A stretch of DNA of 64,000 nucleotides from Christiangramia sp. (GTDB lineage Bacteria; Bacteroidota; Bacteroidia; Flavobacteriales; Flavobacteriaceae). The stretch spans positions 1 through 64,000 of the forward strand of contig NZ_JAPYPC010000015.1 in NCBI RefSeq assembly GCF_029937855.1, in the 5' to 3' direction. Below, one piece after another: positions 1 to 64,000 of the stretch. Each line of letters opens with the position of its first letter. The first letter of the stretch is position 1. The notes under the pieces are model-generated. The model was given only the letters and a program-made list of their open reading frames with translations, was not told the DNA's origin and searched no databases. The translations under genes were made by a program, and so were the position numbers.

Positions 1-61
1 ATCAGTTATCAGTTATCAGTTATCAGTTATCAGTTATCAGTTATCAGTTATCAGTTATCAG
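1..61. repeat. 7-bp tandem repeat array
   Basis: The window opens inside a perfect tandem array of the heptamer ATCAGTT, about 8.7 copies, ending near position 61. It continues to the window edge, so its true length is unknown. It lies in the intergenic region downstream of the minus-strand methionine operon. Such a short-unit array is prone to slippage. No coding role is visible. Confidence 0.95.
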
Positions 62-113
62 AAATTAAAATTTATAGTGTTCTCAAAAAAGCAATGTCGA
101 AAACTTCTCACAT

Positions 114-225
114 CTCCCTGTCATTGCGAGCGGAGTGTAACGAAGCAACGCAATCTTTTGTTAGCATTCCAATTAGACTGCCGCGCTGCTCTGGTTTACG
201 CCCGCATTAGCCTGACTTAATTTTT
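114..225. repeat. Dispersed repeat, copy 1 (GTCATTGCGAG family)
   Basis: First copy of a ~110-bp direct repeat; the second copy is at 265-374. It begins CTCCCTGTCATTGCGAGCGG and ends around CCTGACTTAATTT. The TCATTGCGAG...CGCAATCT arms are partly complementary, as in REP-like intergenic repeats that are common in bacteria. It lies downstream of metZ and has no ORF of its own. Confidence 0.85.
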
Positions 226-264
226 CCTTTTCACATTTCACTCTTGACTTTTCACTTCTCACTT

Positions 265-374
265 CTCCCTGTCATTGCGAGCGGAGTGAAACGAAGCGAC
301 GCAATCTTTTGTTAGCATTCGAATTAGACTGTCGCGCTGCTCTGGGTTACGCCCGCATTAGCCTGACTTAATTT
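265..374. repeat. Dispersed repeat, copy 2 (GTCATTGCGAG family)
   Basis: Second copy of the ~110-bp repeat, differing from copy 1 by about five substitutions by eye. The ~40 bp between the copies and the ~20 bp after this one are low-complexity TTCACTCTTCAC-type sequence. The pair ends about 20 bp from the stop codon of metZ and may lie in the 3' end of the methionine operon transcript. Confidence 0.85.
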
Positions 375-395
375 CCCCTTTCCACTTTTCACTCT

Positions 396-1622
396 TCACT
401 CTTCACTTCCCCGCATCGCCTGTTTCAAATCCTCAATGATATCATCTACATGTTCCAGACCAACAGAAATCCTAACCAAACCTTCAGAAATCCCTGCCGC
501 TTCCAGTTCCTCCTTAGACAATTTGCTATGGGTCGTGGAAGCAGGATGCGTCACTATAGTCCTGGTATCTCCAAGATTTGCAGATCTCGAACAAAAATTA
601 AGCTTATCTATAAACCTTCTCCCTGCTTCAATCCCTCCTTTTATTTCAAAAGCCACCACATTTCCGCCCAGTCTCATTTGCTTTTTCGCGATTTCATATT
701 GTGGATGCGACTTTAAAAAGGGATATTTTACATTTTGAGTATCCTTTTTTTCTTCTAGAAATTCAGCTACTTTTAAAGCATTCTCACAATGCTTTTCCAG
801 CCGGACCGATAAGGTTTCCAAACTCTTTGACAGTACCCAGGCATTGAATGGTGATAGGGCCGGCCCGGTATTTCTGCTAAAAAGATAAATTTCCCTTACC
901 AGATCTTCCCGGCCTACCGTTACACCTCCAAGTACTCTTCCCTGCCCGTCTATCAATTTTGTAGCAGAATGTATCACCAGATCAGCTCCAAATTTTATGG
1001 GATTCTGAAGATAGGGTGTGGCAAAACAATTATCGATGATCAAAATCAGATTATGTATTTTAGCAATTTTACCAAGATGCTCCAAATCCAAAATATCTAC
1101 TCCCGGATTGGTGGGAGACTCCGCGAAAAGAATCTTCGTTTCGGGCTTAATGAGACTTTCAATCGTTTCCGGCTTATTTACATCAAAATAGGAATGTGAA
1201 ATATTCCATTTCGGGAAATATTTAGTAAGCAACCCATGGGTTGATCCAAATACTGACCTTGCAGAAACTATATGATCGCCACTATTTAATAAAGAAGCAA
1301 GCGTGGAAAAAACCGCAGCCATCCCCGTGGCAAAAGCATAACCTGCTTCTGCACCCTCCATTTTTACCATTTTCTCTACAAACTCTGAAGTATTGGGATT
1401 TGTAAAGCGACTATAGATATTTCGCTCTTTCTCCTCCGCAAAGCTCGCCCTCATATCTTCAGAATCTTCAAAGACATAACTTGAAGTTAGATATAAAGGA
1501 ACCGAATGCTCCTGAAACTGAGTCCGCTCACTTTGAGTTCGCACCGCGATAGTCTCAAAATTTTCGTGAAAATGACCATTAGAATCACTTTTCTCTTTTC
1601 CTGTAGCTTCTGGATTTTTCAT
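396..1622 (-). CDS. metZ: O-succinylhomoserine sulfhydrylase-like PLP enzyme
   Basis: A 408-residue member of the Cys/Met-metabolism PLP family (cystathionine gamma-synthase fold). It would convert an activated homoserine plus sulfide (or cysteine) to homocysteine (or cystathionine) in the cytoplasm. The PLP lysine is K222 in HSATKLIDGQGR; the IDGQGR context is typical of MetZ-type sulfhydrylases rather than MetB/MetC. The substrate-binding SRFTNPN motif is at 71-77. The first ~25 residues are a polar extension. It is the last gene of a four-gene minus-strand operon, 8 nt after hom, and the operon also contains a second, MetY-type sulfhydrylase. Exact substrate (acetyl- or succinyl-homoserine) and reaction (sulfhydrylase, synthase or lyase) cannot be settled from sequence alone. 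Confidence 0.85.
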   Translation of the reverse strand: MKNPEATGKEKSDSNGHFHENFETIAVRTQSERTQFQEHSVPLYLTSSYVFEDSEDMRASFAEEKERNIYSRFTNPNTSEFVEKMVKMEGAEAGYAFATGMAAVFSTLASLLNSGDHIVSARSVFGSTHGLLTKYFPKWNISHSYFDVNKPETIESLIKPETKILFAESPTNPGVDILDLEHLGKIAKIHNLILIIDNCFATPYLQNPIKFGADLVIHSATKLIDGQGRVLGGVTVGREDLVREIYLFSRNTGPALSPFNAWVLSKSLETLSVRLEKHCENALKVAEFLEEKKDTQNVKYPFLKSHPQYEIAKKQMRLGGNVVAFEIKGGIEAGRRFIDKLNFCSRSANLGDTRTIVTHPASTTHSKLSKEELEAAGISEGLVRISVGLEHVDDIIEDLKQAMRGSEE

Positions 1623-1630
1623 TTCAAATT

Positions 1631-2704
1631 TTAGTTTAAACGTTCAGATACTTTCAAAATATCTCCAAATACACCTCTGGCTGTCACCTCAGCTCCTGCT
1701 CCTGCTCCCCGAATTACCAGGGGCTGATCTTTATAAGATTCCGTATAAATCTCGAAAATATTATCAGCGCCTTCTATCTGCCCAAGGACAGATGTTCTGG
1801 GTTCATGGATTAGTTTTGCTTCCAGGTCTCCACTTACCGCATTTAATTCCCCAACATATCTTAAAACCTCATCTTTAGACTTCTCTTTTTTATAATTTCC
1901 AAAGTGCAGATCCAGTTCCTCTATCCTTTTATTGAATTCTTCAAGACTGGTCTCTCCGTTTAATTGCGTTGGTATTAAAGACTGAATATTTACTTCTTCA
2001 AATTCCTTTTTCAACTGAAGCTCCCTGGCAAGGATCAATAATTTTCTACCTACATCCTTTCCGCTTAGGTCAATTCGCGCATCGGGCTCGGTATAACCCA
2101 ATATTCCCGCTTCTTTTAAGACTTCTGAAAATTCTTTCTCGCTATCTGAATATTTGTTGAAAATATAGCTCAGGGATCCTGAAAAAACACCTCTGATTTT
2201 TGTTACTTTTTCTCCTGAAAGATGCAGATTTTTTAGTGTTTCAATAATGGGCAAACCTGCCCCCACATTTGTTTCGTAAATGAAATTTTTGTTGTTATTC
2301 TTTAATTCTTTTCTCAGCTCATCATAAAATTCAGAAGACAGGGTATTGGCGACTTTATTTGCCGCGATAATATGACTTCCGGAATTTACCAGGGCAAAAT
2401 ATTTCTGCGGAAATTCATTACTGGCCGTAGTGTCTATAGAAATAAGGTTCTCAAATTCATTCTTTTTAAAATATTCTTCAATATCATCAAATGAATACCG
2501 CTGCGAACTTTCTTTAAATAAATTATCCCAGTCAGATTTTATTCCTTTCCGATTTAAAAGAGCATGTGAAGAATCTGCAATAAGGATCAGTTTAATTCTG
2601 ATTCTCGAAGAATTCTTTAAATGCTCTTCAGAATGGGCCAGCTGTTCCAGCAACTTGCTTCCTACTTTACCCGGCCCAAACAGAGCGAGATGAATTGTTT
2701 TCAT
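1631..2704 (-). CDS. hom: Homoserine dehydrogenase
   Basis: A 357-residue NAD(P)-dependent homoserine dehydrogenase that reduces aspartate semialdehyde to homoserine, the branch-point precursor of methionine and threonine. The N-terminus has the nucleotide-binding motif FGPGKVGSKLL (residues 9-19). The catalytic domain contains GVFSGSLSYIFNKY and GYTEPDARIDLSGKDVGRK, with the family's conserved Asp and Lys residues. It resembles the stand-alone dehydrogenase half of ThrA-type bifunctional enzymes: no aspartokinase and no ACT domain, so feedback control by threonine is not expected from the sequence. Its first 38 nt overlap the 3' end of the metX-like gene, which implies translational coupling. 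metZ follows 8 nt downstream. Confidence 0.93.
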   Translation of the reverse strand: MKTIHLALFGPGKVGSKLLEQLAHSEEHLKNSSRIRIKLILIADSSHALLNRKGIKSDWDNLFKESSQRYSFDDIEEYFKKNEFENLISIDTTASNEFPQKYFALVNSGSHIIAANKVANTLSSEFYDELRKELKNNNKNFIYETNVGAGLPIIETLKNLHLSGEKVTKIRGVFSGSLSYIFNKYSDSEKEFSEVLKEAGILGYTEPDARIDLSGKDVGRKLLILARELQLKKEFEEVNIQSLIPTQLNGETSLEEFNKRIEELDLHFGNYKKEKSKDEVLRYVGELNAVSGDLEAKLIHEPRTSVLGQIEGADNIFEIYTESYKDQPLVIRGAGAGAEVTARGVFGDILKVSERLN

Positions 2705-3680
2705 AATTTTGTTTCGTTGGTTGAAAAATTGGTTTTAAAAATCTGTTCAATTGATCTGTTTCTATCAGGAATGCATCGTGGCCATGGATAGATCTAATTT
2801 CATGAATGTTAATATTATTTTTGAGCAGGGAAATTTCTACATAGGAATTCCAGTTTTCTTCCGCCAGAAAAAACAAATCTGAATTCACCGTAACGATATG
2901 AATATCTCCCTTGATCTTTCTTGCCGCTTCCAGGTAATTTCCATCGCCATTACTAATATCGATGGTGGTAAGTAAATGGTTCATCAGTTTATAAGATTTC
3001 AGGGTGAACCTGCTCTTCAACTTTTCCCCATGATACAACAGCCAGTTTTCGACTTCAAATAACTGATCTTGCGAATTTCTTTTCCCTGCAAATTTCTGAG
3101 CCAGCGACTGCGGAGTTCTGTAAAAAGTCATTGCATGCATCCTCGCATCATGTACCGGGTTTGACGAATTATTCAAAATATGATCCTGTATCCTGCAGTT
3201 TGCAATAAGCCAGTCTGTAGACTTATAATCGGAGGCAATAGGAATAATATTCTCGGCCAGATTTGGCTTTAAAACTGCCAGTTCCCAGGCTAAAGCACCA
3301 CCAATACTTCCCCCTATGATGGCAAAAAGTTTAGTGATATTCAGTTTTTCCAGTGCCTGTGCCTGTATTTTAGCTATATCCTTTAACCTAAATTCCTTAT
3401 AATTTTCAAAAAATTGATCTTCATGTCCTTTAAATCCATTGCCGGGAATATTAAAAGCAAGGACACAGAATTTATCGATATCGATACACTTATTTTTTCC
3501 AATAAGGTCTTTCCACCAGCCTTCACTACCCGTAACCAGGGAGTTACCCGTGAGAGCATGATTTACCAATATAATGGGAGCCTCTGCCGGTTTTCTTCCG
3601 AAGAACTGATAACACAGGTGAATATCCTGAACACTTCCTGCGGAATTTTTAAAGTTCTCTATTTTAATCTCTTCAAGCAT
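2667..3680 (-). CDS. MetX-family homoserine O-acetyltransferase-like protein
   Basis: A 337-residue alpha/beta-hydrolase-fold protein with the marks of the MetX family: NHALTGNS near residue 40, nucleophile Ser125 in GGSIGG, an Asp near 268 and a catalytic His301 in GHDAFL. The expected reaction is acetylation (or succinylation) of the homoserine hydroxyl to prime it for sulfhydrylation. It is somewhat shorter and more divergent than classical MetX, so acyl donor specificity is uncertain. It lies between metY (107 nt upstream) and hom (38-nt overlap), exactly where the pathway needs the activating enzyme. The 107-nt gap carries a dispersed repeat at 3714-3735. Confidence 0.8.
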   Translation of the reverse strand: MLEEIKIENFKNSAGSVQDIHLCYQFFGRKPAEAPIILVNHALTGNSLVTGSEGWWKDLIGKNKCIDIDKFCVLAFNIPGNGFKGHEDQFFENYKEFRLKDIAKIQAQALEKLNITKLFAIIGGSIGGALAWELAVLKPNLAENIIPIASDYKSTDWLIANCRIQDHILNNSSNPVHDARMHAMTFYRTPQSLAQKFAGKRNSQDQLFEVENWLLYHGEKLKSRFTLKSYKLMNHLLTTIDISNGDGNYLEAARKIKGDIHIVTVNSDLFFLAEENWNSYVEISLLKNNINIHEIRSIHGHDAFLIETDQLNRFLKPIFQPTKQNYENNSSRSVWAG

Positions 3681-3713
3681 CTTTCTATAAAACTCAATTT
3701 ATCCATTGTTTTG

Positions 3714-3735
3714 TCCGGCTGAGCCTGTCGAAGCC
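3714..3735. repeat. Short dispersed repeat (GGCTGAGCCTGTCGAAGCC)
   Basis: The segment holds a core GGCTGAGCCTGTCGAAGCC, a motif family that recurs in intergenic regions of many Bacteroidota. A related motif, CTTCGACTCCGCTCAGAGTG, sits at 5330-5349 in this window. It interrupts the gap between metY and the metX-like gene. Confidence 0.55.
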
Positions 3736-3787
3736 TTCTTAAATCTTAGTATTAGGTACGTCGCCAAGCTCAGCGAAACAAGTTGCA

Positions 3788-5080
3788 TTAAACCAATGAT
3801 TTCTTTTTTATTTTTAAAAAAGCCTCTTTTAGATCTGCTTTAAGGTCTTCCACATCTTCCAGGCCTACGGAAAGCCGTATTAAGTCTTGTGTTACTCCTG
3901 TGGTAGCCTGCTCATCTTCTGTTAATTGCTGGTGAGTGGTACTTGCAGGATGTATGATCAGGGATTTAGTATCCCCGATATTTGCAAGTAGGGAAAATAC
4001 TTTCGACTCATCTACCACTGTTTTTGCCGCTTCATATCCGCCCTGCACCCCAAAAGTCACTAATCCGCTTTGACCCTCAGGCAGGTATTCTTTTGCCAGA
4101 TCATAGTATTTGCTGCTTTCGAGTCCGGGGTAATTCACCCATTTTACTTCTTCCTGTTCCTGTAGCCATTTAGCGAGTTCTAATGCATTTTTACTATGCT
4201 CCTTAATACGGATCTTTAAAGTTTCCAATCCCTGAATAATCTGAAATGCATTAAACGGACTCAGTGCCGCACCATGATCCCTTAAACCTTCAATTCTAAC
4301 TTTGGCAATAAAAGCAGCTTCTTCTAAAGCTTCGTGATAAACAAGCCCATGATAGCCAGGAGATGGCTCGGTGAACTCAGGGAATTTACCATTGGCCCAG
4401 TCAAATCTACCAGCATCTATAATGACCCCTCCCAGGGAAGTGCCATTCCCGTTAATATATTTAGTAAGGGAATGAATTACGATATCGGCGCCATGCTCGA
4501 TTGGGTTTAGCAAATATGGCGTTGCGACGGTATTATCTACAATAAACGGAACTTTAAAAGCTCTGGCTTCTTTAGATATTCCTTTAAGATCCAGCACATC
4601 CAGTTTTGGATTCCCCAGCGACTCTACAAAAAATACCCGTGTATTTTCTTTGGCTGCTTTTTTAAAATTTACTGGATCCTGAGGATCCACAAAAGTGGTG
4701 GTGATCCCCAACCTCGGCAGGGTGTTTTTGAGCAGATTATAAGTTCCTCCATAAAGGCTGCTGGAAGCTACAATATGATCGCCCGCTTTAAGCAAAGTAA
4801 GTAGTGTGGTATTAATAGCTGCCGTTCCAGAAGCTGTTACTACTGCTCCAATCCCCCCTTCTATCGCCGCCAACCGCTGCTCTAAAATGTCATTAGTGGG
4901 ATTATTTAATCTGGTATAGATAAATCCTGGTTTAGCCAGGGAAAATAGGTCGGCAGCATGTTGGCTATCGTTAAATACGTATGAACTTGTTTGATAAATG
5001 GGCACGGCCCTGGTTCCACCATTTTGGGTAGTATCGTGACCTGCGTGCAATGCTTTTGTTGAAAAATTTTGAGTACTCAT
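3788..5080 (-). CDS. metY: O-acetylhomoserine sulfhydrylase
   Basis: A 430-residue PLP enzyme of the MET17/MetY type, which makes homocysteine directly from O-acetylhomoserine and sulfide. The N-terminal FSTKALHAGHDTTQNGGTRAVPIYQTSSY is truncated here to its key marks: STKALHAGHD, then AVPIYQTSSY. PLP lysine is K207 in HSLTKYINGNGTSLGG. The long central stretch with FPEFTEPSPGYHGL (~230-245) is diagnostic of MetY and absent from MetB/MetC/MetZ. It is the first structural gene of the methionine operon. Its 5' leader (5081-5515) has two Met/Cys-rich leader ORFs, each followed by an intrinsic terminator, so its expression is probably controlled by attenuation. Confidence 0.92.
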   Translation of the reverse strand: MSTQNFSTKALHAGHDTTQNGGTRAVPIYQTSSYVFNDSQHAADLFSLAKPGFIYTRLNNPTNDILEQRLAAIEGGIGAVVTASGTAAINTTLLTLLKAGDHIVASSSLYGGTYNLLKNTLPRLGITTTFVDPQDPVNFKKAAKENTRVFFVESLGNPKLDVLDLKGISKEARAFKVPFIVDNTVATPYLLNPIEHGADIVIHSLTKYINGNGTSLGGVIIDAGRFDWANGKFPEFTEPSPGYHGLVYHEALEEAAFIAKVRIEGLRDHGAALSPFNAFQIIQGLETLKIRIKEHSKNALELAKWLQEQEEVKWVNYPGLESSKYYDLAKEYLPEGQSGLVTFGVQGGYEAAKTVVDESKVFSLLANIGDTKSLIIHPASTTHQQLTEDEQATTGVTQDLIRLSVGLEDVEDLKADLKEAFLKIKKKSLV

Positions 5081-5120
5081 AATTATAATTTTTAAAGGTT
5101 TATTTAATAAATCGCACTAA

Positions 5121-5160
5121 TAAAAAAGTCCCCCTGATTTGCTATTACCAGGGGGACTTT
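5121..5160 (-). terminator. Leader terminator 2 (proximal attenuator of met operon)
   Basis: On the minus strand the sequence forms a 12-bp perfect stem, AAAGTCCCCCTG pairing with CAGGGGGACTTT, around a 12-nt loop, followed by more T residues. It lies between the stop codon of leader ORF 2 (5183) and the metY start (5080), so it must be read through for operon expression. That is the position of an attenuator. I see only a weak alternative pairing upstream (ACTT and GAATT in the end of the ORF with AATTC and AAGT), so how it is prevented from forming is unclear. Confidence 0.85.
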
Positions 5161-5182
5161 ATGAATTGAACATTATAACTAA

Positions 5183-5275
5183 TTAAATTCTCAAGTTTTG
5201 GCAATAGCATTCCATGCGACACATACACATCATTTCCATACACATACTCATCATTTGGTTACAAGTAGTTCTCAT
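5183..5275 (-). CDS. Met/Cys-rich leader peptide 2
   Basis: A 30-codon ORF (ATG at 5275, TAA at 5183-5185). Nine Met and six Cys make up half the peptide, and the centre reads QMMSMCMEMMCMC. An in-frame ATG at 5290 would extend it by five codons (MFREL). It lies upstream of terminator 2 and metY, which makes homocysteine. By analogy with trp and his leaders, scarcity of charged Met- or Cys-tRNA would stall ribosomes in the Met/Cys run and alter terminator formation. That mechanism is inferred; the ORF, its composition and its position are seen directly. It shares the pattern R-T-x-C-N with leader 1, which suggests duplication. Confidence 0.85.
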   Translation of the reverse strand: MRTTCNQMMSMCMEMMCMCRMECYCQNLRI

Positions 5276-5327
5276 TAGTTCTCTAAACATTTAAAACTCA
5301 ATTTTGGAGCTTTGGTTCTTATCTAAA

Positions 5328-5351
5328 CACTTCGACTCCGCTCAGAGTGAC
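5328..5351. repeat. Short dispersed repeat between the two leaders
   Basis: Contains CTTCGACTCCGCTCAGAGTG, a widespread intergenic repeat motif in Bacteroidota. It lies between terminator 1 and leader ORF 2. No TAnnTTTG box is visible between terminator 1 and leader 2, so both leaders probably lie on one transcript. Confidence 0.55.
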
Positions 5352-5363
5352 AAAAATCAGGAT

Positions 5364-5398
5364 ATAAAAAAAGCCGCTGCGGTTGGCAGCGGCTTTTT
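5364..5398 (-). terminator. Leader terminator 1 (distal attenuator of met operon)
   Basis: The minus strand reads AAAAAGCCGCTGC, a short loop, then GCAGCGGCTTTTTTT: a strong GC stem with a seven-T tract. It follows leader ORF 1 (stop at 5418). An 8-nt segment inside leader ORF 1 (minus strand CCGCAGCG, 5433-5440) is identical to part of the terminator's right arm, and six of its bases can pair with the left arm. This is the arrangement of an antiterminator competing with a terminator. The stem also has a five-T tract on the plus side. Confidence 0.85.
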
Positions 5399-5417
5399 GC
5401 ATTTATATATTTTCAAT

Positions 5418-5486
5418 TTATGCAATAATGTGCGCTGCGGAAGTTTCCGGCATCATACACATCATATTGCAAATTGTTCTGATCAT
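5418..5486 (-). CDS. Met/Cys-rich leader peptide 1
   Basis: A 22-codon ORF (ATG at 5486, TAA at 5418-5420) with an in-frame stop just upstream of the ATG. The first half reads MIRTICNMMCMM, with five Met and two Cys in all. It starts about 20 nt after a predicted -7 box (5508-5515) and is followed by terminator 1. Codons 17-18 (Ala-Ala, GCA GCG) can pair with the left arm of that terminator. The N-terminal pattern R-T-x-C-N...MM matches leader 2. The likely role is a sensor of Met/Cys-tRNA charging for the methionine operon downstream, inferred from composition, position and terminator. Confidence 0.82.
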   Translation of the reverse strand: MIRTICNMMCMMPETSAAHIIA

Positions 5487-5507
5487 TATTTACGATTTGT
5501 TCGTGTA

Positions 5508-5515
5508 CAAAGATA
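5508..5515 (-). promoter_or_regulatory. Promoter -7 box of the methionine operon
   Basis: The minus strand has TATCTTTG, an exact match to the Bacteroidota -7 consensus TAnnTTTG. A TTG lies 21 nt upstream, close to the expected -33 spacing. Transcription would start near 5502, giving a very short untranslated stretch before leader ORF 1. Confidence 0.7.
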
Positions 5516-6148
5516 ACGACAGACTTTTTTAATATCCAAGCAAAAGAAGAAGAATTATGAAAATTTAAATTTTGAAGCCTGTTTTTGTTTATATAAAATT
5601 TTATTGTGGTGCCTGTTGGTTTTTTCGGAATATTTTTCCTGAAAACAAATCAATAGTGTCCGATAAAAATTATAAAGAACAAACCTGAATCCATAATTTT
5701 CAGTAGTTCAAAGCATTTTACCATTATCTATACCCTGCTTTTACAAATTTTTGAATCCTGGCATTCATTGAAAAACACAATTTCAAACTTTTTTGTTTAT
5801 CAGTTAGTTAGTTCAAGTCTAACTTCTTATATCTAAAAGCGAAGCGGTCTAGTTTCTTTAACCGGCCATGAATAAAAACAAATCAGGCAGGTTTATAAAA
5901 TCTCAGAGGTTTTGCCTGCGTTAGGGATTGAGCGGGTTGTTTGAGCTCTCCCCCCACCCTCCCGGAATTCCTAAATAGAAATTCCGACATCCCAAAAAAT
6001 TGGGAGGTAAGGGGGGAAGCGAGCCGCGAAAGCCCGGCGCAAGCCTTTTTTGGCGAAGCGCAACGCCCTAATTATCGAAATAATTTAGGTGAAATATCCA
6101 AGAAGGATAAAATGACGTTAAATACATTTAGTATGATATGAATTTTTA
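5516..6148. other. Intergenic region with long imperfect inverted repeat
   Basis: No gene is convincing here. From 5948 to 6016 a C-rich arm (CCCCCCACCCTCCC) faces a G-rich arm (GGGAGGTAAGGGGGG). Inner GGAATT/AAATTCC segments could extend the structure, and a nested CCCAA/TTGGG hairpin lies at about 5991-6005. It is followed at about 6017-6068 by a GC-rich stretch (GCGAGCCGCGAAAGCCCGG) unlike the surrounding AT-rich DNA. This resembles a REP-like dispersed element. It separates the met operon leader from the metK promoter. Confidence 0.5.
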
Positions 6149-6156
6149 TACATTTG
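6149..6156 (+). promoter_or_regulatory. Promoter -7 box of metK
   Basis: TACATTTG matches TAnnTTTG exactly. Transcription would begin around 6162, about 10 nt before the predicted SAM-II riboswitch. No strong -33 element is evident. Confidence 0.65.
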
Positions 6157-6171
6157 TAGCCAACATATTAA

Positions 6172-6240
6172 AAGGGATAGATTTGACTGATTGCAACCCT
6201 ATTATGCTTTGAAAAAAGTGTATTAAAATGCTAAAGCAGA
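6172..6240 (+). promoter_or_regulatory. SAM-II riboswitch upstream of metK
   Basis: The segment has the conserved SAM-II core: a short P1 stem (AGGG with CCCT) enclosing GATTTGAC...ATTGCAA, then a linker and the 3' pseudoknot strand AAAATGCTAAAG. These match what I recall of the SAM-II (metA-type) consensus known from alphaproteobacteria and Bacteroidota. The linker here is longer than in the minimal form. It lies right after the predicted metK promoter and about 70 nt before the start codon. SAM binding would be expected to reduce expression. I see no terminator between it and metK, so control may be translational or act through the downstream AGTGT/ACACT pairing. Confidence 0.82.
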
Positions 6241-6311
6241 ATGTTTATCACACTCCACTTAGCCCTTCACGTCAAATTTTTCTATTCTTATAAATTAAAA
6301 AACAGAATTGA

Positions 6312-7571
6312 ATGGCTTATTTATTTACTTCAGAAAGTGTTTCTGAAGGCCACCCGGATAAAATTGCAGACCAGATTAGTGATACTTTATTAGATAATTT
6401 CCTTGCTTTTGACGGGGAATCCAAAGTTGCCTGCGAAACCCTCGTAACTACAGGACAGGTAGTACTTGCAGGTGAAGTGAGGAGCAATACCTATTTAGAT
6501 GTACAAAATATCGCCAGGGATGTGATTAATGATATTGGCTATACTAAAGGCGCCTATAAATTTAGCGGTGATTCCTGTGGCGTAATTTCTTTAATACACG
6601 AGCAGTCCCAGGATATTTACCAGGGTGTGGATCGTGGGAATAAGGAAGAACAGGGAGCTGGTGACCAGGGGATGATGTTTGGCTATGCAACCAATGAGAC
6701 CGAAAATTATATGCCCCTCGCCCTTGATATATCTCACAAGATCCTAATTGAACTGGCAAAATTAAGAAGAGAAGGGAAGGATATTGAATATTTGAGACCT
6801 GATTCCAAAAGTCAGGTAACGATTGAATACAGCGACGAGAATGTTCCGCAAAGGATTGTGGCTATAGTGGTGTCTACCCAGCATGACGATTTCGACGAGG
6901 ACGATGAAAAAATGCTTTCTAAGATCAAGAAAGATATTATTGAAATCCTTATTCCAAGAGTAAAGGAGCAATTACCGGATTACGTTCAGGAATTGTTCAA
7001 TGATGATATCGTTTATCACATCAACCCAACCGGTAAATTTGTGATTGGTGGGCCTCATGGTGATGCCGGACTTACCGGAAGAAAGATCATTGTGGATACC
7101 TACGGTGGAAAAGGAGCTCATGGTGGTGGTGCTTTTTCAGGAAAAGATCCTTCAAAAGTAGACCGCTCTGCTGCTTATGCCTCCAGACATATTGCTAAAA
7201 ATCTTGTTGCTGCCGGGGTAGCTCCGGAAATTCTGGTTCAGGTGTCTTATGCGATTGGTGTGGTGGAACCTACTTCAATCTCTGTCTATACCTATGGAAA
7301 GAAAAATACGGAGCTGAGCGACGGACAGATTGCCGAAAAAGTCAAGGAAATTTTTGATATGCGACCCGCAGCTATTGAAGAGCGGTTAAAACTTAGAAAT
7401 CCTATTTACCGAGAAACGGCCGCTTATGGCCATATGGGAAAAGAACCTCGAGTAGAAACAAAGGTTTTTGAAAGTCCCTATAACGGAAAAATCACCAAAA
7501 AGGTGGAATTATTCACCTGGGAGAAACTGGATTATGTAGATAAGGTGAAGGAAGAATTTGGAATGAATTAA
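6312..7571 (+). CDS. metK: S-adenosylmethionine synthetase
   Basis: A 419-residue methionine adenosyltransferase making SAM from methionine and ATP. The N-terminus [18 protein letters not shown] carries the catalytic His and ATP-binding signature. [12 protein letters not shown] is motif 1 and [19 protein letters not shown] is the glycine-rich P-loop-like motif 2. It is full length; there is an insertion-like acidic stretch ([12 protein letters not shown]) near residues 195-205. It is divergent from the methionine operon and preceded by a promoter box and a SAM-II riboswitch. A terminator follows at 7600-7624. Confidence 0.97.
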
Positions 7572-7599
7572 TTTTTTTCAAAATAATAGAAAGAAACAG

Positions 7600-7624
7600 G
7601 CCGCTGAGAAGCGGCTTTTTTTTA
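7600..7624 (+). terminator. Intrinsic terminator after metK
   Basis: GCCGCT-GAGA-AGCGGC forms a 6-bp GC stem with a tetraloop, followed by a run of at least eight T residues. It lies about 30 nt after the metK stop. Confidence 0.9.
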
Positions 7625-7699
7625 TCATTTCTTCGGAAAACCTTAACAGCGGCGAGCTTCTATAATCCCTATTTTTAAAATTCACCAACTGGTTTTCCT

Positions 7700-9064
7700 A
7701 TGTCATTATTTAAAAAAGTACGAAACACGATCAACCTTCTAAAGTCGGTCGATATGGATCAATTAGCTAAAATCAATCAAAAGATCGATTTGGCTGAAGC
7801 GATGAAAACCTTAGGAAAATTAGACGACCGTCAATTGGCCGGATTGATGAAAATGTTAAAAACAAAACGCAAAAAAGGCCAGCATGACCTTCCTCCCATC
7901 GATGGTGATTTTTACAATCTTGACCTGAAATTAACCGATGAACAAAGAGAGATCCAACTCAAAGTGCGAAATTTCATGGAAGATGAAATTAGGCCTTTGG
8001 TAAATGAATACTGGAAAAAAGACCAGTTTCCGTTTGAAGTAATTGAAAAATTCAGGGATCTAAATATCGTGGGTGTTCCTTACGAAGGTTATGGCTGCCC
8101 TAACCTGCCTTTCCTTATGGAAGGGATCATAGCCCAGGAAATTGCCAGGGTTGATGTTTCCATTTCTACATTTTTCGGAGTTCATAGTGGCCTGGCCATG
8201 GGTTCTATTTATTTATGCGGAAGTGAGGAACAAAAACAGGAGTGGCTTCCGAAGATGCAAAGGATGGAAAAGATCGGTGCCTTTGGTCTCACCGAGCCAA
8301 ATGTAGGATCGGGTGTTGCTGGTGGTTTAGAAACTACCTGTAAATTCGATGGAGAGAACTGGATTTTAAATGGTCAGAAAAAATGGATTGGAAATGCCAC
8401 TTTTGCTGATGTTACCATTATCTGGGCAAGGGATCTGGATTCTAATCAGGTGAAAGGATTTTTGGTAAAAAAAGAAAATCCTGGTTTTAAAACCGAAAAA
8501 ATTCAGAATAAAATGGCGCTGAGGATCGTTCAGAATGCCATTATCACCTTAACTAATTGTAAAATTCCAGAAAGCGACCGACTTCAAAATGCGAATTCCT
8601 TTAAAGACACGGCCAATGTTTTAAGAATGACCAGAGCTGGTGTAGCTTGGCAGGCAGTTGGTTGTGCCCGAGGAGCCTATGAAAGCGCCTTAAAATACAC
8701 TAAAAAAAGAGAGCAATTTGGAAGACCTATTGCAAGCTTCCAGTTGATCCAGAACCATCTGGTGGAAATGCTTTCTAATTTAACTTCAATGCAAACTCTA
8801 TGTTTTCGTTTATCTGAATTACAGGATCAGGATCTTCTAAAAGACGAACATGCGAGTTTGGCCAAAGTGTATTGCAGTATGCGTATGAGGGATGTGGTGA
8901 GTCAGGCCCGGGAAGTGCTGGGCGGCAATGGAATTTTATTAGAATATGATGTAGCCCGTTTCGTAGCAGATGCTGAGGCTATTTATAGTTATGAAGGAAC
9001 CAAAGAAATTAACTCGCTTATCGTAGGCCGGGCCATTACCGGTTACAGTGCTTTCGTGAGCTAA
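7700..9064 (+). CDS. Acyl-CoA dehydrogenase, glutaryl-CoA dehydrogenase-like
   Basis: A 454-residue FAD-dependent acyl-CoA dehydrogenase. The probable catalytic Glu is E432 in YEGTKEINSLIVGRAITG, which matches the C-terminal placement and context of glutaryl-CoA dehydrogenases rather than medium-chain enzymes. FGLTEPNVGSG (~195-206) and KKWIGNATFADV (~228-240) are the FAD/substrate-binding motifs. It is about 60 residues longer than typical members, due to a helical, charged N-terminal extension (residues 1-65, with the repeated KTLGKLDDRQLAGLMKML-like pattern). It would feed electrons to ETF, whose genes are at 32412-34178. The 18-nt gap to the next gene suggests an operon. The exact acyl substrate is not determinable. 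Confidence 0.85.
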   Translation: MSLFKKVRNTINLLKSVDMDQLAKINQKIDLAEAMKTLGKLDDRQLAGLMKMLKTKRKKGQHDLPPIDGDFYNLDLKLTDEQREIQLKVRNFMEDEIRPLVNEYWKKDQFPFEVIEKFRDLNIVGVPYEGYGCPNLPFLMEGIIAQEIARVDVSISTFFGVHSGLAMGSIYLCGSEEQKQEWLPKMQRMEKIGAFGLTEPNVGSGVAGGLETTCKFDGENWILNGQKKWIGNATFADVTIIWARDLDSNQVKGFLVKKENPGFKTEKIQNKMALRIVQNAIITLTNCKIPESDRLQNANSFKDTANVLRMTRAGVAWQAVGCARGAYESALKYTKKREQFGRPIASFQLIQNHLVEMLSNLTSMQTLCFRLSELQDQDLLKDEHASLAKVYCSMRMRDVVSQAREVLGGNGILLEYDVARFVADAEAIYSYEGTKEINSLIVGRAITGYSAFVS

Positions 9065-9082
9065 AAAGAAAAAGAAAAATTT

Positions 9083-10012
9083 ATGTCTGTATTGATTGTA
9101 TGTCCGGGGAGAGATCCGGAAAATTGGGTAAAAGAATTAAAAAATCAACATCCTGGGATGAATATATACGTGTATCCTGAAGATCACGATAACGAGGATG
9201 TAGAATTTGCCATTACCTGGAATCATCCCAGAGGTTTATTCAAAAATTATCCAAACCTTAAAGTAATCGCAAGTATGGGAGCAGGAGTAGACCATATTTT
9301 TAGCGATAATGCTTTACCCGAGGAGATTGAAGTTACAAAGGTAGTAGATGACACCCTTACCGAAGATATGGGAGATTTTGTACTTAGCCAGGTGATGAAC
9401 CATATTAGAGGTTTACACCATTATGTAAAGTGTCAGAAAGAAAAGGAATGGGATAAATTTCAGTATAAAAGACCTCAGAATACTAAAGTGGGGATAATGG
9501 GACTTGGAGTGCTTGGTAATGCGGTTGCCGATAAACTTCATAAAAACTTTTTTAAGGTATACGGGTGGTCCAAAACAGAGAAGAATTGTGATAATGTAAA
9601 CAGTTTTCATGGTAAAGACCAGCTGGAAGAATTTCTTGAAAATTCCGAAATACTGGTTTGTTTATTACCTTTAACTAAGGATACAGAAAATATCCTGAAT
9701 GCCGATCTTTTTGATATGCTACCGGAAGGAGCTTATGTGATCAATGTAGCCAGAGGTGAACACCTGGTAGAACACGACCTGATGGAAATGATAGACAAAG
9801 GTCATCTTGCTGGAGCTTCCCTGGACGTTTTCAGAGAAGAACCATTACCAGAGGAACATCCATTCTGGGAGCATTCAAAAATTAATATCACCCCTCATAT
9901 TGCCAGTGTAACAAAAGCAGAATCTGTAGTTCCGCAAATAGTAGAAAATTACGAAAGGATGAAAGAAGGAGAACCGCTTAAAAATAAGGTTGAAAGGGAA
10001 AAAGGATATTAA
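9083..10012 (+). CDS. D-2-hydroxyacid dehydrogenase, glyoxylate/hydroxypyruvate reductase type
   Basis: A 309-residue NAD(P)H-dependent reductase of the D-isomer 2-hydroxyacid dehydrogenase family, closest in pattern to GhrA. The Rossmann motif is GIMGLGVLGNAVADK (~137-151). Catalytic residues are Arg in NVARGEHLV (~221), Glu in REEPLPEEHPFWEH (~250) and His in ITPHIASVT (~270). The ASMGAGVDHI motif (~64-73) is also typical. The likely reaction is reduction of glyoxylate or hydroxypyruvate. It is 18 nt downstream of the acyl-CoA dehydrogenase and 19 nt upstream of a universal stress protein, so the three are probably cotranscribed. Confidence 0.87.
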   Translation: MSVLIVCPGRDPENWVKELKNQHPGMNIYVYPEDHDNEDVEFAITWNHPRGLFKNYPNLKVIASMGAGVDHIFSDNALPEEIEVTKVVDDTLTEDMGDFVLSQVMNHIRGLHHYVKCQKEKEWDKFQYKRPQNTKVGIMGLGVLGNAVADKLHKNFFKVYGWSKTEKNCDNVNSFHGKDQLEEFLENSEILVCLLPLTKDTENILNADLFDMLPEGAYVINVARGEHLVEHDLMEMIDKGHLAGASLDVFREEPLPEEHPFWEHSKINITPHIASVTKAESVVPQIVENYERMKEGEPLKNKVEREKGY

Positions 10013-10031
10013 TAATTTAAATTTTTAACAG

Positions 10032-10478
10032 ATGGATGCTTTTAAAAATATCATGGTTGCAGTAGATTTTAATGACAGTATAGGGGAGTTAATGGTTTAT
10101 GCCGACAGTCTTGCACAGAAATTCCAATCGAAAGTTTGGGTACTACATGTAGCAGAACCTGAACCGGATTTTGTGGGTTATGAACCGGGACCACAATATA
10201 TTCGTGATGTTAAGGCTGAGGAATACAGGGAAGAGCATCGAAACCTTCAGGAAATTTGCAAGAATTTCTTAAGTGAAGACATCAAAGCCGAAGCATTGTT
10301 AATTCAGGGATCAACCGTAGAGACGGTAATGAATGAGGCCAAAAAACTCCATATTGAACTTCTAATTGTTGGTACCCACAAACATAGTTTTTTACATAAT
10401 CTTTTACAGGAAAGTGTCTCTATGGAACTTATTAAAAAAGCTGAAATCCCCATGCTCACGATTCCTATAGATGAATAA
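10032..10478 (+). CDS. Universal stress protein (UspA family)
   Basis: A 148-residue single-domain USP. It begins FKNIMVAVDFNDSIGEL, the usual first beta strand and Asp. The C-terminal part holds VGTHKHSFLHNLLQESVSMEL then AEIPMLTIP. The G-x2-G-x9-G(S/T) ATP-binding signature is degraded (GTHKHSFLHNLLQESVS), so ATP binding is doubtful. It is the third gene of the 7700-10478 set. Its role is general stress response by family; no more specific function is visible. Confidence 0.88.
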   Translation: MDAFKNIMVAVDFNDSIGELMVYADSLAQKFQSKVWVLHVAEPEPDFVGYEPGPQYIRDVKAEEYREEHRNLQEICKNFLSEDIKAEALLIQGSTVETVMNEAKKLHIELLIVGTHKHSFLHNLLQESVSMELIKKAEIPMLTIPIDE

Positions 10479-10611
10479 AGAATAAATAAGAAGTATTTGA
10501 ATAACCAACTGAACCTAAAGAAACGCACGATTAAGACCGAAAATAAATTCAGCATAAGCTTTCTTCTACTTCTGAAATAGATTCTTTATTTTTCCTTCAA
10601 ATTATTTCATT

Positions 10612-11553
10612 TTGAAAATATCAAAGTCGCAATTACATAAAGTTTTAGAAAGAATTCAACCCCACATTCACCGTACCCCGGTTTTAGGTTCTACGCTTAT
10701 CAATGAAATTACTGGATCAAACTTGTGGTTCAAATGCGAAAACTTTCAAAAAATGGGTGCTTTTAAAATGCGCGGTGCTACCAATGCGATTTTAAATCTT
10801 TCCGAAGAGAAGAAAGCAAGAGGAGTGGTTACCCATTCTTCCGGAAATTTTGCCCAGGCACTTTCACTTGCCGCAAAAAGCCTGGATGTCCCGGCTTATA
10901 TCGTTATGCCAGATACTGCTCCGGAAGTTAAAAAAGCAGCCGTTAGAACTTATGAAGGTAAGATCACAGAATGTCCTTCCACTTTAAAAGATCGGGAAGA
11001 AACAGCGAATAAAATCCTGAAAGATACAGGCGCAACTTTTGTACATCCCTCCAACGACCTGGATGTTATTTTAGGACAGGGTACTGCGGCGATGGAGCTA
11101 CTTGAAGATTATCCCGATCTGGACTATATCTTTTGCCCCGTTGGTGGCGGCGGACTCATAGCTGGTACGGCTCTCGCAGTTAAACACTTCGGAACGAATT
11201 GTAAATGTATCGGCGGGGAACCCCTGGAAGCAGATGACGCCTGGCGCTCACTTAAAAGTGGCAAAATTGAAACCAACGAAACAGTCAACACCATAGCCGA
11301 TGGATTAAAAACTCAACTTGGAGATCAAAATTTCCCCATTATCCTTGAAAATGTAGAAGAAATCATAAGAGTTTCTGAGGAAGAGATAAAATCTACACTA
11401 AGGCTTATTTGGGAACGGATGAAGATCATCGTGGAGCCTTCCAGCGCAGTCCCCCTGGCAGCTGTGATAAAAGAAAAGGAAAGGTTTAAAAATAAGAAAA
11501 TTGGTGTTATTATTTCCGGAGGCAACGTAGATCTCAATCAATTACCATTTTAA
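10612..11553 (+). CDS. Threonine/serine dehydratase or serine racemase-like PLP enzyme
   Basis: A 313-residue fold-type II PLP enzyme. PLP lysine is K52 in MGAFKMRGA, the phosphate-binding loop GGGGLIAG is near 181, and SSGNFAQAL (~76-84) is the substrate loop. There is no C-terminal ACT regulatory domain, so it resembles catabolic threonine dehydratase or eukaryote-type serine racemase rather than biosynthetic IlvA. The only suitable start in frame is TTG at 10612 (MKISKSQ); the next in-frame ATG would leave almost no sequence before the PLP lysine. It stands alone between the USP gene and the amidohydrolase fusion. Confidence 0.85.
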   Translation: MKISKSQLHKVLERIQPHIHRTPVLGSTLINEITGSNLWFKCENFQKMGAFKMRGATNAILNLSEEKKARGVVTHSSGNFAQALSLAAKSLDVPAYIVMPDTAPEVKKAAVRTYEGKITECPSTLKDREETANKILKDTGATFVHPSNDLDVILGQGTAAMELLEDYPDLDYIFCPVGGGGLIAGTALAVKHFGTNCKCIGGEPLEADDAWRSLKSGKIETNETVNTIADGLKTQLGDQNFPIILENVEEIIRVSEEEIKSTLRLIWERMKIIVEPSSAVPLAAVIKEKERFKNKKIGVIISGGNVDLNQLPF

Positions 11554-11643
11554 ATAGTTAGAGTAGTTAAATAAATTAAAAACAGTGCAACTTTCAACAA
11601 ATAGAAAGATGCTGTATATTTAAATATTAAAAACTACTCAATC

Positions 11644-14600
11644 ATGCAAAGACTTCTAAGGGTTTGTACCCTTTTATTCATTATTACCAATTTTAATTCA
11701 GTTTTAGCTCAAAATGAGGAAAAAAAGGAAGATACCTGGGATGTATCCAATCCATATCCCGAAGCCTGGAAATTCCAAACTTTAGATTTGAATACTTCCG
11801 AAGGCACCTGGATGAACCTGGATGTGAGTCCAGATGGTAAAACCATTGTTTTTGACCTTTTAGGAGATATTTATAAAATGCCGATAAGCGGTGGTAAAGC
11901 AACTATCCTCAGGTCTGGAATTCCCTATGAAATCCAGCCCAGGTTTAGTCCTGATGGAACCAAAATATCATTTACCAGTGACGCTGGAGGTGGCGATAAT
12001 ATTTGGGTGATGGATATTAGCGGGGAAAATCCCAAACAAATTACCGAAGAAAAATTCCGCCTACTGAATAATGCTGTGTGGACTCCAGATGGAAATTCAT
12101 TTATTGCCAGAAAGCATTTTACTTCGGGCCGTTCCCTTGGCGCCGGTGAAATGTGGCAGTATCATATTGCTGGAAAAGAAGGTTTGCAATTAACCGAGCG
12201 TAAAAACGACCAGCAGGATGTGAATGAGCCAAGCATTACTTCAGACGGGAAATATCTTTTTTACAGCGAAGACATGTATCCCGGGGGAAGTTTTCAGTAC
12301 AACAAAGATCCCAACAAGCAGATCTATGTAATAAAGCGATATAATTTTGAAACCGGCGAAACTATTACCGTTACAGGTGGTCCCGGTGGGGCTGCAAGAC
12401 CTGAAGTATCTCCCGACGGAACAAAACTCGCTTTTGTTAAACGAATCAGAACAAATTCTGTACTTTATATTCATGATCTGGAAACAGGGGAAGAGTGGCC
12501 TGTTTTTGACAAGTTAAGTAAAGATCAGCAGGAAGCCTGGGCCATTTTTGGGGTATATCCCAATTTTAGTTGGATGCCCAATAACAAAGAATTGGTTTTC
12601 TGGGCGAATGGAAAGATAAATAAAGTGAATATTGAGAGTTATGAAGTTTCTGAAATCCCCTTCCAGGTTTCTACAAAAATCAAGATTGCAGAAACCCTGC
12701 AAACAGATCACGAGGTATTCTCAGAAAAATTCAATCCAAAAGTAATAAGGCATGCGGTTACTTCTCCAGATGGAAAAACACTGGTTTTTAATGCTGTTGG
12801 TTATTTATGGAAAAAATCACTTCCCAATGGAAAACCTCAGCGGATTACAGATTCTGAAGATTTTGAGTTTGAACCTTCCTTTTCTCCTGATGGAAAACAT
12901 ATTATTTACGTTAGCTGGGACGATTCAGAATTGGGAAGTATAAAAAGGATTTCTTTATCTGGTGGCTCTCCCGAGGATTTAACTTCAGAAAAAGGAATTT
13001 ATAGAAACCCAGCCTATTCCGGCGATGGAAAAATGATCGTTTTTACGAAAGAATCCGGTAACAGCGACCTGGGACAAACCTTTACTAAAGAGCCAGGAAT
13101 TTATACCATGACCGCATCCGGGAACAACGAAAAAAGACTGGTGAATGAAGGTATTTTCCCTTCTTTCAGTGCTGATGATTCCAGAATTTTATTTCAGACA
13201 GGTGGCTATTTTTTTGGAAATATTACAAAAAGCCTAAAAAGTGTAGACCTCAACGGGGAAGATGAAAGAACGCATATCAATTCAAAATATGCCAACAGGA
13301 TTCTTCCTAGCCCCGATAACAAATGGATACTTTTTAGCAATTTACATAAAGCCTATGTAGCTCCATTTGTAAAGACCGGGCAGGCCATTGACCTTACGCC
13401 AGATTCCAAAACCCTTCCTGTTACTCAGGTTACCAAGGATGCGGGGATCAATTTGCACTGGTCTAATAACAGTAAAAAAATTCACTGGACTTTAGGCGAT
13501 GAATATTTCACCAATGATATTGCGAAAAAATTCACTTATTTAAAGAATTCGCCAGATTCCATTGCTCCTATTACTGAAAAAGGAACAAAAATAGGACTTG
13601 AAATTAAAACAGATGTTCCTGAGGGAATCATCGCCTTTACCAATGCCCGCATCATTACCATGAAAGGTGACGAAGTGATTGAAAATGGGAGCATTGTTAT
13701 TAAAAAGAATAAAATTGAGGCTATTGGCAATTCCGGGGAAGTGAATATTCCTTCTTCTGCAAAGGTCTATGATATGGCAGGAAAAACTATTATGCCGGGA
13801 ATCGTTGATGCCCACGCCCATATTGGAGCTTTTCGATATGGCCTTACCCCTAAAAAACACTGGCCATCTTACGCAAATCTTGCTTTTGGTGTCACTACCG
13901 CTCACGACCCTTCTGCTCTAAGTGAAACCGTTTTTGGAATTTCAGAATTGATAAAGAGTGGTGATATGGTAGGTCCCAGATTATATTCCACCGGTATTAT
14001 TCTGTATGGTGCCGATGGGGATTTTAAAGCTGAAATAAACAGCCTGGAGGATGCAAGATCGGCTCTTCGAAGAACAAAGGCTTTCGGGGCTACTTCAGTT
14101 AAAAGTTATAACCAGCCAAGGCGGGAACAACGACAGCAAATTCTCCTGGCGGCCAGGGAATTAAATATGAATGTAGTGCCTGAAGGAGGTTCTACATTCT
14201 TTTATAATATGAACATGATCGTTGATGGGCATACGGGGATTGAACATAATATTCCTATTGCCCCTGTTTATAAAGATGTCCTGAGTCTTTGGGGCACTTC
14301 CAATACCGGCTACACTCCTACCCTAATTGTGAATTACGGTGGAATTAACGGGGAATATATTTTTTATGACAAAACCAATGTATGGGAAAATGAGCGACTC
14401 TTAACTTTTACCCCCCGGGAATTAGTTGATTCCAGATCCAGGCACAGAACAAAATTGCCTGAAGAAGAATATAAAAATGGACCCATCCTGGTTTCTGAAA
14501 CAGCCAAAGTACTTTCAGACGAAGGTGTAAAAGTTAATTTAGGTGCACATGGCCAACTTCAGGGACTTGGAGCTCACTGGGAATTATGGTTATTGCAAAT

Positions 14601-14943
14601 GGGAGGCATGACTAATATGGAAGCACTCCAGGCAGCAACTATTAACGGTGCTGAATATATCGGGATGGATAAAGAAATTGGCTCTCTCCAGAAGGGAAAA
14701 CTGGCAGACCTCATTGTTCTGGAGAAAAATCCTCTGGAAGATATTAGAAATTCAGAATCGATCATCTATACCATGGTGAACGGGAGATTATTTGATGCCA
14801 AAACCATGAACCAGGTTGGAAATGAACCGGAAGAAAGAACTAACTTTTATTGGGAAAATAATAGATATAATTCGGCTTTTCAGTGGCATGAGAGTACACA
14901 AAGCTTTATGAGACCTAATTGTGTTTGCCACGGAACAAACTAA
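11644..14943 (+). CDS. Secreted TolB-like propeller / amidohydrolase fusion protein
   Basis: A 1099-residue exported protein. Residues 1-22 are a signal peptide ending SVLAQ. Residues ~50-620 carry repeated PD40/WD40-like blades with SPDGK- and SPDGT-type motifs, as in TolB and DPP-IV propellers. Residues ~670-1070 are a metal-dependent amidohydrolase domain with the metal-binding HxH in GIVDAHAHIG (~722-726), a later His in VDGHTGIEHN and the closing KGKLADLIVLEKNP. By family it would hydrolyse a cyclic amide, peptide or related substrate in the periplasm. The substrate is unknown. The extreme C-terminus is Cys-rich (RPNCVCHG). The SLC13-type transporter starts 28 nt downstream, suggesting paired uptake. 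Confidence 0.85.
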   Translation: MQRLLRVCTLLFIITNFNSVLAQNEEKKEDTWDVSNPYPEAWKFQTLDLNTSEGTWMNLDVSPDGKTIVFDLLGDIYKMPISGGKATILRSGIPYEIQPRFSPDGTKISFTSDAGGGDNIWVMDISGENPKQITEEKFRLLNNAVWTPDGNSFIARKHFTSGRSLGAGEMWQYHIAGKEGLQLTERKNDQQDVNEPSITSDGKYLFYSEDMYPGGSFQYNKDPNKQIYVIKRYNFETGETITVTGGPGGAARPEVSPDGTKLAFVKRIRTNSVLYIHDLETGEEWPVFDKLSKDQQEAWAIFGVYPNFSWMPNNKELVFWANGKINKVNIESYEVSEIPFQVSTKIKIAETLQTDHEVFSEKFNPKVIRHAVTSPDGKTLVFNAVGYLWKKSLPNGKPQRITDSEDFEFEPSFSPDGKHIIYVSWDDSELGSIKRISLSGGSPEDLTSEKGIYRNPAYSGDGKMIVFTKESGNSDLGQTFTKEPGIYTMTASGNNEKRLVNEGIFPSFSADDSRILFQTGGYFFGNITKSLKSVDLNGEDERTHINSKYANRILPSPDNKWILFSNLHKAYVAPFVKTGQAIDLTPDSKTLPVTQVTKDAGINLHWSNNSKKIHWTLGDEYFTNDIAKKFTYLKNSPDSIAPITEKGTKIGLEIKTDVPEGIIAFTNARIITMKGDEVIENGSIVIKKNKIEAIGNSGEVNIPSSAKVYDMAGKTIMPGIVDAHAHIGAFRYGLTPKKHWPSYANLAFGVTTAHDPSALSETVFGISELIKSGDMVGPRLYSTGIILYGADGDFKAEINSLEDARSALRRTKAFGATSVKSYNQPRREQRQQILLAARELNMNVVPEGGSTFFYNMNMIVDGHTGIEHNIPIAPVYKDVLSLWGTSNTGYTPTLIVNYGGINGEYIFYDKTNVWENERLLTFTPRELVDSRSRHRTKLPEEEYKNGPILVSETAKVLSDEGVKVNLGAHGQLQGLGAHWELWLLQMGGMTNMEALQAATINGAEYIGMDKEIGSLQKGKLADLIVLEKNPLEDIRNSESIIYTMVNGRLFDAKTMNQVGNEPEERTNFYWENNRYNSAFQWHESTQSFMRPNCVCHGTN

Positions 14944-14971
14944 ATTTTAGCATGACTCAAAAAGCAGTATA

Positions 14972-16777
14972 ATGGAATTATATCTAACCGTTGCGATAAT
15001 CATCATAGGGATCATTCTCTTTGTGCGCGATTATTTCTCGATAGATACTACTTCCATTATCATAATGGCTCTTTTTATCGTTTCCGGCGTTTTAAGTCCA
15101 GAAGAGGGATTTTCAGGATTCAATCATCCTGCAACTATTACTCTGGGCTGTATGTTTGTGGTGAGTGCCGCCGTTTTCAAATCTGGACTTATAGATGGGC
15201 TGAGTGCAAAACTCATTAAAATTGCCCGCATCAATTATTTCTTCGCACTGGTTTCGCTGTGTATTACCTCCGCGGTATTATCAGCATTTATAAATGATTC
15301 CGCGGTTGTAGCTATCTTAATACCGGTTGCTTTACTGGTATGTCGTGAAGCAAACATTAGTCCTGCAAGGTTACTTATTCCCATTTCCTTTTCGGCTTTA
15401 TTCGGCGGCACCTGTACCCTTATAGGCACTTCCACCAATATCCTCGTTAGCAGTTATGCGGAAAAACTTGGTTCGGAAGCTTTTGGAATGTTTGAATTTT
15501 CTCTTGCAGCATTGTGCCTACTTGGTATTGGACTAACCTATATTTTCATTGCAGGACCTATTTTGTTACCGAAAAGAGATCTTCCTGAAGACACCGGCTT
15601 GAAAAAGGAAGCTGAAAAATACATGGCAGAGATTGAGCTTCTTACCGAAAGTGATGATGTAGATATGCCTATTTCAGAATCTAAACTGGTAACCGATTAT
15701 AAAGTTCAAATTCTCAGAATAAAAAGAAAACATTACAGGGTTTATGAAATTAATGGAGAAACGGTGTTAAGGGAAAATGACCTCATTAGAATACTGGTAG
15801 ATCCTGTAAACCTGGCGAAACTTAAACTTAAGAAGGGGTTGAAAGTAATTGGTGACAAAGAAAATATACTCAATGTAAAACCAAATGATAAAATTGCTCC
15901 AAAAAGTGCTCCACAAAATGAGGAGAAAAAGATTTATGAAGTGATGATCCCTTATGGTTCTGAACTTGCCGGGAGATCCATAACTCAGCTTAATTTCAGA
16001 AGCACTTATTACGCTTCGGTTTTAGCGATTAGACATCGAAAAGAAACTATTACCGAAGATGTTTCAAAAGTTACTATAAGGGAAGGTGATATGATGTTAT
16101 TATTCGCTTCAGAAAAAGCAATTTCGTTGCTTACTTCTGAAAAGCTTATTGTCACCCTTTCAGAATACCAGGGAAGAAGGGTGGATTATAAAAAGGCAAT
16201 ACCGGCACTGCTTATTGTAATTGGGGTAGTAAGCGCAGCCGCCTTCAATATTACTTCAATCTTAATAAGCGCTATGGTGGGAAGCCTTTTACTCGTTACC
16301 CTTACCATTTTAAAACCCCAGGAGGCTTATGAAGCAATTGAATGGAAAGTAATATTCATGATTGCGGGAGTACTTTCCATGGGTAAGGCGCTGGAAAAAA
16401 CGGGGGGATCTGACATTATCTCCCAATATATCTATGAATCCCTCGGAAATATGGATCCCAGATATACCCTCAGCTTAATTTTCCTTTTTACATTTTTATC
16501 CACTAATGTATTATCCAGCAAAGCTGCTGCTGCTTTAATGACGCCTATTGTTATTAGTCTCGCCGCTGCAATGCAGGTTAGTGAAAAACCATTTTTAATT
16601 GGCGTTATGTTTGCCTGCTCCTTAACTTTTATGACTCCAGTGAGTTATCCAGTGAATACTATGGTGTATGCTCCGGGAAATTATACCTTCAGGGATTTTC
16701 TAAAGTTCGGGACACCGCTTAACTTTATCATCTGGATCGCCGCATCTTTTGTAATACCCATATTTTTTCCTTTTTAA
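14972..16777 (+). CDS. SLC13/DASS-family transporter with two TrkA-C domains
   Basis: A 601-residue inner-membrane permease. Hydrophobic segments cover residues 1-200, followed by two soluble RCK/TrkA-C-like domains (~215-290 and ~320-400), then more membrane segments (~410-600). The ion/substrate motifs of the family are visible as NDSAVVAILIPVA and GTCTLIGTSTNILVSSYA in the first half and FTFLSTNVLSSKAAAALMTP with MTPVSYPVNTMVYAPG in the second. Members carry sulfate, di- or tricarboxylates with Na+. Substrate cannot be assigned. It sits 28 nt after the secreted amidohydrolase fusion and 2 nt before the DUF202 gene. Confidence 0.87.
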   Translation: MELYLTVAIIIIGIILFVRDYFSIDTTSIIIMALFIVSGVLSPEEGFSGFNHPATITLGCMFVVSAAVFKSGLIDGLSAKLIKIARINYFFALVSLCITSAVLSAFINDSAVVAILIPVALLVCREANISPARLLIPISFSALFGGTCTLIGTSTNILVSSYAEKLGSEAFGMFEFSLAALCLLGIGLTYIFIAGPILLPKRDLPEDTGLKKEAEKYMAEIELLTESDDVDMPISESKLVTDYKVQILRIKRKHYRVYEINGETVLRENDLIRILVDPVNLAKLKLKKGLKVIGDKENILNVKPNDKIAPKSAPQNEEKKIYEVMIPYGSELAGRSITQLNFRSTYYASVLAIRHRKETITEDVSKVTIREGDMMLLFASEKAISLLTSEKLIVTLSEYQGRRVDYKKAIPALLIVIGVVSAAAFNITSILISAMVGSLLLVTLTILKPQEAYEAIEWKVIFMIAGVLSMGKALEKTGGSDIISQYIYESLGNMDPRYTLSLIFLFTFLSTNVLSSKAAAALMTPIVISLAAAMQVSEKPFLIGVMFACSLTFMTPVSYPVNTMVYAPGNYTFRDFLKFGTPLNFIIWIAASFVIPIFFPF

Positions 16778-16779
16778 TT

Positions 16780-17112
16780 ATGAGAAGAGTAAAACTGCAT
16801 AATCCTTTTAAAACAAGAATCATTGATGAGAAACTCGTGAGAGAACATCTGGCACTGGAAAGAACAAAACTCGCTAATGAAAGAACTCTTTTGTCTTACA
16901 TCAGGGCTTCCATCTATCTTTTAATTAGTGGATTAGCTCTACTTCAGATAAAAGAATATCAGGGGATCAGTTTAATGTGGGTAGGTTATCTTGCTTTATT
17001 TATTTGTATACTCTTCCTATTAGTTGGAATTTCAAGGTATATTGCCCTGGAAAGAAAACTTAATAACCTGCTTAGAGACGACGATTCGGAAGAATCTGAA
17101 CACTCCAAATAA
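16780..17112 (+). CDS. DUF202 (YidH-like) membrane protein
   Basis: A 110-residue protein with the DUF202 signature: a charged segment REHLALERTKLANERTLLSYIRAS followed by two membrane helices (~45-65 and ~70-90). The cited signature is residues 22-45; key marks are ALERTKLANERT and LSYIR. Function is unknown for the family. It begins 2 nt after the transporter stop and is probably cotranscribed. Confidence 0.85.
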   Translation: MRRVKLHNPFKTRIIDEKLVREHLALERTKLANERTLLSYIRASIYLLISGLALLQIKEYQGISLMWVGYLALFICILFLLVGISRYIALERKLNNLLRDDDSEESEHSK

Positions 17113-17118
17113 CCAGAA

Positions 17119-17472
17119 GTGATTCAGCAAATAGTCCACTATTCCCTGCATTTTTTAGCGATAGGTGCCATCGCTTATTTCTACGATCGCGAGAAGTGGT
17201 TAAAATACTGGCTTACTCTTGCAGCTACGATGCTCGTAGACCTGGATCATCTTGTAGCCAATCCCATTTTTGATCCTGAACGCTGTGGTATAGGTTTTCA
17301 TCCCCTTCATTCTGAACTGGCGATTACCGCCTATGTTCTTGGAATGGTTTTTATAAAACATAAAATAATCCGACTTATCTGCATCGGATTATTCTTTCAT
17401 ATGTTCACAGATTTTATTGACTGTATCTGGACGTATGCCAGCTGCGCTCCCTGTCTTCAGGATATATTTTAA
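17119..17472 (+). CDS. DUF6122-like membrane protein
   Basis: A 117-residue hydrophobic protein starting at GTG 17119, 6 nt after the DUF202 gene; no ATG start is available. It has about three to four membrane helices. Conserved polar motifs are DLDHLVANP (~42-50), GFHPLHSE (~60-67) and HMFTDFIDC near the C-terminus. The His/Asp pattern recalls the YdjM/LexA-associated metal-dependent membrane hydrolases, and the closest label I can give is DUF6122. Its stop codon overlaps the stop codon of the convergent DUF302 gene. Confidence 0.7.
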   Translation: MIQQIVHYSLHFLAIGAIAYFYDREKWLKYWLTLAATMLVDLDHLVANPIFDPERCGIGFHPLHSELAITAYVLGMVFIKHKIIRLICIGLFFHMFTDFIDCIWTYASCAPCLQDIF

Positions 17473-18416
17473 TTCCCGGTTGCTGTATTAGACAAATTAT
17501 CCAGGGCATTAGCAATGGTTTCCAAAACTTCTTCCGGTCCTTCTATATCATGCCTTCCTGCAATGAAATATGGATCGTTATAGGAAACAAATACCTCTTC
17601 TTCTTCATTTTCCCAAACCAACATTTTTTGTGGCAGATCTAAACCAATACTTTGACCCTGTTGCATTAATGGAGTACCTAAGTTAGGATTACCAAAAATG
17701 ATAATTTTTGTCGGATTCAATTCCAGGCCAACGCTTGCCGCATTTTTCTGGTGATCTAATTCTGCAATAATTAAAATATTTGGATTGGAACTTAAAGCGC
17801 TTCTCAAACTACTATATGTTTCTTCTAAACTTTTAGAACTATTTTTTGTTATAATCCCTGCCCCCGAAGCGACTTCCTGATCGGCCGAAGCCATTATAGT
17901 AGATTTTGTAGCACCAGAAATCAAATTTTCCAGGGATCCCGAAATTTTATCCAAAGTGGAAACACCTTCCAGATCATGACGGGATTCAAGATAATTCACA
18001 CTATTATAAAGTGCTATATTATTTTTATTTTCGTCTCTATAAAACAAAACTTTCTGTGGCAAATCCAGTCCGGCTAGCTGATTTCGTTGCATAAGTGGAG
18101 TACCTAATTGTGGATTTCCAAAAAATATAATTTTAGTATAATTCAATTTTTCGCCAATGGAATTTGCATTTTTTGAGTGATCTACTTCTGCAACAATTCC
18201 AATAGCATCATTCTTTTTTAGATCTTGCTTTAATTGATTATAAGCTCCGGGTGCAGCCACTTGACTGTTAGAATATTTTGTGCCTACAGGAAATTGTGTT
18301 TCGTCTAAATTAGCTTCAGCAGAAGCATCTGCACTAACTAAAGATTCTCTGGTATCATTCTGAGAACAGGAGGAAAATCCCATTACCAGGCTCAACATTA
18401 ATAGTATCTTTCTCAT
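17469..18416 (-). CDS. Lipoprotein with two DUF302 domains
   Basis: A 315-residue lipoprotein: MRKILLMLSLVMGFSSC gives a signal peptide with lipobox and Cys17. It contains two DUF302 domains (~60-150 and ~215-300) that are clearly duplicates. FGNPQLGTPLMQ...GLDLPQK in the first matches FGNPNLGTPLMQ...GLDLPQK in the second, and each ends in a Y/F-x-x-x-RHD(L/I)EG motif. DUF302 function is not settled. Its stop overlaps that of the converging DUF6122-like gene. Upstream is a 178-nt gap and the divergent deoxynucleoside kinase gene. Confidence 0.85.
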   Translation of the reverse strand: MRKILLMLSLVMGFSSCSQNDTRESLVSADASAEANLDETQFPVGTKYSNSQVAAPGAYNQLKQDLKKNDAIGIVAEVDHSKNANSIGEKLNYTKIIFFGNPQLGTPLMQRNQLAGLDLPQKVLFYRDENKNNIALYNSVNYLESRHDLEGVSTLDKISGSLENLISGATKSTIMASADQEVASGAGIITKNSSKSLEETYSSLRSALSSNPNILIIAELDHQKNAASVGLELNPTKIIIFGNPNLGTPLMQQGQSIGLDLPQKMLVWENEEEEVFVSYNDPYFIAGRHDIEGPEEVLETIANALDNLSNTATGN

Positions 18417-18594
18417 ATTATTTATTTTCTCATGAAATTAAAACATAACAAATTGTATTTCAATTAATTAGTATTTTTTAACGGCTAATTGTTAAGTATG
18501 CTAAAAAAATATACCTAGTCTGACTTCTATTACTGCCTTTTTAAATCAATTATTTTATATTTACACTCCTTAATTCAGCCTAAGAAATCAAATT

Positions 18595-19209
18595 ATGCAT
18601 GTAGCCATCGCCGGAAACATTGGTGCAGGAAAGACCACTCTAACCAGATTACTCGCAAAACATTATAAATGGGAAGCACAATTTGAAGATGTACTGGAGA
18701 ACCCTTACCTGGAAGATTTTTACAACAAAATGGAACGCTGGTCGTTTAATCTCCAGATCTATTTTTTAAATAGCAGGTTTCGGCAAATTTTGCAAATTAG
18801 AGAAAGTGGAAAGAAGATAATTCAAGATAGAACGATCTATGAAGACGCTTATATCTTTGCGCCCAATCTTCATGCGATGGGTTTGATGACTAATCGGGAT
18901 TTTGAGAATTATAAATCTTTATTTGATCTTATGGAAAGTGTGGTGCAGGGTCCGGATCTCCTTATTTATTTGAGAAGTAGTATTCCTAATCTGGTAGCCC
19001 AAATCCATAGCCGTGGAAGGGATTATGAGAATTCAATCTCAATTGATTATTTAAGCAGGCTAAATGAACGTTATGAGGCCTGGATTCATGACTATGATAA
19101 AGGAAACTTATTGATAATTGATGTAGATAATATTAACTTTGTAAATAATCCTGAAGATCTTGGTGATATCATAAACCGTATTGACGGAGAGTTACACGGA
19201 CTTTTTTAA
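18595..19209 (+). CDS. Deoxynucleoside kinase
   Basis: A 204-residue P-loop kinase that phosphorylates deoxynucleosides for nucleotide salvage. The Walker A motif is GNIGAGKTTL (7-16), then QDRTIYEDAYIFA (~82-94, DRx motif) and the LID-region HSRGRDYENSIS (~140-151). Length and motifs fit the bacterial deoxyadenosine/deoxyguanosine kinase family. Base specificity is not visible. The fatty-acid hydroxylase-like gene starts 1 nt after its stop, so the two are cotranscribed. The thymidylate synthase and DHFR genes of the same nucleotide metabolism lie elsewhere in the window. Confidence 0.92.
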   Translation: MHVAIAGNIGAGKTTLTRLLAKHYKWEAQFEDVLENPYLEDFYNKMERWSFNLQIYFLNSRFRQILQIRESGKKIIQDRTIYEDAYIFAPNLHAMGLMTNRDFENYKSLFDLMESVVQGPDLLIYLRSSIPNLVAQIHSRGRDYENSISIDYLSRLNERYEAWIHDYDKGNLLIIDVDNINFVNNPEDLGDIINRIDGELHGLF

Positions 19210-19210
19210 A

Positions 19211-19891
19211 ATGAAAATGAATATGGAATCGACTAAATTAAAAAGACCAAAGCACAAAGGTTCACCTAAATTATTCAATAATCCCATTCTTGAAAAACTT
19301 ACCCACACACATATTTCTATCCCATTAATTATTTTTGGGGTGATCGCTGCGGCTCTGGTTTATTATGGTCTTATAGAAAAAGGATTTGAGGCACCAGCTA
19401 TGATAGGGCTATTTTTGGCGGGATTATTTTTCTTCACCTTTATTGAATATGTGATGCACAGATACCTATATCATATTCCTGCTACCACTCCCAGAAAACA
19501 GAAAATTTCCTATACCATGCATGGAGTACACCATGATTATCCAAAAGATAAATCTCGACTTGCCATGCCTCCATTATTAAGTCTTATTATAGCCACTGTA
19601 CTTTTTATAATATACAGGGCGGTCCTAGGGGATTATGTCTTTGGATTTCTTGCAGGATTCTTAATTGGCTATGCGGGATATTTAGCAGTACATTATTCTG
19701 TACACGCGTTTAAAGTACCTAACAACTTTTTAAAGATATTATGGCATCATCATAGTATTCATCATTACAGGGAACCAGATCGCGCCTTTGGAGTTTCATC
19801 TCCGCTCTGGGACCAAATTTTTAGAACAATGCCGAGAAAGGCTCCCAATAGTAAGAAAGCCGCTGTAGGAACCAGTATTGATCCAAGTTAG
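19211..19891 (+). CDS. Sterol desaturase / fatty acid hydroxylase family membrane protein
   Basis: A 226-residue integral membrane protein with four or so helices and the di-iron histidine motifs of the family: HRYLYH, HGVHHDYP, HYSVH and HHHSIHH. Spacing resembles fatty acid 2-hydroxylase (Scs7/FA2H), so hydroxylation of sphingolipid or sulfonolipid acyl chains is a reasonable guess; the lipid substrate is not shown by sequence. I chose ATG 19211, 1 nt after the upstream stop. An upstream TTG at 19181 would add ten residues overlapping the kinase gene and is less likely. A strong bidirectional terminator follows. Confidence 0.85.
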   Translation: MKMNMESTKLKRPKHKGSPKLFNNPILEKLTHTHISIPLIIFGVIAAALVYYGLIEKGFEAPAMIGLFLAGLFFFTFIEYVMHRYLYHIPATTPRKQKISYTMHGVHHDYPKDKSRLAMPPLLSLIIATVLFIIYRAVLGDYVFGFLAGFLIGYAGYLAVHYSVHAFKVPNNFLKILWHHHSIHHYREPDRAFGVSSPLWDQIFRTMPRKAPNSKKAAVGTSIDPS

Positions 19892-19920
19892 AAATACTTA
19901 AACTTTAGAGAAATTATTAA

Positions 19921-19957
19921 AATCGGTAAGCTAATTTTAGATTACCGATTTTTTTTA
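19921..19957. terminator. Bidirectional terminator
   Basis: AATCGGTAA pairs with TTACCGATT around a 12-nt loop and is followed by eight T residues on the plus strand. It lies between converging genes (hydroxylase ends at 19891; App1 phosphatase stop at 19955), so it may serve both. Confidence 0.85.
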
Positions 19958-20992
19958 TTGGATAAATCCGTTTTCGCGGGCATGTTTCTCCGCTTCGTTG
20001 GAATTTTCAGCCAGTAATACAGGCACGGTATCAAATTCATCAATTAAACTACGTACCCGCTGCATTTGCTTTTTATGTTTAACGCTACGCAAATAAATAG
20101 CCATAATCCTGTCTGAATATTGCGCAGCGATTTCCGTATAAATACTTGCATCATGCTCCCCGCTATCACCAATTAAAATGAATTTCATATCAGGATAGGT
20201 CTTAAGAATATTGGTAATCTCCTTCTGTTTATGCGGTTTTTCAGGTTTTAGAGATCTGTCAAATGGTGTTACGAAATCTCTCAGTAAAATAGGCCCTTTA
20301 GGAAAACCATTATGATCCAGAAATAATTTTAAATATTCATATAAATTCCACGGACTGTTACTCAGATAGAAAATTGGGTTTTTTGATTCGCCAGATACTC
20401 CTTCATGAAGTTTTTGATATAAATCTGGTGCTCCCTTAAAAGAAATTCTCGCATAGGCGTTGGTAAGTAGTGAATTTTTTAAAAGACGTAGCTTTAAAAA
20501 GGAGGTGACACCAGTTTGCAAAATAGTGTCATCTATATCACTAATCACTCCATATTCAGCCTCTACGTGAGGTACTAAAAATTCTCCTTGTGCCGGATTG
20601 TTGATTAATTCTGTTTTTGAAGCCAGCTCATTTCTATAATAAACTTCATATTCCAGCCAACCTTCTTTATCGGCATGCTCGGCAAGGTTTTCGTTTATGG
20701 TTTTATCAAAAATAAAATACCCCTCATCGTTGGTTGTGCCGGTTAAGTTCACTTTATCACGAAGAATCAATCGCATCTCTGCATCCGGGATCTCAAAACT
20801 GTCAAATTGTTTCCAGGTATTTTTTATCGTTTTCCATATAGACTGGTCTTTAACAATATGAAGTGGTTCGTTATCCAGGACCCGACCTTTAATATATAAG
20901 TGAGAATAAGTACCATAACTTCTATAGGGCAAAATAAAAACCTGATCCAGATTTTTGTATCTGCCCAAAACTTTTTTGAAACGTTTACGCAT
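19955..20992 (-). CDS. App1-family phosphatase (DUF2183)
   Basis: A 345-residue protein with an N-terminal beta-rich region (~20-140) and a C-terminal HAD-like catalytic domain whose motif I is DIDDTILQTGVTS (~150-162). Later motifs include YLSNSPWNLYEYL (~208-220) and FILIGDSGEHDASIY (~277-291). The yeast homologue App1 is a phosphatidate phosphatase, so a lipid-phosphate substrate is possible. No signal peptide is visible. It is monocistronic or heads toward the terminator at 19921-19957. Confidence 0.88.
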   Translation of the reverse strand: MRKRFKKVLGRYKNLDQVFILPYRSYGTYSHLYIKGRVLDNEPLHIVKDQSIWKTIKNTWKQFDSFEIPDAEMRLILRDKVNLTGTTNDEGYFIFDKTINENLAEHADKEGWLEYEVYYRNELASKTELINNPAQGEFLVPHVEAEYGVISDIDDTILQTGVTSFLKLRLLKNSLLTNAYARISFKGAPDLYQKLHEGVSGESKNPIFYLSNSPWNLYEYLKLFLDHNGFPKGPILLRDFVTPFDRSLKPEKPHKQKEITNILKTYPDMKFILIGDSGEHDASIYTEIAAQYSDRIMAIYLRSVKHKKQMQRVRSLIDEFDTVPVLLAENSNEAEKHARENGFIQ

Positions 20993-21075
20993 TAAGGCTG
21001 GTAGTTTTTTTTCAATTTAACTTATATTCTCAAAAGCCTCATAAATAGTAGGAATTTTTATAAATTATTTAATAT

Positions 21076-23484
21076 TTATAATTTATTAAGATGAGATAAA
21101 GCTTCTTCCATATCTATTTTTTCATGAAGCACTGACTGAAAAATGTCTTGATTTTCCTGAAGTCTGTCCGGCATATTCTGAATATTGAAATCTGTGATTT
21201 TTAATCCTTTCTTGAGTTCTTTCCAATCTAAAGGAGCCGAAACCGGAGCTCCCGGTTTTGGTCTTACGCAATATGCTGAAGCAAGGGTTTGTCCGCGGCG
21301 ATTTTGCAAATAATCCAGATAGATTTTTCCTTTCCTGCTTTTCACCGCCCGCTGCATACTGGTAAGGCCTTTGGTTCTTTCCTGTATAAAATAACAGATC
21401 AATTTGGTAAAATCACGGGCTTCTTCATAGGTGTAAGCGGCTTGAAGTGGAAGATAAATATGAAGTCCGCTGGAACCTGAAGTTTTTAAATATGCTTTAA
21501 TCTTAGCTTTGTCCAGGATTTCTTTTGCCACCTGGGCTACTTCTATGACCTCATCAAAACTATTCTTATCTGAAGGATCCAGATCGATCACCGAATAATC
21601 CGGTTTATCCAGATTGGAAATTCTTGAATTCCAGGGATTTATTTCAATACATCCCAAATTGGCCATGTATAATAAAGTCGCTTCATTCTGGCAAAGAAGA
21701 TATTTTATCTCTTTATCGGCAGATTTTGAGAATATCTGTTCTGTTTCTACCCAGGATTCTAAAAGTCCCTCATTATCTTTCTGATAAAATCCTTTTTTAT
21801 CGATTCCGTTGGGATGTCTATGTAAATTCTGAGGTCTATCCTTAAGATATGGTAATATATAATCTGAAATTTTTATATAATAATCGATAAGATCATATTT
21901 CCGAAGCCCAGAATCTGGCCAATAGATTTTTTCCAGATTGGTGAGTTTTACTTCTTTGCCGTTTATCTCTAGAGCATTTGAAGAAGATGTTCTTTTCTGC
22001 TTTTTCGGTTCCTGAGGCAATTCGCTATTGATATCCTCCGAAGATTTATCCTTCCGTAAACCTTTAAATACCGGGTGTCTCATCCTACCGGCTGAAGTCC
22101 ATTCAGAAAAAATCACTTCGCATACCAGCTCCGGTTTGATCCAATTCGCTTTTCTACCTTTTAAATTAGGTTTCATATTAAAAGGAATAGCAGGAGTTTC
22201 AAGCTCCTTCATTTTTTTCAGTAATTCTACCTGAGTTTTATTTGAAAAACCTGTCCCACAGTTTCCTACATACACAAGTTTATCTTCTTTTAAAATTCCA
22301 AGAATTAGAGAACCAAAAACAGATCCTTCTGAATCAGTATATCCACAAATAAGTGCTTCCAGGCTCTCATTCGCTTTAACTTTTAACCATTTTTCAGTTC
22401 TATAACCCGGTGTGTAGGTAGAATCGGCTTTTTTAGCCATTACACCTTCCATCCCCGCATCGATCGCTTTCTGATAGAAAGCTGTGCCCATTCCCTCTAT
22501 ATGATCACAATAGACAGCTATGTTGGTTTCTTCAAGCGCGTTCGGGATTAGGCTCTTGCGCTCCAGTAATTTTAAATCCAGCATACTATGCCCATTAAGG
22601 TAGAGCATATCGAAAACATAAAATTTTAAAGTTCCTTTAGTCTGCGGACTATAATTCTGTAATTTTTGAAAATCGGGAATACCATTTTTATCTACCACCA
22701 CCACCTCACCATCCAGAATGGCTTCATGGGGAATATTTTCCAGGTCCTCTACCAGATTCGGAAATTTGGTATTATAAGAAATACCATTTCGGGAATGAAG
22801 AGTGACTTCTCCATTATCAACATGGGCAATAAGCCGGTAGCCATCCCATTTTAGCTCATAGATCCAATTGGGATCGTTGAAAATCTTTTTCGTGGTAGAA
22901 GCTAGCATTGGTTTTACTGTATCCCTAAACTCCAGCTCCACTACTTTGCCTGGTTTTTTAGCGGCTATTTCTATTAGTTCTTCTGCATCATAATCAAATT
23001 CTGTAGAACTTTCATCTTTTTTCTTAATTAGCAGCCATTGATTTTTCTTCTCTCCCCGGTTTGTTCTTACCAGAGCAAACTCCCCTTTTAGCTTTTTTCC
23101 GAAGAATTTAATTTTAAGATTTCCTGCATGAAACTGCTTGGAAAAATCTTTTGAAGTTGCCGACTGGAAAGTCCCTTCATCCCAAATTTGCATTTCCCCT
23201 GCTCCATAATTTCCTTTAGGAATGCTGCCCTGAAAAGTCAAATATTTTATCGGGTGATCCTCTGTTTGAATGGCCAGTCTTTTATCTTTTGGATTCATCG
23301 AAGGACCTTTGGGAACTGCCCAACTTTTAAGAACTCCACCTATTTCCAGTCTTAGATCGTAATGCAGCCTACTGGCCTGGTGGCGCTGAATTACAAATCT
23401 CTGCTTATCTTCCGTAGAAATTTCGGCTTCGGGCTCCGGTGTGTTTTTAAAATCCCTTTTCTGAATATAATCCTCGAGGCTCAT
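21076..23484 (-). CDS. ligD: ATP-dependent DNA ligase LigD (PE-ligase-polymerase)
   Basis: An 802-residue multidomain NHEJ ligase. Residues ~28-155 are the 3'-phosphoesterase domain (RHQASRLHYDLRLE, WAVPKGPS). Residues ~190-480 are the ATP-dependent ligase with the adenylated Lys212 in ELKWDGYR and EGVMAKK as motif IV. Residues ~515-800 are the primase-like polymerase (LTNLEKIYWPDSG, DLDPSD metal ligands, SGSSGLHIYLPL). This PE-Lig-Pol order differs from Mycobacterium (Pol-PE-Lig) and is similar to that seen in other bacteria. ku lies 3 nt upstream, so the two are coexpressed. It repairs double-strand breaks without a homologous template. Confidence 0.96.
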   Translation of the reverse strand: MSLEDYIQKRDFKNTPEPEAEISTEDKQRFVIQRHQASRLHYDLRLEIGGVLKSWAVPKGPSMNPKDKRLAIQTEDHPIKYLTFQGSIPKGNYGAGEMQIWDEGTFQSATSKDFSKQFHAGNLKIKFFGKKLKGEFALVRTNRGEKKNQWLLIKKKDESSTEFDYDAEELIEIAAKKPGKVVELEFRDTVKPMLASTTKKIFNDPNWIYELKWDGYRLIAHVDNGEVTLHSRNGISYNTKFPNLVEDLENIPHEAILDGEVVVVDKNGIPDFQKLQNYSPQTKGTLKFYVFDMLYLNGHSMLDLKLLERKSLIPNALEETNIAVYCDHIEGMGTAFYQKAIDAGMEGVMAKKADSTYTPGYRTEKWLKVKANESLEALICGYTDSEGSVFGSLILGILKEDKLVYVGNCGTGFSNKTQVELLKKMKELETPAIPFNMKPNLKGRKANWIKPELVCEVIFSEWTSAGRMRHPVFKGLRKDKSSEDINSELPQEPKKQKRTSSSNALEINGKEVKLTNLEKIYWPDSGLRKYDLIDYYIKISDYILPYLKDRPQNLHRHPNGIDKKGFYQKDNEGLLESWVETEQIFSKSADKEIKYLLCQNEATLLYMANLGCIEINPWNSRISNLDKPDYSVIDLDPSDKNSFDEVIEVAQVAKEILDKAKIKAYLKTSGSSGLHIYLPLQAAYTYEEARDFTKLICYFIQERTKGLTSMQRAVKSRKGKIYLDYLQNRRGQTLASAYCVRPKPGAPVSAPLDWKELKKGLKITDFNIQNMPDRLQENQDIFQSVLHEKIDMEEALSHLNKL

Positions 23485-23487
23485 TTT

Positions 23488-24264
23488 CTATGAGGCTTTA
23501 CCTTTTTTCTTTTTGTCCAGACTGGCTTTCAATTGCGCCATAAGATCTTTAGCCGGGGTTGGGTCACTTTTAAATTCTTTTACTTCAGTCTTTTTACCGG
23601 TAGCTTTAGATTCGATAATTTTTAGTAACTGATCGTTGTAAACATCTTTATACTTTTTGAAATCGAATTTAGTGGTATACTGTTCAATTAAGGAAACCGC
23701 CATATCCACTTCTTTCTTTTTTACCGTTGCTTTGGACATTTTAAGTTCAGAGGGATTTCTTATCTCATCCATAAATCGAATCACATGTAAGACGAGAACC
23801 TTTTTATAAACTCCAATAAGGCTAAGATGTTCTTTTTGCCTCATCACAAAAGTAGCCACCCCAAGCTTACCGGTCTCCTTGAGTGAATCCCTTAGAAGAT
23901 TATAAGACTTCCCTCCTTCTTTTTGTGGTTCCAGAAAATAAGGTTTTTTGAAGAGCACATCGGCGACTTCGCTCTCCTCTATAAATTCCTCGATATCTAT
24001 GGTTTTGCTTTTTTTAAGGTTTGCTTTTTCAAAATCTTCTTTCTCCAAAATAACATAACCCTCGTCTTTCTTAAAACCTTTGACGATATCTTTCCACTCC
24101 ACTTCCTTGCCGGTGTCTTCGTTCACCCTTTTATAACGGATCTTACCATTATCGCGTCTATCCAGCATATCCAGATCGAGTTTACGATCTTCAGATCCGG
24201 AGTACAGTTTTACCGGGATAGAAACCAGTCCAAAGCTTATAGAGCCATTCCAGATTGATCTCAT
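23488..24264 (-). CDS. ku: Ku DNA end-binding protein
   Basis: A 258-residue prokaryotic Ku that forms a ring on DNA ends and recruits LigD. It opens MRSIWNGSISFGLVSIPVKLY, typical of the family (start motif WNGSISFGLVSIPV). The core ends near residue 210, followed by a Lys-rich C-terminal tail (KASLDKKKKGKAS) that in other Ku proteins helps DNA or LigD binding. It is flanked by a small Rho-N-like gene with no intergenic base (24265) and by ligD 3 nt downstream. Confidence 0.96.
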   Translation of the reverse strand: MRSIWNGSISFGLVSIPVKLYSGSEDRKLDLDMLDRRDNGKIRYKRVNEDTGKEVEWKDIVKGFKKDEGYVILEKEDFEKANLKKSKTIDIEEFIEESEVADVLFKKPYFLEPQKEGGKSYNLLRDSLKETGKLGVATFVMRQKEHLSLIGVYKKVLVLHVIRFMDEIRNPSELKMSKATVKKKEVDMAVSLIEQYTTKFDFKKYKDVYNDQLLKIIESKATGKKTEVKEFKSDPTPAKDLMAQLKASLDKKKKGKAS

Positions 24265-24513
24265 CTAATGATTTCTTAAAGCATTGATCAATTCTTCTTT
24301 AGACATATCGCTTCTTCCTACAATTCCTACTTCTTTAGCTTTTTGATATAGCTCGTCTTTTGTTCGCTCCTCATACTTTTCCGCTTTACCACCTTTTTTC
24401 CCCGAATTAGGATCATTAGCTATGCGTGCCGCTTTCTCCTTGCTCAATCCCTGATCCCTTAATTTTTCGTACTGCTCGTCGTTTTTAATGTGTGGTCCAT
24501 GATCTTTAGCCAT
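24265..24513 (-). CDS. Small basic protein with Rho-N/SAP-like domain
   Basis: An 82-residue, highly charged protein. Residues 1-45 contain KNDEQYEKLRDQGLSKEKAARIAN and a Gly/Lys-rich linker (NSGKKGGKAEKYEE); residues ~50-82 look like a Rho N-terminal/SAP-type helix-extended-loop-helix (TKDELYQKAKEVGIVGRSDM, SKEELINALR). This suggests DNA or RNA binding. It is the first gene of the Ku-LigD operon, its stop codon abutting the ku start, so an accessory role in end joining is plausible but unproven. Confidence 0.75.
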   Translation of the reverse strand: MAKDHGPHIKNDEQYEKLRDQGLSKEKAARIANDPNSGKKGGKAEKYEERTKDELYQKAKEVGIVGRSDMSKEELINALRNH

Positions 24514-24826
24514 AATTATATTTTTTTGATTTATTTAAAATTACGATTTCGTCCCTTTAAATCGAATTATAAAAAACTGATTAACCAGAGTTTAACTTCC
24601 AGTATTTATATTCTCAAGTTTCATTAAAAGTATGTTAAACGCTCTCTGCTAAGGAAATACCCGATCGCTTCCTTTTCTATTTTCGGAACTTCGAAGAGTA
24701 AAAAATTATGATAAAAAGGAGTTAATTTGGTTAAATATCTGGGTAAAAATCAGGCTGAATTTTAATTTTATACCTCGAAATTAAATTAAATTTTTGGGTA
24801 TAAATCGTATGTAAGGGGGACGAGCT
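24514..24826. other. Divergent promoter region of NHEJ operon and ferritin-like gene
   Basis: These 313 AT-rich bases hold no ORF. They separate the divergently transcribed NHEJ operon and the 24827 gene. On the minus strand TAATTTTA (7 of 8 with TAnnTTTG) lies near 24540. On the plus strand an unusual purine run, AAGGGGGACGAGCT, directly precedes the ATG at 24827; a Shine-Dalgarno-like element is uncommon in this phylum. I see no terminator or structured RNA. Confidence 0.4.
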
Positions 24827-25294
24827 ATGCGAATTAAGGAGAAGCAGGAAACAATAGAACTTTTAGAAGAATTAAGAATTTTAAACTACAAAAGCGCCTA
24901 TATGTATAAGATTATGTGTGAGGCCGAAAACAGGTTAATGCTCAAAAATTTTTACATGCTCCTACACCAGCAAAAAATTGAATTTCGACAAGATATAGAG
25001 GAAAAAATTGAACAGTTAAAAACAGAAATTTCCCCTACCAGAGATCCCAGGATGCTTTCTTTTTACAAAAGAAAGAAGTGCAAACTCGCCCAATACTATT
25101 TAAAATATAAATTAAGGAGTTCCTATGCTGATATTCATAAACGGGAATGGAAAAGTTATAAAAAATATAATAAATTCCTATCTAGAATAAACCATGCCTG
25201 CGTAAGAGAAATTCTTTTGGAACATAAACATCAGATCAAGATCAACCTTACAAATATGAACAATACAGGAATTATCAAGTATCCTGTAAAATAA
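24827..25294 (+). CDS. Four-helix, ferritin-like (DUF2383-type) protein
   Basis: A 155-residue, helix-rich protein with no signal peptide. The spacing of E-x-x-R-x-L-N-Y-K-S-A-Y-x-Y near the N-terminus, then AENRLMLKNFYMLLHQQ, resembles DUF2383 four-helix bundles (stress-induced, PA2169-like). The C-terminal half is unusually Lys/Tyr-rich (YKKYNKF, FYKRKKCKLAQYYLKYKL) and may bind nucleic acid or be a divergent helix pair. Acidic metal ligands of true ferritins are not evident. It is transcribed alone, divergent from the Ku-LigD operon, and might belong to the same stress response. Confidence 0.55.
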   Translation: MRIKEKQETIELLEELRILNYKSAYMYKIMCEAENRLMLKNFYMLLHQQKIEFRQDIEEKIEQLKTEISPTRDPRMLSFYKRKKCKLAQYYLKYKLRSSYADIHKREWKSYKKYNKFLSRINHACVREILLEHKHQIKINLTNMNNTGIIKYPVK

Positions 25295-25297
25295 AAA

Positions 25298-25425
25298 GAC
25301 CATCTAAAAAGTAGAGGATTCTTACCGCTGAGCTTGTTTTCAGCTTCTAATTTTCTCCTGATCTTAATTGTTTCAGATAAGAAAAAATAGCGAATAAATC
25401 TCCTGACTTTTGAGACAGCCTTTTT
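25298..25425. repeat. GGCTGTCTA-type inverted-repeat element, degenerate copy
   Basis: About 128 bp between two converging genes. The right end TTTTGAGACAGCCTTTTT is the complement of a GGCTGTCT terminus; the left end GACCATCTAAAAAGT is a decayed version. The interior GCTGAGCTTGTTTTCAGCTT matches the interior of the element at 48939-49068. It probably belongs to the same dispersed family. Confidence 0.6.
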
Positions 25426-25440
25426 ATGAATAAAATTCTT

Positions 25441-27858
25441 TTATTTGATACTTTCTACTTCTTCCCTTACTTCTGCTTCGGTTCCTTCAAATTCAAATGT
25501 TTCAGTCACTTCTTCTTTATTTTTCATTTTAGTAACCACCACATAAGCTGTGACAAAATCTTCTTCGGAATTTTTCTCTAGTTTCACTTCTTTCGAAATC
25601 AGTTTGTCCATAGCTTCAGCTTTATATATTTCTGAAGTCTCATCCTGGTTTGGTATATCTCCCTCTGTATGTCCTCCTAGTATCGGGGCAATTACCAGCC
25701 CAATTAAACAGGTAAGTTTAATCAAAATGTTCATGGATGGCCCAGAAGTATCTTTAAAGGGATCTCCCACTGTATCACCGGTCACCGCCGCTTTATGAGC
25801 ATCAGACCCTTTATAGGTCATTTCCCCGTTTATCATTACTCCTGCTTCAAAAGATTTCTTGGCATTGTCCCATGCTCCGCCGGCATTATTTTGAAAAATC
25901 GCCCATAAAACACCGCTCACCGTTACCCCGGCCATATAACCTCCAAGCATTTCGGCTATAAGTACATTTTCGTAACCAAATAGCATAGGAAGAAAGGCAA
26001 TCGCTATTGGGAATCCGATAGTTATAACTCCTGGCAATAGCATTTCTTTAAGCGCAGCTTCCGTTGAAATCGCCACACATTTATCGTATTCTGGTTTTCC
26101 CGTTCCTTCCATGATCCCGGGAATTTCTTTAAATTGTCTTCTTACTTCCCTTACCATTTGCATGGCCGCTTTACCTACTGAACTCATGGCAAGTGCAGAA
26201 AACACTACCGGTACCATACCACCAACAAATAACATTGCCAAAACTGGAGCTTTAAAAATATTAATTCCGTCAATCCCGGTAAAAGTTACATACGCTGCAA
26301 AAAGGGCCAGGGAGGTCAATGCTGCGGAAGCGATCGCAAAACCTTTTCCAGTTGCCGCTGTGGTATTTCCTACAGAATCAAGAATATCGGTTCTTTCACG
26401 AACTTCAGAAGGTAATTCACTCATTTCAGCAATCCCACCAGCATTATCGGCAATTGGCCCAAAAGCATCAATAGCCAGCTGCATAGCCGTAGTAGCCATC
26501 ATAGCTGAAGCAGCCAAAGCCACCCCATAGAAACCTGCAAAAGCATAAGATGCCCAGATCGCTACGGCAAATAATAATATTGAAAAGAAAGTAGAGATCA
26601 TCCCGGTAGAAAGTCCGGCGATTATATTGGTAGCCGCACCGGTACTTGAATTCTGAACGATGCTCATCACCGGTTTTTTACCAAGCCCGGTATAATATTC
26701 AGTAACTGCAGATATTACTCCGCCCACTATAATCCCTACCAGGGAAGCGTAAAATACATTTAGTGAACTAATAGATTTCATTTCAAATCCTTCCTGACCA
26801 CCTACAAAGAATCCCATAGTCATAGAATCTGAAGGTAGCATCCAGGTTACCAGAAAGTAACTTGCGATGGCCACAAGTACTATAGAAACCCAGTTTCCTA
26901 TATTTAATGCTTTTTGTACTTCAACTTCCTTGGCATCATTAGATTTTATTCTTACCAGTAAAGTTCCTATTATTGAAATGATAATCCCTGCACCGGCAAT
27001 AGCCATTGGCAGTAAAATAGGTCCTATTCCTCCAAAGCCTTCAGAAGTAATATCACCGCCCATATCTTCAATGATATAATTCCCAAGCACCATTGCAGCG
27101 AGTACTGTAGCTACATAAGATCCAAAAAGGTCGGCTCCCATTCCAGCAACATCTCCAACATTATCTCCTACATTATCTGCGATGGTAGCAGGGTTACGGG
27201 GATCATCTTCCGGGATCCCGGCTTCTACTTTCCCAACAAGATCGGCTCCAACATCTGCAGCTTTAGTATAGATTCCGCCTCCAACACGCGCAAAGAGTGC
27301 AATAGATTCAGCACCTAAAGAGAATCCTGCAAGTGTTTCCAGTACGATGGTCATTTGCTGGGTATTGGTCCATTCTCCTCCCATAAAATAATGAAAAAAC
27401 AAAATAAAGAATCCTGTAAGTCCCAGTACTGCCAGGCCGGCAACACCAAGCCCCATAACAGTTCCACCACCAAAAGAAATATTCAGGGCTTTTGGCAGAC
27501 TGGTTCTTGCCGCTTGTGTGGTTCGAACATTTGTCTGGGTAGCGATCTTCATTCCCATATTTCCCGCAAGGGCAGAAAAGAAGGCTCCGAAAATAAATGC
27601 TATAATAATTAAATAATGGGTAGTGGGAACAAAGTAAGCGATGGCGGCCAGGGCTATACTGGCACCAATTACAAAAAGAGTCAATAATTTATATTCTGCT
27701 TTTAAAAAGGCGAGTGCGCCTTCATAGATATGAGCTGAAATTTCTTTCATTTTCCCGTCTCCGGAGTCCTGTTTCATTACCCAGGATCTTTTGACCCACA
27801 TATAAATGAGTCCGATTATTGCCAGCACGGCAGGCATATAAATCATTATTGCTTCCAT
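25441..27858 (-). CDS. hppA: Membrane-bound ion-pumping pyrophosphatase
   Basis: An 805-residue integral membrane pyrophosphatase with about 16 helices that couples PPi hydrolysis to H+ or Na+ export. The catalytic signature [19 protein letters not shown] lies at 218-236, preceded by [20 protein letters not shown]. The later motif [13 protein letters not shown] has Ala where K+-independent enzymes carry Lys, so it is of the K+-dependent class. H+ versus Na+ specificity is not decidable by eye. The last ~60 residues form an acidic cytosolic tail ([20 protein letters not shown]) that most homologues lack. The soluble pyrophosphatase gene lies upstream, with a terminator between. Confidence 0.95.
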
Positions 27859-27926
27859 ATTGATAGCGAGGTTAATTTGTTAATTATTTATTAATGCCCG
27901 CTAATGTAGTAAATTCAGCAATAATT

Positions 27927-27961
27927 AAAAAAGCAATAACTTTTTAAGGCTATTGCTTTTA
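27927..27961 (-). terminator. Intrinsic terminator between ppa and hppA
   Basis: On the minus strand AAAAGCAATA pairs with TATTGCTTTT around a short loop, followed by more T residues. It lies 30 nt after the ppa stop and about 70 nt before the hppA start, so hppA probably has its own promoter. Confidence 0.75.
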
Positions 27962-27992
27962 ATATTTTAATATAAAGGAGAATTATTTGAGA

Positions 27993-28505
27993 TTATATGC
28001 CAAAGCGGGATTTATCACCTTCATAATTCTCAAATCGCTCCACACATTGCCTGATGATCTCTCTTGCTTCTGAAGCATCTCCAAAATCACCGGTATCGAC
28101 TTTTTTCTTTTCAAGATCTTTATATACTTTAAAGAAATGTTCGATCTCCTTGATCATATGTCCATTTAATTCTTTAAGATCGTTCAATCTGTTCCAGATA
28201 GGATCTGAAACCGGTACACAGATGATTTTCTCATCCGGGCCTTTTTCATCAGCCATATGAAAAACCCCAATAGGTTTCACTTCCATTACAATTCCTGGAA
28301 AAGTAGGTTCAGACACTAATACAAGCACGTCTAAAGGATCTTCATCCAGGGCTAAAGTATTAGGAATAAATCCGTAATCTGCAGGGTACATCATCGAAGA
28401 GAAGATCATCCTGTCGTAACGAACCTTTTTTAGTTTAAAATCATATTCGTATTTGTTCCTACTCCCTTTTGGGATCTCGATCAGTACATCAAAAGTATCA
28501 GACAT
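27993..28505 (-). CDS. ppa: Soluble inorganic pyrophosphatase (family I)
   Basis: A 170-residue cytosolic family I pyrophosphatase that hydrolyses PPi to phosphate. The signature DEDPLDVLVL (~56-65) supplies the metal-binding aspartates; IEIPKGSRNKYEYDF (~8-22) and the Lys/Tyr residues in MMYPADYGFIPNT are also typical. It sits next to hppA, so the cell has both a PPi-wasting and a PPi-conserving enzyme at this locus. Confidence 0.95.
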   Translation of the reverse strand: MSDTFDVLIEIPKGSRNKYEYDFKLKKVRYDRMIFSSMMYPADYGFIPNTLALDEDPLDVLVLVSEPTFPGIVMEVKPIGVFHMADEKGPDEKIICVPVSDPIWNRLNDLKELNGHMIKEIEHFFKVYKDLEKKKVDTGDFGDASEAREIIRQCVERFENYEGDKSRFGI

Positions 28506-28573
28506 TTTTCTTTGTTTTCTTCATTAAAATTAAGGGCTGCAAATATAGTTATTTCTGATGTTTAAATTCTTAA

Positions 28574-31066
28574 CTAAAAGTGAAATCCAAAATCTATTGT
28601 AAAGGCCATAGATCTGGCATCGGGATTATCAAAATAATTCCCTCTAAAATGTACATCGAAGCGCATTACTTTGAAGATATTCCCTATTCCAAGACTATAT
28701 TCATAAAAGGGATCCGAATCTGGCGCCACCAGCGGCAGCCCTGAAGCATCTATATTTTTACTTTCCTGGGAAATATCACCATTTACTGCCCTAAAGCCTA
28801 TTAATTCTCTTAAATCTAGTTCACGTAGAAGCGGAATTCTGGAAAATAACCTGCCATTGAAATTATGATCTATGTGAATCGCAGAATAACTGTCGGTTAC
28901 AAATTCATAGAAATCCAAAGTTGGAAATGTATTATACAGAGCAAAATATGTCTGGTTACCCGGAACCACACTTAGAAGCCCTAACGGAACTCCGTCAAAA
29001 GTTTTTCCTGCCTCTATACTAACGTTAGAACGACCAATCCCGCCAATTAAAAGTGGTTGATTATAAAAGAACTGCAGTTTCTTATAATCAAAATCACTAT
29101 TGAAAATATCCTTTACTCCAAGACTATAATTTAAAAACAAAGTAGGGAAATCTTCTTCGTTTACCACATTTCGTTCTACGCCATAACCCGAAACTTTCCT
29201 TCCTGGTGTCCAGGTTAAAATCGTAGATAATTCGGTTTGGTTAATTTCAGAATCTACAACTGTTCTTTCTTCATCTATATAATAATCCAGGCTGAATTGA
29301 GGCGAAGCAGGCTTTAAAATTCTATAATTAGCCCCTACCCGGACTTTAAAATTCCTTAGGGGTTCCATTTCCACCGCAAAAACACTTAAGTTAATGGAAC
29401 TTAATTTATCGTTATCGCCCACATTCAGAAGAGAAGAGGATGCAAGACTCCTTCCCAGCACATCAGTAGAATTTGTAAGGCTCGTACCTAATTGTTCCAC
29501 ATCCCTCCTATTTCCTCCGGTAATAATTAACCGTGATTTTGGATCGATAAGAACTTTACCTGAGATTCCATATTTAAACTTATTGTCTTTAAATCCATAA
29601 GCTCCATAAGCCTCAATTCTCCAGGGATCATTTTGCCCAAAATACGTTCTGCCACCAAACCTGGTTCGTAAGCCCTCTACCTCATTAAAACCAAAGGTTG
29701 AATAAATAGGCCCATAATCCCATCCATCAAATTCCACATAACCAGATTGAGCAATAGTAGCAATATCATACAGTCTATTAAAGGCCTTAGTTTTAGTAAG
29801 ACTATCCAGCATTACGTAAATACCTTTCTCGTCTTTATTTAATTCTTCCAACCTGTTTTCAGACCAGAATTCATCACTTCTATTATAGGCCTGGGATTGT
29901 GGATTATAAACCGGTTGCTGATAAAATGAAGCAGGCTTCTCCTTATTGAATTCATATTCATCATAGAGCATAGTCCTTTTTGCATAGACACCTCGTGAAG
30001 TTCTTTTCTTGTTCAAACCAAAATCGGCCATAAAGAAATCTCTTTCTATTAGAAAAATAGAATCATTTAAAACTTCAAAATCCTGCTCGATATAAACCTG
30101 CTTTATCCAGTTAATGTTTACATCCTTGGTAGTTTCAAGATTGATATTCTTAACCGCCCAGGTAGTATCGTTTACCCAAAAATCACCTTTAAAGGTTAGC
30201 TCGTTTTCCCGGCGTGGATAATACACAATATTGTAACACCATTTATTGTCTATATATGCACTGTCTGACAATACATAGTTATAGGTGTCTATCCCCGTGG
30301 TGGAAATAGGACTGACAAAACTCTTATCAAAGAATTTTATATAATTCTTATAAATATCGTAATCGTCATAAATATCCTTTACAAAATCTATCAGGTTTCT
30401 ATTCTGATTAAATCCTGAATTTTTATTCCCTAATAAAACTTCTTTCTTTTCATTGAGTAGATTATCTCCATATACTTTTGTAACCGATTCATTTATGAAC
30501 ATTGGCAAATAGGTTTTACCAGTTACACTATTCGTATCGGCATAATCGAAAATGAATTCCATCCCATTGAATATTCTGCTTTCAATTAATGTGCTGTCTA
30601 TTTTATTAATATCAAACTCCAGCTTTTCATACTCCTTATAAGAATACTGCTCAAAAGCCCTGACTCCGTTAGAACGCCTGTTAGCCCAAACTTTTTTAAG
30701 AATATCTATGGCGGGGTTATTCTTTTTGGAAGTTTTTCCGCGGTAAATTACTACTTCATCGAGGCTCGCCGCTTCTTCTTCCAGGCTAATCTCCATATTT
30801 AAATTCACTGAAGATTTTAGCGGAACTTTCAGGGTTTTATATCCAATAAAGGAAATGACAATGGTATCGAAATTTCCATCATCCTGTAAATAAAATTCAC
30901 CATCCTCATTAGTAGTGGTACCAGTAGAAGAATTTGCAAATACCACATTGGCGAATGGAACAGTTTTCCCTGAACTATCATTTACAACGCCGCCAACCTT
31001 AGTTTGGGCATAGCTGAAGCTAAAACTGAAAAAAATAAAATAAAATAAGTAGGCTTTTTTGATCAT
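28574..31066 (-). CDS. DUF5686 outer-membrane protein with carboxypeptidase-like domain
   Basis: An 830-residue exported protein. The signal peptide is MIKKAYLFYFIFFSFSFSYAQ-like (first 20 shown: MIKKAYLFYFIFFSFSFSYA). Next is a CarboxypepD_reg-like beta-sandwich (~25-105: GGVVNDSSGKTVPFANVVF, TTTNEDGEFYL), then the DUF5686 domain, which ends in a beta-barrel-like region with the C-terminal FTIDFGFHF typical of outer-membrane strands. I chose ATG 31066: a start at 31108 is possible in frame, but its first codons lie inside the terminator of the upstream pdhB-like gene. Function is unknown; it resembles TonB-receptor accessory proteins. Confidence 0.85.
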   Translation of the reverse strand: MIKKAYLFYFIFFSFSFSYAQTKVGGVVNDSSGKTVPFANVVFANSSTGTTTNEDGEFYLQDDGNFDTIVISFIGYKTLKVPLKSSVNLNMEISLEEEAASLDEVVIYRGKTSKKNNPAIDILKKVWANRRSNGVRAFEQYSYKEYEKLEFDINKIDSTLIESRIFNGMEFIFDYADTNSVTGKTYLPMFINESVTKVYGDNLLNEKKEVLLGNKNSGFNQNRNLIDFVKDIYDDYDIYKNYIKFFDKSFVSPISTTGIDTYNYVLSDSAYIDNKWCYNIVYYPRRENELTFKGDFWVNDTTWAVKNINLETTKDVNINWIKQVYIEQDFEVLNDSIFLIERDFFMADFGLNKKRTSRGVYAKRTMLYDEYEFNKEKPASFYQQPVYNPQSQAYNRSDEFWSENRLEELNKDEKGIYVMLDSLTKTKAFNRLYDIATIAQSGYVEFDGWDYGPIYSTFGFNEVEGLRTRFGGRTYFGQNDPWRIEAYGAYGFKDNKFKYGISGKVLIDPKSRLIITGGNRRDVEQLGTSLTNSTDVLGRSLASSSLLNVGDNDKLSSINLSVFAVEMEPLRNFKVRVGANYRILKPASPQFSLDYYIDEERTVVDSEINQTELSTILTWTPGRKVSGYGVERNVVNEEDFPTLFLNYSLGVKDIFNSDFDYKKLQFFYNQPLLIGGIGRSNVSIEAGKTFDGVPLGLLSVVPGNQTYFALYNTFPTLDFYEFVTDSYSAIHIDHNFNGRLFSRIPLLRELDLRELIGFRAVNGDISQESKNIDASGLPLVAPDSDPFYEYSLGIGNIFKVMRFDVHFRGNYFDNPDARSMAFTIDFGFHF

Positions 31067-31074
31067 TTTGGGAT

Positions 31075-31105
31075 AAAAAAAAACTTCATCGGAAAGATGA
31101 AGTTT
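31075..31105 (-). terminator. Intrinsic terminator after pyruvate dehydrogenase E1 beta gene
   Basis: On the minus strand AAACTTCATC-tttcc-GATGAAGTTT forms a 10-bp stem followed by a T-tract of about six to eight residues. It begins about 20 nt after the stop of the E1 beta gene and also contains the false upstream start of the DUF5686 gene. Confidence 0.85.
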
Positions 31106-31125
31106 CAAAGATAAGTTGATTGGGT

Positions 31126-32103
31126 TTACTTATACATCACTTTTTTCACAGCTTTAACAACATCTTCACTATTTGGGAGCCATTCTTTAAGAAGTCCCGG
31201 TGAATATGGTGCCGGTGTATCAGCGGTATTAAGCTTTACTATGGGCGCATCCAAATAATCAAAAGCTTTGGATTGCACCTGATAAGTAATTTCTGTAGCA
31301 ACATTTCCAAAAGGCCACGCCTCTTCAAGTATTACCAGTCTATTTGTTTTTTTAACAGATTCCAGGATCGCATCATGATCCATAGGACGTACCGTTCTTA
31401 GATCAATAATTTCGCAGGAGATATCTTCTTCAGCAAGTTTCTCAGCTGCCTTATATGCCTCTTTGATTATTTTACCAAAAGATACAATAGTTACATCACT
31501 ACCTTCTCTTTTAATATCGGCTTTACCAATTTCAATTAAATATTCATCTTCCGGCACTTCGCCCTTATCACCGTACATTTGCTCACTTTCCATAAAAATA
31601 ACCGGATCGTCATCGCGAATCGCAGCTTTCAAAAGTCCTTTAGCATCGTAAGGATTAGAAGGTACGATTACCTTTAAACCTGGGGTATTTGCAAACCAAC
31701 TTTCAAAAGCCTGGGAATGGGTTGCCCCTAATTGTCCGGCTGAACCTGTTGGCCCACGAAATACGATCGGAATATTGAACTGCCCACCACTCATTTGTCT
31801 CATCTTGGCAGCATTATTAATGATTTGGTCAATTCCAACAAGAGAGAAATTAAAGGTCATGAACTCAATGATGGGCCTGTTACCATTCATGGCAGAACCT
31901 ACTCCAATCCCGGCAAAACCAAGTTCTGCAATGGGAGTATCTATAACTCTTTCAGGACCAAATTCATCTAGCATCCCTTTAGAAGCTTTATAAGCTCCAT
32001 TATATTCAGCAACTTCCTCTCCCATTAAATAGATGCTGTCGTCCAGACGCATTTCCTCGCTCATCGCCTCTGCAATGGCCTCTCTAAATTGAATTGTCCT
32101 CAT
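31126..32103 (-). CDS. pdhB: Pyruvate dehydrogenase E1 component, beta subunit
   Basis: A 325-residue transketolase-type beta subunit of a 2-oxo-acid dehydrogenase E1. It has MRTIQFREAIAEAMSEEM at the start, GEEVAEYNGAYKAS with the ThDP-contacting Glu (~28-29), the central FRGPTGSAGQLGATHSQ loop (~114-130) and the C-terminal transketolase domain (~190-325, IDLRTVRPMDHDAI, NTADTPAPYSPGL). The last motif fits pyruvate rather than branched-chain enzymes. The E1 alpha, E2 and E3 genes are not in the window, so the complex is encoded at more than one locus. Confidence 0.92.
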   Translation of the reverse strand: MRTIQFREAIAEAMSEEMRLDDSIYLMGEEVAEYNGAYKASKGMLDEFGPERVIDTPIAELGFAGIGVGSAMNGNRPIIEFMTFNFSLVGIDQIINNAAKMRQMSGGQFNIPIVFRGPTGSAGQLGATHSQAFESWFANTPGLKVIVPSNPYDAKGLLKAAIRDDDPVIFMESEQMYGDKGEVPEDEYLIEIGKADIKREGSDVTIVSFGKIIKEAYKAAEKLAEEDISCEIIDLRTVRPMDHDAILESVKKTNRLVILEEAWPFGNVATEITYQVQSKAFDYLDAPIVKLNTADTPAPYSPGLLKEWLPNSEDVVKAVKKVMYK

Positions 32104-32411
32104 TATTTAAAATCTTATTTTTTTATTCCTGCACAGCAAAAATAGTAATTCATAAAGGTATATACCATATTTGCCGATTAAAATTTTTGCAGCCAGATTA
32201 ATGGCAGAAAACACGTTGTGCAAATCACAGTTTAATCTGTAATTCTATACGGAATTCTCATTATTTCGTTCTTTATAGAACTAAAAACCAAATATTTTCT
32301 AAAATAGTCGTACTATTTTAAACTAATTTTATTATGCATGCATAGCTTTTTTTGATTAAAAATACTTACCTTCGTCATCGAAAACGATTTATTAAAAAAA
32401 TTACCTTATAT
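32104..32411. other. Divergent promoter region between pdhB and etfB
   Basis: 308 AT-rich bases without an ORF. TACCTTCG at 32367-32374 is a near match (7 of 8) to TAnnTTTG and lies 38 nt upstream of the chosen etfB start; a T-run is present at about -33. No terminator or structured RNA is apparent. Confidence 0.4.
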
Positions 32412-33158
32412 ATGAAAATCTTAGTATGTATTAGTCACGTACCTGACACTACATCCAAAATCAATTTCACAGATGGAGATACTAAATTTGACACTAATGG
32501 TGTTCAATTTGTAATTAATCCCAATGATGAATTTGGTCTTACCAGAGCGATGTGGTTTAAGGAAAAGCAGGGTGCAAGCGTAGATGTGATAAATGTCGGT
32601 GGTGCCGAAACTGAACCGACTCTTAGAAAAGCCCTGGCTATTGGTGCAGATACCGCAATTAGAATTAACACTCCTGCCAATGACGGATATCAGGTTGCTA
32701 AGGAACTTTCCAAAGTTGTACAGGATGGAGGTTATGACCTTGTGATCGCGGGTAGAGAATCTATAGATTATAACGGTGGAATGGTTCCAGGAATGTTAGC
32801 GCAACTTATTAAAGCTAATTTCATAAATAATTGTATCAGCCTGGAAATTGATGGTGAAAAGGCTAAGGCGATCCGTGAAATAGATGGTGGTAAAGAAACA
32901 TTAACTGCCTCTCTTCCGTTAGTTATTGGTGGTCAAAAAGGACTTGTTGAAGAAAGTGATTTGCGTATCCCGAATATGAGGGGGATTATGCAGGCACGAA
33001 AAAAGCCTCTAAACGTTATGGAACCTGCAGATACATCTGTAAAAACTGAAGCTGTAAAATTTGAAAAACCAGCTCCAAAAGGAGATGTTAAACTTATTGA
33101 TCCTGAAAATCTGGATGAATTGATCGACCTGCTTCATAATGAAGCAAAGGCGATCTAA
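32412..33158 (+). CDS. etfB: Electron transfer flavoprotein, beta subunit
   Basis: A 248-residue ETF beta subunit that, with EtfA, accepts electrons from acyl-CoA dehydrogenases such as that at 7700-9064 and passes them to the quinone pool. Start ATG 32412 gives the usual MKILVCISHVPDT; an in-frame ATG at 32352 would add 20 basic residues and lies at the predicted -7 box. The signature region VIAGRESIDYNGGMVPGMLA (~108-127) and the GGQKGLVEESDLRIPNMRGIM loop are typical (each seen in full in the translation). etfA follows 51 nt downstream. Confidence 0.93.
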   Translation: MKILVCISHVPDTTSKINFTDGDTKFDTNGVQFVINPNDEFGLTRAMWFKEKQGASVDVINVGGAETEPTLRKALAIGADTAIRINTPANDGYQVAKELSKVVQDGGYDLVIAGRESIDYNGGMVPGMLAQLIKANFINNCISLEIDGEKAKAIREIDGGKETLTASLPLVIGGQKGLVEESDLRIPNMRGIMQARKKPLNVMEPADTSVKTEAVKFEKPAPKGDVKLIDPENLDELIDLLHNEAKAI

Positions 33159-33209
33159 TTTATCTGGATTAAGATCAAAAAGAATTTCAAAATTAAAAAT
33201 TAGAAAAAA

Positions 33210-34178
33210 ATGTCAGTTTTAGTATATATAGAATCAGAAGAAGGAAAATTCAAGAAAGCTTCCTATGAGGTTGCTTCTTACGCCAAAGGAATAGCAGATA
33301 AGATGGGTACCTCTGTGACCGCGATTGTCTTTGATGCGGGCGAAGTATCAGAATTAGGAAACTATGGAGTTGACAAAGTTTTAAATGTTAGGAATAATAA
33401 ATTAAAGAACTTCAATGCAGAGGCTTATTCAGATGCCGTTAAACAGGCAGCAGAAAAAGAGGAAAGTAAAGTTGTCGTTCTAAGTCAGAGTGCAAACAGT
33501 AAATATCTTGCTCCCTTATTGGCAGTACAACTTGAGGCTGGTTATGCTTCCAATGTAGTTGCCCTTCCTGAAAGTACAGATCCATTTACCGTGAAAAGAA
33601 CTGCCTTTACAAATAAAGCATTCAATTTCACAAAAATCACTACTGATGTAAAGGTTATTGGTTTATCTAAAAATGCTTACGGACTTAAAGAAGCCCAGGC
33701 AGACGCAGCTGAAGAAGAATTCAGCCCAAATCTTTCGGAAGAAGATTTTTCTGTAAATGTAGAATCTGTAGATAAAGCTACAGATAAAGTAACTATTGCT
33801 GATGCAGAGGTGGTGGTTTCTGGTGGACGTGGCCTGAAGGGTCCTGAAAACTGGGGAATGATAGAAGAAATGGCCGAAATTCTTGGTGCTGCAACAGCAT
33901 GTTCCAAGCCGGTGAGTGACATGGGCTGGAGACCGCATAGCGAACATGTGGGACAAACAGGAAAACCCGTTGCTTCCAACCTGTATATAGCTGTTGGAAT
34001 TTCAGGAGCAATTCAGCATTTAGCTGGGATCAACGCTGCAAAAACCAAGGTGGTCATTAATAACGATCCGGAAGCGCCATTCTTTAAGGCGGCAGATTAT
34101 GGAGTTGTAGGAGATGCCTTTGAAATTGTCCCTAAGCTGAACGAAAAATTGAAGGAATTTAAAGAGAAAAACGCATAA
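33210..34178 (+). CDS. etfA: Electron transfer flavoprotein, alpha subunit
   Basis: A 322-residue ETF alpha subunit. The FAD-binding C-terminal domain has VVSGGRGLKGPENWG (~200-214), AACSKPVSDMGWRPHSEHVGQTGK-type sequence (~232-255; marks CSKPVSDMGW and VGQTGK) and AVGISGAIQHLAG with NNDPEAPFFKAADYGVVGD at the end. The N-terminal domain (1-190) is the usual variable half. It forms a heterodimer with EtfB and is the second gene of the operon. The element at 34205-34250 likely terminates transcription. Confidence 0.94.
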   Translation: MSVLVYIESEEGKFKKASYEVASYAKGIADKMGTSVTAIVFDAGEVSELGNYGVDKVLNVRNNKLKNFNAEAYSDAVKQAAEKEESKVVVLSQSANSKYLAPLLAVQLEAGYASNVVALPESTDPFTVKRTAFTNKAFNFTKITTDVKVIGLSKNAYGLKEAQADAAEEEFSPNLSEEDFSVNVESVDKATDKVTIADAEVVVSGGRGLKGPENWGMIEEMAEILGAATACSKPVSDMGWRPHSEHVGQTGKPVASNLYIAVGISGAIQHLAGINAAKTKVVINNDPEAPFFKAADYGVVGDAFEIVPKLNEKLKEFKEKNA

Positions 34179-34204
34179 TTTTCATAAATTGCGAGCCGTA
34201 AAGG

Positions 34205-34250
34205 GGCTGTCTAAATTTGGTAAATGTCCTAATTTTAGACAGCCTTTTTA
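34205..34250 (+). terminator. GGCTGTCTAAA hairpin terminator after etfA
   Basis: GGCTGTCTAAA pairs exactly with TTTAGACAGCC (11 bp) around an 18-nt loop, followed by five T residues. The stem sequence is the same as the terminal repeats of the longer elements at 48939 and 25298, so the terminator may derive from that repeat family. Confidence 0.85.
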
Positions 34251-34263
34251 ATTTTACTGAAGT

Positions 34264-34887
34264 ATGAGTTTAGTGCGACTGAATATAAAGGGAATATCTT
34301 ATAGTCAAACACAAAACGGAGCTTACGCATTGATCCTCAATGAAGTTGGGGGTGAACGCAAGTTGCCTATTGTGATCGGAGCATTTGAAGCACAATCAAT
34401 TGCTATTGCTCTGGAGAAGGAAATAAAACCTCCAAGGCCTCTTACCCATGATCTTTTCAAGAATTTTTCAGATAGATTCGAAATTGTGGTAAAGCAGGTT
34501 ATTATCCATAAACTGGTAGATGGAGTTTTCTATTCCAGTCTCATTTGTGAAAGGGATGGGATTGAAGAAATTGTGGATGCCCGGACTAGTGACGCCATTG
34601 CACTGGCGCTAAGATTTGATGCCCCAATATTTACTTACAAGAATATTCTCGACAAAGCCGGTATTTATCTGAAGGCCGAAGAAAAGCAGCGAAAAAAAGA
34701 GGAAAAAGAAGAGGAAATTATTGAAGAAGAACTTCTCAAAGAGGAAATTGAATTACAATCTGAAGATTCTACAGATTATAAAAAAATGTCCCTGGAAGAA
34801 TTAAATGAATTACTTTCCCAGGCTGTAAACCACGAAGATTACGAAAAAGCAGCCCGCATTAGGGACGAGATCTCCAAAAGAAAATAA
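34264..34887 (+). CDS. Bifunctional nuclease (BFN/DUF151) with UVR motif
   Basis: A 207-residue protein. Residues 1-130 are the BFN domain (ERKLPIVIGAFEAQSIAIALE, RPLTHDLF, VDARTSDAIALALR). A charged Glu/Lys linker (~135-165) leads to a C-terminal UVR-type motif (SLEELNELLSQAVNHEDYE, KAARIRDEI). The domain pair is widespread in Bacteroidota. Nuclease activity was reported for plant relatives; the bacterial role is uncertain. The nucleoside transporter starts 6 nt downstream, suggesting cotranscription and possibly salvage of nucleotides. Confidence 0.85.
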   Translation: MSLVRLNIKGISYSQTQNGAYALILNEVGGERKLPIVIGAFEAQSIAIALEKEIKPPRPLTHDLFKNFSDRFEIVVKQVIIHKLVDGVFYSSLICERDGIEEIVDARTSDAIALALRFDAPIFTYKNILDKAGIYLKAEEKQRKKEEKEEEIIEEELLKEEIELQSEDSTDYKKMSLEELNELLSQAVNHEDYEKAARIRDEISKRK

Positions 34888-34893
34888 CCCCAA

Positions 34894-36600
34894 ATGAATA
34901 AAATCTGGTGTTGCCTGTTTCTGATTGTATTTACTATTACATCAGCTTCCTCTCAAACAATCTCTAAATCCTGGGAATTAGAACCATCTAAAGACAGCCT
35001 GAATCAACAGGCGTTTTTTAAAGGAGCACAACAAATAAATTTTAGAGAAGGAAGGTTTAGCTTTCTCAACAAAACAGGAGGAGACACCATAGCTTCTGGT
35101 GATTATCTATACCAGAACAAACTACTGGTTTTATTTTATAATACTCCTAAAGACACTATTCAAAATTTACGAGTAGCAACACTCACAGATTCCAATATCG
35201 TGCTTTCTTCCTCAGGTTTCACCTATAGTTTGAAAGTTAAAGACCAGCCAGCTTCCGAAGTAATTCCTGCAAAAACAGCAAAAGAGATGATTTCCAGTGA
35301 AGGGATAAGCACTTCAAGCCTTATCCGGGGGATCATTGGAATGCTCTCGCTAATATTTATAGCTTTTCTTTTTAGTAGTAACCGAAAAGGGGTAAACTGG
35401 AAAACAGTTGGGATAGGACTTGCCGCGCAATTGTTACTGGCCATTGGAGTTTTGAAAATTACCATAGTTCAGAAAATATTTGAATTTGTAGGAAATATTT
35501 TTGTGCTCATTCTTGATTTTACTGCCGCAGGTAGTGAATTTCTCCTCGGTGGTATGATGGATGTGGATAGTTTTGGGTTTATATTTCTATTTCAGGTTTT
35601 ACCAACTATTATCTTCTTTTCAGCTTTAACCTCTGTCCTGTTTTATTTAGGAGTCATTCAGGTTGTTGTAAAAGGAATGGCCTGGGTGCTCACCAAATTA
35701 TTAGGTATTTCAGGTCCTGAAAGCCTGAGTGTAGCAGGAAATATTTTCCTTGGACAGACGGAAGCTCCCCTTATGATCAAAGCTTACCTGGAAAGGATGA
35801 CCAGATCTGAAATGCTTCTGGTGATGGTAGGTGGAATGGCCACCGTTGCGGGTGGTGTGCTTGCTGCTTACATTGGATTCCTTGGGGGTGATGATCCCGA
35901 GCTTAGATTGCAATTTGCAAAACACCTGCTTGCGGCTTCTGTAATGGCTGCACCGGGAGCCATTGTGATCTCAAAAATTCTCTATCCTCAACAGGAAGCT
36001 GTAAATACAGATGTGGAAGTTTCTTCTGAAAAAATTGGCTCTAATATTCTGGATGCCATTGCCAACGGAACTACGGAAGGTTTAAAACTTGCGGCGAATG
36101 TAGCTGCGATGCTCCTTGTTTTTATCGCTTTTATCGCCATGATAAACTATATTCTGGGGTATATTGGAGGCCTTACCACCTTAAACAGTTTGATGGCCGA
36201 ATATACGCCCTATTCCAAATTTTCTTTGGAATCTATTCTTGGGATTATTTTCGCTCCTTTAATGTGGCTCATTGGCGTAGCTAAAGAAGACATGATGCTT
36301 ATGGGACAGTTGCTGGGAATTAAGCTGGCAGCAAGTGAATTTGTAGGATATGTTCAACTGGCAGACCTTAAGAACCCGGCAAATGCTTTGAGTCTTAACT
36401 ATGAAAAATCAGTAATCATGGCTACCTATATGCTATGTGGTTTTGCAAATTTCGCTTCTATCGGAATTCAAATTGGAGGAATTGGCTCGTTAGCTCCAGG
36501 CCAGCGAAAGATACTTTCAGAATTTGGAATGAAAGCTTTAATTGGAGGTACTCTTGCTTCTTTACTCTCTGCCACTATTGCCGGTATGATTATAGGATAA
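34894..36600 (+). CDS. Concentrative nucleoside transporter (NupC/CNT family) with N-terminal extracytoplasmic domain
   Basis: A 568-residue inner-membrane transporter. Residues 1-21 look like a signal peptide (CCLFLIVFTITSASSQ), followed by a ~120-residue beta-rich domain outside the membrane, then the CNT core (~145-568) with about ten helices. Core motifs include GNIFLGQTEAPLMIKAYL (~283-300), GGMATVAGGVLAAYIGFLG and FCG-type end (GFANFASIGIQIGGIG). It would import nucleosides with H+ or Na+. The N-terminal domain is an addition absent from E. coli NupC. Confidence 0.9.
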   Translation: MNKIWCCLFLIVFTITSASSQTISKSWELEPSKDSLNQQAFFKGAQQINFREGRFSFLNKTGGDTIASGDYLYQNKLLVLFYNTPKDTIQNLRVATLTDSNIVLSSSGFTYSLKVKDQPASEVIPAKTAKEMISSEGISTSSLIRGIIGMLSLIFIAFLFSSNRKGVNWKTVGIGLAAQLLLAIGVLKITIVQKIFEFVGNIFVLILDFTAAGSEFLLGGMMDVDSFGFIFLFQVLPTIIFFSALTSVLFYLGVIQVVVKGMAWVLTKLLGISGPESLSVAGNIFLGQTEAPLMIKAYLERMTRSEMLLVMVGGMATVAGGVLAAYIGFLGGDDPELRLQFAKHLLAASVMAAPGAIVISKILYPQQEAVNTDVEVSSEKIGSNILDAIANGTTEGLKLAANVAAMLLVFIAFIAMINYILGYIGGLTTLNSLMAEYTPYSKFSLESILGIIFAPLMWLIGVAKEDMMLMGQLLGIKLAASEFVGYVQLADLKNPANALSLNYEKSVIMATYMLCGFANFASIGIQIGGIGSLAPGQRKILSEFGMKALIGGTLASLLSATIAGMIIG

Positions 36601-36679
36601 ACTATCTTCTGAAATTAAAATTTTTAGAAAATTTTGTAATCTCATATTCTTCAGTACTCTGAAAATATTCTAATTTGCC

Positions 36680-37678
36680 ATGTTCAGTAAAATTTTTAAT
36701 ATGGGGAAAAAGAAAGCAAAATCAGACTACCGCGGCCAGGATGCACAATGGCCCCATCAAATTCCTTTTAAAGGTTGGATAGATATTGGGAAACGTGTTT
36801 TTAAGGAAATGCAGGCAGATCATGTACAAATCGTTTCGGCAGGAGTTGCGTTTTATTTTTTTCTATCTATTTTTCCTACCATTGTCGTAGCCATTTCAAT
36901 ATATAGCCTGGTTTTGGAGCCGGCCCAAATTCAGGAACAATTATCACGGCTTACCCTTATTTTGCCGCAACAGGCTTACGGCATGATTACCGATATTCTA
37001 AATCCGGTTATAAATCAGGACAGGGAAGAAATTGGATGGGGATTGGCAATAAGTATCCTTGTAAGTATTTGGAGTGCCAATAAGGGCACCAGCGCATTAT
37101 TTCAGGGAATAAATATAGCTTACGACGAAATTGATACCCGCGGACTCATCAAAAAGAACCTGATCACCTTATTATTTACGCTGGCTGGAGTAGTTATTGG
37201 GCTCATAAGCCTTCTAATTGTAATCTTCTTCCCGCTACTGGTAAAAAATATTGGGCTCAATTCTGGTCTGGAAAATATACTCACCTGGTTAAGATGGGTA
37301 ATTTTAGGAATAATCCTTATTCTCACTCTTAGTATGGTGTATAAAATAGCTCCAAACCGCACCAATCCAAAGTTCCGATGGGTAAGCTGGGGGGCTATCC
37401 TTGGCACAATCTTCTGGCTTGCAGGCTCTATGGCATTTTCATGGTATGTAAGCAACTTTGGAAGTTATGATGATCTCTATGGAAGTTTCGCCGCCGTTGC
37501 TATTTTAATGCTTTGGTTATTCCTAACTGCATTTATTGTATTAATAGGTGCTGAAATAAATTCTGAAATGGAACACCAAACTGCTTTCGATACCACCATA
37601 GGTGCTGAAAAACCTCTGGGAGAGCGTAATGCCTGGCATGCAGATCATTGTGCTTCAATGAAGGAAGAGGAAAAATAG
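36680..37678 (+). CDS. YihY/BrkB-family membrane protein
   Basis: A 332-residue inner-membrane protein with six helices of the YihY family, once misnamed RNase BN. The family marks are FYFFLSIFPTIV (~54-65), GWGLAISILVSIWSANKGTSALFQGINIAYDE (marks: WSANKGTSAL) and GSYDDLYGSFAAVAILMLWL near the C-terminus (mark: YGSFAAVAILMLW). It has a charged N-terminal tail of ~35 residues. The molecular role is not established. A bidirectional terminator follows. Confidence 0.85.
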   Translation: MFSKIFNMGKKKAKSDYRGQDAQWPHQIPFKGWIDIGKRVFKEMQADHVQIVSAGVAFYFFLSIFPTIVVAISIYSLVLEPAQIQEQLSRLTLILPQQAYGMITDILNPVINQDREEIGWGLAISILVSIWSANKGTSALFQGINIAYDEIDTRGLIKKNLITLLFTLAGVVIGLISLLIVIFFPLLVKNIGLNSGLENILTWLRWVILGIILILTLSMVYKIAPNRTNPKFRWVSWGAILGTIFWLAGSMAFSWYVSNFGSYDDLYGSFAAVAILMLWLFLTAFIVLIGAEINSEMEHQTAFDTTIGAEKPLGERNAWHADHCASMKEEEK

Positions 37679-37695
37679 TGAATAAAAGCAAAATA

Positions 37696-37730
37696 AAAAG
37701 GCTATGTATTCAAACACATAGCCTTTTTAT
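37696..37730. terminator. Bidirectional terminator
   Basis: AAAAAGGCTATGT pairs with ACATAGCCTTTTT around an 8-nt loop; both strands have a five-T tract. It lies between the converging BrkB-like gene and the coiled-coil membrane protein gene. Confidence 0.88.
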
Positions 37731-37747
37731 TTATAGCCATTATAAAA

Positions 37748-39493
37748 TTAGAATAAGGTAAGCAGACTACCTCCAATTGCAGCACATGCTGAAAATACTG
37801 CACTAACCACCAGCCACCAGGCAGCAGAAGCTGCAGTTTCCCTGGCGTGCTCCGCCTGGATCACCGCTTTTCTTTCTAACATTTTCAATCGTCCTTTAGC
37901 AGTATCTTCAATTTTCTGAATCCTGTCTAACACCTTATTACGTGCATCTTCAACAGAATCAGCAACTTTATCAATATCCTTGCGATCTATTTTAGTATTA
38001 TTAGTGATTAAAGCGATCACATCATCTTTATCAGCCTTTTGCAATCTGTTTTTTATTACTTCCAGACTATCTTTTTGATTATTCATTTTATTTTGAATAA
38101 TCTGGCTTAATTTGGAAAAATCCATACTAGAATTACCCTTACCGGTTAAACTCTGAAGAACCGATTCAACCTGTTCTTTTATATCACTCACTACTCCATC
38201 CTCTGCATTTCCACTTAGTTCCAGTTGAATGCGACGGATTGCCTTTTCCGCTTTATCGGCATATTTCTCTACCTGAAGACGGTCCATGGAAGTATTTTCA
38301 GAAAGCCATTTCACAATAGTATCTCTATCTATTTCATTGATTTTACTACCAAGCTTTTTTGCTTCCACTTTTGGGTTTTGGAAGATTTCTCTCAATCGTT
38401 TCTCCATTGTTTGACTATCCAGATCGCTAGAACCCTTATTAGAGAGAAAATCTTTGACCTTATTTAAATAAGTTTCTACCTGTTCTTCTTCAGCGGGAGT
38501 TAATTTAGCAATCACTTTTTCAGTTTTTTCCTGGCCAGTATCTCCTTCCTCATAAGCTTCCTTCAACTCTTTCTGAAGCCTTTTTAATTGTTCTGTTTTA
38601 CTTTTTCCTTCTCCAGAATCATCATTTGAAGATTCACTTATGGCATTATTAAGCACGCTTTGAACAGCCATCCACTTTGCGGGACTACTGCCTCCATCGT
38701 TTGAACTACTTTGCTTATTGGATTTTTCAACAGAATCGCCAACAATTTGTTCAATATCCTTTTTCACTTTCTCGTAATCTGGCACCTCTTTATTGAATTT
38801 GGTAAAGAACTCGTCAATAGCATTATCCAACATATTGGAATCAAAAGTATCCTGAAATTCTTTCCGGACCTTCTCTATTGTATGATCTGCCACATTTTCA
38901 ATTTTTGATGCTTCAGAAGGTGAAAAGATTTCTTTCACCGCACCGGCAGAAGAACGTAAACCTGAAGTTGCTGCATTTATAAGACCTCCTACAAATGTGT
39001 TCACCACCTTAGTCTCTAAATAAAAAAGCAGTATAAAAACGGTAGCCCAAATAACCAGTGCGAGTGTAATAGCGATGAGAGGACTTGCTACCAGGCTTAG
39101 GTTCATTGCGAAAGCGGTTGCTCCAAATAAAGAAATTGCCACAGTTAAGGTACTCCAAATACCAAAAGCAGTTGTTACCATAGTTCCTGAAGAACCTGAA
39201 TTTTCTTCATCGGTTTCATGATCATTGTCCTTAAAGTCATGTTTACCAGCTGTATGATTCTTACCTTTAACATAAGATTTTTTTACATCACCAATAGCAC
39301 TAATGCCCGCTGCGACAGAAAGCGAGGTTAAGATAAACTGGAATCCAAGTGCTAGCAGGACACCTGCAATTACGGTTATAAAAAATTGCGGACTAATTAC
39401 AGCCTCAGTGAACCCTTTAGTATACACCTCCTGTGCATTTAAATTACTAATTGATAAGACAGCAGAACTGATTAATAAATAGTTTTTCATCAT
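37748..39493 (-). CDS. Uncharacterised membrane protein with long charged coiled-coil region
   Basis: A 581-residue protein I do not recognise. It starts with a signal-like segment (MMKNYLLISSAVLSISNLNAQ without its last residue). A helix at ~35-62 and two more at ~108-165 are membrane spans. Residues ~175-550 are a very charged, helical region with several repeated units of the form W/I-x-x-x-T-x-[IM]-D-R-x-x-[VI]-E/D-K-x-A-D (WLSENTSMDRLQVEKYADKA, LITNNTKIDRKDIDKVADSV). A final hydrophobic segment (~555-581) could reinsert into the membrane. A Ser/Gly/Asp-rich linker is near 260-300. It lacks neighbours that hint at a role: it is alone, convergent with BrkB-like and divergent from thyA. Confidence 0.75.
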   Translation of the reverse strand: MMKNYLLISSAVLSISNLNAQEVYTKGFTEAVISPQFFITVIAGVLLALGFQFILTSLSVAAGISAIGDVKKSYVKGKNHTAGKHDFKDNDHETDEENSGSSGTMVTTAFGIWSTLTVAISLFGATAFAMNLSLVASPLIAITLALVIWATVFILLFYLETKVVNTFVGGLINAATSGLRSSAGAVKEIFSPSEASKIENVADHTIEKVRKEFQDTFDSNMLDNAIDEFFTKFNKEVPDYEKVKKDIEQIVGDSVEKSNKQSSSNDGGSSPAKWMAVQSVLNNAISESSNDDSGEGKSKTEQLKRLQKELKEAYEEGDTGQEKTEKVIAKLTPAEEEQVETYLNKVKDFLSNKGSSDLDSQTMEKRLREIFQNPKVEAKKLGSKINEIDRDTIVKWLSENTSMDRLQVEKYADKAEKAIRRIQLELSGNAEDGVVSDIKEQVESVLQSLTGKGNSSMDFSKLSQIIQNKMNNQKDSLEVIKNRLQKADKDDVIALITNNTKIDRKDIDKVADSVEDARNKVLDRIQKIEDTAKGRLKMLERKAVIQAEHARETAASAAWWLVVSAVFSACAAIGGSLLTLF

Positions 39494-39703
39494 CTATATT
39501 TTTTTGGTTTAATTTGAATTTACAGCAGGATTTCCGTAGATTTTATTTAAGCTTCGTTAATTAACAAAATATTTTATGCCTAAAAACCTATAGTATCAAG
39601 AGCCAGGTGATTCGAGTTAATAATCGTTAATAAAACCGGATAAAATGTTAACTTCAGAATCCTTCTTATTTATTATTTTAGACATTTTGAAGCCACATTT
39701 ATT

Positions 39704-40528
39704 ATGAAACAATACCATGACCTTCTTAAACACGTATTAGAAAACGGAGCCCAAAAAGGTGATCGCACAGGAACCGGCACCAAAAGTGTGTTTGGTTACC
39801 AGATGAAATTTAATCTCAGCGAAGGTTTCCCTATGGTGACCACTAAAAAATTACATCTCAAATCGATAATTTATGAGCTTTTATGGTTCCTTAAAGGCGA
39901 TACTAACATCCATTATTTAAAGGAGCATGGGGTTCGCATCTGGAATGAGTGGGCAGATGAAAATGGCGATCTGGGTCCGGTTTATGGCCACCAGTGGAGA
40001 AACTGGAATAGCGAAGAAATAGATCAGATTAAGGAGATTGTTGAAACTTTAAAGAACAATCCGAATAGCAGAAGAATGCTGGTATCTGCCTGGAACCCAT
40101 CGGTTTTACCAGATACTTCAGATTCATTTTCAGAAAATGTTGCTAATGGGAAAGCGGCACTTCCGCCCTGCCATGCATTTTTCCAGTTCTATGTAGCCGA
40201 TGGAAAACTATCCTGCCAGCTTTATCAAAGAAGTGCAGATATTTTTTTGGGAGTTCCTTTCAATATTGCTTCCTATGCGCTGCTTACTATGATGATGGCC
40301 CAGGTTTGTGGATACGAGCCCGGTGATTTTGTACATACTTTTGGGGATGCCCATATTTATAGTAATCACATGGATCAGGTTGAACTTCAGTTAAGCAGGG
40401 AACCAAGACCGCTTCCCACTATGAAGATCAATCCCGAAGTGAAAAATATTTTTGATTTTAAATTTGAAGATTTTATATTGGAAAATTATGATCCGCACCC
40501 AGGAATTAAAGCCAAAGTTGCGGTCTAG
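39704..40528 (+). CDS. thyA: Thymidylate synthase
   Basis: A 274-residue folate-dependent thymidylate synthase that makes dTMP from dUMP. Catalytic Cys156 is in [26 protein letters not shown] (19-31), [10 protein letters not shown] (~123-132) and [10 protein letters not shown] (~216-225) are further marks. It is slightly longer than the E. coli enzyme because of an insertion just before the catalytic loop ([14 protein letters not shown]). Dihydrofolate reductase, its partner in recycling folate, is at 46011. Confidence 0.97.
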
Positions 40529-40555
40529 TTTAACCTTTAAAATCTTTATTTTATT

Positions 40556-40933
40556 ATGAAAAAATTAGTAGTTATTGCATGTTTTTTATTTGGAGGAATG
40601 GCGTTTTCCACTGCTCAGCAAACTTCTCCGGTATGGCCAGGATGTGAAAATAGCGAAGACGTGAAGAAATGCTTTAACCAGAAACTTTCGCAACACGTAA
40701 GTAAAAATTATGAGTACCCTCAAAATGAGGCGGGAGAATATATTAGGGGAAAAGTAACAATTTCTTTCGCCATCGATGAAAATGGAGAGGTTGTTGTAAA
40801 CTCTATTAAAGGAAATAAACCGGCTGTTAATGAAGCTGCAAAAGAAATGATCCTTAAAATACCCGAAATGGAACCTGGAACATTAAATGGAGAACCAGAT
40901 TCAAGAAACTTTACGGTGCCCTTCAATTTCTAA
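40556..40933 (+). CDS. Small secreted TonB-C-like protein A
   Basis: A 125-residue exported protein: signal peptide to about AFSTAQ (residue 21), then a single domain like the TonB C-terminal domain (GKVTISFAIDENGEVVVNSI, near the end FTVPFNF). A conserved PVWPGCE...KKCFNQKL segment brings two Cys that could form a disulfide. It lacks the transmembrane anchor and Pro-rich region of a real TonB, so it is probably a free periplasmic domain. It is 28 nt after thyA and has a close paralogue next door. Confidence 0.75.
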   Translation: MKKLVVIACFLFGGMAFSTAQQTSPVWPGCENSEDVKKCFNQKLSQHVSKNYEYPQNEAGEYIRGKVTISFAIDENGEVVVNSIKGNKPAVNEAAKEMILKIPEMEPGTLNGEPDSRNFTVPFNF

Positions 40934-40957
40934 TCAAATACTTAAAACAAAATTGCT

Positions 40958-41368
40958 ATGAAAAAATTCTTGTTGATCGTGCTCATGTTTTCCGGCCTGG
41001 CTTCCTTTGCACAGGAAGATGTAACAGTAAAAGGAAATAAAGTGACCATGAAAGAAACTGCTCCGGTATGGCCCGGCTGTGAAAAAGAAACAGATAAAAA
41101 AACATGTTTCAACAAAATGCTGATGCAACATATTCGTGAGAATATTAAATATTCCAAAAATGACAAAGGTGAATATATTCGCGGTAAGGCCACTGTTTCT
41201 ATGAAGGTGAACGAAGAAGGAAATGTAGAGGTAAGTTCTGTGGAGAGTAAATATCCGGAATTGAAAAAAGAAGCTAAAAGATTGATGGAATCCATTCCTA
41301 ATATGACACCAGGAATGTTAGCGGGAAAGCCTAAGAGCATTAAATATACGATCCCGCTTACGTTCTAA
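40958..41368 (+). CDS. Small secreted TonB-C-like protein B
   Basis: A 136-residue paralogue of the preceding gene with the same layout: signal peptide (LIVLMFSGLASFAQ), APVWPGCEKETDKKTCFNKM with two Cys, GEYIRGKATVSMKVNEEGNV and the terminal YTIPLTF strand. It lies 24 nt after protein A and was probably formed by tandem duplication. Function is unknown; a partner of outer-membrane receptors is possible from the fold. Confidence 0.75.
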   Translation: MKKFLLIVLMFSGLASFAQEDVTVKGNKVTMKETAPVWPGCEKETDKKTCFNKMLMQHIRENIKYSKNDKGEYIRGKATVSMKVNEEGNVEVSSVESKYPELKKEAKRLMESIPNMTPGMLAGKPKSIKYTIPLTF

Positions 41369-41422
41369 CTACTTTTAACTCCACATTAACGACTGATTAG
41401 GAATGTCGTTTTTAAAATATTG

Positions 41423-41430
41423 TAAATTTG
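41423..41430 (+). promoter_or_regulatory. Promoter -7 box of egtB
   Basis: TAAATTTG is an exact TAnnTTTG match, and TTAG lies 22 nt upstream as a possible -33. It places the transcript start near 41436. That rules out the GTG at 41432 as a usable start and supports ATG 41459 for egtB. Confidence 0.7.
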
Positions 41431-41458
41431 AGTGGTACAAAACGTATCACTCTTTTTT

Positions 41459-42622
41459 ATGCTTTCACAACAGGAAATAATTCAACTTTTTATAGAAACC
41501 CGGGAAGATTCAGAAAAGATATGTTCTTTTCTGGAAACAGAAGATTATGTGGTGCAACCGGTTGAGAATGTTTCGCCACCAAAATGGCATCTTGGTCATA
41601 CTACCTGGTTTTTTGAAGAATTCGTCCTGAAGAAATATGCAGGCTCCCATCAACTTTTTGATAAAAACACAGCCTATGTTTTCAACAGTTATTATGAAAG
41701 CGTTGGAGAAAAAGTGGTAAGAACCAATAGGGGTAATTTATCACGCCCCACCGTTTCCTGGATCTATGATTTCAGAAAATATGTTACCGAAGCAATGCTT
41801 GAATTTTTGAAATCTAACGATCTGAGCGAGGAAGTACTTGGAGTAATTGAAATTGGATGCCATCACGAAAAACAACACCAGGAACTTCTTTATACCGATA
41901 TTAAATATATTCTTGGGAATAATCCGCTTCTACCTAAATATAATGATGTATTTCAGGAGAATATTATTCAGAATTTTGAACAGGAATGGATTGAATTTTC
42001 AGAAGGGGTTTACGAGATAGGGCATAAAACTGATGATTTTTGTTACGATAATGAAAAAGGAGTTCATAAGAAATACCTTTGTGATTTTAGCATTTCCAAT
42101 AAACTGGTAACAAATGCCGAATTTATAGAATTTCTTAATGCCGGCGGATATAATAACGTGCTGTTATGGCATGCAGAAGCCTGGGATTGGATTAATAAAA
42201 ATGACATCAACTCACCGGCCTATTGGCATAATATTGACGAAGAATGGCATCAATATACTTTAAACGGACTTAAAAAACTTGATCCGGAAGCACCGGTGAC
42301 GCATATTTCCTATTTTGAAGCTTTTGCTTTTTCCCAATGGAAAGGTATGAGACTTCCAACGGAAGAAGAATGGGAAACAGCACAGGAAAAATTCGAATGG
42401 GGAAGCAGATGGGAATGGACAGAAAGTGCTTATTCCCCCTATCCACACTACCAAAAACCTGAAGGAGCTCTTGGAGAATACAATGGCAAATTCATGGTAA
42501 ACCAAAAAGTATTAAGGGGCGGCTCTGTTGCAACCTCAAGAAATCATACCAGACCGACATACAGGAACTTTTTCCATCCGGAATTAAGATGGCAATTTAC
42601 AGGCTTCAGACTGGTAAAATAA
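41459..42622 (+). CDS. egtB: Ergothioneine biosynthesis sulfoxide synthase EgtB
   Basis: A 387-residue non-heme iron enzyme that joins hercynine (trimethylhistidine) to a thiol donor with O2. Residues ~1-140 form a DinB-like helical domain with iron-binding histidines in WHLGHTTWFFEE and GCHHEKQHQELL; residues ~170-387 are the formylglycine-generating/sulfatase-modifying (FGE) domain, ending with RGGSVATSRNHTRPTYRNFF (19 residues of interest) and GFRLVK. ATG 41459 was chosen because an upstream in-frame GTG lies within the predicted promoter. egtD follows 13 nt later. No EgtA or EgtC gene is nearby, so the donor may be cysteine rather than gamma-glutamylcysteine; this is inference. Confidence 0.92.
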   Translation: MLSQQEIIQLFIETREDSEKICSFLETEDYVVQPVENVSPPKWHLGHTTWFFEEFVLKKYAGSHQLFDKNTAYVFNSYYESVGEKVVRTNRGNLSRPTVSWIYDFRKYVTEAMLEFLKSNDLSEEVLGVIEIGCHHEKQHQELLYTDIKYILGNNPLLPKYNDVFQENIIQNFEQEWIEFSEGVYEIGHKTDDFCYDNEKGVHKKYLCDFSISNKLVTNAEFIEFLNAGGYNNVLLWHAEAWDWINKNDINSPAYWHNIDEEWHQYTLNGLKKLDPEAPVTHISYFEAFAFSQWKGMRLPTEEEWETAQEKFEWGSRWEWTESAYSPYPHYQKPEGALGEYNGKFMVNQKVLRGGSVATSRNHTRPTYRNFFHPELRWQFTGFRLVK

Positions 42623-42635
42623 TATTATATTCTAA

Positions 42636-43604
42636 ATGAAAAATCCACCAGAACTTATGTTTGAGTCTGCCTTTGCCGAGGATACTTATAAAGGATTAAC
42701 CAGTTCTCCCAAGTATTTGCTTTCCAAATATATTTATGACCGTAAAGGGGATAAACTTTTTCAGCAAATCATGGATATGCCGGAATACTATCTAACTTCT
42801 TCAGAATTTGATATTCTTAAAAATAATGCTGAAGCAATCACAAGCTATTTTAGCAATGAAAGCGGGTTTGATCTTATTGAACTTGGTGCCGGGGATGGAA
42901 AAAAGACAAAAATTCTATTAAAGGAACTGATAGAAAAAGAGGCTAAATTCAATTATTTACCAATAGATATCAGCGAGAATGTATTGAAAGAACTTGAGAC
43001 TTCCCTACAAAAAGAAATTCCGGAGGTTAATGTAAAAATCCAGCAGGGTACTTATTTCAAGACACTCGAAAAGCTTTCAGAATATAACACTAGAAAAAAG
43101 GTAATAATTGTTTTAGGAAGCAATATTGGCAATCTTTCTCATAAGGAAGCCGTTGATTTTTTAAGGAATATCGCACAGGCCATGAGTGAAGAAGATATGC
43201 TTTTTATGGGTTTTGATCAGAAAAAGAATCCGCAGACCATTTTAGATGCCTATAATGATGCTCAGGGAATCACCGAAGAATTCAATAAAAATCTTTTAGT
43301 CAGAATCAATCGGGAACTTGAGGGTGATTTTAAGTCGGATGATTTTTTACATTGGGAAACCTATAACCCGGAAACGGGCACTGCAAAAAGTTTCCTGGTG
43401 AGCAAGAAACAGCAAAAAGTAAATATCAGGAAGCTTGGGCTGGAAATTAATTTTGAAGCCTGGGAAAGCATTCATACCGAAATTTCCCAGAAATATGATG
43501 ATTCCATTGTAAACTGGCTGGCAGATGAAGCTGGGCTGCATATGGAAAAATCCTTTAGTGATAATGAGAACCATTACAAAAATTATATCTTTAGGAGAAA
43601 GTAA
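42636..43604 (+). CDS. egtD: L-histidine N(alpha)-methyltransferase EgtD
   Basis: A 322-residue SAM-dependent methyltransferase that trimethylates histidine to hercynine, the first step of ergothioneine synthesis. LTSSPKYLLSKYIYDRKGD then MPEYYLTSSEF near the N-terminus and LIELGAGDGKKTKILL (SAM motif I, ~82-97) are typical; VLGSNIGNL (~154-162) and GFDQKKNPQTILDAYND (~193-209) bind SAM and substrate. It is 13 nt downstream of egtB. It consumes three SAM per product, which links it metabolically to metK in this window. Confidence 0.93.
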   Translation: MKNPPELMFESAFAEDTYKGLTSSPKYLLSKYIYDRKGDKLFQQIMDMPEYYLTSSEFDILKNNAEAITSYFSNESGFDLIELGAGDGKKTKILLKELIEKEAKFNYLPIDISENVLKELETSLQKEIPEVNVKIQQGTYFKTLEKLSEYNTRKKVIIVLGSNIGNLSHKEAVDFLRNIAQAMSEEDMLFMGFDQKKNPQTILDAYNDAQGITEEFNKNLLVRINRELEGDFKSDDFLHWETYNPETGTAKSFLVSKKQQKVNIRKLGLEINFEAWESIHTEISQKYDDSIVNWLADEAGLHMEKSFSDNENHYKNYIFRRK

Positions 43605-43622
43605 TTTCTAAAATCCTTACTC

Positions 43623-43904
43623 ATGAAAGCTATTTGGAATGATACCATAATTGCTGAAAGTTCCAACACCAAAATCGTGGAAAACAATCATTATTTTCCA
43701 CGAGAAGATATAAAAGAAACATATTTTAAAGCCAGTGATACCCATACCCGATGCCCATGGAAGGGTAAAGCCTCATATTTTGATATAGAGGTAGACGGCC
43801 GATTAAATAAGGATGCCGCCTGGTATTATCCAGATCCCAGCCATGCAGCAAAACCAATTGAAAATTACGTCGCCTTCTGGAACGGCGTAAAAGTTACTGA
43901 GTAA
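43623..43904 (+). CDS. DUF427 protein
   Basis: A 93-residue single-domain DUF427 protein (KAIWNDTIIAESSNT, YFPREDIKETYF, HTRCPWKGKASYF, AWYYPDPSHAA). It begins 18 nt after egtD and is probably cotranscribed with the ergothioneine genes. DUF427 proteins often neighbour methyltransferase or stress genes, but their function is not established. Confidence 0.85.
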   Translation: MKAIWNDTIIAESSNTKIVENNHYFPREDIKETYFKASDTHTRCPWKGKASYFDIEVDGRLNKDAAWYYPDPSHAAKPIENYVAFWNGVKVTE

Positions 43905-43916
43905 AATATCTCTAAT

Positions 43917-44207
43917 TTAAACTACCACCACACTGTTTTCTGAAGCGGCATAATCATTCCATTTATAGGCGTCGGCTTCAGAATCGTTCCTCCATTCCCC
44001 GTCCACGAGATATTTAAATTGATATTCCTTATCTACTGGAATATTTAGTTGTGCTTTAAAATTTCCGTTCTTGTATTTTTTAAGCTCTACTGGCCTCCAC
44101 TCATTAAAGTCCCCCGCAACGGCTACGCTTTGAGCCTCTGCTGCTGGCACGCAAAAAGTGATCTTACATTCCGGCTTTGATTTTAAATATTGTTTTGTGA
44201 TAGACAT
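43917..44207 (-). CDS. Isoamylase-N/CBM48 (glycogen-binding) domain protein
   Basis: A 96-residue protein consisting of one early-set Ig-like domain of the CBM48/AMPK-beta type: VAVAGDFNEWRPVELKKYKNG and YQFKYLVDGEWRNDSEAD (marks GDFNEW and YLVDGEW). These bind alpha-glucans in larger proteins. Here it stands alone without a catalytic domain. It ends 12 nt from the convergent DUF427 gene. Confidence 0.85.
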   Translation of the reverse strand: MSITKQYLKSKPECKITFCVPAAEAQSVAVAGDFNEWRPVELKKYKNGNFKAQLNIPVDKEYQFKYLVDGEWRNDSEADAYKWNDYAASENSVVVV

Positions 44208-44406
44208 AATCTTAATTTTTTTCCTGATTCAAGTTCCAAATTAAAATAATATTAAAGTATAAAACAATAAAAATCAGTTCATTAGAATATTTTTTCGAAT
44301 TCAGAAAATAATCTCACTATTTTTCGTGAACTTGAGAATACGCAAACGATATCTTTGAGTATTCCTCTAAAATTTTATGAAAAAGTAGTTTCTGGAATAT
44401 TCAATT

Positions 44407-45483
44407 TTAGATCTTTAAAACCTGGAAAAGATGATCCAGATCTTTTTCTGAATTAAAATAATGCATGCTTATCCTTATTCCATCACCACGTTGTGAGGTA
44501 ATAATTCCTTCCCCTTTTAATTGATTGAAAAGTTTTTCATCTCCTTTAATATTGAAAATTGATGAAAAATCTTCCCGCTCTACCGTCCAATCCTCAATCA
44601 TACCAGCCCCGGCTAACCTATCTCTAGCTATTTTCTTTAGGGTTGATATTTTGTTTTGAATAATCTCTATCCCAATCTCCTGAAGTAGATCTATAGCTAC
44701 TTTTAAACTCCCAAAGTTAAGGGTGTCGTAATGTCCCGGTTCGAATTTTCCGATGAAATTACCTTCATGAGCTTTGTATTTTCCCTGTAAAGAGCCAAAA
44801 CCGAGATGTTTTGGGGATAATTTTCCCTCTACACTTTTATTAAAAAGCATAAATCCGTTTCCATAACCGGCATTCATCCATTTATAACAACTACTAATCA
44901 CCACGTCTATTCCTGAATCATCAAAATTAAAATCTTCAGTTCCAAAATACTGGGTGCCATCGGCAATTAGAATTAGGTCTGGAAACTGCTCTTTAATTTT
45001 TTTCAGAAAATCAATATTTAGTTTTACTCCGTTGAGATACTGAACGATGCTGAATGCAAAGAAATAAGGCTTTTCTTTTTCTATCTGTTTCAGAATATTC
45101 TCTTCCAGGCTTTCATTAATTGCGGCATAAACCACTTCAAAATTTCTAGATTCAACCGGCCAATTGATGGAGGGATAATCATTTTTTAGCAATAAAGCTT
45201 TTTTTGGAGATTCAAGACTTTCCAGAACACTGTTAAATCCGTAAGAAAAATTAGGAATCAGAGCCACTTTATTGGGAGCACAATGCAAAAACTTTCCCAG
45301 GATTTCTCTTACCTCTGTAAGCATCTCCCCCATTTTTTCCTTTAAAATACTGGCTTTGAGAAAAAAATCCATATCGTGATCCTGGCGAAATTCCCACACT
45401 TTTTCAGGAAGTAAACCGGAAGCGGCGGTATTTAAATAAGTATACTGTTCCAGTACCGGAAAGTCTTTTCTTAAATTATCCAT
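44407..45483 (-). CDS. Class V aminotransferase / cysteine desulfurase-like (possible EgtE-type lyase)
   Basis: A 358-residue fold-type I PLP enzyme: YLNTAASGLLP (~16-26), ADGTQYFG (PLP-pairing Asp175) and the PLP lysine K201 in SSCYKWMNAGYGNGF. It resembles NifS/EgtE-type aminotransferase class V proteins more than true desulfurases, since no catalytic-Cys loop is obvious. EgtE cleaves the EgtB sulfoxide to ergothioneine. Because this gene is ~0.8 kb from egtD and the cluster otherwise lacks that activity, it is a candidate. It is on the opposite strand, so the link is by proximity only. Confidence 0.7.
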   Translation of the reverse strand: MDNLRKDFPVLEQYTYLNTAASGLLPEKVWEFRQDHDMDFFLKASILKEKMGEMLTEVREILGKFLHCAPNKVALIPNFSYGFNSVLESLESPKKALLLKNDYPSINWPVESRNFEVVYAAINESLEENILKQIEKEKPYFFAFSIVQYLNGVKLNIDFLKKIKEQFPDLILIADGTQYFGTEDFNFDDSGIDVVISSCYKWMNAGYGNGFMLFNKSVEGKLSPKHLGFGSLQGKYKAHEGNFIGKFEPGHYDTLNFGSLKVAIDLLQEIGIEIIQNKISTLKKIARDRLAGAGMIEDWTVEREDFSSIFNIKGDEKLFNQLKGEGIITSQRGDGIRISMHYFNSEKDLDHLFQVLKI

Positions 45484-45512
45484 AAGCCTTTAGAAGTTCT
45501 TTTTTTAAAATG

Positions 45513-45520
45513 TAAATTTG
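45513..45520 (+). promoter_or_regulatory. Promoter -7 box of the 2TM-folA operon
   Basis: TAAATTTG matches TAnnTTTG exactly, with TTTAG about 19 nt upstream at the -33 position. It lies 26 nt before the 2TM gene start and is one of the better promoter matches in the window. Confidence 0.7.
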
Positions 45521-45545
45521 ATACTACACTAATGTAACTTTTATT

Positions 45546-46004
45546 ATGTTTTCTAAAAAGAAAAACACTTCCGAAGTCGATTCTGAACAACGTGAATTAT
45601 ATGAGAATGCCCGAAAAAGGGCCAAACAAAAGAAAAGGTTATTTCAGCATTTTGTAGTTTTCCTTATAGGAGCGGTTTTCCTTATTGTTCTCAATGTAGT
45701 TATAGGCTACCAGGAGAATTTTAAACCATTGGGATATAACTGGTTTGTTTGGGCAGTGCTACTTTGGACATTACTTTTTTTGATCCACTTTTTCAATGTT
45801 TTCATAGTCAACAGTTTTATGGGAAAAGAATGGGAAAACAAACAAATTGATAAACTGGTTAAGAAACAGAAAGAGAAAATTTCCAGATTAAAAGAAAAGG
45901 TGGAAAATGAACATCCTACCCCACTGAAAAAAGATCCTGTAGATACGACAAAACCACTAAAAAGAATTAGCCCGGAAGACCCGGAAAGACCAATAAATAG
46001 TTAA
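45546..46004 (+). CDS. 2TM-domain membrane protein
   Basis: A 152-residue protein with two closely spaced helices (~33-52 and ~65-90) joined by a short loop (GYQENFKPLGYNWFVW), preceded by a basic stretch (RKRAKQKKRLFQHF) and followed by a charged cytosolic tail. This is the 2TM family (PF13239-like), sometimes fused to histidine kinases but here alone. Function unknown. folA begins 6 nt downstream. Confidence 0.85.
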   Translation: MFSKKKNTSEVDSEQRELYENARKRAKQKKRLFQHFVVFLIGAVFLIVLNVVIGYQENFKPLGYNWFVWAVLLWTLLFLIHFFNVFIVNSFMGKEWENKQIDKLVKKQKEKISRLKEKVENEHPTPLKKDPVDTTKPLKRISPEDPERPINS

Positions 46005-46010
46005 GAATAG

Positions 46011-46493
46011 ATGCTTACAATGATTGCTGCTGCGGCAGAAAATAATGCCTTAGGAAAAGACAATGACCTCGTTTGGCATTTGCCAGATGATTTTAAACGC
46101 TTTAAGAGACTCACCTCCGGTCACTATATTATTATGGGAAGAAAAACCTTCGATTCCTTTCCAAAACTATTACCAGACCGCACCCATGTGATTATTACAA
46201 GGCAAAAAGATTTTAAGCCGGAAGGAACTATTGTTGTAAATTCTTTGGAAGAGGCTATCAGGGTGTCTAAACTCGATGAACAAGCCTATATTATTGGCGG
46301 TGGTGAAATATATAAACTGGGAATGCATGTTGCCGACAGGATTGAACTCACCCGTGTGCATGGAGCATTTGATGCAGATACTTATTTCCCGGAAATCGAT
46401 GAGGAAAAGTGGGAGCTTGTAAAAGAACAATTTCATGAAAAAGATGAAAAGCATAAGTATTCTTTCACCTATCTAACCTATGAACGCAGGTAA
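46011..46493 (+). CDS. folA: Dihydrofolate reductase
   Basis: A 160-residue NADPH-dependent reductase regenerating tetrahydrofolate, needed after ThyA. Motifs: AENNALGKDNDLVWHLPDDFK-type N-terminus (marks NALGKDN and WHLPDD), YIIMGRKTFDSFP (~41-53), and IIGGGEIYKLGM (~92-103). The catalytic acid is the Asp in LPDD. It is the second gene of the 2TM-folA-fructosamine kinase operon and overlaps the next gene by 14 nt. Confidence 0.95.
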   Translation: MLTMIAAAAENNALGKDNDLVWHLPDDFKRFKRLTSGHYIIMGRKTFDSFPKLLPDRTHVIITRQKDFKPEGTIVVNSLEEAIRVSKLDEQAYIIGGGEIYKLGMHVADRIELTRVHGAFDADTYFPEIDEEKWELVKEQFHEKDEKHKYSFTYLTYERR

Positions 46494-47340
46494 TTTTCCT
46501 CCCGTTTTAAATCAAATTGCAGAGGATTTTGGAATTCAGTTAAAAGATATTTCGGCATTAACAGGCGGTGATATTAATGAAGTTTTCCTATTGGAATCAA
46601 GGAATGATAAATTTGTGGTGAAACTAAATGATTCTGCCAGGTTCCCGGGAATGTTCGAAGCTGAAAAATCAGGTTTGGAAGAATTATTGGCTTCTTCAGT
46701 AATTGATGTCCCAAAGCCATTAAAAACGGGACAGGCTACATCTCAATCTTATCTTATTCTCGAATATAAAAGTTCGGCACCAAAAGCTTCAGATTTCTGG
46801 GAAAAATTTGGAGAACAACTGGCGCAGCTGCATCAGGAAACTTCAGAAAAATTCGGTTTTAAAGAAGATAATTATATAGGGAGTCTTCCACAGTATAACA
46901 GTCAGAAAAAATCTACAGCTGAATTTTTCATTGAAATGCGTTTAAAGCCTCAAATTGAAATGGCAGAAGAAAATGGCTTCAATCTAAATGTAAAAACCTC
47001 ATTCTATAGGAATTGCCATGATATTATTCCTTCTGAACCTCCTTCCTTAATTCATGGGGATTTATGGAATGGTAATTATCTGGTGAATGCTCAAGGCAAT
47101 GCCTGTCTTATAGATCCCGCAGTTTCATATGCTCCTCGAGAAATGGATCTGGGAATGATGAAATTATTTGGAGGCTTTAATGAAACTTTATTTCACACCT
47201 ATAACGAAATCTATCCTCTTCAGAAGGATTGGGAAGAAAGGATCCCGCTCTGGCAATTATATTATCTACTGGTACATCTTAATATTTTTGGAGCCGGTTA
47301 TAGGTCGCAGGTGACCTCTATTCTGCAAAAATTCAGCTGA
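46480..47340 (+). CDS. Fructosamine kinase-family protein
   Basis: A 286-residue aminoglycoside/choline-kinase-like fold of the fructosamine-3-kinase family. GGDINEVFLLE (~29-39), FVVKLND (ATP Lys, ~45-51), LIHGDLWNGNYL (catalytic Asp, ~190-201) and LIDPAVSYAPREMDLGM (metal Asp, ~209-225) are seen. Such enzymes phosphorylate ketosamines so that glycated proteins can be repaired. Its start overlaps the folA 3' end by 14 nt, implying translational coupling. Confidence 0.9.
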   Translation: MNAGNFPPVLNQIAEDFGIQLKDISALTGGDINEVFLLESRNDKFVVKLNDSARFPGMFEAEKSGLEELLASSVIDVPKPLKTGQATSQSYLILEYKSSAPKASDFWEKFGEQLAQLHQETSEKFGFKEDNYIGSLPQYNSQKKSTAEFFIEMRLKPQIEMAEENGFNLNVKTSFYRNCHDIIPSEPPSLIHGDLWNGNYLVNAQGNACLIDPAVSYAPREMDLGMMKLFGGFNETLFHTYNEIYPLQKDWEERIPLWQLYYLLVHLNIFGAGYRSQVTSILQKFS

Positions 47341-47436
47341 TTTTACAATTCTTAACATGGCGCATTTTTTTTTAGGACTTCATTAGCGCATAAACCAGCT
47401 TATCTAAAGTATCTTCATATCAAATAAAAAACGACT

Positions 47437-47937
47437 ATGAGCACTAAAAATTTATATGACGATAAGGCACGTGAAAAGATCAAGGATATTGCAGAAGATG
47501 TAGATTTCTGTATGCTGGTGACCAACATGGATCAAAAACCATTAAATGCCGTTCCTATGTCTACCAAGCAGGTAGATGATCATGGAGCTGTTTGGTTCTT
47601 AAGCAAAAACGATAGCGAACACAACAGAAATATCGAAAAAGACAGTGACGTTCAATTGCTCTATAGCGGAACTTCAGAAATGGAGTTTTTAAGTGTATAT
47701 GGCGAGGCATTTATCGAAACTAATCGTGATGTAATACATAAATTATATTCCAAAGCAGACAATGCATGGTTTGATGGAAAGGATGATCCAAATATCACGG
47801 CAATAAAAATTAATCCGAAAGAAGCTTATTACTGGGATAACAAAGACAATAAAATGGTAACCTTATTTAAATTGGGTATGGCTGCAGTAAGTGGCAATAA
47901 CCAGGATATTGGAGAAAAAGGAAAATTAAAGCTTTAA
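47437..47937 (+). CDS. Pyridoxamine 5'-phosphate oxidase-family general stress protein
   Basis: A 166-residue split-barrel flavin-binding protein similar to general stress protein 26. VDFCMLVTNMDQKPLNAVPM (~22-41), VWFLSKNDSEHNRNIEKD and EFLSVYGEAFIE are typical. It likely binds FMN or F420-like cofactor; the substrate is unknown. It is transcribed alone, with a terminator at 47957-47995. Confidence 0.85.
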   Translation: MSTKNLYDDKAREKIKDIAEDVDFCMLVTNMDQKPLNAVPMSTKQVDDHGAVWFLSKNDSEHNRNIEKDSDVQLLYSGTSEMEFLSVYGEAFIETNRDVIHKLYSKADNAWFDGKDDPNITAIKINPKEAYYWDNKDNKMVTLFKLGMAAVSGNNQDIGEKGKLKL

Positions 47938-47956
47938 AAGACTGTATTTGTCTGAA

Positions 47957-47995
47957 GAGACCTCATAACGAATCTTTGTTGTGAGGTCTTTTTAT
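47957..47995 (+). terminator. Intrinsic terminator before fabD
   Basis: AGACCTCATAAC pairs with GTTGTGAGGTCT (with minor mismatch) around a ~7-nt loop, followed by a five-T tract. It closes the stress-protein gene. Confidence 0.85.
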
Positions 47996-48002
47996 TTATA
48001 CC

Positions 48003-48010
48003 TATTTTTG
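48003..48010 (+). promoter_or_regulatory. Promoter -7 box of fabD
   Basis: TATTTTTG matches TAnnTTTG exactly, 20 nt before the fabD ATG. A TTG about 22 nt upstream lies in the right arm of the preceding terminator, so terminator and promoter overlap. Confidence 0.65.
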
Positions 48011-48029
48011 TTTAACTAAACCAACATTT

Positions 48030-48914
48030 ATGAAAGCATATGTATTTCCCGGTCAGGGAGCCCAGTTTTCGGGAATGGGATTAGATCTTTACGAAAAGTC
48101 TCCCGAAGCACAGGAACTGTTCAATCAGGCCAATGACATCCTTGGATTTTCCATCACAGATATAATGTTCGAGGGCTCTGCTGAAGACCTTAAACAAACA
48201 AAAGTTACTCAACCCGCCATATTTTTACATTCGGTAATATTAAGTAAGGTACTTGGTGAGAGTTTTAAGCCAGACATGGTAGCGGGCCATTCGCTTGGAG
48301 AATTTTCAGCTTTGGTAGCCAACGGAGTCCTTAGCTTTGAAGATGGTTTAAAACTAGTTTCTCAAAGAGCTCAGGCGATGCAGAAAGCCTGTGAACTGGA
48401 ACCATCTACCATGGCGGCGGTACTAGGTCTTGAAGATGAGATGGTAGAAGCTGTCTGTTCAGAAACTGACGGGATTGTCGTTGCGGCAAATTATAACTGC
48501 CCGGGACAACTGGTAATTTCCGGAGCTTATGAAGCCGTGGAAAAAGCCTGCGAAAATCTAAAAGAAAGAGGTGCCAGGAGAGCAATGATATTACCCGTTG
48601 GCGGAGCTTTTCACTCCCCATTAATGGAACCGGCCAGGAAAGATCTTGCTGAGGCTATTGAAAATACTCAATTCAACGAGGCGCTTTGCCCGGTTTATCA
48701 GAATGTTAGCACTTTTGCGGTAAAAAATCCGGAAGAGATCAAGAAAAATTTGGTATTTCAGCTCACTGCTCCCGTAAAGTGGACGCAGTCGGTCCAGAAT
48801 ATGATCAAAGATGGGGCTACGCAATTTATAGAAGTAGGCCCTGGAAAAGTTCTGCAGGGATTAGTCAAAAAAATTGAGAGAAGTATGGAAACCTCTTCTG
48901 CAGAAATTAAATAA
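48030..48914 (+). CDS. fabD: Malonyl-CoA:ACP transacylase
   Basis: A 294-residue enzyme that loads malonate onto ACP for fatty acid synthesis. FPGQGAQFSGMG (6-17), catalytic Ser88 in GHSLGEFSAL, and a His in GAFHSPLMEP (~190-199) are the expected motifs. It is full length and monocistronic here; other fab genes are not in the window. Confidence 0.96.
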   Translation: MKAYVFPGQGAQFSGMGLDLYEKSPEAQELFNQANDILGFSITDIMFEGSAEDLKQTKVTQPAIFLHSVILSKVLGESFKPDMVAGHSLGEFSALVANGVLSFEDGLKLVSQRAQAMQKACELEPSTMAAVLGLEDEMVEAVCSETDGIVVAANYNCPGQLVISGAYEAVEKACENLKERGARRAMILPVGGAFHSPLMEPARKDLAEAIENTQFNEALCPVYQNVSTFAVKNPEEIKKNLVFQLTAPVKWTQSVQNMIKDGATQFIEVGPGKVLQGLVKKIERSMETSSAEIK

Positions 48915-48938
48915 TTATCAAATGCTATTTACTTAATA

Positions 48939-49068
48939 GAGGCTGTCTAAAAAGTCCTTTTTTCGTCAAGCTGAACTTGATTCAACTTCTAACCGATTTT
49001 GATTTTCAATTAGTTAAGATCCTGAAAGTAAATTAGGATGACGTTTTCTCGAGTTTCTAGACAGCCTC
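48939..49068. repeat. MITE-like element with GAGGCTGTCTA inverted termini
   Basis: A 130-bp segment with exact 11-bp terminal inverted repeats (GAGGCTGTCTA / TAGACAGCCTC) and no ORF. Its interior carries GTCAAGCTGAACTTGATTCA, a dispersed motif. It lies between the convergent fabD and amidohydrolase genes and is followed by T residues, so it can also act as a long-loop terminator. A degenerate relative is at 25298-25425 and a short form at 34205-34250. Confidence 0.7.
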
Positions 49069-49091
49069 TTTTTTATTCAATCAATACCGGA

Positions 49092-50375
49092 TTATTCATT
49101 TTTAAATACTTTCCCTTCTTTCATCACAAACTTCACATCTTCAAGGGTTTTAATATTTTGAGTAGGGTCTTCATCTACTGCAATAATATCGGCATAAAAA
49201 CCTGAGGCTATTTGTCCGCTCTCCTTCTCCATGTTTAATATTTTTGCTGGCACTATAGTTGCCACCTGAATAGCTTCCATCTCGGGCATTCCCGCTTCTA
49301 CCATAAACCAAAATTCTTTCCCGTTTTCTCCATGTTTAAATACCCCTGCATCAGTTCCAAAAGCAATAGGTACGCCCCTTTTATAAGCTTTTGAGAAAGT
49401 ATTCTGAATTTTAGGCCCTATTTCCTTTGCCTTAGGAACCACGAGTTCAGGATAATAATTTTCGATCTGTGCCTTTTCTGTAACTTCCTTTCCTGCGGTT
49501 ATCGTAGGAACAAGATAAGCACCATTTTTCTTCATTAAATCCATGGTTTCCTCGCTCATCAAAGTTCCATGCTCAATTGTAGTTACACCTGCTTTGACGG
49601 CTCTTTGCATTCCCTCATCCCCGTGGGCATGTGCGGCAACATGAAAACCGTAATCTTTTGCAGTTTTAACGATCTCTTCTATTTCTTCATCGAAAAACTG
49701 AGGATTGGAACTACTTTTAGCAACACTTAGAACTCCACCTGTCGCGGTAATCTTAATAAGATCTGCTCCGTTTTTATATCGCTGCCTCACCGCTTTTCTC
49801 GCGTCTTCCACGCTGTTTACAACTCCTTCTTTTGGCCCCGGATCTCCTATCATCTCATTGTTCATACCATTAGTTGGATCTGCATGACCGCCTGTGGTGG
49901 CTAAAGATTTTCCGGCAGTAAAGATCCTGGGGCCATTTATATTGCCTTTATTTATTGCATCCCTTAAAGCGATATTAACTCCGGAACCACCAAGATCCCG
50001 AACAGTAGTAAATCCTGCCATCAATGTTTTCTTTGCAAATCCCACGGAACTTAGCGCATCGTCTGCAGGATTATTGGTAAACCTTTGCATATACTTACTG
50101 GGGTTTGTTTCACTTTCCAGATGTACATGCATATCGGTTAGGCCAGGCAGGACAGTTTTATTTTTTAGATCTATCAAACTATCTTCTGCTGAAGAGGGAT
50201 CCAAAAAACCGTTTTGGACACTTTTGATTTTGTTGCCGGAAATAATAATCGTCTGGTCATTAAGAATCTTTCCATTTTTAGTATCTACCAATTTACCGGC
50301 ATGTATATAAATTTCCTGAGCAGAAATAGTTAAACAGAATATTAGTGCGGAAATAAGAGTAAAAAGTCTTTTCAT
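49092..50375 (-). CDS. Secreted amidohydrolase (prolidase/imidazolonepropionase-like)
   Basis: A 427-residue exported metal-dependent hydrolase. The signal peptide is MKRLFTLISALIFCLTISAQ (20 residues). DMHVHLESE (~82-90) supplies two metal-binding His, GFHVAAHAHGDEGM (~243-256) two more, and FGTDAGV (~348-354) the catalytic Asp. This resembles Xaa-Pro or cyclic-amide hydrolases; the substrate is unknown. It shares the family of the C-terminal half of the 11644-14943 protein but lacks the propeller. Confidence 0.87.
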   Translation of the reverse strand: MKRLFTLISALIFCLTISAQEIYIHAGKLVDTKNGKILNDQTIIISGNKIKSVQNGFLDPSSAEDSLIDLKNKTVLPGLTDMHVHLESETNPSKYMQRFTNNPADDALSSVGFAKKTLMAGFTTVRDLGGSGVNIALRDAINKGNINGPRIFTAGKSLATTGGHADPTNGMNNEMIGDPGPKEGVVNSVEDARKAVRQRYKNGADLIKITATGGVLSVAKSSSNPQFFDEEIEEIVKTAKDYGFHVAAHAHGDEGMQRAVKAGVTTIEHGTLMSEETMDLMKKNGAYLVPTITAGKEVTEKAQIENYYPELVVPKAKEIGPKIQNTFSKAYKRGVPIAFGTDAGVFKHGENGKEFWFMVEAGMPEMEAIQVATIVPAKILNMEKESGQIASGFYADIIAVDEDPTQNIKTLEDVKFVMKEGKVFKNE

Positions 50376-50454
50376 ATAATTTAAATTAAATAAGAATTAA
50401 GCACCGGGCAATATACAGAATTTGATTTTCATTTTTTTCGACATTATGAATAAC

Positions 50455-50482
50455 AAAAAAACCCGACAGGTTGCCGGGTTTA
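50455..50482 (-). terminator. Intrinsic terminator after DegT aminotransferase gene
   Basis: On the minus strand AAACCCGGCAACCTGTCGGGTTT forms a stem (AACCCG.CA / TG.CGGGTT) with a short loop followed by seven T residues. It lies 24 nt after the aminotransferase stop. Confidence 0.88.
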
Positions 50483-50505
50483 AAACTCATTATCGTAATA
50501 TTATT

Positions 50506-51636
50506 TTAATCCAGAAACTCGATAATAGTATCGGTAATGTATTTTATCTGATCATCCTCCAGTTCAGTATGCATGGGCAATGAAATGACTTCTTTTACCA
50601 ACTGATTTGTTATCGTAAAATCATTTTCATTATATCTTTCATCTGCGTAAGCTTTTTGGCGATGTAACGGGATGGGATAATAAATACCAAAAGGAATTCC
50701 TTTCTCCTGTAGATGTTTCGCCAAGGCATCCCTTTTACCTCCACCAATTTTCAAGGTATACTGGTGATATACATGAGTGTCGCAGTCACCTCTTCGAACT
50801 GGCGTTACAATATTTTGGTGTCCATCAAATGCATTAGAATATTTTAAAGCTGCTTCCTTCCTGGCTTCATTGTAAACATCCAGTTTCTTAAGCTTTGCCC
50901 TAAGTACCGCAGCCTGAAAACTATCCAGCCTTGAATTTACTCCAACCACATCATGGTGGTAACGTTCATACATACCATGATTTACGATACCACGAATAGT
51001 GTGTGCCAATTCATCGTTATCAGTAAAGATAGCACCACCGTCACCATAGCATCCAAGATTTTTAGACGGAAAGAAAGAGGTGGCCGAAACATCTCCTATA
51101 GTCCCTGCTTTTTTAATCTCCCCATTTTTTGAATGGTATTCTGCTCCTATAGCCTGCGCATTATCTTCAATAACATATAGATTGTATTCTTTGGCAATTT
51201 CCATAATCGTATCCATATCGGCGGTCTGTCCGAAAAGATGAACAGGAACAATTGCTTTAGTATTCGGAGTAATTGCTTTTTTGATCTCTTCAGGATCTAT
51301 ATTAAAAGTTTGAGGATCTACATCTACCAATACAGGTGTTAACTGAAGAAGCGCTATCACTTCTACGGTAGCAGCAAATGTAAAATCGGCAGTGATCACT
51401 TCATCTCCCGGTTTTAAACCCAGTCCCATCATGGCTATTTGAAGGGCATCTGTTCCATTTGCACAGGGAATTACATGCTTTACACCAAGATACTCTTCCA
51501 GTTCCTTTTGAAAAGCATGAACATGAGGCCCATTTATAAAGGAAGTTTCCTCCAATATCTGTTGTATTCCTTGATTTACTTCATTTTTTATACCTTCATA
51601 TTGACCTTTAAGATCAACCATTTGAATCTTTTTCAT
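50506..51636 (-). CDS. DegT/DnrJ/EryC1/StrS-family sugar aminotransferase
   Basis: A 376-residue PLP enzyme acting on nucleotide-linked keto-sugars. CANGTDALQIAMMGLG (~58-73), ADFTFAATVEVI, HLFGQTADMD, VIEDNAQAIGA (Asp for PLP) and the PLP lysine in SFFPSKNLGCYGDGGA (~186-201) are all present. The pattern resembles WbpE-type UDP-2-acetamido-3-oxo-glucuronate aminotransferases. The neighbour on the other strand, waaA, points to cell-envelope polysaccharide. The gene is monocistronic and ends at a terminator. Confidence 0.9.
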   Translation of the reverse strand: MKKIQMVDLKGQYEGIKNEVNQGIQQILEETSFINGPHVHAFQKELEEYLGVKHVIPCANGTDALQIAMMGLGLKPGDEVITADFTFAATVEVIALLQLTPVLVDVDPQTFNIDPEEIKKAITPNTKAIVPVHLFGQTADMDTIMEIAKEYNLYVIEDNAQAIGAEYHSKNGEIKKAGTIGDVSATSFFPSKNLGCYGDGGAIFTDNDELAHTIRGIVNHGMYERYHHDVVGVNSRLDSFQAAVLRAKLKKLDVYNEARKEAALKYSNAFDGHQNIVTPVRRGDCDTHVYHQYTLKIGGGKRDALAKHLQEKGIPFGIYYPIPLHRQKAYADERYNENDFTITNQLVKEVISLPMHTELEDDQIKYITDTIIEFLD

Positions 51637-51735
51637 CTACACTATTTTTCAGGTTTACGAAAATACGAAATATAGCACCTACTGGCAATCCATTTATTGG
51701 GAAAGGCCTATTTTAGCAATCTCAATTTTTTTATC

Positions 51736-52965
51736 GTGCAGGGAATTTACAATGTATTAGTCAAACTAAGCGGAGTCTTTCTTAAATCGGCAGGAAATTT
51801 TAGCCCTAAACTAAAAGAATTTACCAAAGGCAGGGAAGGACTTTTTTCAAAATTGGAAAAAGATATTGATCCTTCCAGGAATCATTTTTGGATCCACGCT
51901 GCTTCATTGGGCGAATTTGAAATGGCTGTTCCAGTGCTAAAAATGCTAAAAAAAAACTATCCCGATGTAAAAACGGTGGTTAGTTTTTTTTCTCCTTCAG
52001 GATTTAAAAATAAACAATTTCATCCCCTTGTAGATCATTTTACCTATCTGCCTTTAGACACCCAAAAGAATGCTGAAAATTTCTTAAAAATCATTCAGCC
52101 GAAAATGGCTTTTTTTATCAAGTATGACTTCTGGCCCAATTTTCTTAATGAATTAAAAAAAAATAATACCAGGACATTTTTGGTTTCCGGAGTATTTCGA
52201 AAAGATCAGGCATTTTTTAAGATCTATGGTAAATGGATGATCCAGCCACTTAAAGCATTTGAGCACTTTTTCGTTCAGAATAAAGAGTCTGTAAAGCTAT
52301 TGGATGCTATTGGTTTTAAAAACTCAACGCTAAGTGGCGACACAAGATTCGATCGTGTGGCAGCACAGATTGAAGCCGACAATGGTATAGATTTTATTGA
52401 AGAATTCAAACAGGATAAATTACTGCTGGTGTGCGGTAGTACCTGGCCAGAAGATGAAAAATTAATAATGAATTACCTCAATAATTCTAAAAATATCAAA
52501 TTCATTATTGCCCCTCATGAAATTAAAGAAGAAAAAATTCAAAAACTCACCAACGAGTTAAAAATTCCGTCTGTGAAATATTCCGAAAAAGAAGGGAAGG
52601 ATTTAGAGGAATTTCCTGTACTAATTCTTGATACTATTGGCCTATTGGGCAGGGCTTACAGTTATGCAGATATGGCGTATGTTGGTGGAGCAGCCGGAAA
52701 CACGGGACTGCATAATATTCTGGAACCGGCCACATTTGGTATTCCCATTATTATAGGAGAAAATTATAGCAGGTTTCCTGAAGCTGAGCGATTAAGACAG
52801 TTGGCTGGACTGTTTTCTGTTAAAACTTCAGAAGAATTTTCAGCTATAATGAAAAAATTTTCTACAAATTCTGAATTCAGAAAAAAGAGCGGAATGATCG
52901 CCGGTCACTTTATTAACAGCAATACCGGAGCCACCAGATCTCTTGAAGAATATCTCAAAAAGTAA
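51736..52965 (+). CDS. waaA: 3-deoxy-D-manno-octulosonic acid (Kdo) transferase
   Basis: A 409-residue glycosyltransferase adding Kdo to lipid A precursor at the inner membrane. After an N-terminal hydrophobic stretch (residues ~1-20) come HFWIHAASLGEFEMAVPVL (~55-73), the Rossmann-like halves, and AYVGGAAGNTGLHNILEPATFGIP-type binding site (marks VGGAAGNTGLHN and LEPATFGIP). An in-frame TTG at 51697 would add 13 residues but overlaps a TATTTTAG -7-like box at about 51709; I prefer GTG 51736. It indicates a Gram-negative, LPS-bearing cell. Confidence 0.88.
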   Translation: MQGIYNVLVKLSGVFLKSAGNFSPKLKEFTKGREGLFSKLEKDIDPSRNHFWIHAASLGEFEMAVPVLKMLKKNYPDVKTVVSFFSPSGFKNKQFHPLVDHFTYLPLDTQKNAENFLKIIQPKMAFFIKYDFWPNFLNELKKNNTRTFLVSGVFRKDQAFFKIYGKWMIQPLKAFEHFFVQNKESVKLLDAIGFKNSTLSGDTRFDRVAAQIEADNGIDFIEEFKQDKLLLVCGSTWPEDEKLIMNYLNNSKNIKFIIAPHEIKEEKIQKLTNELKIPSVKYSEKEGKDLEEFPVLILDTIGLLGRAYSYADMAYVGGAAGNTGLHNILEPATFGIPIIIGENYSRFPEAERLRQLAGLFSVKTSEEFSAIMKKFSTNSEFRKKSGMIAGHFINSNTGATRSLEEYLKK

Positions 52966-53032
52966 TTGTCTAAGACATTAACAAACTTTGCTAAAAAAAA
53001 GTAAAATATCATTATTCAACAAGTTTTAGTTG

Positions 53033-53040
53033 TAATTTCG
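53033..53040 (+). promoter_or_regulatory. Promoter -7-like box upstream of small lipoprotein 1
   Basis: TAATTTCG differs from TAnnTTTG at one position. It lies 29 nt before the lipoprotein start. The same TTCG variant occurs before etfB. Confidence 0.45.
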
Positions 53041-53068
53041 ATCTAAATAACCAATAAACTATTGAACC

Positions 53069-53290
53069 ATGAAACGTTTATCGATGTTAGCCGGTGGGCT
53101 AATAATGTTCTCTACTGTGCTTACTTCATGTAGAGATACTACTGAAAAAGAAACGGTTGTAAGAGAGGTTGAAGTAGAGAAGAAAGTAGAAGAAAGAGAA
53201 GGAATTCTTGAAAGAACTGCAAAAGAAGTAGATAAAGAAGTAAACAAAGAAATTGACGAAGAAATTGATAAAATTGGCGACGATAATTAA
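53069..53290 (+). CDS. Small charged lipoprotein 1
   Basis: A 73-residue predicted lipoprotein: signal peptide and lipobox ending LTSC (Cys21), then an entirely charged helical tail rich in Glu/Lys/Asp (EVEVEKKVEEREGI, KEVDKEVNKEIDEEIDKI). It shares TSCRDT with the neighbouring lipoprotein 2, suggesting duplication. No function is known; an envelope or periplasmic role is all that can be inferred. Confidence 0.75.
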   Translation: MKRLSMLAGGLIMFSTVLTSCRDTTEKETVVREVEVEKKVEEREGILERTAKEVDKEVNKEIDEEIDKIGDDN

Positions 53291-53343
53291 ATCTAAGCCT
53301 TATCATTTAATAACTAAATTACTAACACCAAAATTTTAAAAAG

Positions 53344-53619
53344 ATGAAAAAACCAATAGTAATGTTCGCATTAATGCTTTCCATGGGTGTATTTTTCACT
53401 TCATGTAGAGATACAGCAAATGAAAACGAAACTGATGATATGGAAATGTCTGATGATATGGATGATATGGACGACATGAACGAAGTTGAAAACGACATCG
53501 AGCAAGCTGCAGATGATACTGGTGATGCTATTGAAAATGCTGCCAATGAAACTGGTGGCGCTGTGGAGAAAGCTGCTAATAAAGTTGAAGACGAAGTAGA
53601 AAATAACGACGATTATTAA
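53344..53619 (+). CDS. Small acidic lipoprotein 2
   Basis: A 91-residue predicted lipoprotein with signal peptide and Cys20 in FFTSCRDT. The mature part has a Met/Asp repeat (DDMEMSDDMDDMDDMNE) and an Ala/Asn/Glu helical repeat (ENAANETGGAVEKAANKVED). The very acidic, Met-rich segment could bind cations, but that is speculation. It is 53 nt after lipoprotein 1 and followed by a terminator. Confidence 0.75.
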   Translation: MKKPIVMFALMLSMGVFFTSCRDTANENETDDMEMSDDMDDMDDMNEVENDIEQAADDTGDAIENAANETGGAVEKAANKVEDEVENNDDY

Positions 53620-53639
53620 TCGAAGAAATTCTTACATTA

Positions 53640-53669
53640 GAAAGCCCTTTCTTGCGAAAGGGCTTTTTT
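53640..53669 (+). terminator. Intrinsic terminator after lipoprotein 2
   Basis: GAAAGCCCTTTC and GAAAGGGCTTT form a stem of about ten pairs with a TTGC loop, followed by six T residues. It lies at the end of the lipoprotein pair and next to the stop of the convergent repressor gene. Confidence 0.9.
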
Positions 53670-53670
53670 A

Positions 53671-54438
53671 TTAGTGTTTAAATGATTTTAGTTCTCTTTT
53701 TAGCTCATTCATAGATTGCTGTAATTCCTGAAAAAGTCCACTGTTAGAGGGATTATCTAAATTAAAAGTAAGCTTAGAATTGACTTGCCATATTTCCTGT
53801 ATATCGTGGAGGTTGACCTCCAGAGGCAAATATTCCTCGTTTAACGAAATAAGCAGTACTTTGGAAGGATCAGGCATTTTCTGAAGTTTCTTTACCAGTA
53901 CCGAATCATACATCACAATTACATAAATCCGGTTATTACTCGCTTCTTCTATGCTTGAAACCGCTTTCCCCATTACCCATTCGCCCGGCCTATAATCTGG
54001 CAACATACTATCGCCTTCTATTTGAAAGCCTCTATAGGTAGCATTGCGAAATTCTGGCAAAGGAATATCAAACGCCGGCAATTGATTATACCATTCCACA
54101 TCCTGAACATTATGAGGATAACCGGCAGCGGCCTTCTGATTTACCAGAACAATATTCTCATTATCAGCATTATCTACGGTGATCACTTTTGGGCTCACAT
54201 CACCTTTAGAAATTTTGAGATATTTCTGTCCACTTTCTCCAAATAACCATAAAGGATTAATTGCGAATTGTCTCAATAATTCGGCTACCACTTTCCCTGA
54301 TAGTTTGGTTCTACCCCGCTCAATATCTGCTGTGGAGTTTTTAATTCCCAATAAACTGGCAAATTCAGATTGGGTAAAATTATTTTCTTCACGCACTTCT
54401 TTAAAGTGCTTAATTTCAATAGATCCCGGTGACCCCAT
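53671..54438 (-). CDS. LexA/CI-like repressor (XRE HTH + S24 peptidase)
   Basis: A 255-residue regulator. Residues ~8-60 are an XRE helix-turn-helix (NNFTQSEFASLLGIKNSTADIERGR; mark TQSEFASLLGI); residues ~100-230 are an S24 LexA-like domain with catalytic Ser144 in IEGDSMLPDYRPGE and Lys in SVLVKKL (~179-185). AAAGYP at ~103-108 contains an Ala-Gly that is a candidate self-cleavage site. This is the design of phage CI and SOS-type repressors that inactivate on RecA activation. No prophage lies around it, so it is probably a chromosomal regulator; its operator is unknown. Confidence 0.88.
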   Translation of the reverse strand: MGSPGSIEIKHFKEVREENNFTQSEFASLLGIKNSTADIERGRTKLSGKVVAELLRQFAINPLWLFGESGQKYLKISKGDVSPKVITVDNADNENIVLVNQKAAAGYPHNVQDVEWYNQLPAFDIPLPEFRNATYRGFQIEGDSMLPDYRPGEWVMGKAVSSIEEASNNRIYVIVMYDSVLVKKLQKMPDPSKVLLISLNEEYLPLEVNLHDIQEIWQVNSKLTFNLDNPSNSGLFQELQQSMNELKRELKSFKH

Positions 54439-54529
54439 AAATTTAATATTAGGAATATTTCCAAAATTTACTCAAAAATATTGGATTTAATCCTATTTAG
54501 CTAAAAAAGGTGGAATTTTTTCGATATTA

Positions 54530-56506
54530 CTAACTGTATTTATTCTTGAATGCCAGTAAACGAAGTGCGTTCAGCACTACTACAAGGGTGGAACCTTCGT
54601 GAAAAACTACGGCTATCCCGATATTAGCCCATCCAAATATGGTAGCCGGTAACAGCATGGCTACTACTCCCAGACTAATCCATAAGTTCTGTCTAACGAT
54701 CTGTTGAGCTTTTCTACTTAGAGCTATAGCAAAAGGAAGAATTTCAAGTTTATCTGCCATTAGTGCAACATCGGCTGTTTCGAGTGCCACATCACTCCCG
54801 GCAGCTCCCATGGCGATTCCCACAGTACTGTTGGCCATGGCCGGAGCATCATTCACCCCATCTCCTATCATGGCAATTTTTGATTCCTCCTTTTCAAGTT
54901 TCTTTATTTGTGCTACTTTTTCCTCTGGTAACAAGCTTCCATAGGCATCGGTTACCCCAATTTCAGAAGCAACTGCGTTGGCAACCTCCTGATTATCTCC
55001 TGTTAGCATGATCATTTTCCGAATCCCGATCTTTTTGAGATTGGTTAGGGTAGATTTTGCGGCTTCCCTTGGGGTATCCATGAGTGCAATGATCCCACTA
55101 AAATGCTCACCATCCTGGACCAGCATTACTGTTTTACCCTCTTTTTCCAATTGTTGGATCTTTTGCTGAATATCGGCAGGAACTTCTTCTGTATAAAGCT
55201 CTAAATTTCCAATTTGAATAAGTTCACCATTTATGCTACCCTTAATTCCTTTTCCCTGTATTGCTTCAGAATTCTTCACGGCTGGAAATCCGTTTATAGA
55301 TTCCATCCTTTTTTTCCCATCTCTAACTACTGCTTTTGCCAGAGGATGATTACTGGAACTTTCCAAAGCGATCACTTTTCGTAGAAATTCATCGGTAGAC
55401 AGCCCATTTACAAGAACCACATCGGTCATTTTAGGTTTTCCTTCCGTAAGGGTTCCGGTTTTATCAAAAGCAAGCGCTCTTAAAGTACCCAGGTCTTCCA
55501 ATGGCTTTCCACCTTTGATAAGCACTCCTCCTTTTGCCGCACGGGCAATTCCGCTTAAAACTGCAGAAGGGGTTGAAATTGCGAGAGCACAGGGACTTGC
55601 CGCTACTAAAGCCGCCATAGAACGATAGAAACTATCCTGCCAGGATTCATCGACGATCAGAAAAGCAAAATTTAAAAGAACTATAAGTATAAGAACGGCA
55701 GGAACATAATATTTCTCAAATTTATCGGTTAAAAGCTGTGTAGGTGATTTTTTCTCCTGAGCCTCCTGAACCATGGTAATAAGTCGGTTTAGGGTAGAAT
55801 CCTGCGATTTTTTTATGACTTTAATTTCAATGCTGTTATTACCATTGATGGTTCCGGCATATACCCTGCTTTTTTCAGGTATTTCTTCTTCTGAGGTATA
55901 TTCCGATTCTATATTTCCAATCGGCTCCTTATTTACAGGAATACTCTCACCTGTAATGGGCGCCTGATTAATACTAGTGTTACCGCTAATTAAAACTCCG
56001 TCTGCACTAATCGTGGAATTCGGTTTGATTTTTATAATATCACCAACCAACAGATCTTCGATTTTCACTTCCACAAAATCATCTTCTTCTTTTCTGAGGG
56101 CGATTTTTGGGGATAACTTGGTTAAAGATTCTATAGATTTTTGGGCCTTTTCCATAGCTAGATGTTCCAGTGCATGACCCAGGCTAAAAAGGAATAGTAA
56201 TAAAGCGCCTTCTGCCCATTTATCTAATAGTGCCGCTCCTACTGCGGCCACTAACATTAAAAAATCAATTTCAAACTGACCTTTAGAAATTTCCTGTACA
56301 GCCTCCTTCAACGTATAATATCCTCCAAAACCATAAGAAATAAGGTATGGAATAAGAATATAAATAAAATTGAGTTGACTGAAAGTATCGAGCAAAAATC
56401 CCGTGAGAAGAAAAACCCCGCTGATCACTGCGAAAATCAGTTCGGTCTTATCTCCAAAGATTCCGTCATTATGCGGTTTACAGCAGCCGTGATTGTGTCC
56501 AGACAT
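54530..56506 (-). CDS. P1B-4-type heavy-metal-transporting ATPase
   Basis: A 658-residue P-type ATPase that exports transition metals. The N-terminus has a short His/Cys-rich segment (SGHNHGCCKPHND) but no HMA domain. The transmembrane metal site is SPC (304-306) rather than CPC, and HEGST near residue 636 is the second mark of the P1B-4 group (Co2+, Zn2+ or Fe2+ exporters). Phosphorylated Asp348 is in DKTGTLTEG; MLTGDNQEVANAVA and GDGVNDAPAMA complete the catalytic loop. The Fur-family gene 82 nt upstream is likely its regulator. Confidence 0.92.
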   Translation of the reverse strand: MSGHNHGCCKPHNDGIFGDKTELIFAVISGVFLLTGFLLDTFSQLNFIYILIPYLISYGFGGYYTLKEAVQEISKGQFEIDFLMLVAAVGAALLDKWAEGALLLFLFSLGHALEHLAMEKAQKSIESLTKLSPKIALRKEEDDFVEVKIEDLLVGDIIKIKPNSTISADGVLISGNTSINQAPITGESIPVNKEPIGNIESEYTSEEEIPEKSRVYAGTINGNNSIEIKVIKKSQDSTLNRLITMVQEAQEKKSPTQLLTDKFEKYYVPAVLILIVLLNFAFLIVDESWQDSFYRSMAALVAASPCALAISTPSAVLSGIARAAKGGVLIKGGKPLEDLGTLRALAFDKTGTLTEGKPKMTDVVLVNGLSTDEFLRKVIALESSSNHPLAKAVVRDGKKRMESINGFPAVKNSEAIQGKGIKGSINGELIQIGNLELYTEEVPADIQQKIQQLEKEGKTVMLVQDGEHFSGIIALMDTPREAAKSTLTNLKKIGIRKMIMLTGDNQEVANAVASEIGVTDAYGSLLPEEKVAQIKKLEKEESKIAMIGDGVNDAPAMANSTVGIAMGAAGSDVALETADVALMADKLEILPFAIALSRKAQQIVRQNLWISLGVVAMLLPATIFGWANIGIAVVFHEGSTLVVVLNALRLLAFKNKYS

Positions 56507-56588
56507 TAAAATTCAGTTTTATAAAAATTTTCAGTGAAATCTGAAATTAGGGTCTAAAGTAGGAGAAAATTCATGCAACTTAAGTGCA

Positions 56589-57005
56589 TTAAACATGGCT
56601 GCACTTGTCGCAGAAACCTTTTAAAACAAGATTCATATCCCTGGTGATAAAGCCTTCTGGTAGGTTTATATGAGGAATCTTATGATCGGTAAGGCAAATG
56701 GTATCGTTACAATTTGTGCAGTGAAAATGCAAGTGTAGACTCTGCGAATTAATATCTGTTGAAGTTGGTTCATCGAGGGCATATTTAGCCACTCCCGTCC
56801 CATCATCTATTTGATGAACCAATCCGTGTTTTTCAAAAGTTTTGATGGTGCGGTATAAGGTAGTTCTATCCGATTTATCGAAACCTGATTCTATATCATT
56901 CAGTGTCACTGCAACATTCAGGTCCCTAAGAAATTTATACATAAGAAGCCTGGTTGCCGTGGGACGGACATTATGGATTTTCAAAACTTTTTCTATTTCA
57001 TCCAT
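56589..57005 (-). CDS. Fur-family metalloregulator
   Basis: A 138-residue Fur-superfamily protein. An N-terminal winged helix (VRPTATRLLMYKFL, then RTTLYRTIKTFEKHGLVH) and C-terminal metal-binding part HLHFHCTNCNDTICL with a final CDKC are visible. The two Cys pairs should hold structural Zn. Whether it senses Fe, Zn or peroxide is not clear from sequence. It sits 82 nt upstream of the P1B-4 ATPase on the same strand, so a metal-export regulator is the simplest reading. Confidence 0.9.
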   Translation of the reverse strand: MDEIEKVLKIHNVRPTATRLLMYKFLRDLNVAVTLNDIESGFDKSDRTTLYRTIKTFEKHGLVHQIDDGTGVAKYALDEPTSTDINSQSLHLHFHCTNCNDTICLTDHKIPHINLPEGFITRDMNLVLKGFCDKCSHV

Positions 57006-57112
57006 GCCGTGAAGATATTAAACAAAGTTAGGCTGATTTAGGAAAAAATTGAAATTCAGTTTCTTTTATTCTGAAAAGAATATCACGATAAGCAAAATAA
57101 AAGGCATTAACA

Positions 57113-57147
57113 AAAATGGCCATCCCAAAACGGAATGGCCATTTCTA
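57113..57147 (-). terminator. Intrinsic terminator after metalloprotease gene
   Basis: AAATGGCCAT pairs with ATGGCCATTT around a ~10-nt loop on the minus strand, followed by a T-tract. It lies just after the metalloprotease stop (57165) and before the Fur gene. Confidence 0.85.
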
Positions 57148-57164
57148 AAAATTTTTATAAAAAT

Positions 57165-59603
57165 CTATGCTTCGGTCAATATTGCCTCATCAATTCTGGC
57201 AATAAGATCATTCCAGTGATATCTGGTAAGTTCATGACCTGCCCCATTCTTTCTACGATTAATATCATTTTTAAGTCGGTTAAGCTCCCCTCTCATCAGC
57301 GCCATAATATCAGATTTAAGCACCTCATCATTCTCACGGTTTTCCAGTTCTTTCACATAGGAAGCTGCCACATCTACAAAAGATCTTTGTAAATTCCTTC
57401 TATAAGCATCGGACTTTTCAGAATTATATAATTCCTTAAAGATACCCTTGCGTAAATCTGACATCATTTCTGTTACGGAATAAGCCTGATTCCCATTTAC
57501 CTCTTCATTGGCGATCATTCTTTTTAACCTGTCTTTTTCAAGCAGATTTTCCAATGCCCTTGTTTGCAGCGACTGTATTCTCTCCCGTACTTCTGAAGCT
57601 TCTATCCTACCTAACAAATCCTGATCCAATAGCCAGGAAGGTGTACTAAAAGCCTCTTTATTCAGAAATTCCACAGCATTCTCCTGAACATTAGCCGGCA
57701 CTGGCTCATAAACTGCTCCTGACTGATCTGAAGTTTTTCTGGTTTCATAAATCCCCCCAACATTCGTAACTACATGAGAAAGATACCCCCTCCACATATA
57801 GTTTAATTCCCTGTAAACCTCATCCAAATCATCATAAGCGTAACCCTCTTTTGAAGTCCATGCAATAAGATTGGGCACCACTTTTTTAAGATTTGCTATC
57901 CCATATTCACTGGCTTTTACCTGATCGTCTCCTAAACTTTCCCTCTGTGATTGTGGATCTGCTCCGGAATATCCATTTCCAAATTCATAAACCGGATCCC
58001 CTGCTTTTTCCAGAATCCACTTATCTAAAGTACCCTTCTCAGCCTGAGCAGATTCTGCTTCCGGAAGATACCTGTATCCCCAGTTGATAGCATACAGGTC
58101 ATAGGGCCCCATCATTCTAATATACCTTACATCCTCATCCCCAGGTTGCGCCACATAATTTACCCGGGCATAATCCATAATAGAAGGAGTGAGTCCGTAT
58201 TTCTGGGTGAATTCAGCCGATCTCAAAGAATCTGTAGGATAGGCAGAACTGGCTTTCATATTATGCGGAAGTCCTAATGCATGTCCTACCTCGTGGGCAA
58301 TAACCATTCGCATCATCTCCCCTATTTCCTCTTCAGGAGTATTTAAAGTCCTGGCATTGGGATTTTGGGCGCCGGCCTCAATCATAAAACGGTTCCTGTA
58401 AGAACGTAAATGATTGTGATACCAGATAATATCACTTTCAATGATCTCACCAGTTCGAGGATCGGTTACAGAAGGTCCCACCGCATTCCTGGTGGTACTC
58501 GCCACGTAACGGACTACAGAATATCTTACATCTTCGGGGCTAAATTCCGGGTCTTCTTCTTTGTTTGGTGGATCTTTAGCAATAATGGCATTTTTAAAGC
58601 CTGCTTTTTCAAAAGCTACATTCCAATCTTCAATACCTTTTTTAAAATATGGCCTCCATTTTTCGGGCGTGGCAGGATCAAGATAATATACAATAGGTTC
58701 TTCCGGCTCCACCAACTCTCCCCTCTTATAGGCTTCAATATCCTTTGGGACAAGTTTCCATCGGCGTATGATCTCGTAATCATCTGCCTTTAATTCTTCT
58801 GAATTATAATCATACTTATCTATGGTAAACCAACCCACGCGATAATCAGCCAGTCTTGGCTGCATCTTATTTTCTGGCAATAAAATCATGGACTGGTTCA
58901 AAAGCATGGAAATTGTTCCTGCCTGATCTCTTTCCGGAGGAGTTTCAGCTTCATAGGTCATCACATGTTTCACCTCAATATTCTTAGGATAAGCATTGGC
59001 AGATTTAATATATGACCTACTCTTATCCAGCTTTTTTACCTTATAGCGTTTACGAAGGCTTTCCGAAATACCATTAATGGCATCCACTTCATTTTCAAAC
59101 AATGGCCCAGCCTCGATAACCACACTGGTAGAATCTTTACTCCAGGTTTCAATTTTAGAGCTATATAAAATAGGGAAGAAATTATTTGCCTGAACAGACT
59201 GATTAATAGGCGATTCTTCGTCGCTTTGATTTTCAAAACTGATCACCTTCATATCGATATTCCCATTCCGCTTTACCCAACGCACAACCTGTTCATTCAC
59301 TTTAGAACCAGCATTTACATAGCCGCCGCCATAGCCTGAAGGAACCCCTGCAATTCTACTTACCAGCAGCATATCTTTTTCCAGAAGATCCAGTGGGATT
59401 TCAAAATATAGTTTATCATCTACAAAGTGAGTAGTAAACAATCCCTCATCACTTTTCGCTTTTGCAGTAATAACTTCATCATAATTTTTTAAATCGCTTT
59501 TTTCCTTTTTAGATTGTTCAGGATTTTCAGCAACAGGTTTTGAACTTTTACAACCAATCAATCCGGTTGCAATGAGTGCCGCACAGGCTATTTTTTTGAC
59601 CAT
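57165..59603 (-). CDS. Zinc-dependent metalloprotease lipoprotein (HExxHxxGLPHN)
   Basis: An 812-residue exported metalloprotease. MVKKIACAALIATGLIGC is a lipoprotein signal with Cys18. The N-terminal half (~40-290) matches DUF5117/DUF5118-type domains of this Bacteroidota family. The zinc site is HEVGHALGLPHN at 437-448 (metzincin type HExxHxxGxxH), followed by a Met-turn candidate SIMDYARVNY (~474-483). C-terminal residues ~600-800 are helical. Substrate unknown; likely peptide turnover at the cell surface. Confidence 0.9.
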   Translation of the reverse strand: MVKKIACAALIATGLIGCKSSKPVAENPEQSKKEKSDLKNYDEVITAKAKSDEGLFTTHFVDDKLYFEIPLDLLEKDMLLVSRIAGVPSGYGGGYVNAGSKVNEQVVRWVKRNGNIDMKVISFENQSDEESPINQSVQANNFFPILYSSKIETWSKDSTSVVIEAGPLFENEVDAINGISESLRKRYKVKKLDKSRSYIKSANAYPKNIEVKHVMTYEAETPPERDQAGTISMLLNQSMILLPENKMQPRLADYRVGWFTIDKYDYNSEELKADDYEIIRRWKLVPKDIEAYKRGELVEPEEPIVYYLDPATPEKWRPYFKKGIEDWNVAFEKAGFKNAIIAKDPPNKEEDPEFSPEDVRYSVVRYVASTTRNAVGPSVTDPRTGEIIESDIIWYHNHLRSYRNRFMIEAGAQNPNARTLNTPEEEIGEMMRMVIAHEVGHALGLPHNMKASSAYPTDSLRSAEFTQKYGLTPSIMDYARVNYVAQPGDEDVRYIRMMGPYDLYAINWGYRYLPEAESAQAEKGTLDKWILEKAGDPVYEFGNGYSGADPQSQRESLGDDQVKASEYGIANLKKVVPNLIAWTSKEGYAYDDLDEVYRELNYMWRGYLSHVVTNVGGIYETRKTSDQSGAVYEPVPANVQENAVEFLNKEAFSTPSWLLDQDLLGRIEASEVRERIQSLQTRALENLLEKDRLKRMIANEEVNGNQAYSVTEMMSDLRKGIFKELYNSEKSDAYRRNLQRSFVDVAASYVKELENRENDEVLKSDIMALMRGELNRLKNDINRRKNGAGHELTRYHWNDLIARIDEAILTEA

Positions 59604-59727
59604 GAAAAATTTTTTCCTAATATAACGAAATCACAGGAATTATGCCGCCATCATTCGGCCACTTTAGAAAGGCATGGAAGAGTTAATTATTATCCTTAAA
59701 TATTTCTTAATATTTTGATCAAATTGT

Positions 59728-59735
59728 TACTTTTG
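59728..59735 (+). promoter_or_regulatory. Promoter -7 box of VCBS lipoprotein gene
   Basis: TACTTTTG is an exact TAnnTTTG match, 21 nt before the ATG of the VCBS gene. It is divergent from the metalloprotease gene. No convincing -33 element is seen. Confidence 0.6.
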
Positions 59736-59755
59736 AGCACACTACGAAATTTAAT

Positions 59756-62700
59756 ATGAGATTATATAAGACTTTAGCCCTACTATCAATAGTTATTTTA
59801 TCTGGTTGTGTAGAAAATGAAAAGAAGAATAAGGAAGAACCTAATTTCCTTTTAAAAAAAGTTTCCAGCAAAACTTCTGGGATAAACTTTATAAACCAAA
59901 TAATTGAAGATCCGGATCATTCCATAATCAACTACATCTACTATTATAATGGGGGCGGTGTGGCTTCAGGAGACATCAATAACGACGGACTTATTGACTT
60001 GTATTTCGTATCTAATATGGGCGAAAATAAGCTTTATCTCAATAAAGAAAATTTAGAATTTGAAGATATTAGTGCCAAAGCCAAAATTAAAGGAAACTCA
60101 AGCTGGAATACGGGGGTAACCATGGTTGATATTAATAATGATGGTTTACTGGATATATATGTATGTTCGGTCTCTGGCCTTCTGGACTTCAAAGGGCATA
60201 ACGAATTATTTATTAATAACGGCGACCTCACCTTTACAGAAAGCTCAAAGAAATATGGTCTCGATTATAAAGGGTTTTCAACTCAGGCTTACTTTTTTGA
60301 CTACGACAAAGACCTGGATCTAGACCTTTATTTGGTTAACCATGCCATACATACCACTTTATCTCATAGCAAAGCATCGGTCCGTTCAGAAAGAGCTCCA
60401 TTTACCGGGGATATTCTTTTTCAGAACAATGATGGCAGCTATAAGGATGTGAGTGAAAAAGCTAATATTTATGGCGGAATAAATGGCTATGGATTAAGTG
60501 CCTCCCTTGCAGATTTCAATAATGATGGTTGGGATGACATCTATGTGTCTAATGATTTTCATGAAGATGATTATTATTATTTAAACAATCAGGATGGAAC
60601 TTTCACTGAGGATTTAGGTTCCGCGTTTTCTACTATCAGCAGATTCTCCATGGGTAGTGATGCAGCCGATATTAATGCAGACGGCTTTCAAGATCTGGTA
60701 ACATTGGATATGCTACCTAAGGAGGAGCAGGTTATAAAGGAAAGTGAAGGTGACAATATGATGTTGAATATGAATGATAAACTGGCAAAACTTGGTTACA
60801 AAGACCAGTATGCGAGAAATATGCTGCAGTTAAACAGCGATGGTAAATATTTTAAGGAAGCTGCCATACTTAATAATATGGAAGCCACAGACTGGAGTTG
60901 GGCTCCTTTGATAGCAGATTTTAATAATGATGGCGCACAAGATCTTTTTATTTCCAATGGGATTTTAAGGCGGCCAAACGATTTGGATTTCAAAAACTAT
61001 GTCTCGAATGCTTTTAAAAACCGAAATGAAAAGGATGGAATGAAGTGGCTTTATAAATCAAGGGAAGAAATGCCTCCAGGCGATGTAAGCAATGAAATTT
61101 TTAAAGGTGACAACAAAAAATTTAAAAATAAAACCGGCGAGTGGATAGAAAATAAAGCAAGTTTCTCTAATGGTGCCATTTATACAGATCTGGATAATGA
61201 TGGCGACCTGGATCTGGCTATTAATAATTTAAACTCTGAAGCCTCTATCTATGAGAATACTACAGATCCAAATTTTTGGATACAGCTAAACTTTCAATTC
61301 ACAGGTGATAACAAAGATGGAATTGGGACCAAAGCCCTGGTCTATTCAGGAGATCAAACACAGTTAAAACAATTATTCAGATCTCGTGGTTTTGTTTCCT
61401 CAGTAGATAAAAGATTACATTTTGGATCTAAAAGTAAAATTGACTCTATTAAAATTATCTGGCCGGATAACACTTTTCAAACGCTAAAAGATTTCAGGAA
61501 TAACCAGGAAATGGCAGTTTCATATAAAGAAAATTTACCTGTTTATAATTACAATAAAAAAAATAAGGAATCGAATTTTGAAAAAAAATCGCTTGTAAGT
61601 TTTAAACATTTGGAAGACACATACAATGATTTTCATAACGAAAAACTTATTCCTTATAAAGTTTCAACATTAGGTCCTGCTGTAGCAGTAGGTGATATAG
61701 ATCAAAATGGATTTGAGGATATTTTTCTAGGAAATGCATCGGGTAAACCCGCTAAAATTTTCCTGAATAATGGGAAATCCTTTCAGGAAAAAAAGTTTTC
61801 TGAAATCACTAAAGATTCTTTATTCGAGGACAATTCAGCAGAATTTTTTGATGTGGACAAGGATGGTGATCTTGACTTATATGTGGGTAGCGGAATTAAT
61901 AGCGATAGGCAGAAAGAATTTGAAGAAGATAGACTTTATCTTAATGAAGGTGGCAATTTCATTAAAACTACAGGTATTATTCCTTCGAACTTGCTTATAA
62001 ATTCTGACGTGGCAGCAGCAGATTTTGACAATGATGGAGATATAGATCTATTTGTAGGAAATAAAGCAGAAGCGGGAAATTTTGGTAAAGAAGTAACTTC
62101 TTATCTCCTGGAAAATTCTGGTAGTGGTAAATTCTCTATATCTGATAAATTAAATATCCAATCCCATGTCTCTGCCATAAATTGGCACGACCTAAATAAT
62201 GATGGTTATCCAGAGCTTATTATCGCGACAGAATGGGACCAACCAAAAATTTACTGGAATAAGCAAGGAAAGTTTGAAACTGCAAAAATTCCAGAAAATC
62301 TTTCAGGCTTATGGCAGGATATAGAAATTTATGATATAGATAATGATGGTGATAAGGATATACTTTTAGGCAACTGGGGATTGAACACGCGTTTTAAATT
62401 TGAAAATGAGGGCGGCTTAAGAATGTATCATTCAGATTTTAATGATGACGGTACTTACGAAACCATTCTTGCCTATAAGAAGAAAGGTGATTTTTACCCT
62501 ATACATTCCCGGGATGAGCTGGCATCTCAACTCAACTATATAAGCAAAGTGTTTCCATACCATGAAAATTTTGCCATGAAAACCGTGAATCAAATCTCTT
62601 CTGAAAAAGCTATACAGTCTGCCAAAATTTACGAGGTGAACCAATTGGCTTCGGGTTACCTGGAGAACAACAATGGTGCTTTTAACTCCTTTATTCCATT

Positions 62701-62995
62701 TCCAGATGATTTTCAATTGGCTCCGATTACCAGCTTTGAAATAATTGAATTAGAAGACGAACCGCATTTACTTGTTAGTGGTAATTTGCTACAGGTAAAT
62801 ACCTATCACGGTGGCTATACATCTCTTAAAGGATTTCTGGTTAAAGACCTTAATGAATACTACGCTGCATCTCGACTTGGAATTGAACCTTTTCACCAAC
62901 AAATCAAGGCTACGAGGGATCTAAAGATGCAGGATGGCAAAGTTTTGATAGTAGTACCTAATAATGCTGAAGTTCAGGTATATCATCATCAGTAA
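59756..62995 (+). CDS. VCBS/FG-GAP repeat lipoprotein with ASPIC/UnbV domain
   Basis: A 1079-residue surface-type lipoprotein (signal ending LSGC, Cys18). At least twelve Ca-binding FG-GAP loops of the form D-x-[ND]-x-D-G-x-x-D are visible (DINNDGLIDLYF, DFNNDGWDDIYV, DLDNDGDLDLAI, DVDKDGDLDLYV, DIDNDGDKDILL), arranged as two propellers. Between them (~505-585) lies the ASPIC/UnbV domain (GIGTKALVYSGD, RSRGFVSSVDKRLHFG, IKIIWPDNTFQTL). Such proteins often accompany SusC/SusD-like systems or bind matrix polysaccharide; none is visible here. Function is not known. Confidence 0.88.
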   Translation: MRLYKTLALLSIVILSGCVENEKKNKEEPNFLLKKVSSKTSGINFINQIIEDPDHSIINYIYYYNGGGVASGDINNDGLIDLYFVSNMGENKLYLNKENLEFEDISAKAKIKGNSSWNTGVTMVDINNDGLLDIYVCSVSGLLDFKGHNELFINNGDLTFTESSKKYGLDYKGFSTQAYFFDYDKDLDLDLYLVNHAIHTTLSHSKASVRSERAPFTGDILFQNNDGSYKDVSEKANIYGGINGYGLSASLADFNNDGWDDIYVSNDFHEDDYYYLNNQDGTFTEDLGSAFSTISRFSMGSDAADINADGFQDLVTLDMLPKEEQVIKESEGDNMMLNMNDKLAKLGYKDQYARNMLQLNSDGKYFKEAAILNNMEATDWSWAPLIADFNNDGAQDLFISNGILRRPNDLDFKNYVSNAFKNRNEKDGMKWLYKSREEMPPGDVSNEIFKGDNKKFKNKTGEWIENKASFSNGAIYTDLDNDGDLDLAINNLNSEASIYENTTDPNFWIQLNFQFTGDNKDGIGTKALVYSGDQTQLKQLFRSRGFVSSVDKRLHFGSKSKIDSIKIIWPDNTFQTLKDFRNNQEMAVSYKENLPVYNYNKKNKESNFEKKSLVSFKHLEDTYNDFHNEKLIPYKVSTLGPAVAVGDIDQNGFEDIFLGNASGKPAKIFLNNGKSFQEKKFSEITKDSLFEDNSAEFFDVDKDGDLDLYVGSGINSDRQKEFEEDRLYLNEGGNFIKTTGIIPSNLLINSDVAAADFDNDGDIDLFVGNKAEAGNFGKEVTSYLLENSGSGKFSISDKLNIQSHVSAINWHDLNNDGYPELIIATEWDQPKIYWNKQGKFETAKIPENLSGLWQDIEIYDIDNDGDKDILLGNWGLNTRFKFENEGGLRMYHSDFNDDGTYETILAYKKKGDFYPIHSRDELASQLNYISKVFPYHENFAMKTVNQISSEKAIQSAKIYEVNQLASGYLENNNGAFNSFIPFPDDFQLAPITSFEIIELEDEPHLLVSGNLLQVNTYHGGYTSLKGFLVKDLNEYYAASRLGIEPFHQQIKATRDLKMQDGKVLIVVPNNAEVQVYHHQ

Positions 62996-63090
62996 AATGT
63001 TATGGAGCTGATTAGTTTTTTAAGAACATATCTGTTGAATTTCCAATGTATTTCTTAGACTTGTATTTCGTATGGCATTGCTAATAATTA

Positions 63091-64000
63091 GTGAAGTCTA
63101 TCTCTAAAGATTCTGTGAAAACCAAAATTCCAAATAAACCTAAAAAAGCTAAGCTGCTAAAACGCATGGGGTTTATACTCCTGGGTATCCTCCTGGTTCC
63201 TGTTTTTCTATTCTTCCTGGGATGGTTTAGCAGGGATCTTTTGATTGATGAATTACAGGCCTGGTATGAACGAAATAGCAATGGTAAGCTGGAAATCGGA
63301 CATGTGGATGCCACTTTCTTTTATGGCTTTCCTAATGTTGGTTTTACGATTAATGATCTCTATCAAACCAGTTTTGATACCATCCTGGATAAGAGAACTT
63401 CGGTTTTCATTGACAAAGCTTTAGTTAGTATCGCGGCTACCGATCTTTTGACGGGCGATATCCAGTTTAGAAAAATCAATATCCATAATGCCATTTTTCA
63501 TTCTAAAGTCATTACAGAAAAATCACAGGCGGAGTATAGAAAATTAAAACTTGAGCTGGCAAAAGTTCCTGGATCTGGACTACAATTCCCAATCTGGCTA
63601 CATCCGGAAAGGACCAATTTCGATTTACAGAATATCTCATTGGTAATTCAGGATTCTATACTCAATAAATTCTTTGATATTAAAATTCAGCAAGCCCGGG
63701 GTAAGTTAAGAGCCAATAATGATTCATATTTGGGTAATCTCGAATTCAAAGCCTTTGTAAAAGATCTAGGATTCAACACCAAAAAAGGAAGTTTTATTAA
63801 TGGAGCTATCTTCCGCGGTAATCCAAGTTTTGAGATGAGCTTAGAAGATGATCAAATTATGATTCCTGAATTTGATCTGAAAATTGGAGAGGAACTATTT
63901 AAAATTTCGGCTGATTTCAGCTTTGAAAATACTTCAAGATATAATTTTAGCTTAAAGAATGATGATATAAATTTTCAATCTTTAAAGAAATTTCTCCCGG
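63091..64000 (+). CDS. AsmA-like membrane-anchored protein, 5' part
   Basis: An open frame from GTG 63091 to the window edge (303 codons, no stop). An in-frame TAA lies 6 nt upstream. A Lys-rich N-terminus (KTKIPNKPKKAKLLKR) precedes one membrane helix (~27-46, GFILLGILLVPVFLFFLGW). The rest alternates beta-strand-like segments (VDATFFYGFPNVGFTIND, RKINIHNAIFHSKVI), as in AsmA/DUF748 proteins that span the periplasm and help lipid transport or outer-membrane assembly. An ATG 25 codons later would drop the basic segment; GTG is preferred but unproven. Confidence 0.75.
   Translation, partial: MKSISKDSVKTKIPNKPKKAKLLKRMGFILLGILLVPVFLFFLGWFSRDLLIDELQAWYERNSNGKLEIGHVDATFFYGFPNVGFTINDLYQTSFDTILDKRTSVFIDKALVSIAATDLLTGDIQFRKINIHNAIFHSKVITEKSQAEYRKLKLELAKVPGSGLQFPIWLHPERTNFDLQNISLVIQDSILNKFFDIKIQQARGKLRANNDSYLGNLEFKAFVKDLGFNTKKGSFINGAIFRGNPSFEMSLEDDQIMIPEFDLKIGEELFKISADFSFENTSRYNFSLKNDDINFQSLKKFLP

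Follow-up and report, generated by a model that had tools for sequence, protein, structure and literature searches.

Tandem leader ORFs rich in methionine and cysteine codons upstream of metY in Flavobacteriaceae: putative attenuators that alternate with the SAM-I riboswitch

What controls a methionine operon in which two short ORFs, both dense in Met and Cys codons and each followed by a terminator hairpin, stand between the promoter motif and metY? The window analysed here, a stretch of 64,000 nucleotides, is contig C40 of a 3.9-Mb genome of the genus Gramella/Christiangramia. In attenuators of the trp, his, leu and thr type, a leader ORF rich in codons for the product of the operon is followed by a terminator, and the 5' strand of the antiterminator lies in the last codons of the ORF. 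The metY leaders resemble this type in their product-codon ORF, their terminator and the placing of the antiterminator strand, and differ from it in the use of Met plus Cys codons, in the two units in series and in their occurrence in Bacteroidota. We consider it highly probable that trp-type attenuators gauging the charging of Met- and Cys-tRNA, set in series behind one promoter, control metY-metX-hom. The evidence for this reading is comparative only, and translation of the leaders, termination, the starvation signal and an AND-like response are thus inferred.

Between 5539 and 5081 on the minus strand, the order is promoter motif, leader 1, terminator T1, leader 2 and terminator T2, with metY behind them (Table 1). 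The promoter box, the 22-codon ORF, the 30-codon ORF with half of its residues Met or Cys and the two terminators, all listed in a preliminary description of this DNA, were recovered; leader 2 contains 9 Met and 6 Cys codons (15/30), and its open frame begins five codons further upstream, at 5290 (MFREL...). The same description called the unit duplicated, and this word is unsupported. Duplication of one unit into two was rejected as a general account, because the terminators and tails differ and the likeness of the two leader starts (MRTTCN and MIRTICN) is limited to the genome of the window, L003 and L333, being absent in the other genus genomes read. "Tandem" is therefore the better word, since the two units have not been shown to be duplicates. 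The gene metK is divergent from metY and lies behind a SAM-II riboswitch (RF01726; 6167-6244, plus strand) about 650 bp from the leader region; SAM-II matches were found in all 26 genomes searched. By eye, copies of an interspersed repeat of the CTGAGC...GTCGAAG type were seen on the minus strand at 5328-5351, in the spacer between T1 and leader 2, and at 3690-3790, after metY, and the same spacer in relatives holds similar inserts of varying length (also by eye).

Table 1. Features of the metY leader region and of the genes behind it
Feature	Position	Strand	Basis
Promoter motif	-7 box TATCTTTG 5515-5508; -33 TTG 5539-5537	-	Sequence
Leader peptide 1, MIRTICNMMCMMPETSAAHIIA, 22-codon ORF	5486-5418	-	Met/Cys codon columns conserved, 53 loci
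Antiterminator strand 1, GCAGCG	5433..5438	-	Pairs with CGCTGC 5391-5386 (T1 5' arm); covariation and spacing
Intrinsic terminator T1, AAAAAGCCGCTGCCAACCGCAGCGGCTTTTT then Ts	5398-5368	-	Hairpin and U-run
Leader peptide 2, MRTTCNQMMSMCMEMMCMCRMECYCQNLRI, 30-codon ORF	5275-5183	-	Sequence and conservation
Antiterminator strand 2, TGCTATTGCCA	5199..5209	-	Pairs with 5150-5140, TGGTAATAGCA (top of T2 5' arm and loop)
Intrinsic terminator T2, AAAGTCCCCCTGGTAATAGCAAATCAGGGGGACTTT then Ts	5160-5125	-	Hairpin and U-run
metY, O-acetylhomoserine sulfhydrylase, first regulated gene (ATG 5080)	3788..5080	-	TIGR01326, 634 bits (cut-off 495)
metX-like homoserine O-acyltransferase	2667..3680	-	Best NCBIfam match TIGR01392, 185 bits, below curated cut-off 500
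Homoserine dehydrogenase	1631..2704	-	Pfam PF00742 and PF03447 above cut-off
Cys/Met-metabolism PLP enzyme, close to O-succinylhomoserine sulfhydrylase	396..1622	-	PF01053, 442 bits; NF006003, 514 bits, just below cut-off 522

In Met+Cys density, the two leaders rank first and second (10 and 7 in 12 codons) of the 641 short ORFs in the window (ATG-started, 10-60 codons, six frames); the third-densest, with 6 Met/Cys at 60522-60584, lies out of frame within a long ORF and was dismissed as chance. Only 1 of 2000 first-order Markov copies of 5081-5516 had such an ORF (at least 7 in 12), and none of the 2000 had two. Five terminator-like sites (both strands, partly overlapping) were found in 4900-6400, against 1.1 ± 1.2 in shuffles, and the RNA fold of 5505-5081 has an energy of -110.7 kcal/mol (z = -4.56). 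No Rfam family reached its cut-off in 5060-5600, where the best were weak leader and sRNA families. None of the known Rfam amino-acid leader families attained its gathering score (the best, Thr_leader, scored 27.8 bits where 55 are required, over a terminator), and covariance models gave no SAM-I, SAM-II or T-box match at gathering score at the leader region. The Bacteroid-trp motif is a trp leader; it concerns a different operon and had no match at cut-off in the window. In PMC2864571, as far as available, the motif (RF01692) figures as an RNA of Bacteroidetes with a predicted role in cis regulation.

Whether relatives keep the leaders and their richness in Met/Cys was a test set beforehand, and it was passed both within the genus and in other Flavobacteriaceae. 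Both leader ORFs were found in 23 of the 24 genus genomes (12/12 in the first 12 examined), and the contig of the remaining one ends before the region; the T2 hairpin is below the search threshold in L008 and L333. In a family survey with one genome per genus, metY (E <= 1e-110) was recognized in 137/199 genomes and the upstream DNA was read for 130; in 14 of these 130 loci a terminator follows an ORF dense in Met/Cys, and in 8 of the 14 a tandem was detected. Leaders are present in 53 of the named loci (the best 80 of more), with a tandem detected in 30, and the genera concerned are Flavobacterium, Salegentibacter, Gillisia, Kordia, Lutibacter, Salinimicrobium, Mesonia and Zunongwangia. The two samples share at least three genomes. 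Leader-like matches in L082 and L153 were dropped for lack of a terminator at the right distance, and an ORF with a Met/Cys score of 4, about 1 kb upstream of metY in the SAM-I locus L111, was taken as chance. Left out of later counts were L013, the unsure L145 and L166, L111, and L160, L180 and L211, which are copies of L008, L036 and L052.

Two further observations concern the range of these ORFs. Some Flavobacterium loci (such as L175, L182, L184, L190, L193 and L206) have a clear leader 2 and T2, with no leader 1 detected within 1400 nt; leader 1 has either been lost there or is too sparse in Met/Cys for the threshold. In two other families of the order, Met-rich short ORFs and terminators precede metY in L013, L255 and L257 (for example, MNTMQMYMIMRFRLLLEI and MNYLNMYMRMLMPRLT), and these ORFs have little sequence likeness to the Flavobacteriaceae leaders.

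Selection at the codon level can be read best in leader 1 (n = 53). In the five codon columns that run from -9 to -5 relative to the antiterminator strand, the Met+Cys fraction is 0.89, 0.75, 0.75, 0.89 and 0.89, and after this block it falls to 0.11 and then to near 0; the last Met/Cys column begins 15 nt before the antiterminator strand. Column -8 has 21 Met and 19 Cys, and column -7 has 15 Met and 25 Cys. The codon ATG differs from TGT and TGC at all three positions. Because Met and Cys interchange in two columns by codons that share no base, the alignment suggests that what is selected is a sulfur amino acid at the site, and not particular nucleotides. The enrichment exists only in the reading frame: Met+Cys in frames 0, 1 and 2 amounts to 0.268, 0.100 and 0.050 for leader 1 (57 loci) and to 0.364, 0.112 and 0.013 for leader 2 (62 loci). 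In this the leaders satisfy a demand of the trp type, a short ORF rich in codons for what the operon makes. Behind the Met/Cys block the situation is reversed, as eleven leader-1 loci (L176, L178, L179, L181, L186, L192, L198, L203, L205, L212 and L238) read GCAGAGG as PQR instead of SAE/SAA; the frame of the tail switches while GCAGAGG is kept, and the RNA, not the peptide, is therefore conserved there. One might suppose from the abundance of Met, the commonest residue in both leaders, that the tracts rich in AUG serve as groups of translation starts, or encode functional micropeptides, and do not gauge starvation. However, Cys is strongly enriched also (8.7% in leader 1 and 14.5% in leader 2), the Met/Cys columns end abruptly before the antiterminator, and the tail peptides shift frame with the RNA kept, so that we give this explanation next to no credence.

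Alignments of distinct units were made from 39 of the 58 leader-1 and 39 of the 62 leader-2 units. For T1, 93.7% of the cells are paired and five pairs have changed on both sides, and for T2 the values are 99.1% and seven. An intrinsic terminator with compensatory changes, between leader and first gene, is accordingly present as the trp type demands. The terminators also bear on the possibility that the ORFs act by translational or Rho-dependent control and not by intrinsic termination. Such control would have a precedent in Actinobacteria, where cys genes are preceded by Cys-rich leader ORFs without conserved terminator hairpins (PMC1262725, in the part available), whereas each of the metY leader ORFs is followed by a GC-rich hairpin and a U-run with compensatory changes, located 18-29 nt past the stop codon in the bulk of the leader-1 loci; this possibility is consequently very unlikely. 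The gap between the two units ranges from 16 to 270 nt, and such variation, set against the tight distance from stop to terminator, is as expected of two self-contained modules.

The tail of each ORF finds its partner in the 5' arm or loop of the terminator that follows. In leader 1 the pairing is GCAGCG/CGCTGC in the window, GCAGAGG/CCTCTGC in several Flavobacterium loci and GCAAGGGC/GCCCTTGC in L091; in leader 2 it is GCTATTGCC/GGTAATAGC in the genus and GCGGTATTGCC/GGCAATACCGC in L228. In the alignments of 39 sequences, 86.4% of the cells of antiterminator 1 and 89.5% of those of antiterminator 2 are paired, with four and three double-changed pairs, respectively; both covariation scores were reached by none of the 500 shuffles and lie above all slid controls. 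The counts of double-changed pairs are weaker evidence: for antiterminator 2, 109 of the 500 shuffles reach the count and one slid control surpasses it (4 vs 3), and for antiterminator 1 one slid control ties (4). The outermost pair of antiterminator 1 is formed in only 13/38 sequences. The duplex energies of each tail with its own terminator were better than 5000/5000 permutations for both leaders (the leader-1 set included the leader-2 units L007, L011 and L163 and the unsure L166). Neither shuffles nor permutations were corrected for shared ancestry.

Mutual exclusion of antiterminator and terminator, with the 5' strand in the ORF end, is clear in leader 1, where the antiterminator takes 5-8 nt of the T1 5' arm in 53/57 loci; leader 2 meets this criterion with less overlap of the arm, antiterminator 2 of the window reaching into the T2 5' arm by no more than 4 nt and pairing for the rest with the loop. 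The minimum-free-energy fold of the nascent RNA, before the 3' arm is made, contains the antiterminator in 53/57 leader-1 and 54/59 leader-2 loci, and in the window it also has a second leader-1 helix (5425-5420 with 5402-5397). In 3 of the 62 leader-2 loci (L176, L178 and L181) the antiterminator 2 helix was not found. In the full RNA the terminators have the lower median energies (-20.7 vs -15.3 kcal/mol for leader 1 and -23.2 vs -15.8 for leader 2); because they are the more stable at equilibrium, antitermination must be kinetic, with the order of events deciding.

In leader 1, the antiterminator strand lies 15 nt after the first base of the last Met/Cys codon in 34 loci (the window among them), 14 in 11 and 13 in 4, that is, 13-15 nt in 49 of 57; the remaining 8 loci do not fit. 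A distance of 13-15 nt is about the reach of a ribosome with the codon in its A site. The trp type requires that the antiterminator be free when a ribosome stalls on control codons and covered when the ribosome stands at the stop codon; the spacing in leader 1 agrees with this, and that in leader 2 varies more. In the window, a modelled stall on the last Met of leader 2 does not let antiterminator 2 form, and a stall further upstream is required; 11 of the Met/Cys codons lie at least 15 nt away, and 4 are nearer or inside. With an arm overlap of 4 nt and the need for a stall far upstream, leader 2 is a weaker case than leader 1 in the window.

In the mechanism that we propose, RNA polymerase would transcribe leader 1 with a ribosome behind it. 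If charged Met- and Cys-tRNA were ample, the ribosome would reach the stop codon and cover the end of the ORF, the arms of T1 would pair, and transcription would end. If either tRNA were scarce, the ribosome would stall in the NMMCMM block of leader 1, with its leading edge just before GCAGCG; the freed GCAGCG could then pair with CGCTGC of the T1 5' arm, T1 would be unable to close, and the polymerase would continue. Leader 2 and T2 would apply a second test ahead of metY, and units in series would be expected, by inference, to lower basal expression and to steepen the response in an AND-like fashion.

In 35/57 loci the promoter motif TAnnTTTG lies in the 80 nt before the leader-1 ATG, at 18-22 nt in 29 of them, and the other 22 lack it in that stretch; these figures concern the motif only, without start-site data. 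Before leader 2 it was found in 0/62 loci, the background being 0.068 per 80 nt. The presence of the motif before leader 1 only indicates, as far as a motif can, one promoter with two terminators in series, and the serial AND-like or steeper switch put forward in the preliminary description is consistent with this arrangement, although it remains an inference. Its central proposal, attenuation by Met/Cys leader peptides, is supported by the conservation, the covarying antiterminators, the spacing in leader 1 and the position of the promoter motif, and is further backed by the alternation with SAM-I at metY and by a third leader before sulfite reductase, both described below. It may still be that the attenuators are real and only one unit regulates, the other being a relic or a plain terminator. 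Only one unit was detected in L056, L091, L139 and L145 of the genus sample, the second ORF of L121 and L224 looks worn and has no second terminator above threshold, and the upper stem of T1 is broken in L009. Yet both ORFs are kept in nearly every genus genome (23/24), and the terminator and antiterminator pairings covary in both units, which leaves regulation by a single unit unlikely, though not negligible.

At metY, the Met/Cys leaders and the SAM-I riboswitch exclude each other in the loci sampled. The 130 one-per-genus loci comprise 96 with SAM-I, 14 with leaders, none with both and 20 with neither, and at the same threshold no ORF-plus-terminator unit was found in the 96 SAM-I loci. The class with neither includes L153, with its ORF lacking a terminator, L095, which has SAM-II in sense, L040, which resembles SAM-I by eye, and several loci in which a metK-like frame, read by eye, extends up to metY; no Rfam scan was made for L035 (contig edge) and L040. 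Among the named loci (again the best 80 of more) there are 22 with SAM-I beside the 53 with leaders, 5 with neither (L170, with little upstream DNA, L225, L229, L230 and L235) and 0 with both; here SAM-I was recognized by a pattern of our own, which recovers 90 of the 96 Rfam SAM-I matches. Seven leader loci were checked for SAM-I through whole-genome searches and the window through its own Rfam scan. Six leader genomes (G021, G040, G044, G066, G115 and G161) have SAM-I 70-190 nt downstream of metY, and G146 has it 1.1 kb after metY, ahead of a gene that looks metX-like by eye. In a metY tree of 119 rows, leader versus SAM-I requires six changes, and leader versus the rest requires seven, three of them forced by starred branches, against 38 when shuffled; the tree was made by a quick method (24/115 branches starred), and the direction of change is undetermined.

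The frequency of SAM-I in this very place (96/130 relatives sampled) and the SAM-II element before the neighbouring metK might lead one to regard the leader region as a SAM or methionine riboswitch, a T-box or some other ligand-binding RNA, with the ORFs incidental. Against this, 5060-5600 contains no Rfam family at cut-off, the SAM-I matches in 26 whole genomes include none before metY, and the in-frame interchange of Met and Cys codons is not demanded by an RNA fold; such an RNA seems most improbable, and attenuation by the leader peptides is retained here.

Two loci deserve separate mention. The metY of L262 is a divergent one with 49% identity; the DNA before it (upstream of position 1500, reverse complement) holds what looks by eye like SAM-I and then a Met/Cys-rich ORF with the ending MCSPSMRMRMPMSCFSYMCA, and a riboswitch and a leader may here share one 5' region. 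In the Flavobacterium genome G146 (contig C11, about 444146-444445; L279), a second tandem of short ORFs and terminators is located downstream of metY and before SAM-I. Its ORFs, read by eye, are MFNSYKMFCAISKETVGVSIA and MNKSLQMNKMFNVASIRVCVC, with few Met/Cys, and a short ORF starting MSTLNYLTKTF follows; this tandem is perhaps a decayed copy of the metY region.

Covariance models built from leader 1 (R1) and leader 2 (R2) were used to search 26 genomes. The top place of R1 was the metY upstream region in 25/26, the exception being G021, and that of R2 was the same region in 20/26; six genomes had no R2 match, and the match in G161 is its single leader. Weak R1 matches (L267-L269 and L274-L277, among the matches listed) had no Met/Cys ORF at threshold and were discarded. 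R2 led to a further Met/Cys leader upstream of sulfite reductase (NIR_SIR domains), downstream of cysH-like or, by eye, cysN-like genes. In the genome of the window, this third leader, MNILSNMCMRYQPHT, precedes the reductase together with a terminator (G000 contig C27; L280, upstream of position 1500, reverse complement). The reductase is present in 23/24 genus genomes and the leader ORF in 22 of these 23, with MCMC (15) or MCMR (7); the remaining genome (L315) has, by eye, AICMRELSFT before the same type of terminator. The distance from stop to terminator is 24-27 nt in all 22, and in 20 of them the tail, including the stop codon (CACTTAG and variants), pairs over 6-8 bp with TTAAGTG of the terminator, the helix not being found by script in L311 and L317. 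Outside the genus this leader is rare: of the 30 family loci read, from 58 genomes with the reductase, only three have it (L280, L281 and L282), the genome of the window included, and the ORF of L281 has no clear terminator. A weak ORF at the reductase in L293 was taken as chance. The genome of the window also has SAM-I before a gene resembling metH (by eye).

No Met/Cys leader-peptide attenuator was found in the literature searched, which was confined to open-licence papers. As far as the accessible text of PMC2965389 (2010) goes, leader peptides were then known only from Proteobacteria, Actinobacteria and the Firmicutes hisS case of that paper, and cases in which one sensing system replaces another at a gene are familiar. 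The accessible portion of PMC9723704 reports, for another member of the family, Flavobacterium psychrophilum, "strong clues" that leader peptides attenuate operons of amino-acid biosynthesis from a position upstream of them, so that part of the present finding may have been noted before; the word "methionine" has 0 occurrences in its main text as available, and the Met/Cys leaders may already be listed in its Table S7. Two leader ORFs within one leader mRNA also exist in Salmonella mgtCBR, one of them sensing the charging of Pro tRNA, and this is presented as a singular example with two different signals in the accessible part of PMC3641672. There the signals, ATP and proline, are additive, whereas the metY tandem has the same codon mix in both units, each with its own U-run terminator. 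Mycobacterial polycysteine uORFs before cysteine and sulfur genes (Canestrari 2020, as cited in the available part of PMC13236596) are of Cys only and "leaderless" in the cited title, and differ in this from the Met plus Cys leaders of metY. SAM-I (RF00162) and SAM-II (RF01726) serve the same gene in relatives (metY) and neighbours (metK and, by eye, the metH-like gene). These riboswitches sense SAM, whereas the metY leaders would sense tRNA charging.

Taken as a whole, the results favour, at somewhat better than even chances for all parts jointly, a sulfur-amino-acid attenuation regulon in Flavobacteriaceae. It would consist of tandem Met/Cys leaders at metY and a single one before sulfite reductase in Gramella/Christiangramia and near relatives; leaders and SAM-I would have been swapped several times at metY, so that one promoter would answer to SAM in some relatives and to the charging of two tRNAs in others, and an AND-like, sharpened switch would arise from the two terminators in series. 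The spacing of 13-15 nt offers an easily read rule by which further leaders can be found in Bacteroidota, and the alternation of SAM-I and leader at one gene is a natural experiment in end-product sensing versus tRNA-charging sensing. If the system works as inferred, it would extend what is known of attenuation by a dual sulfur-amino-acid specificity, by serial attenuators for the same signal and by a phylum in which control of this kind has been little studied.
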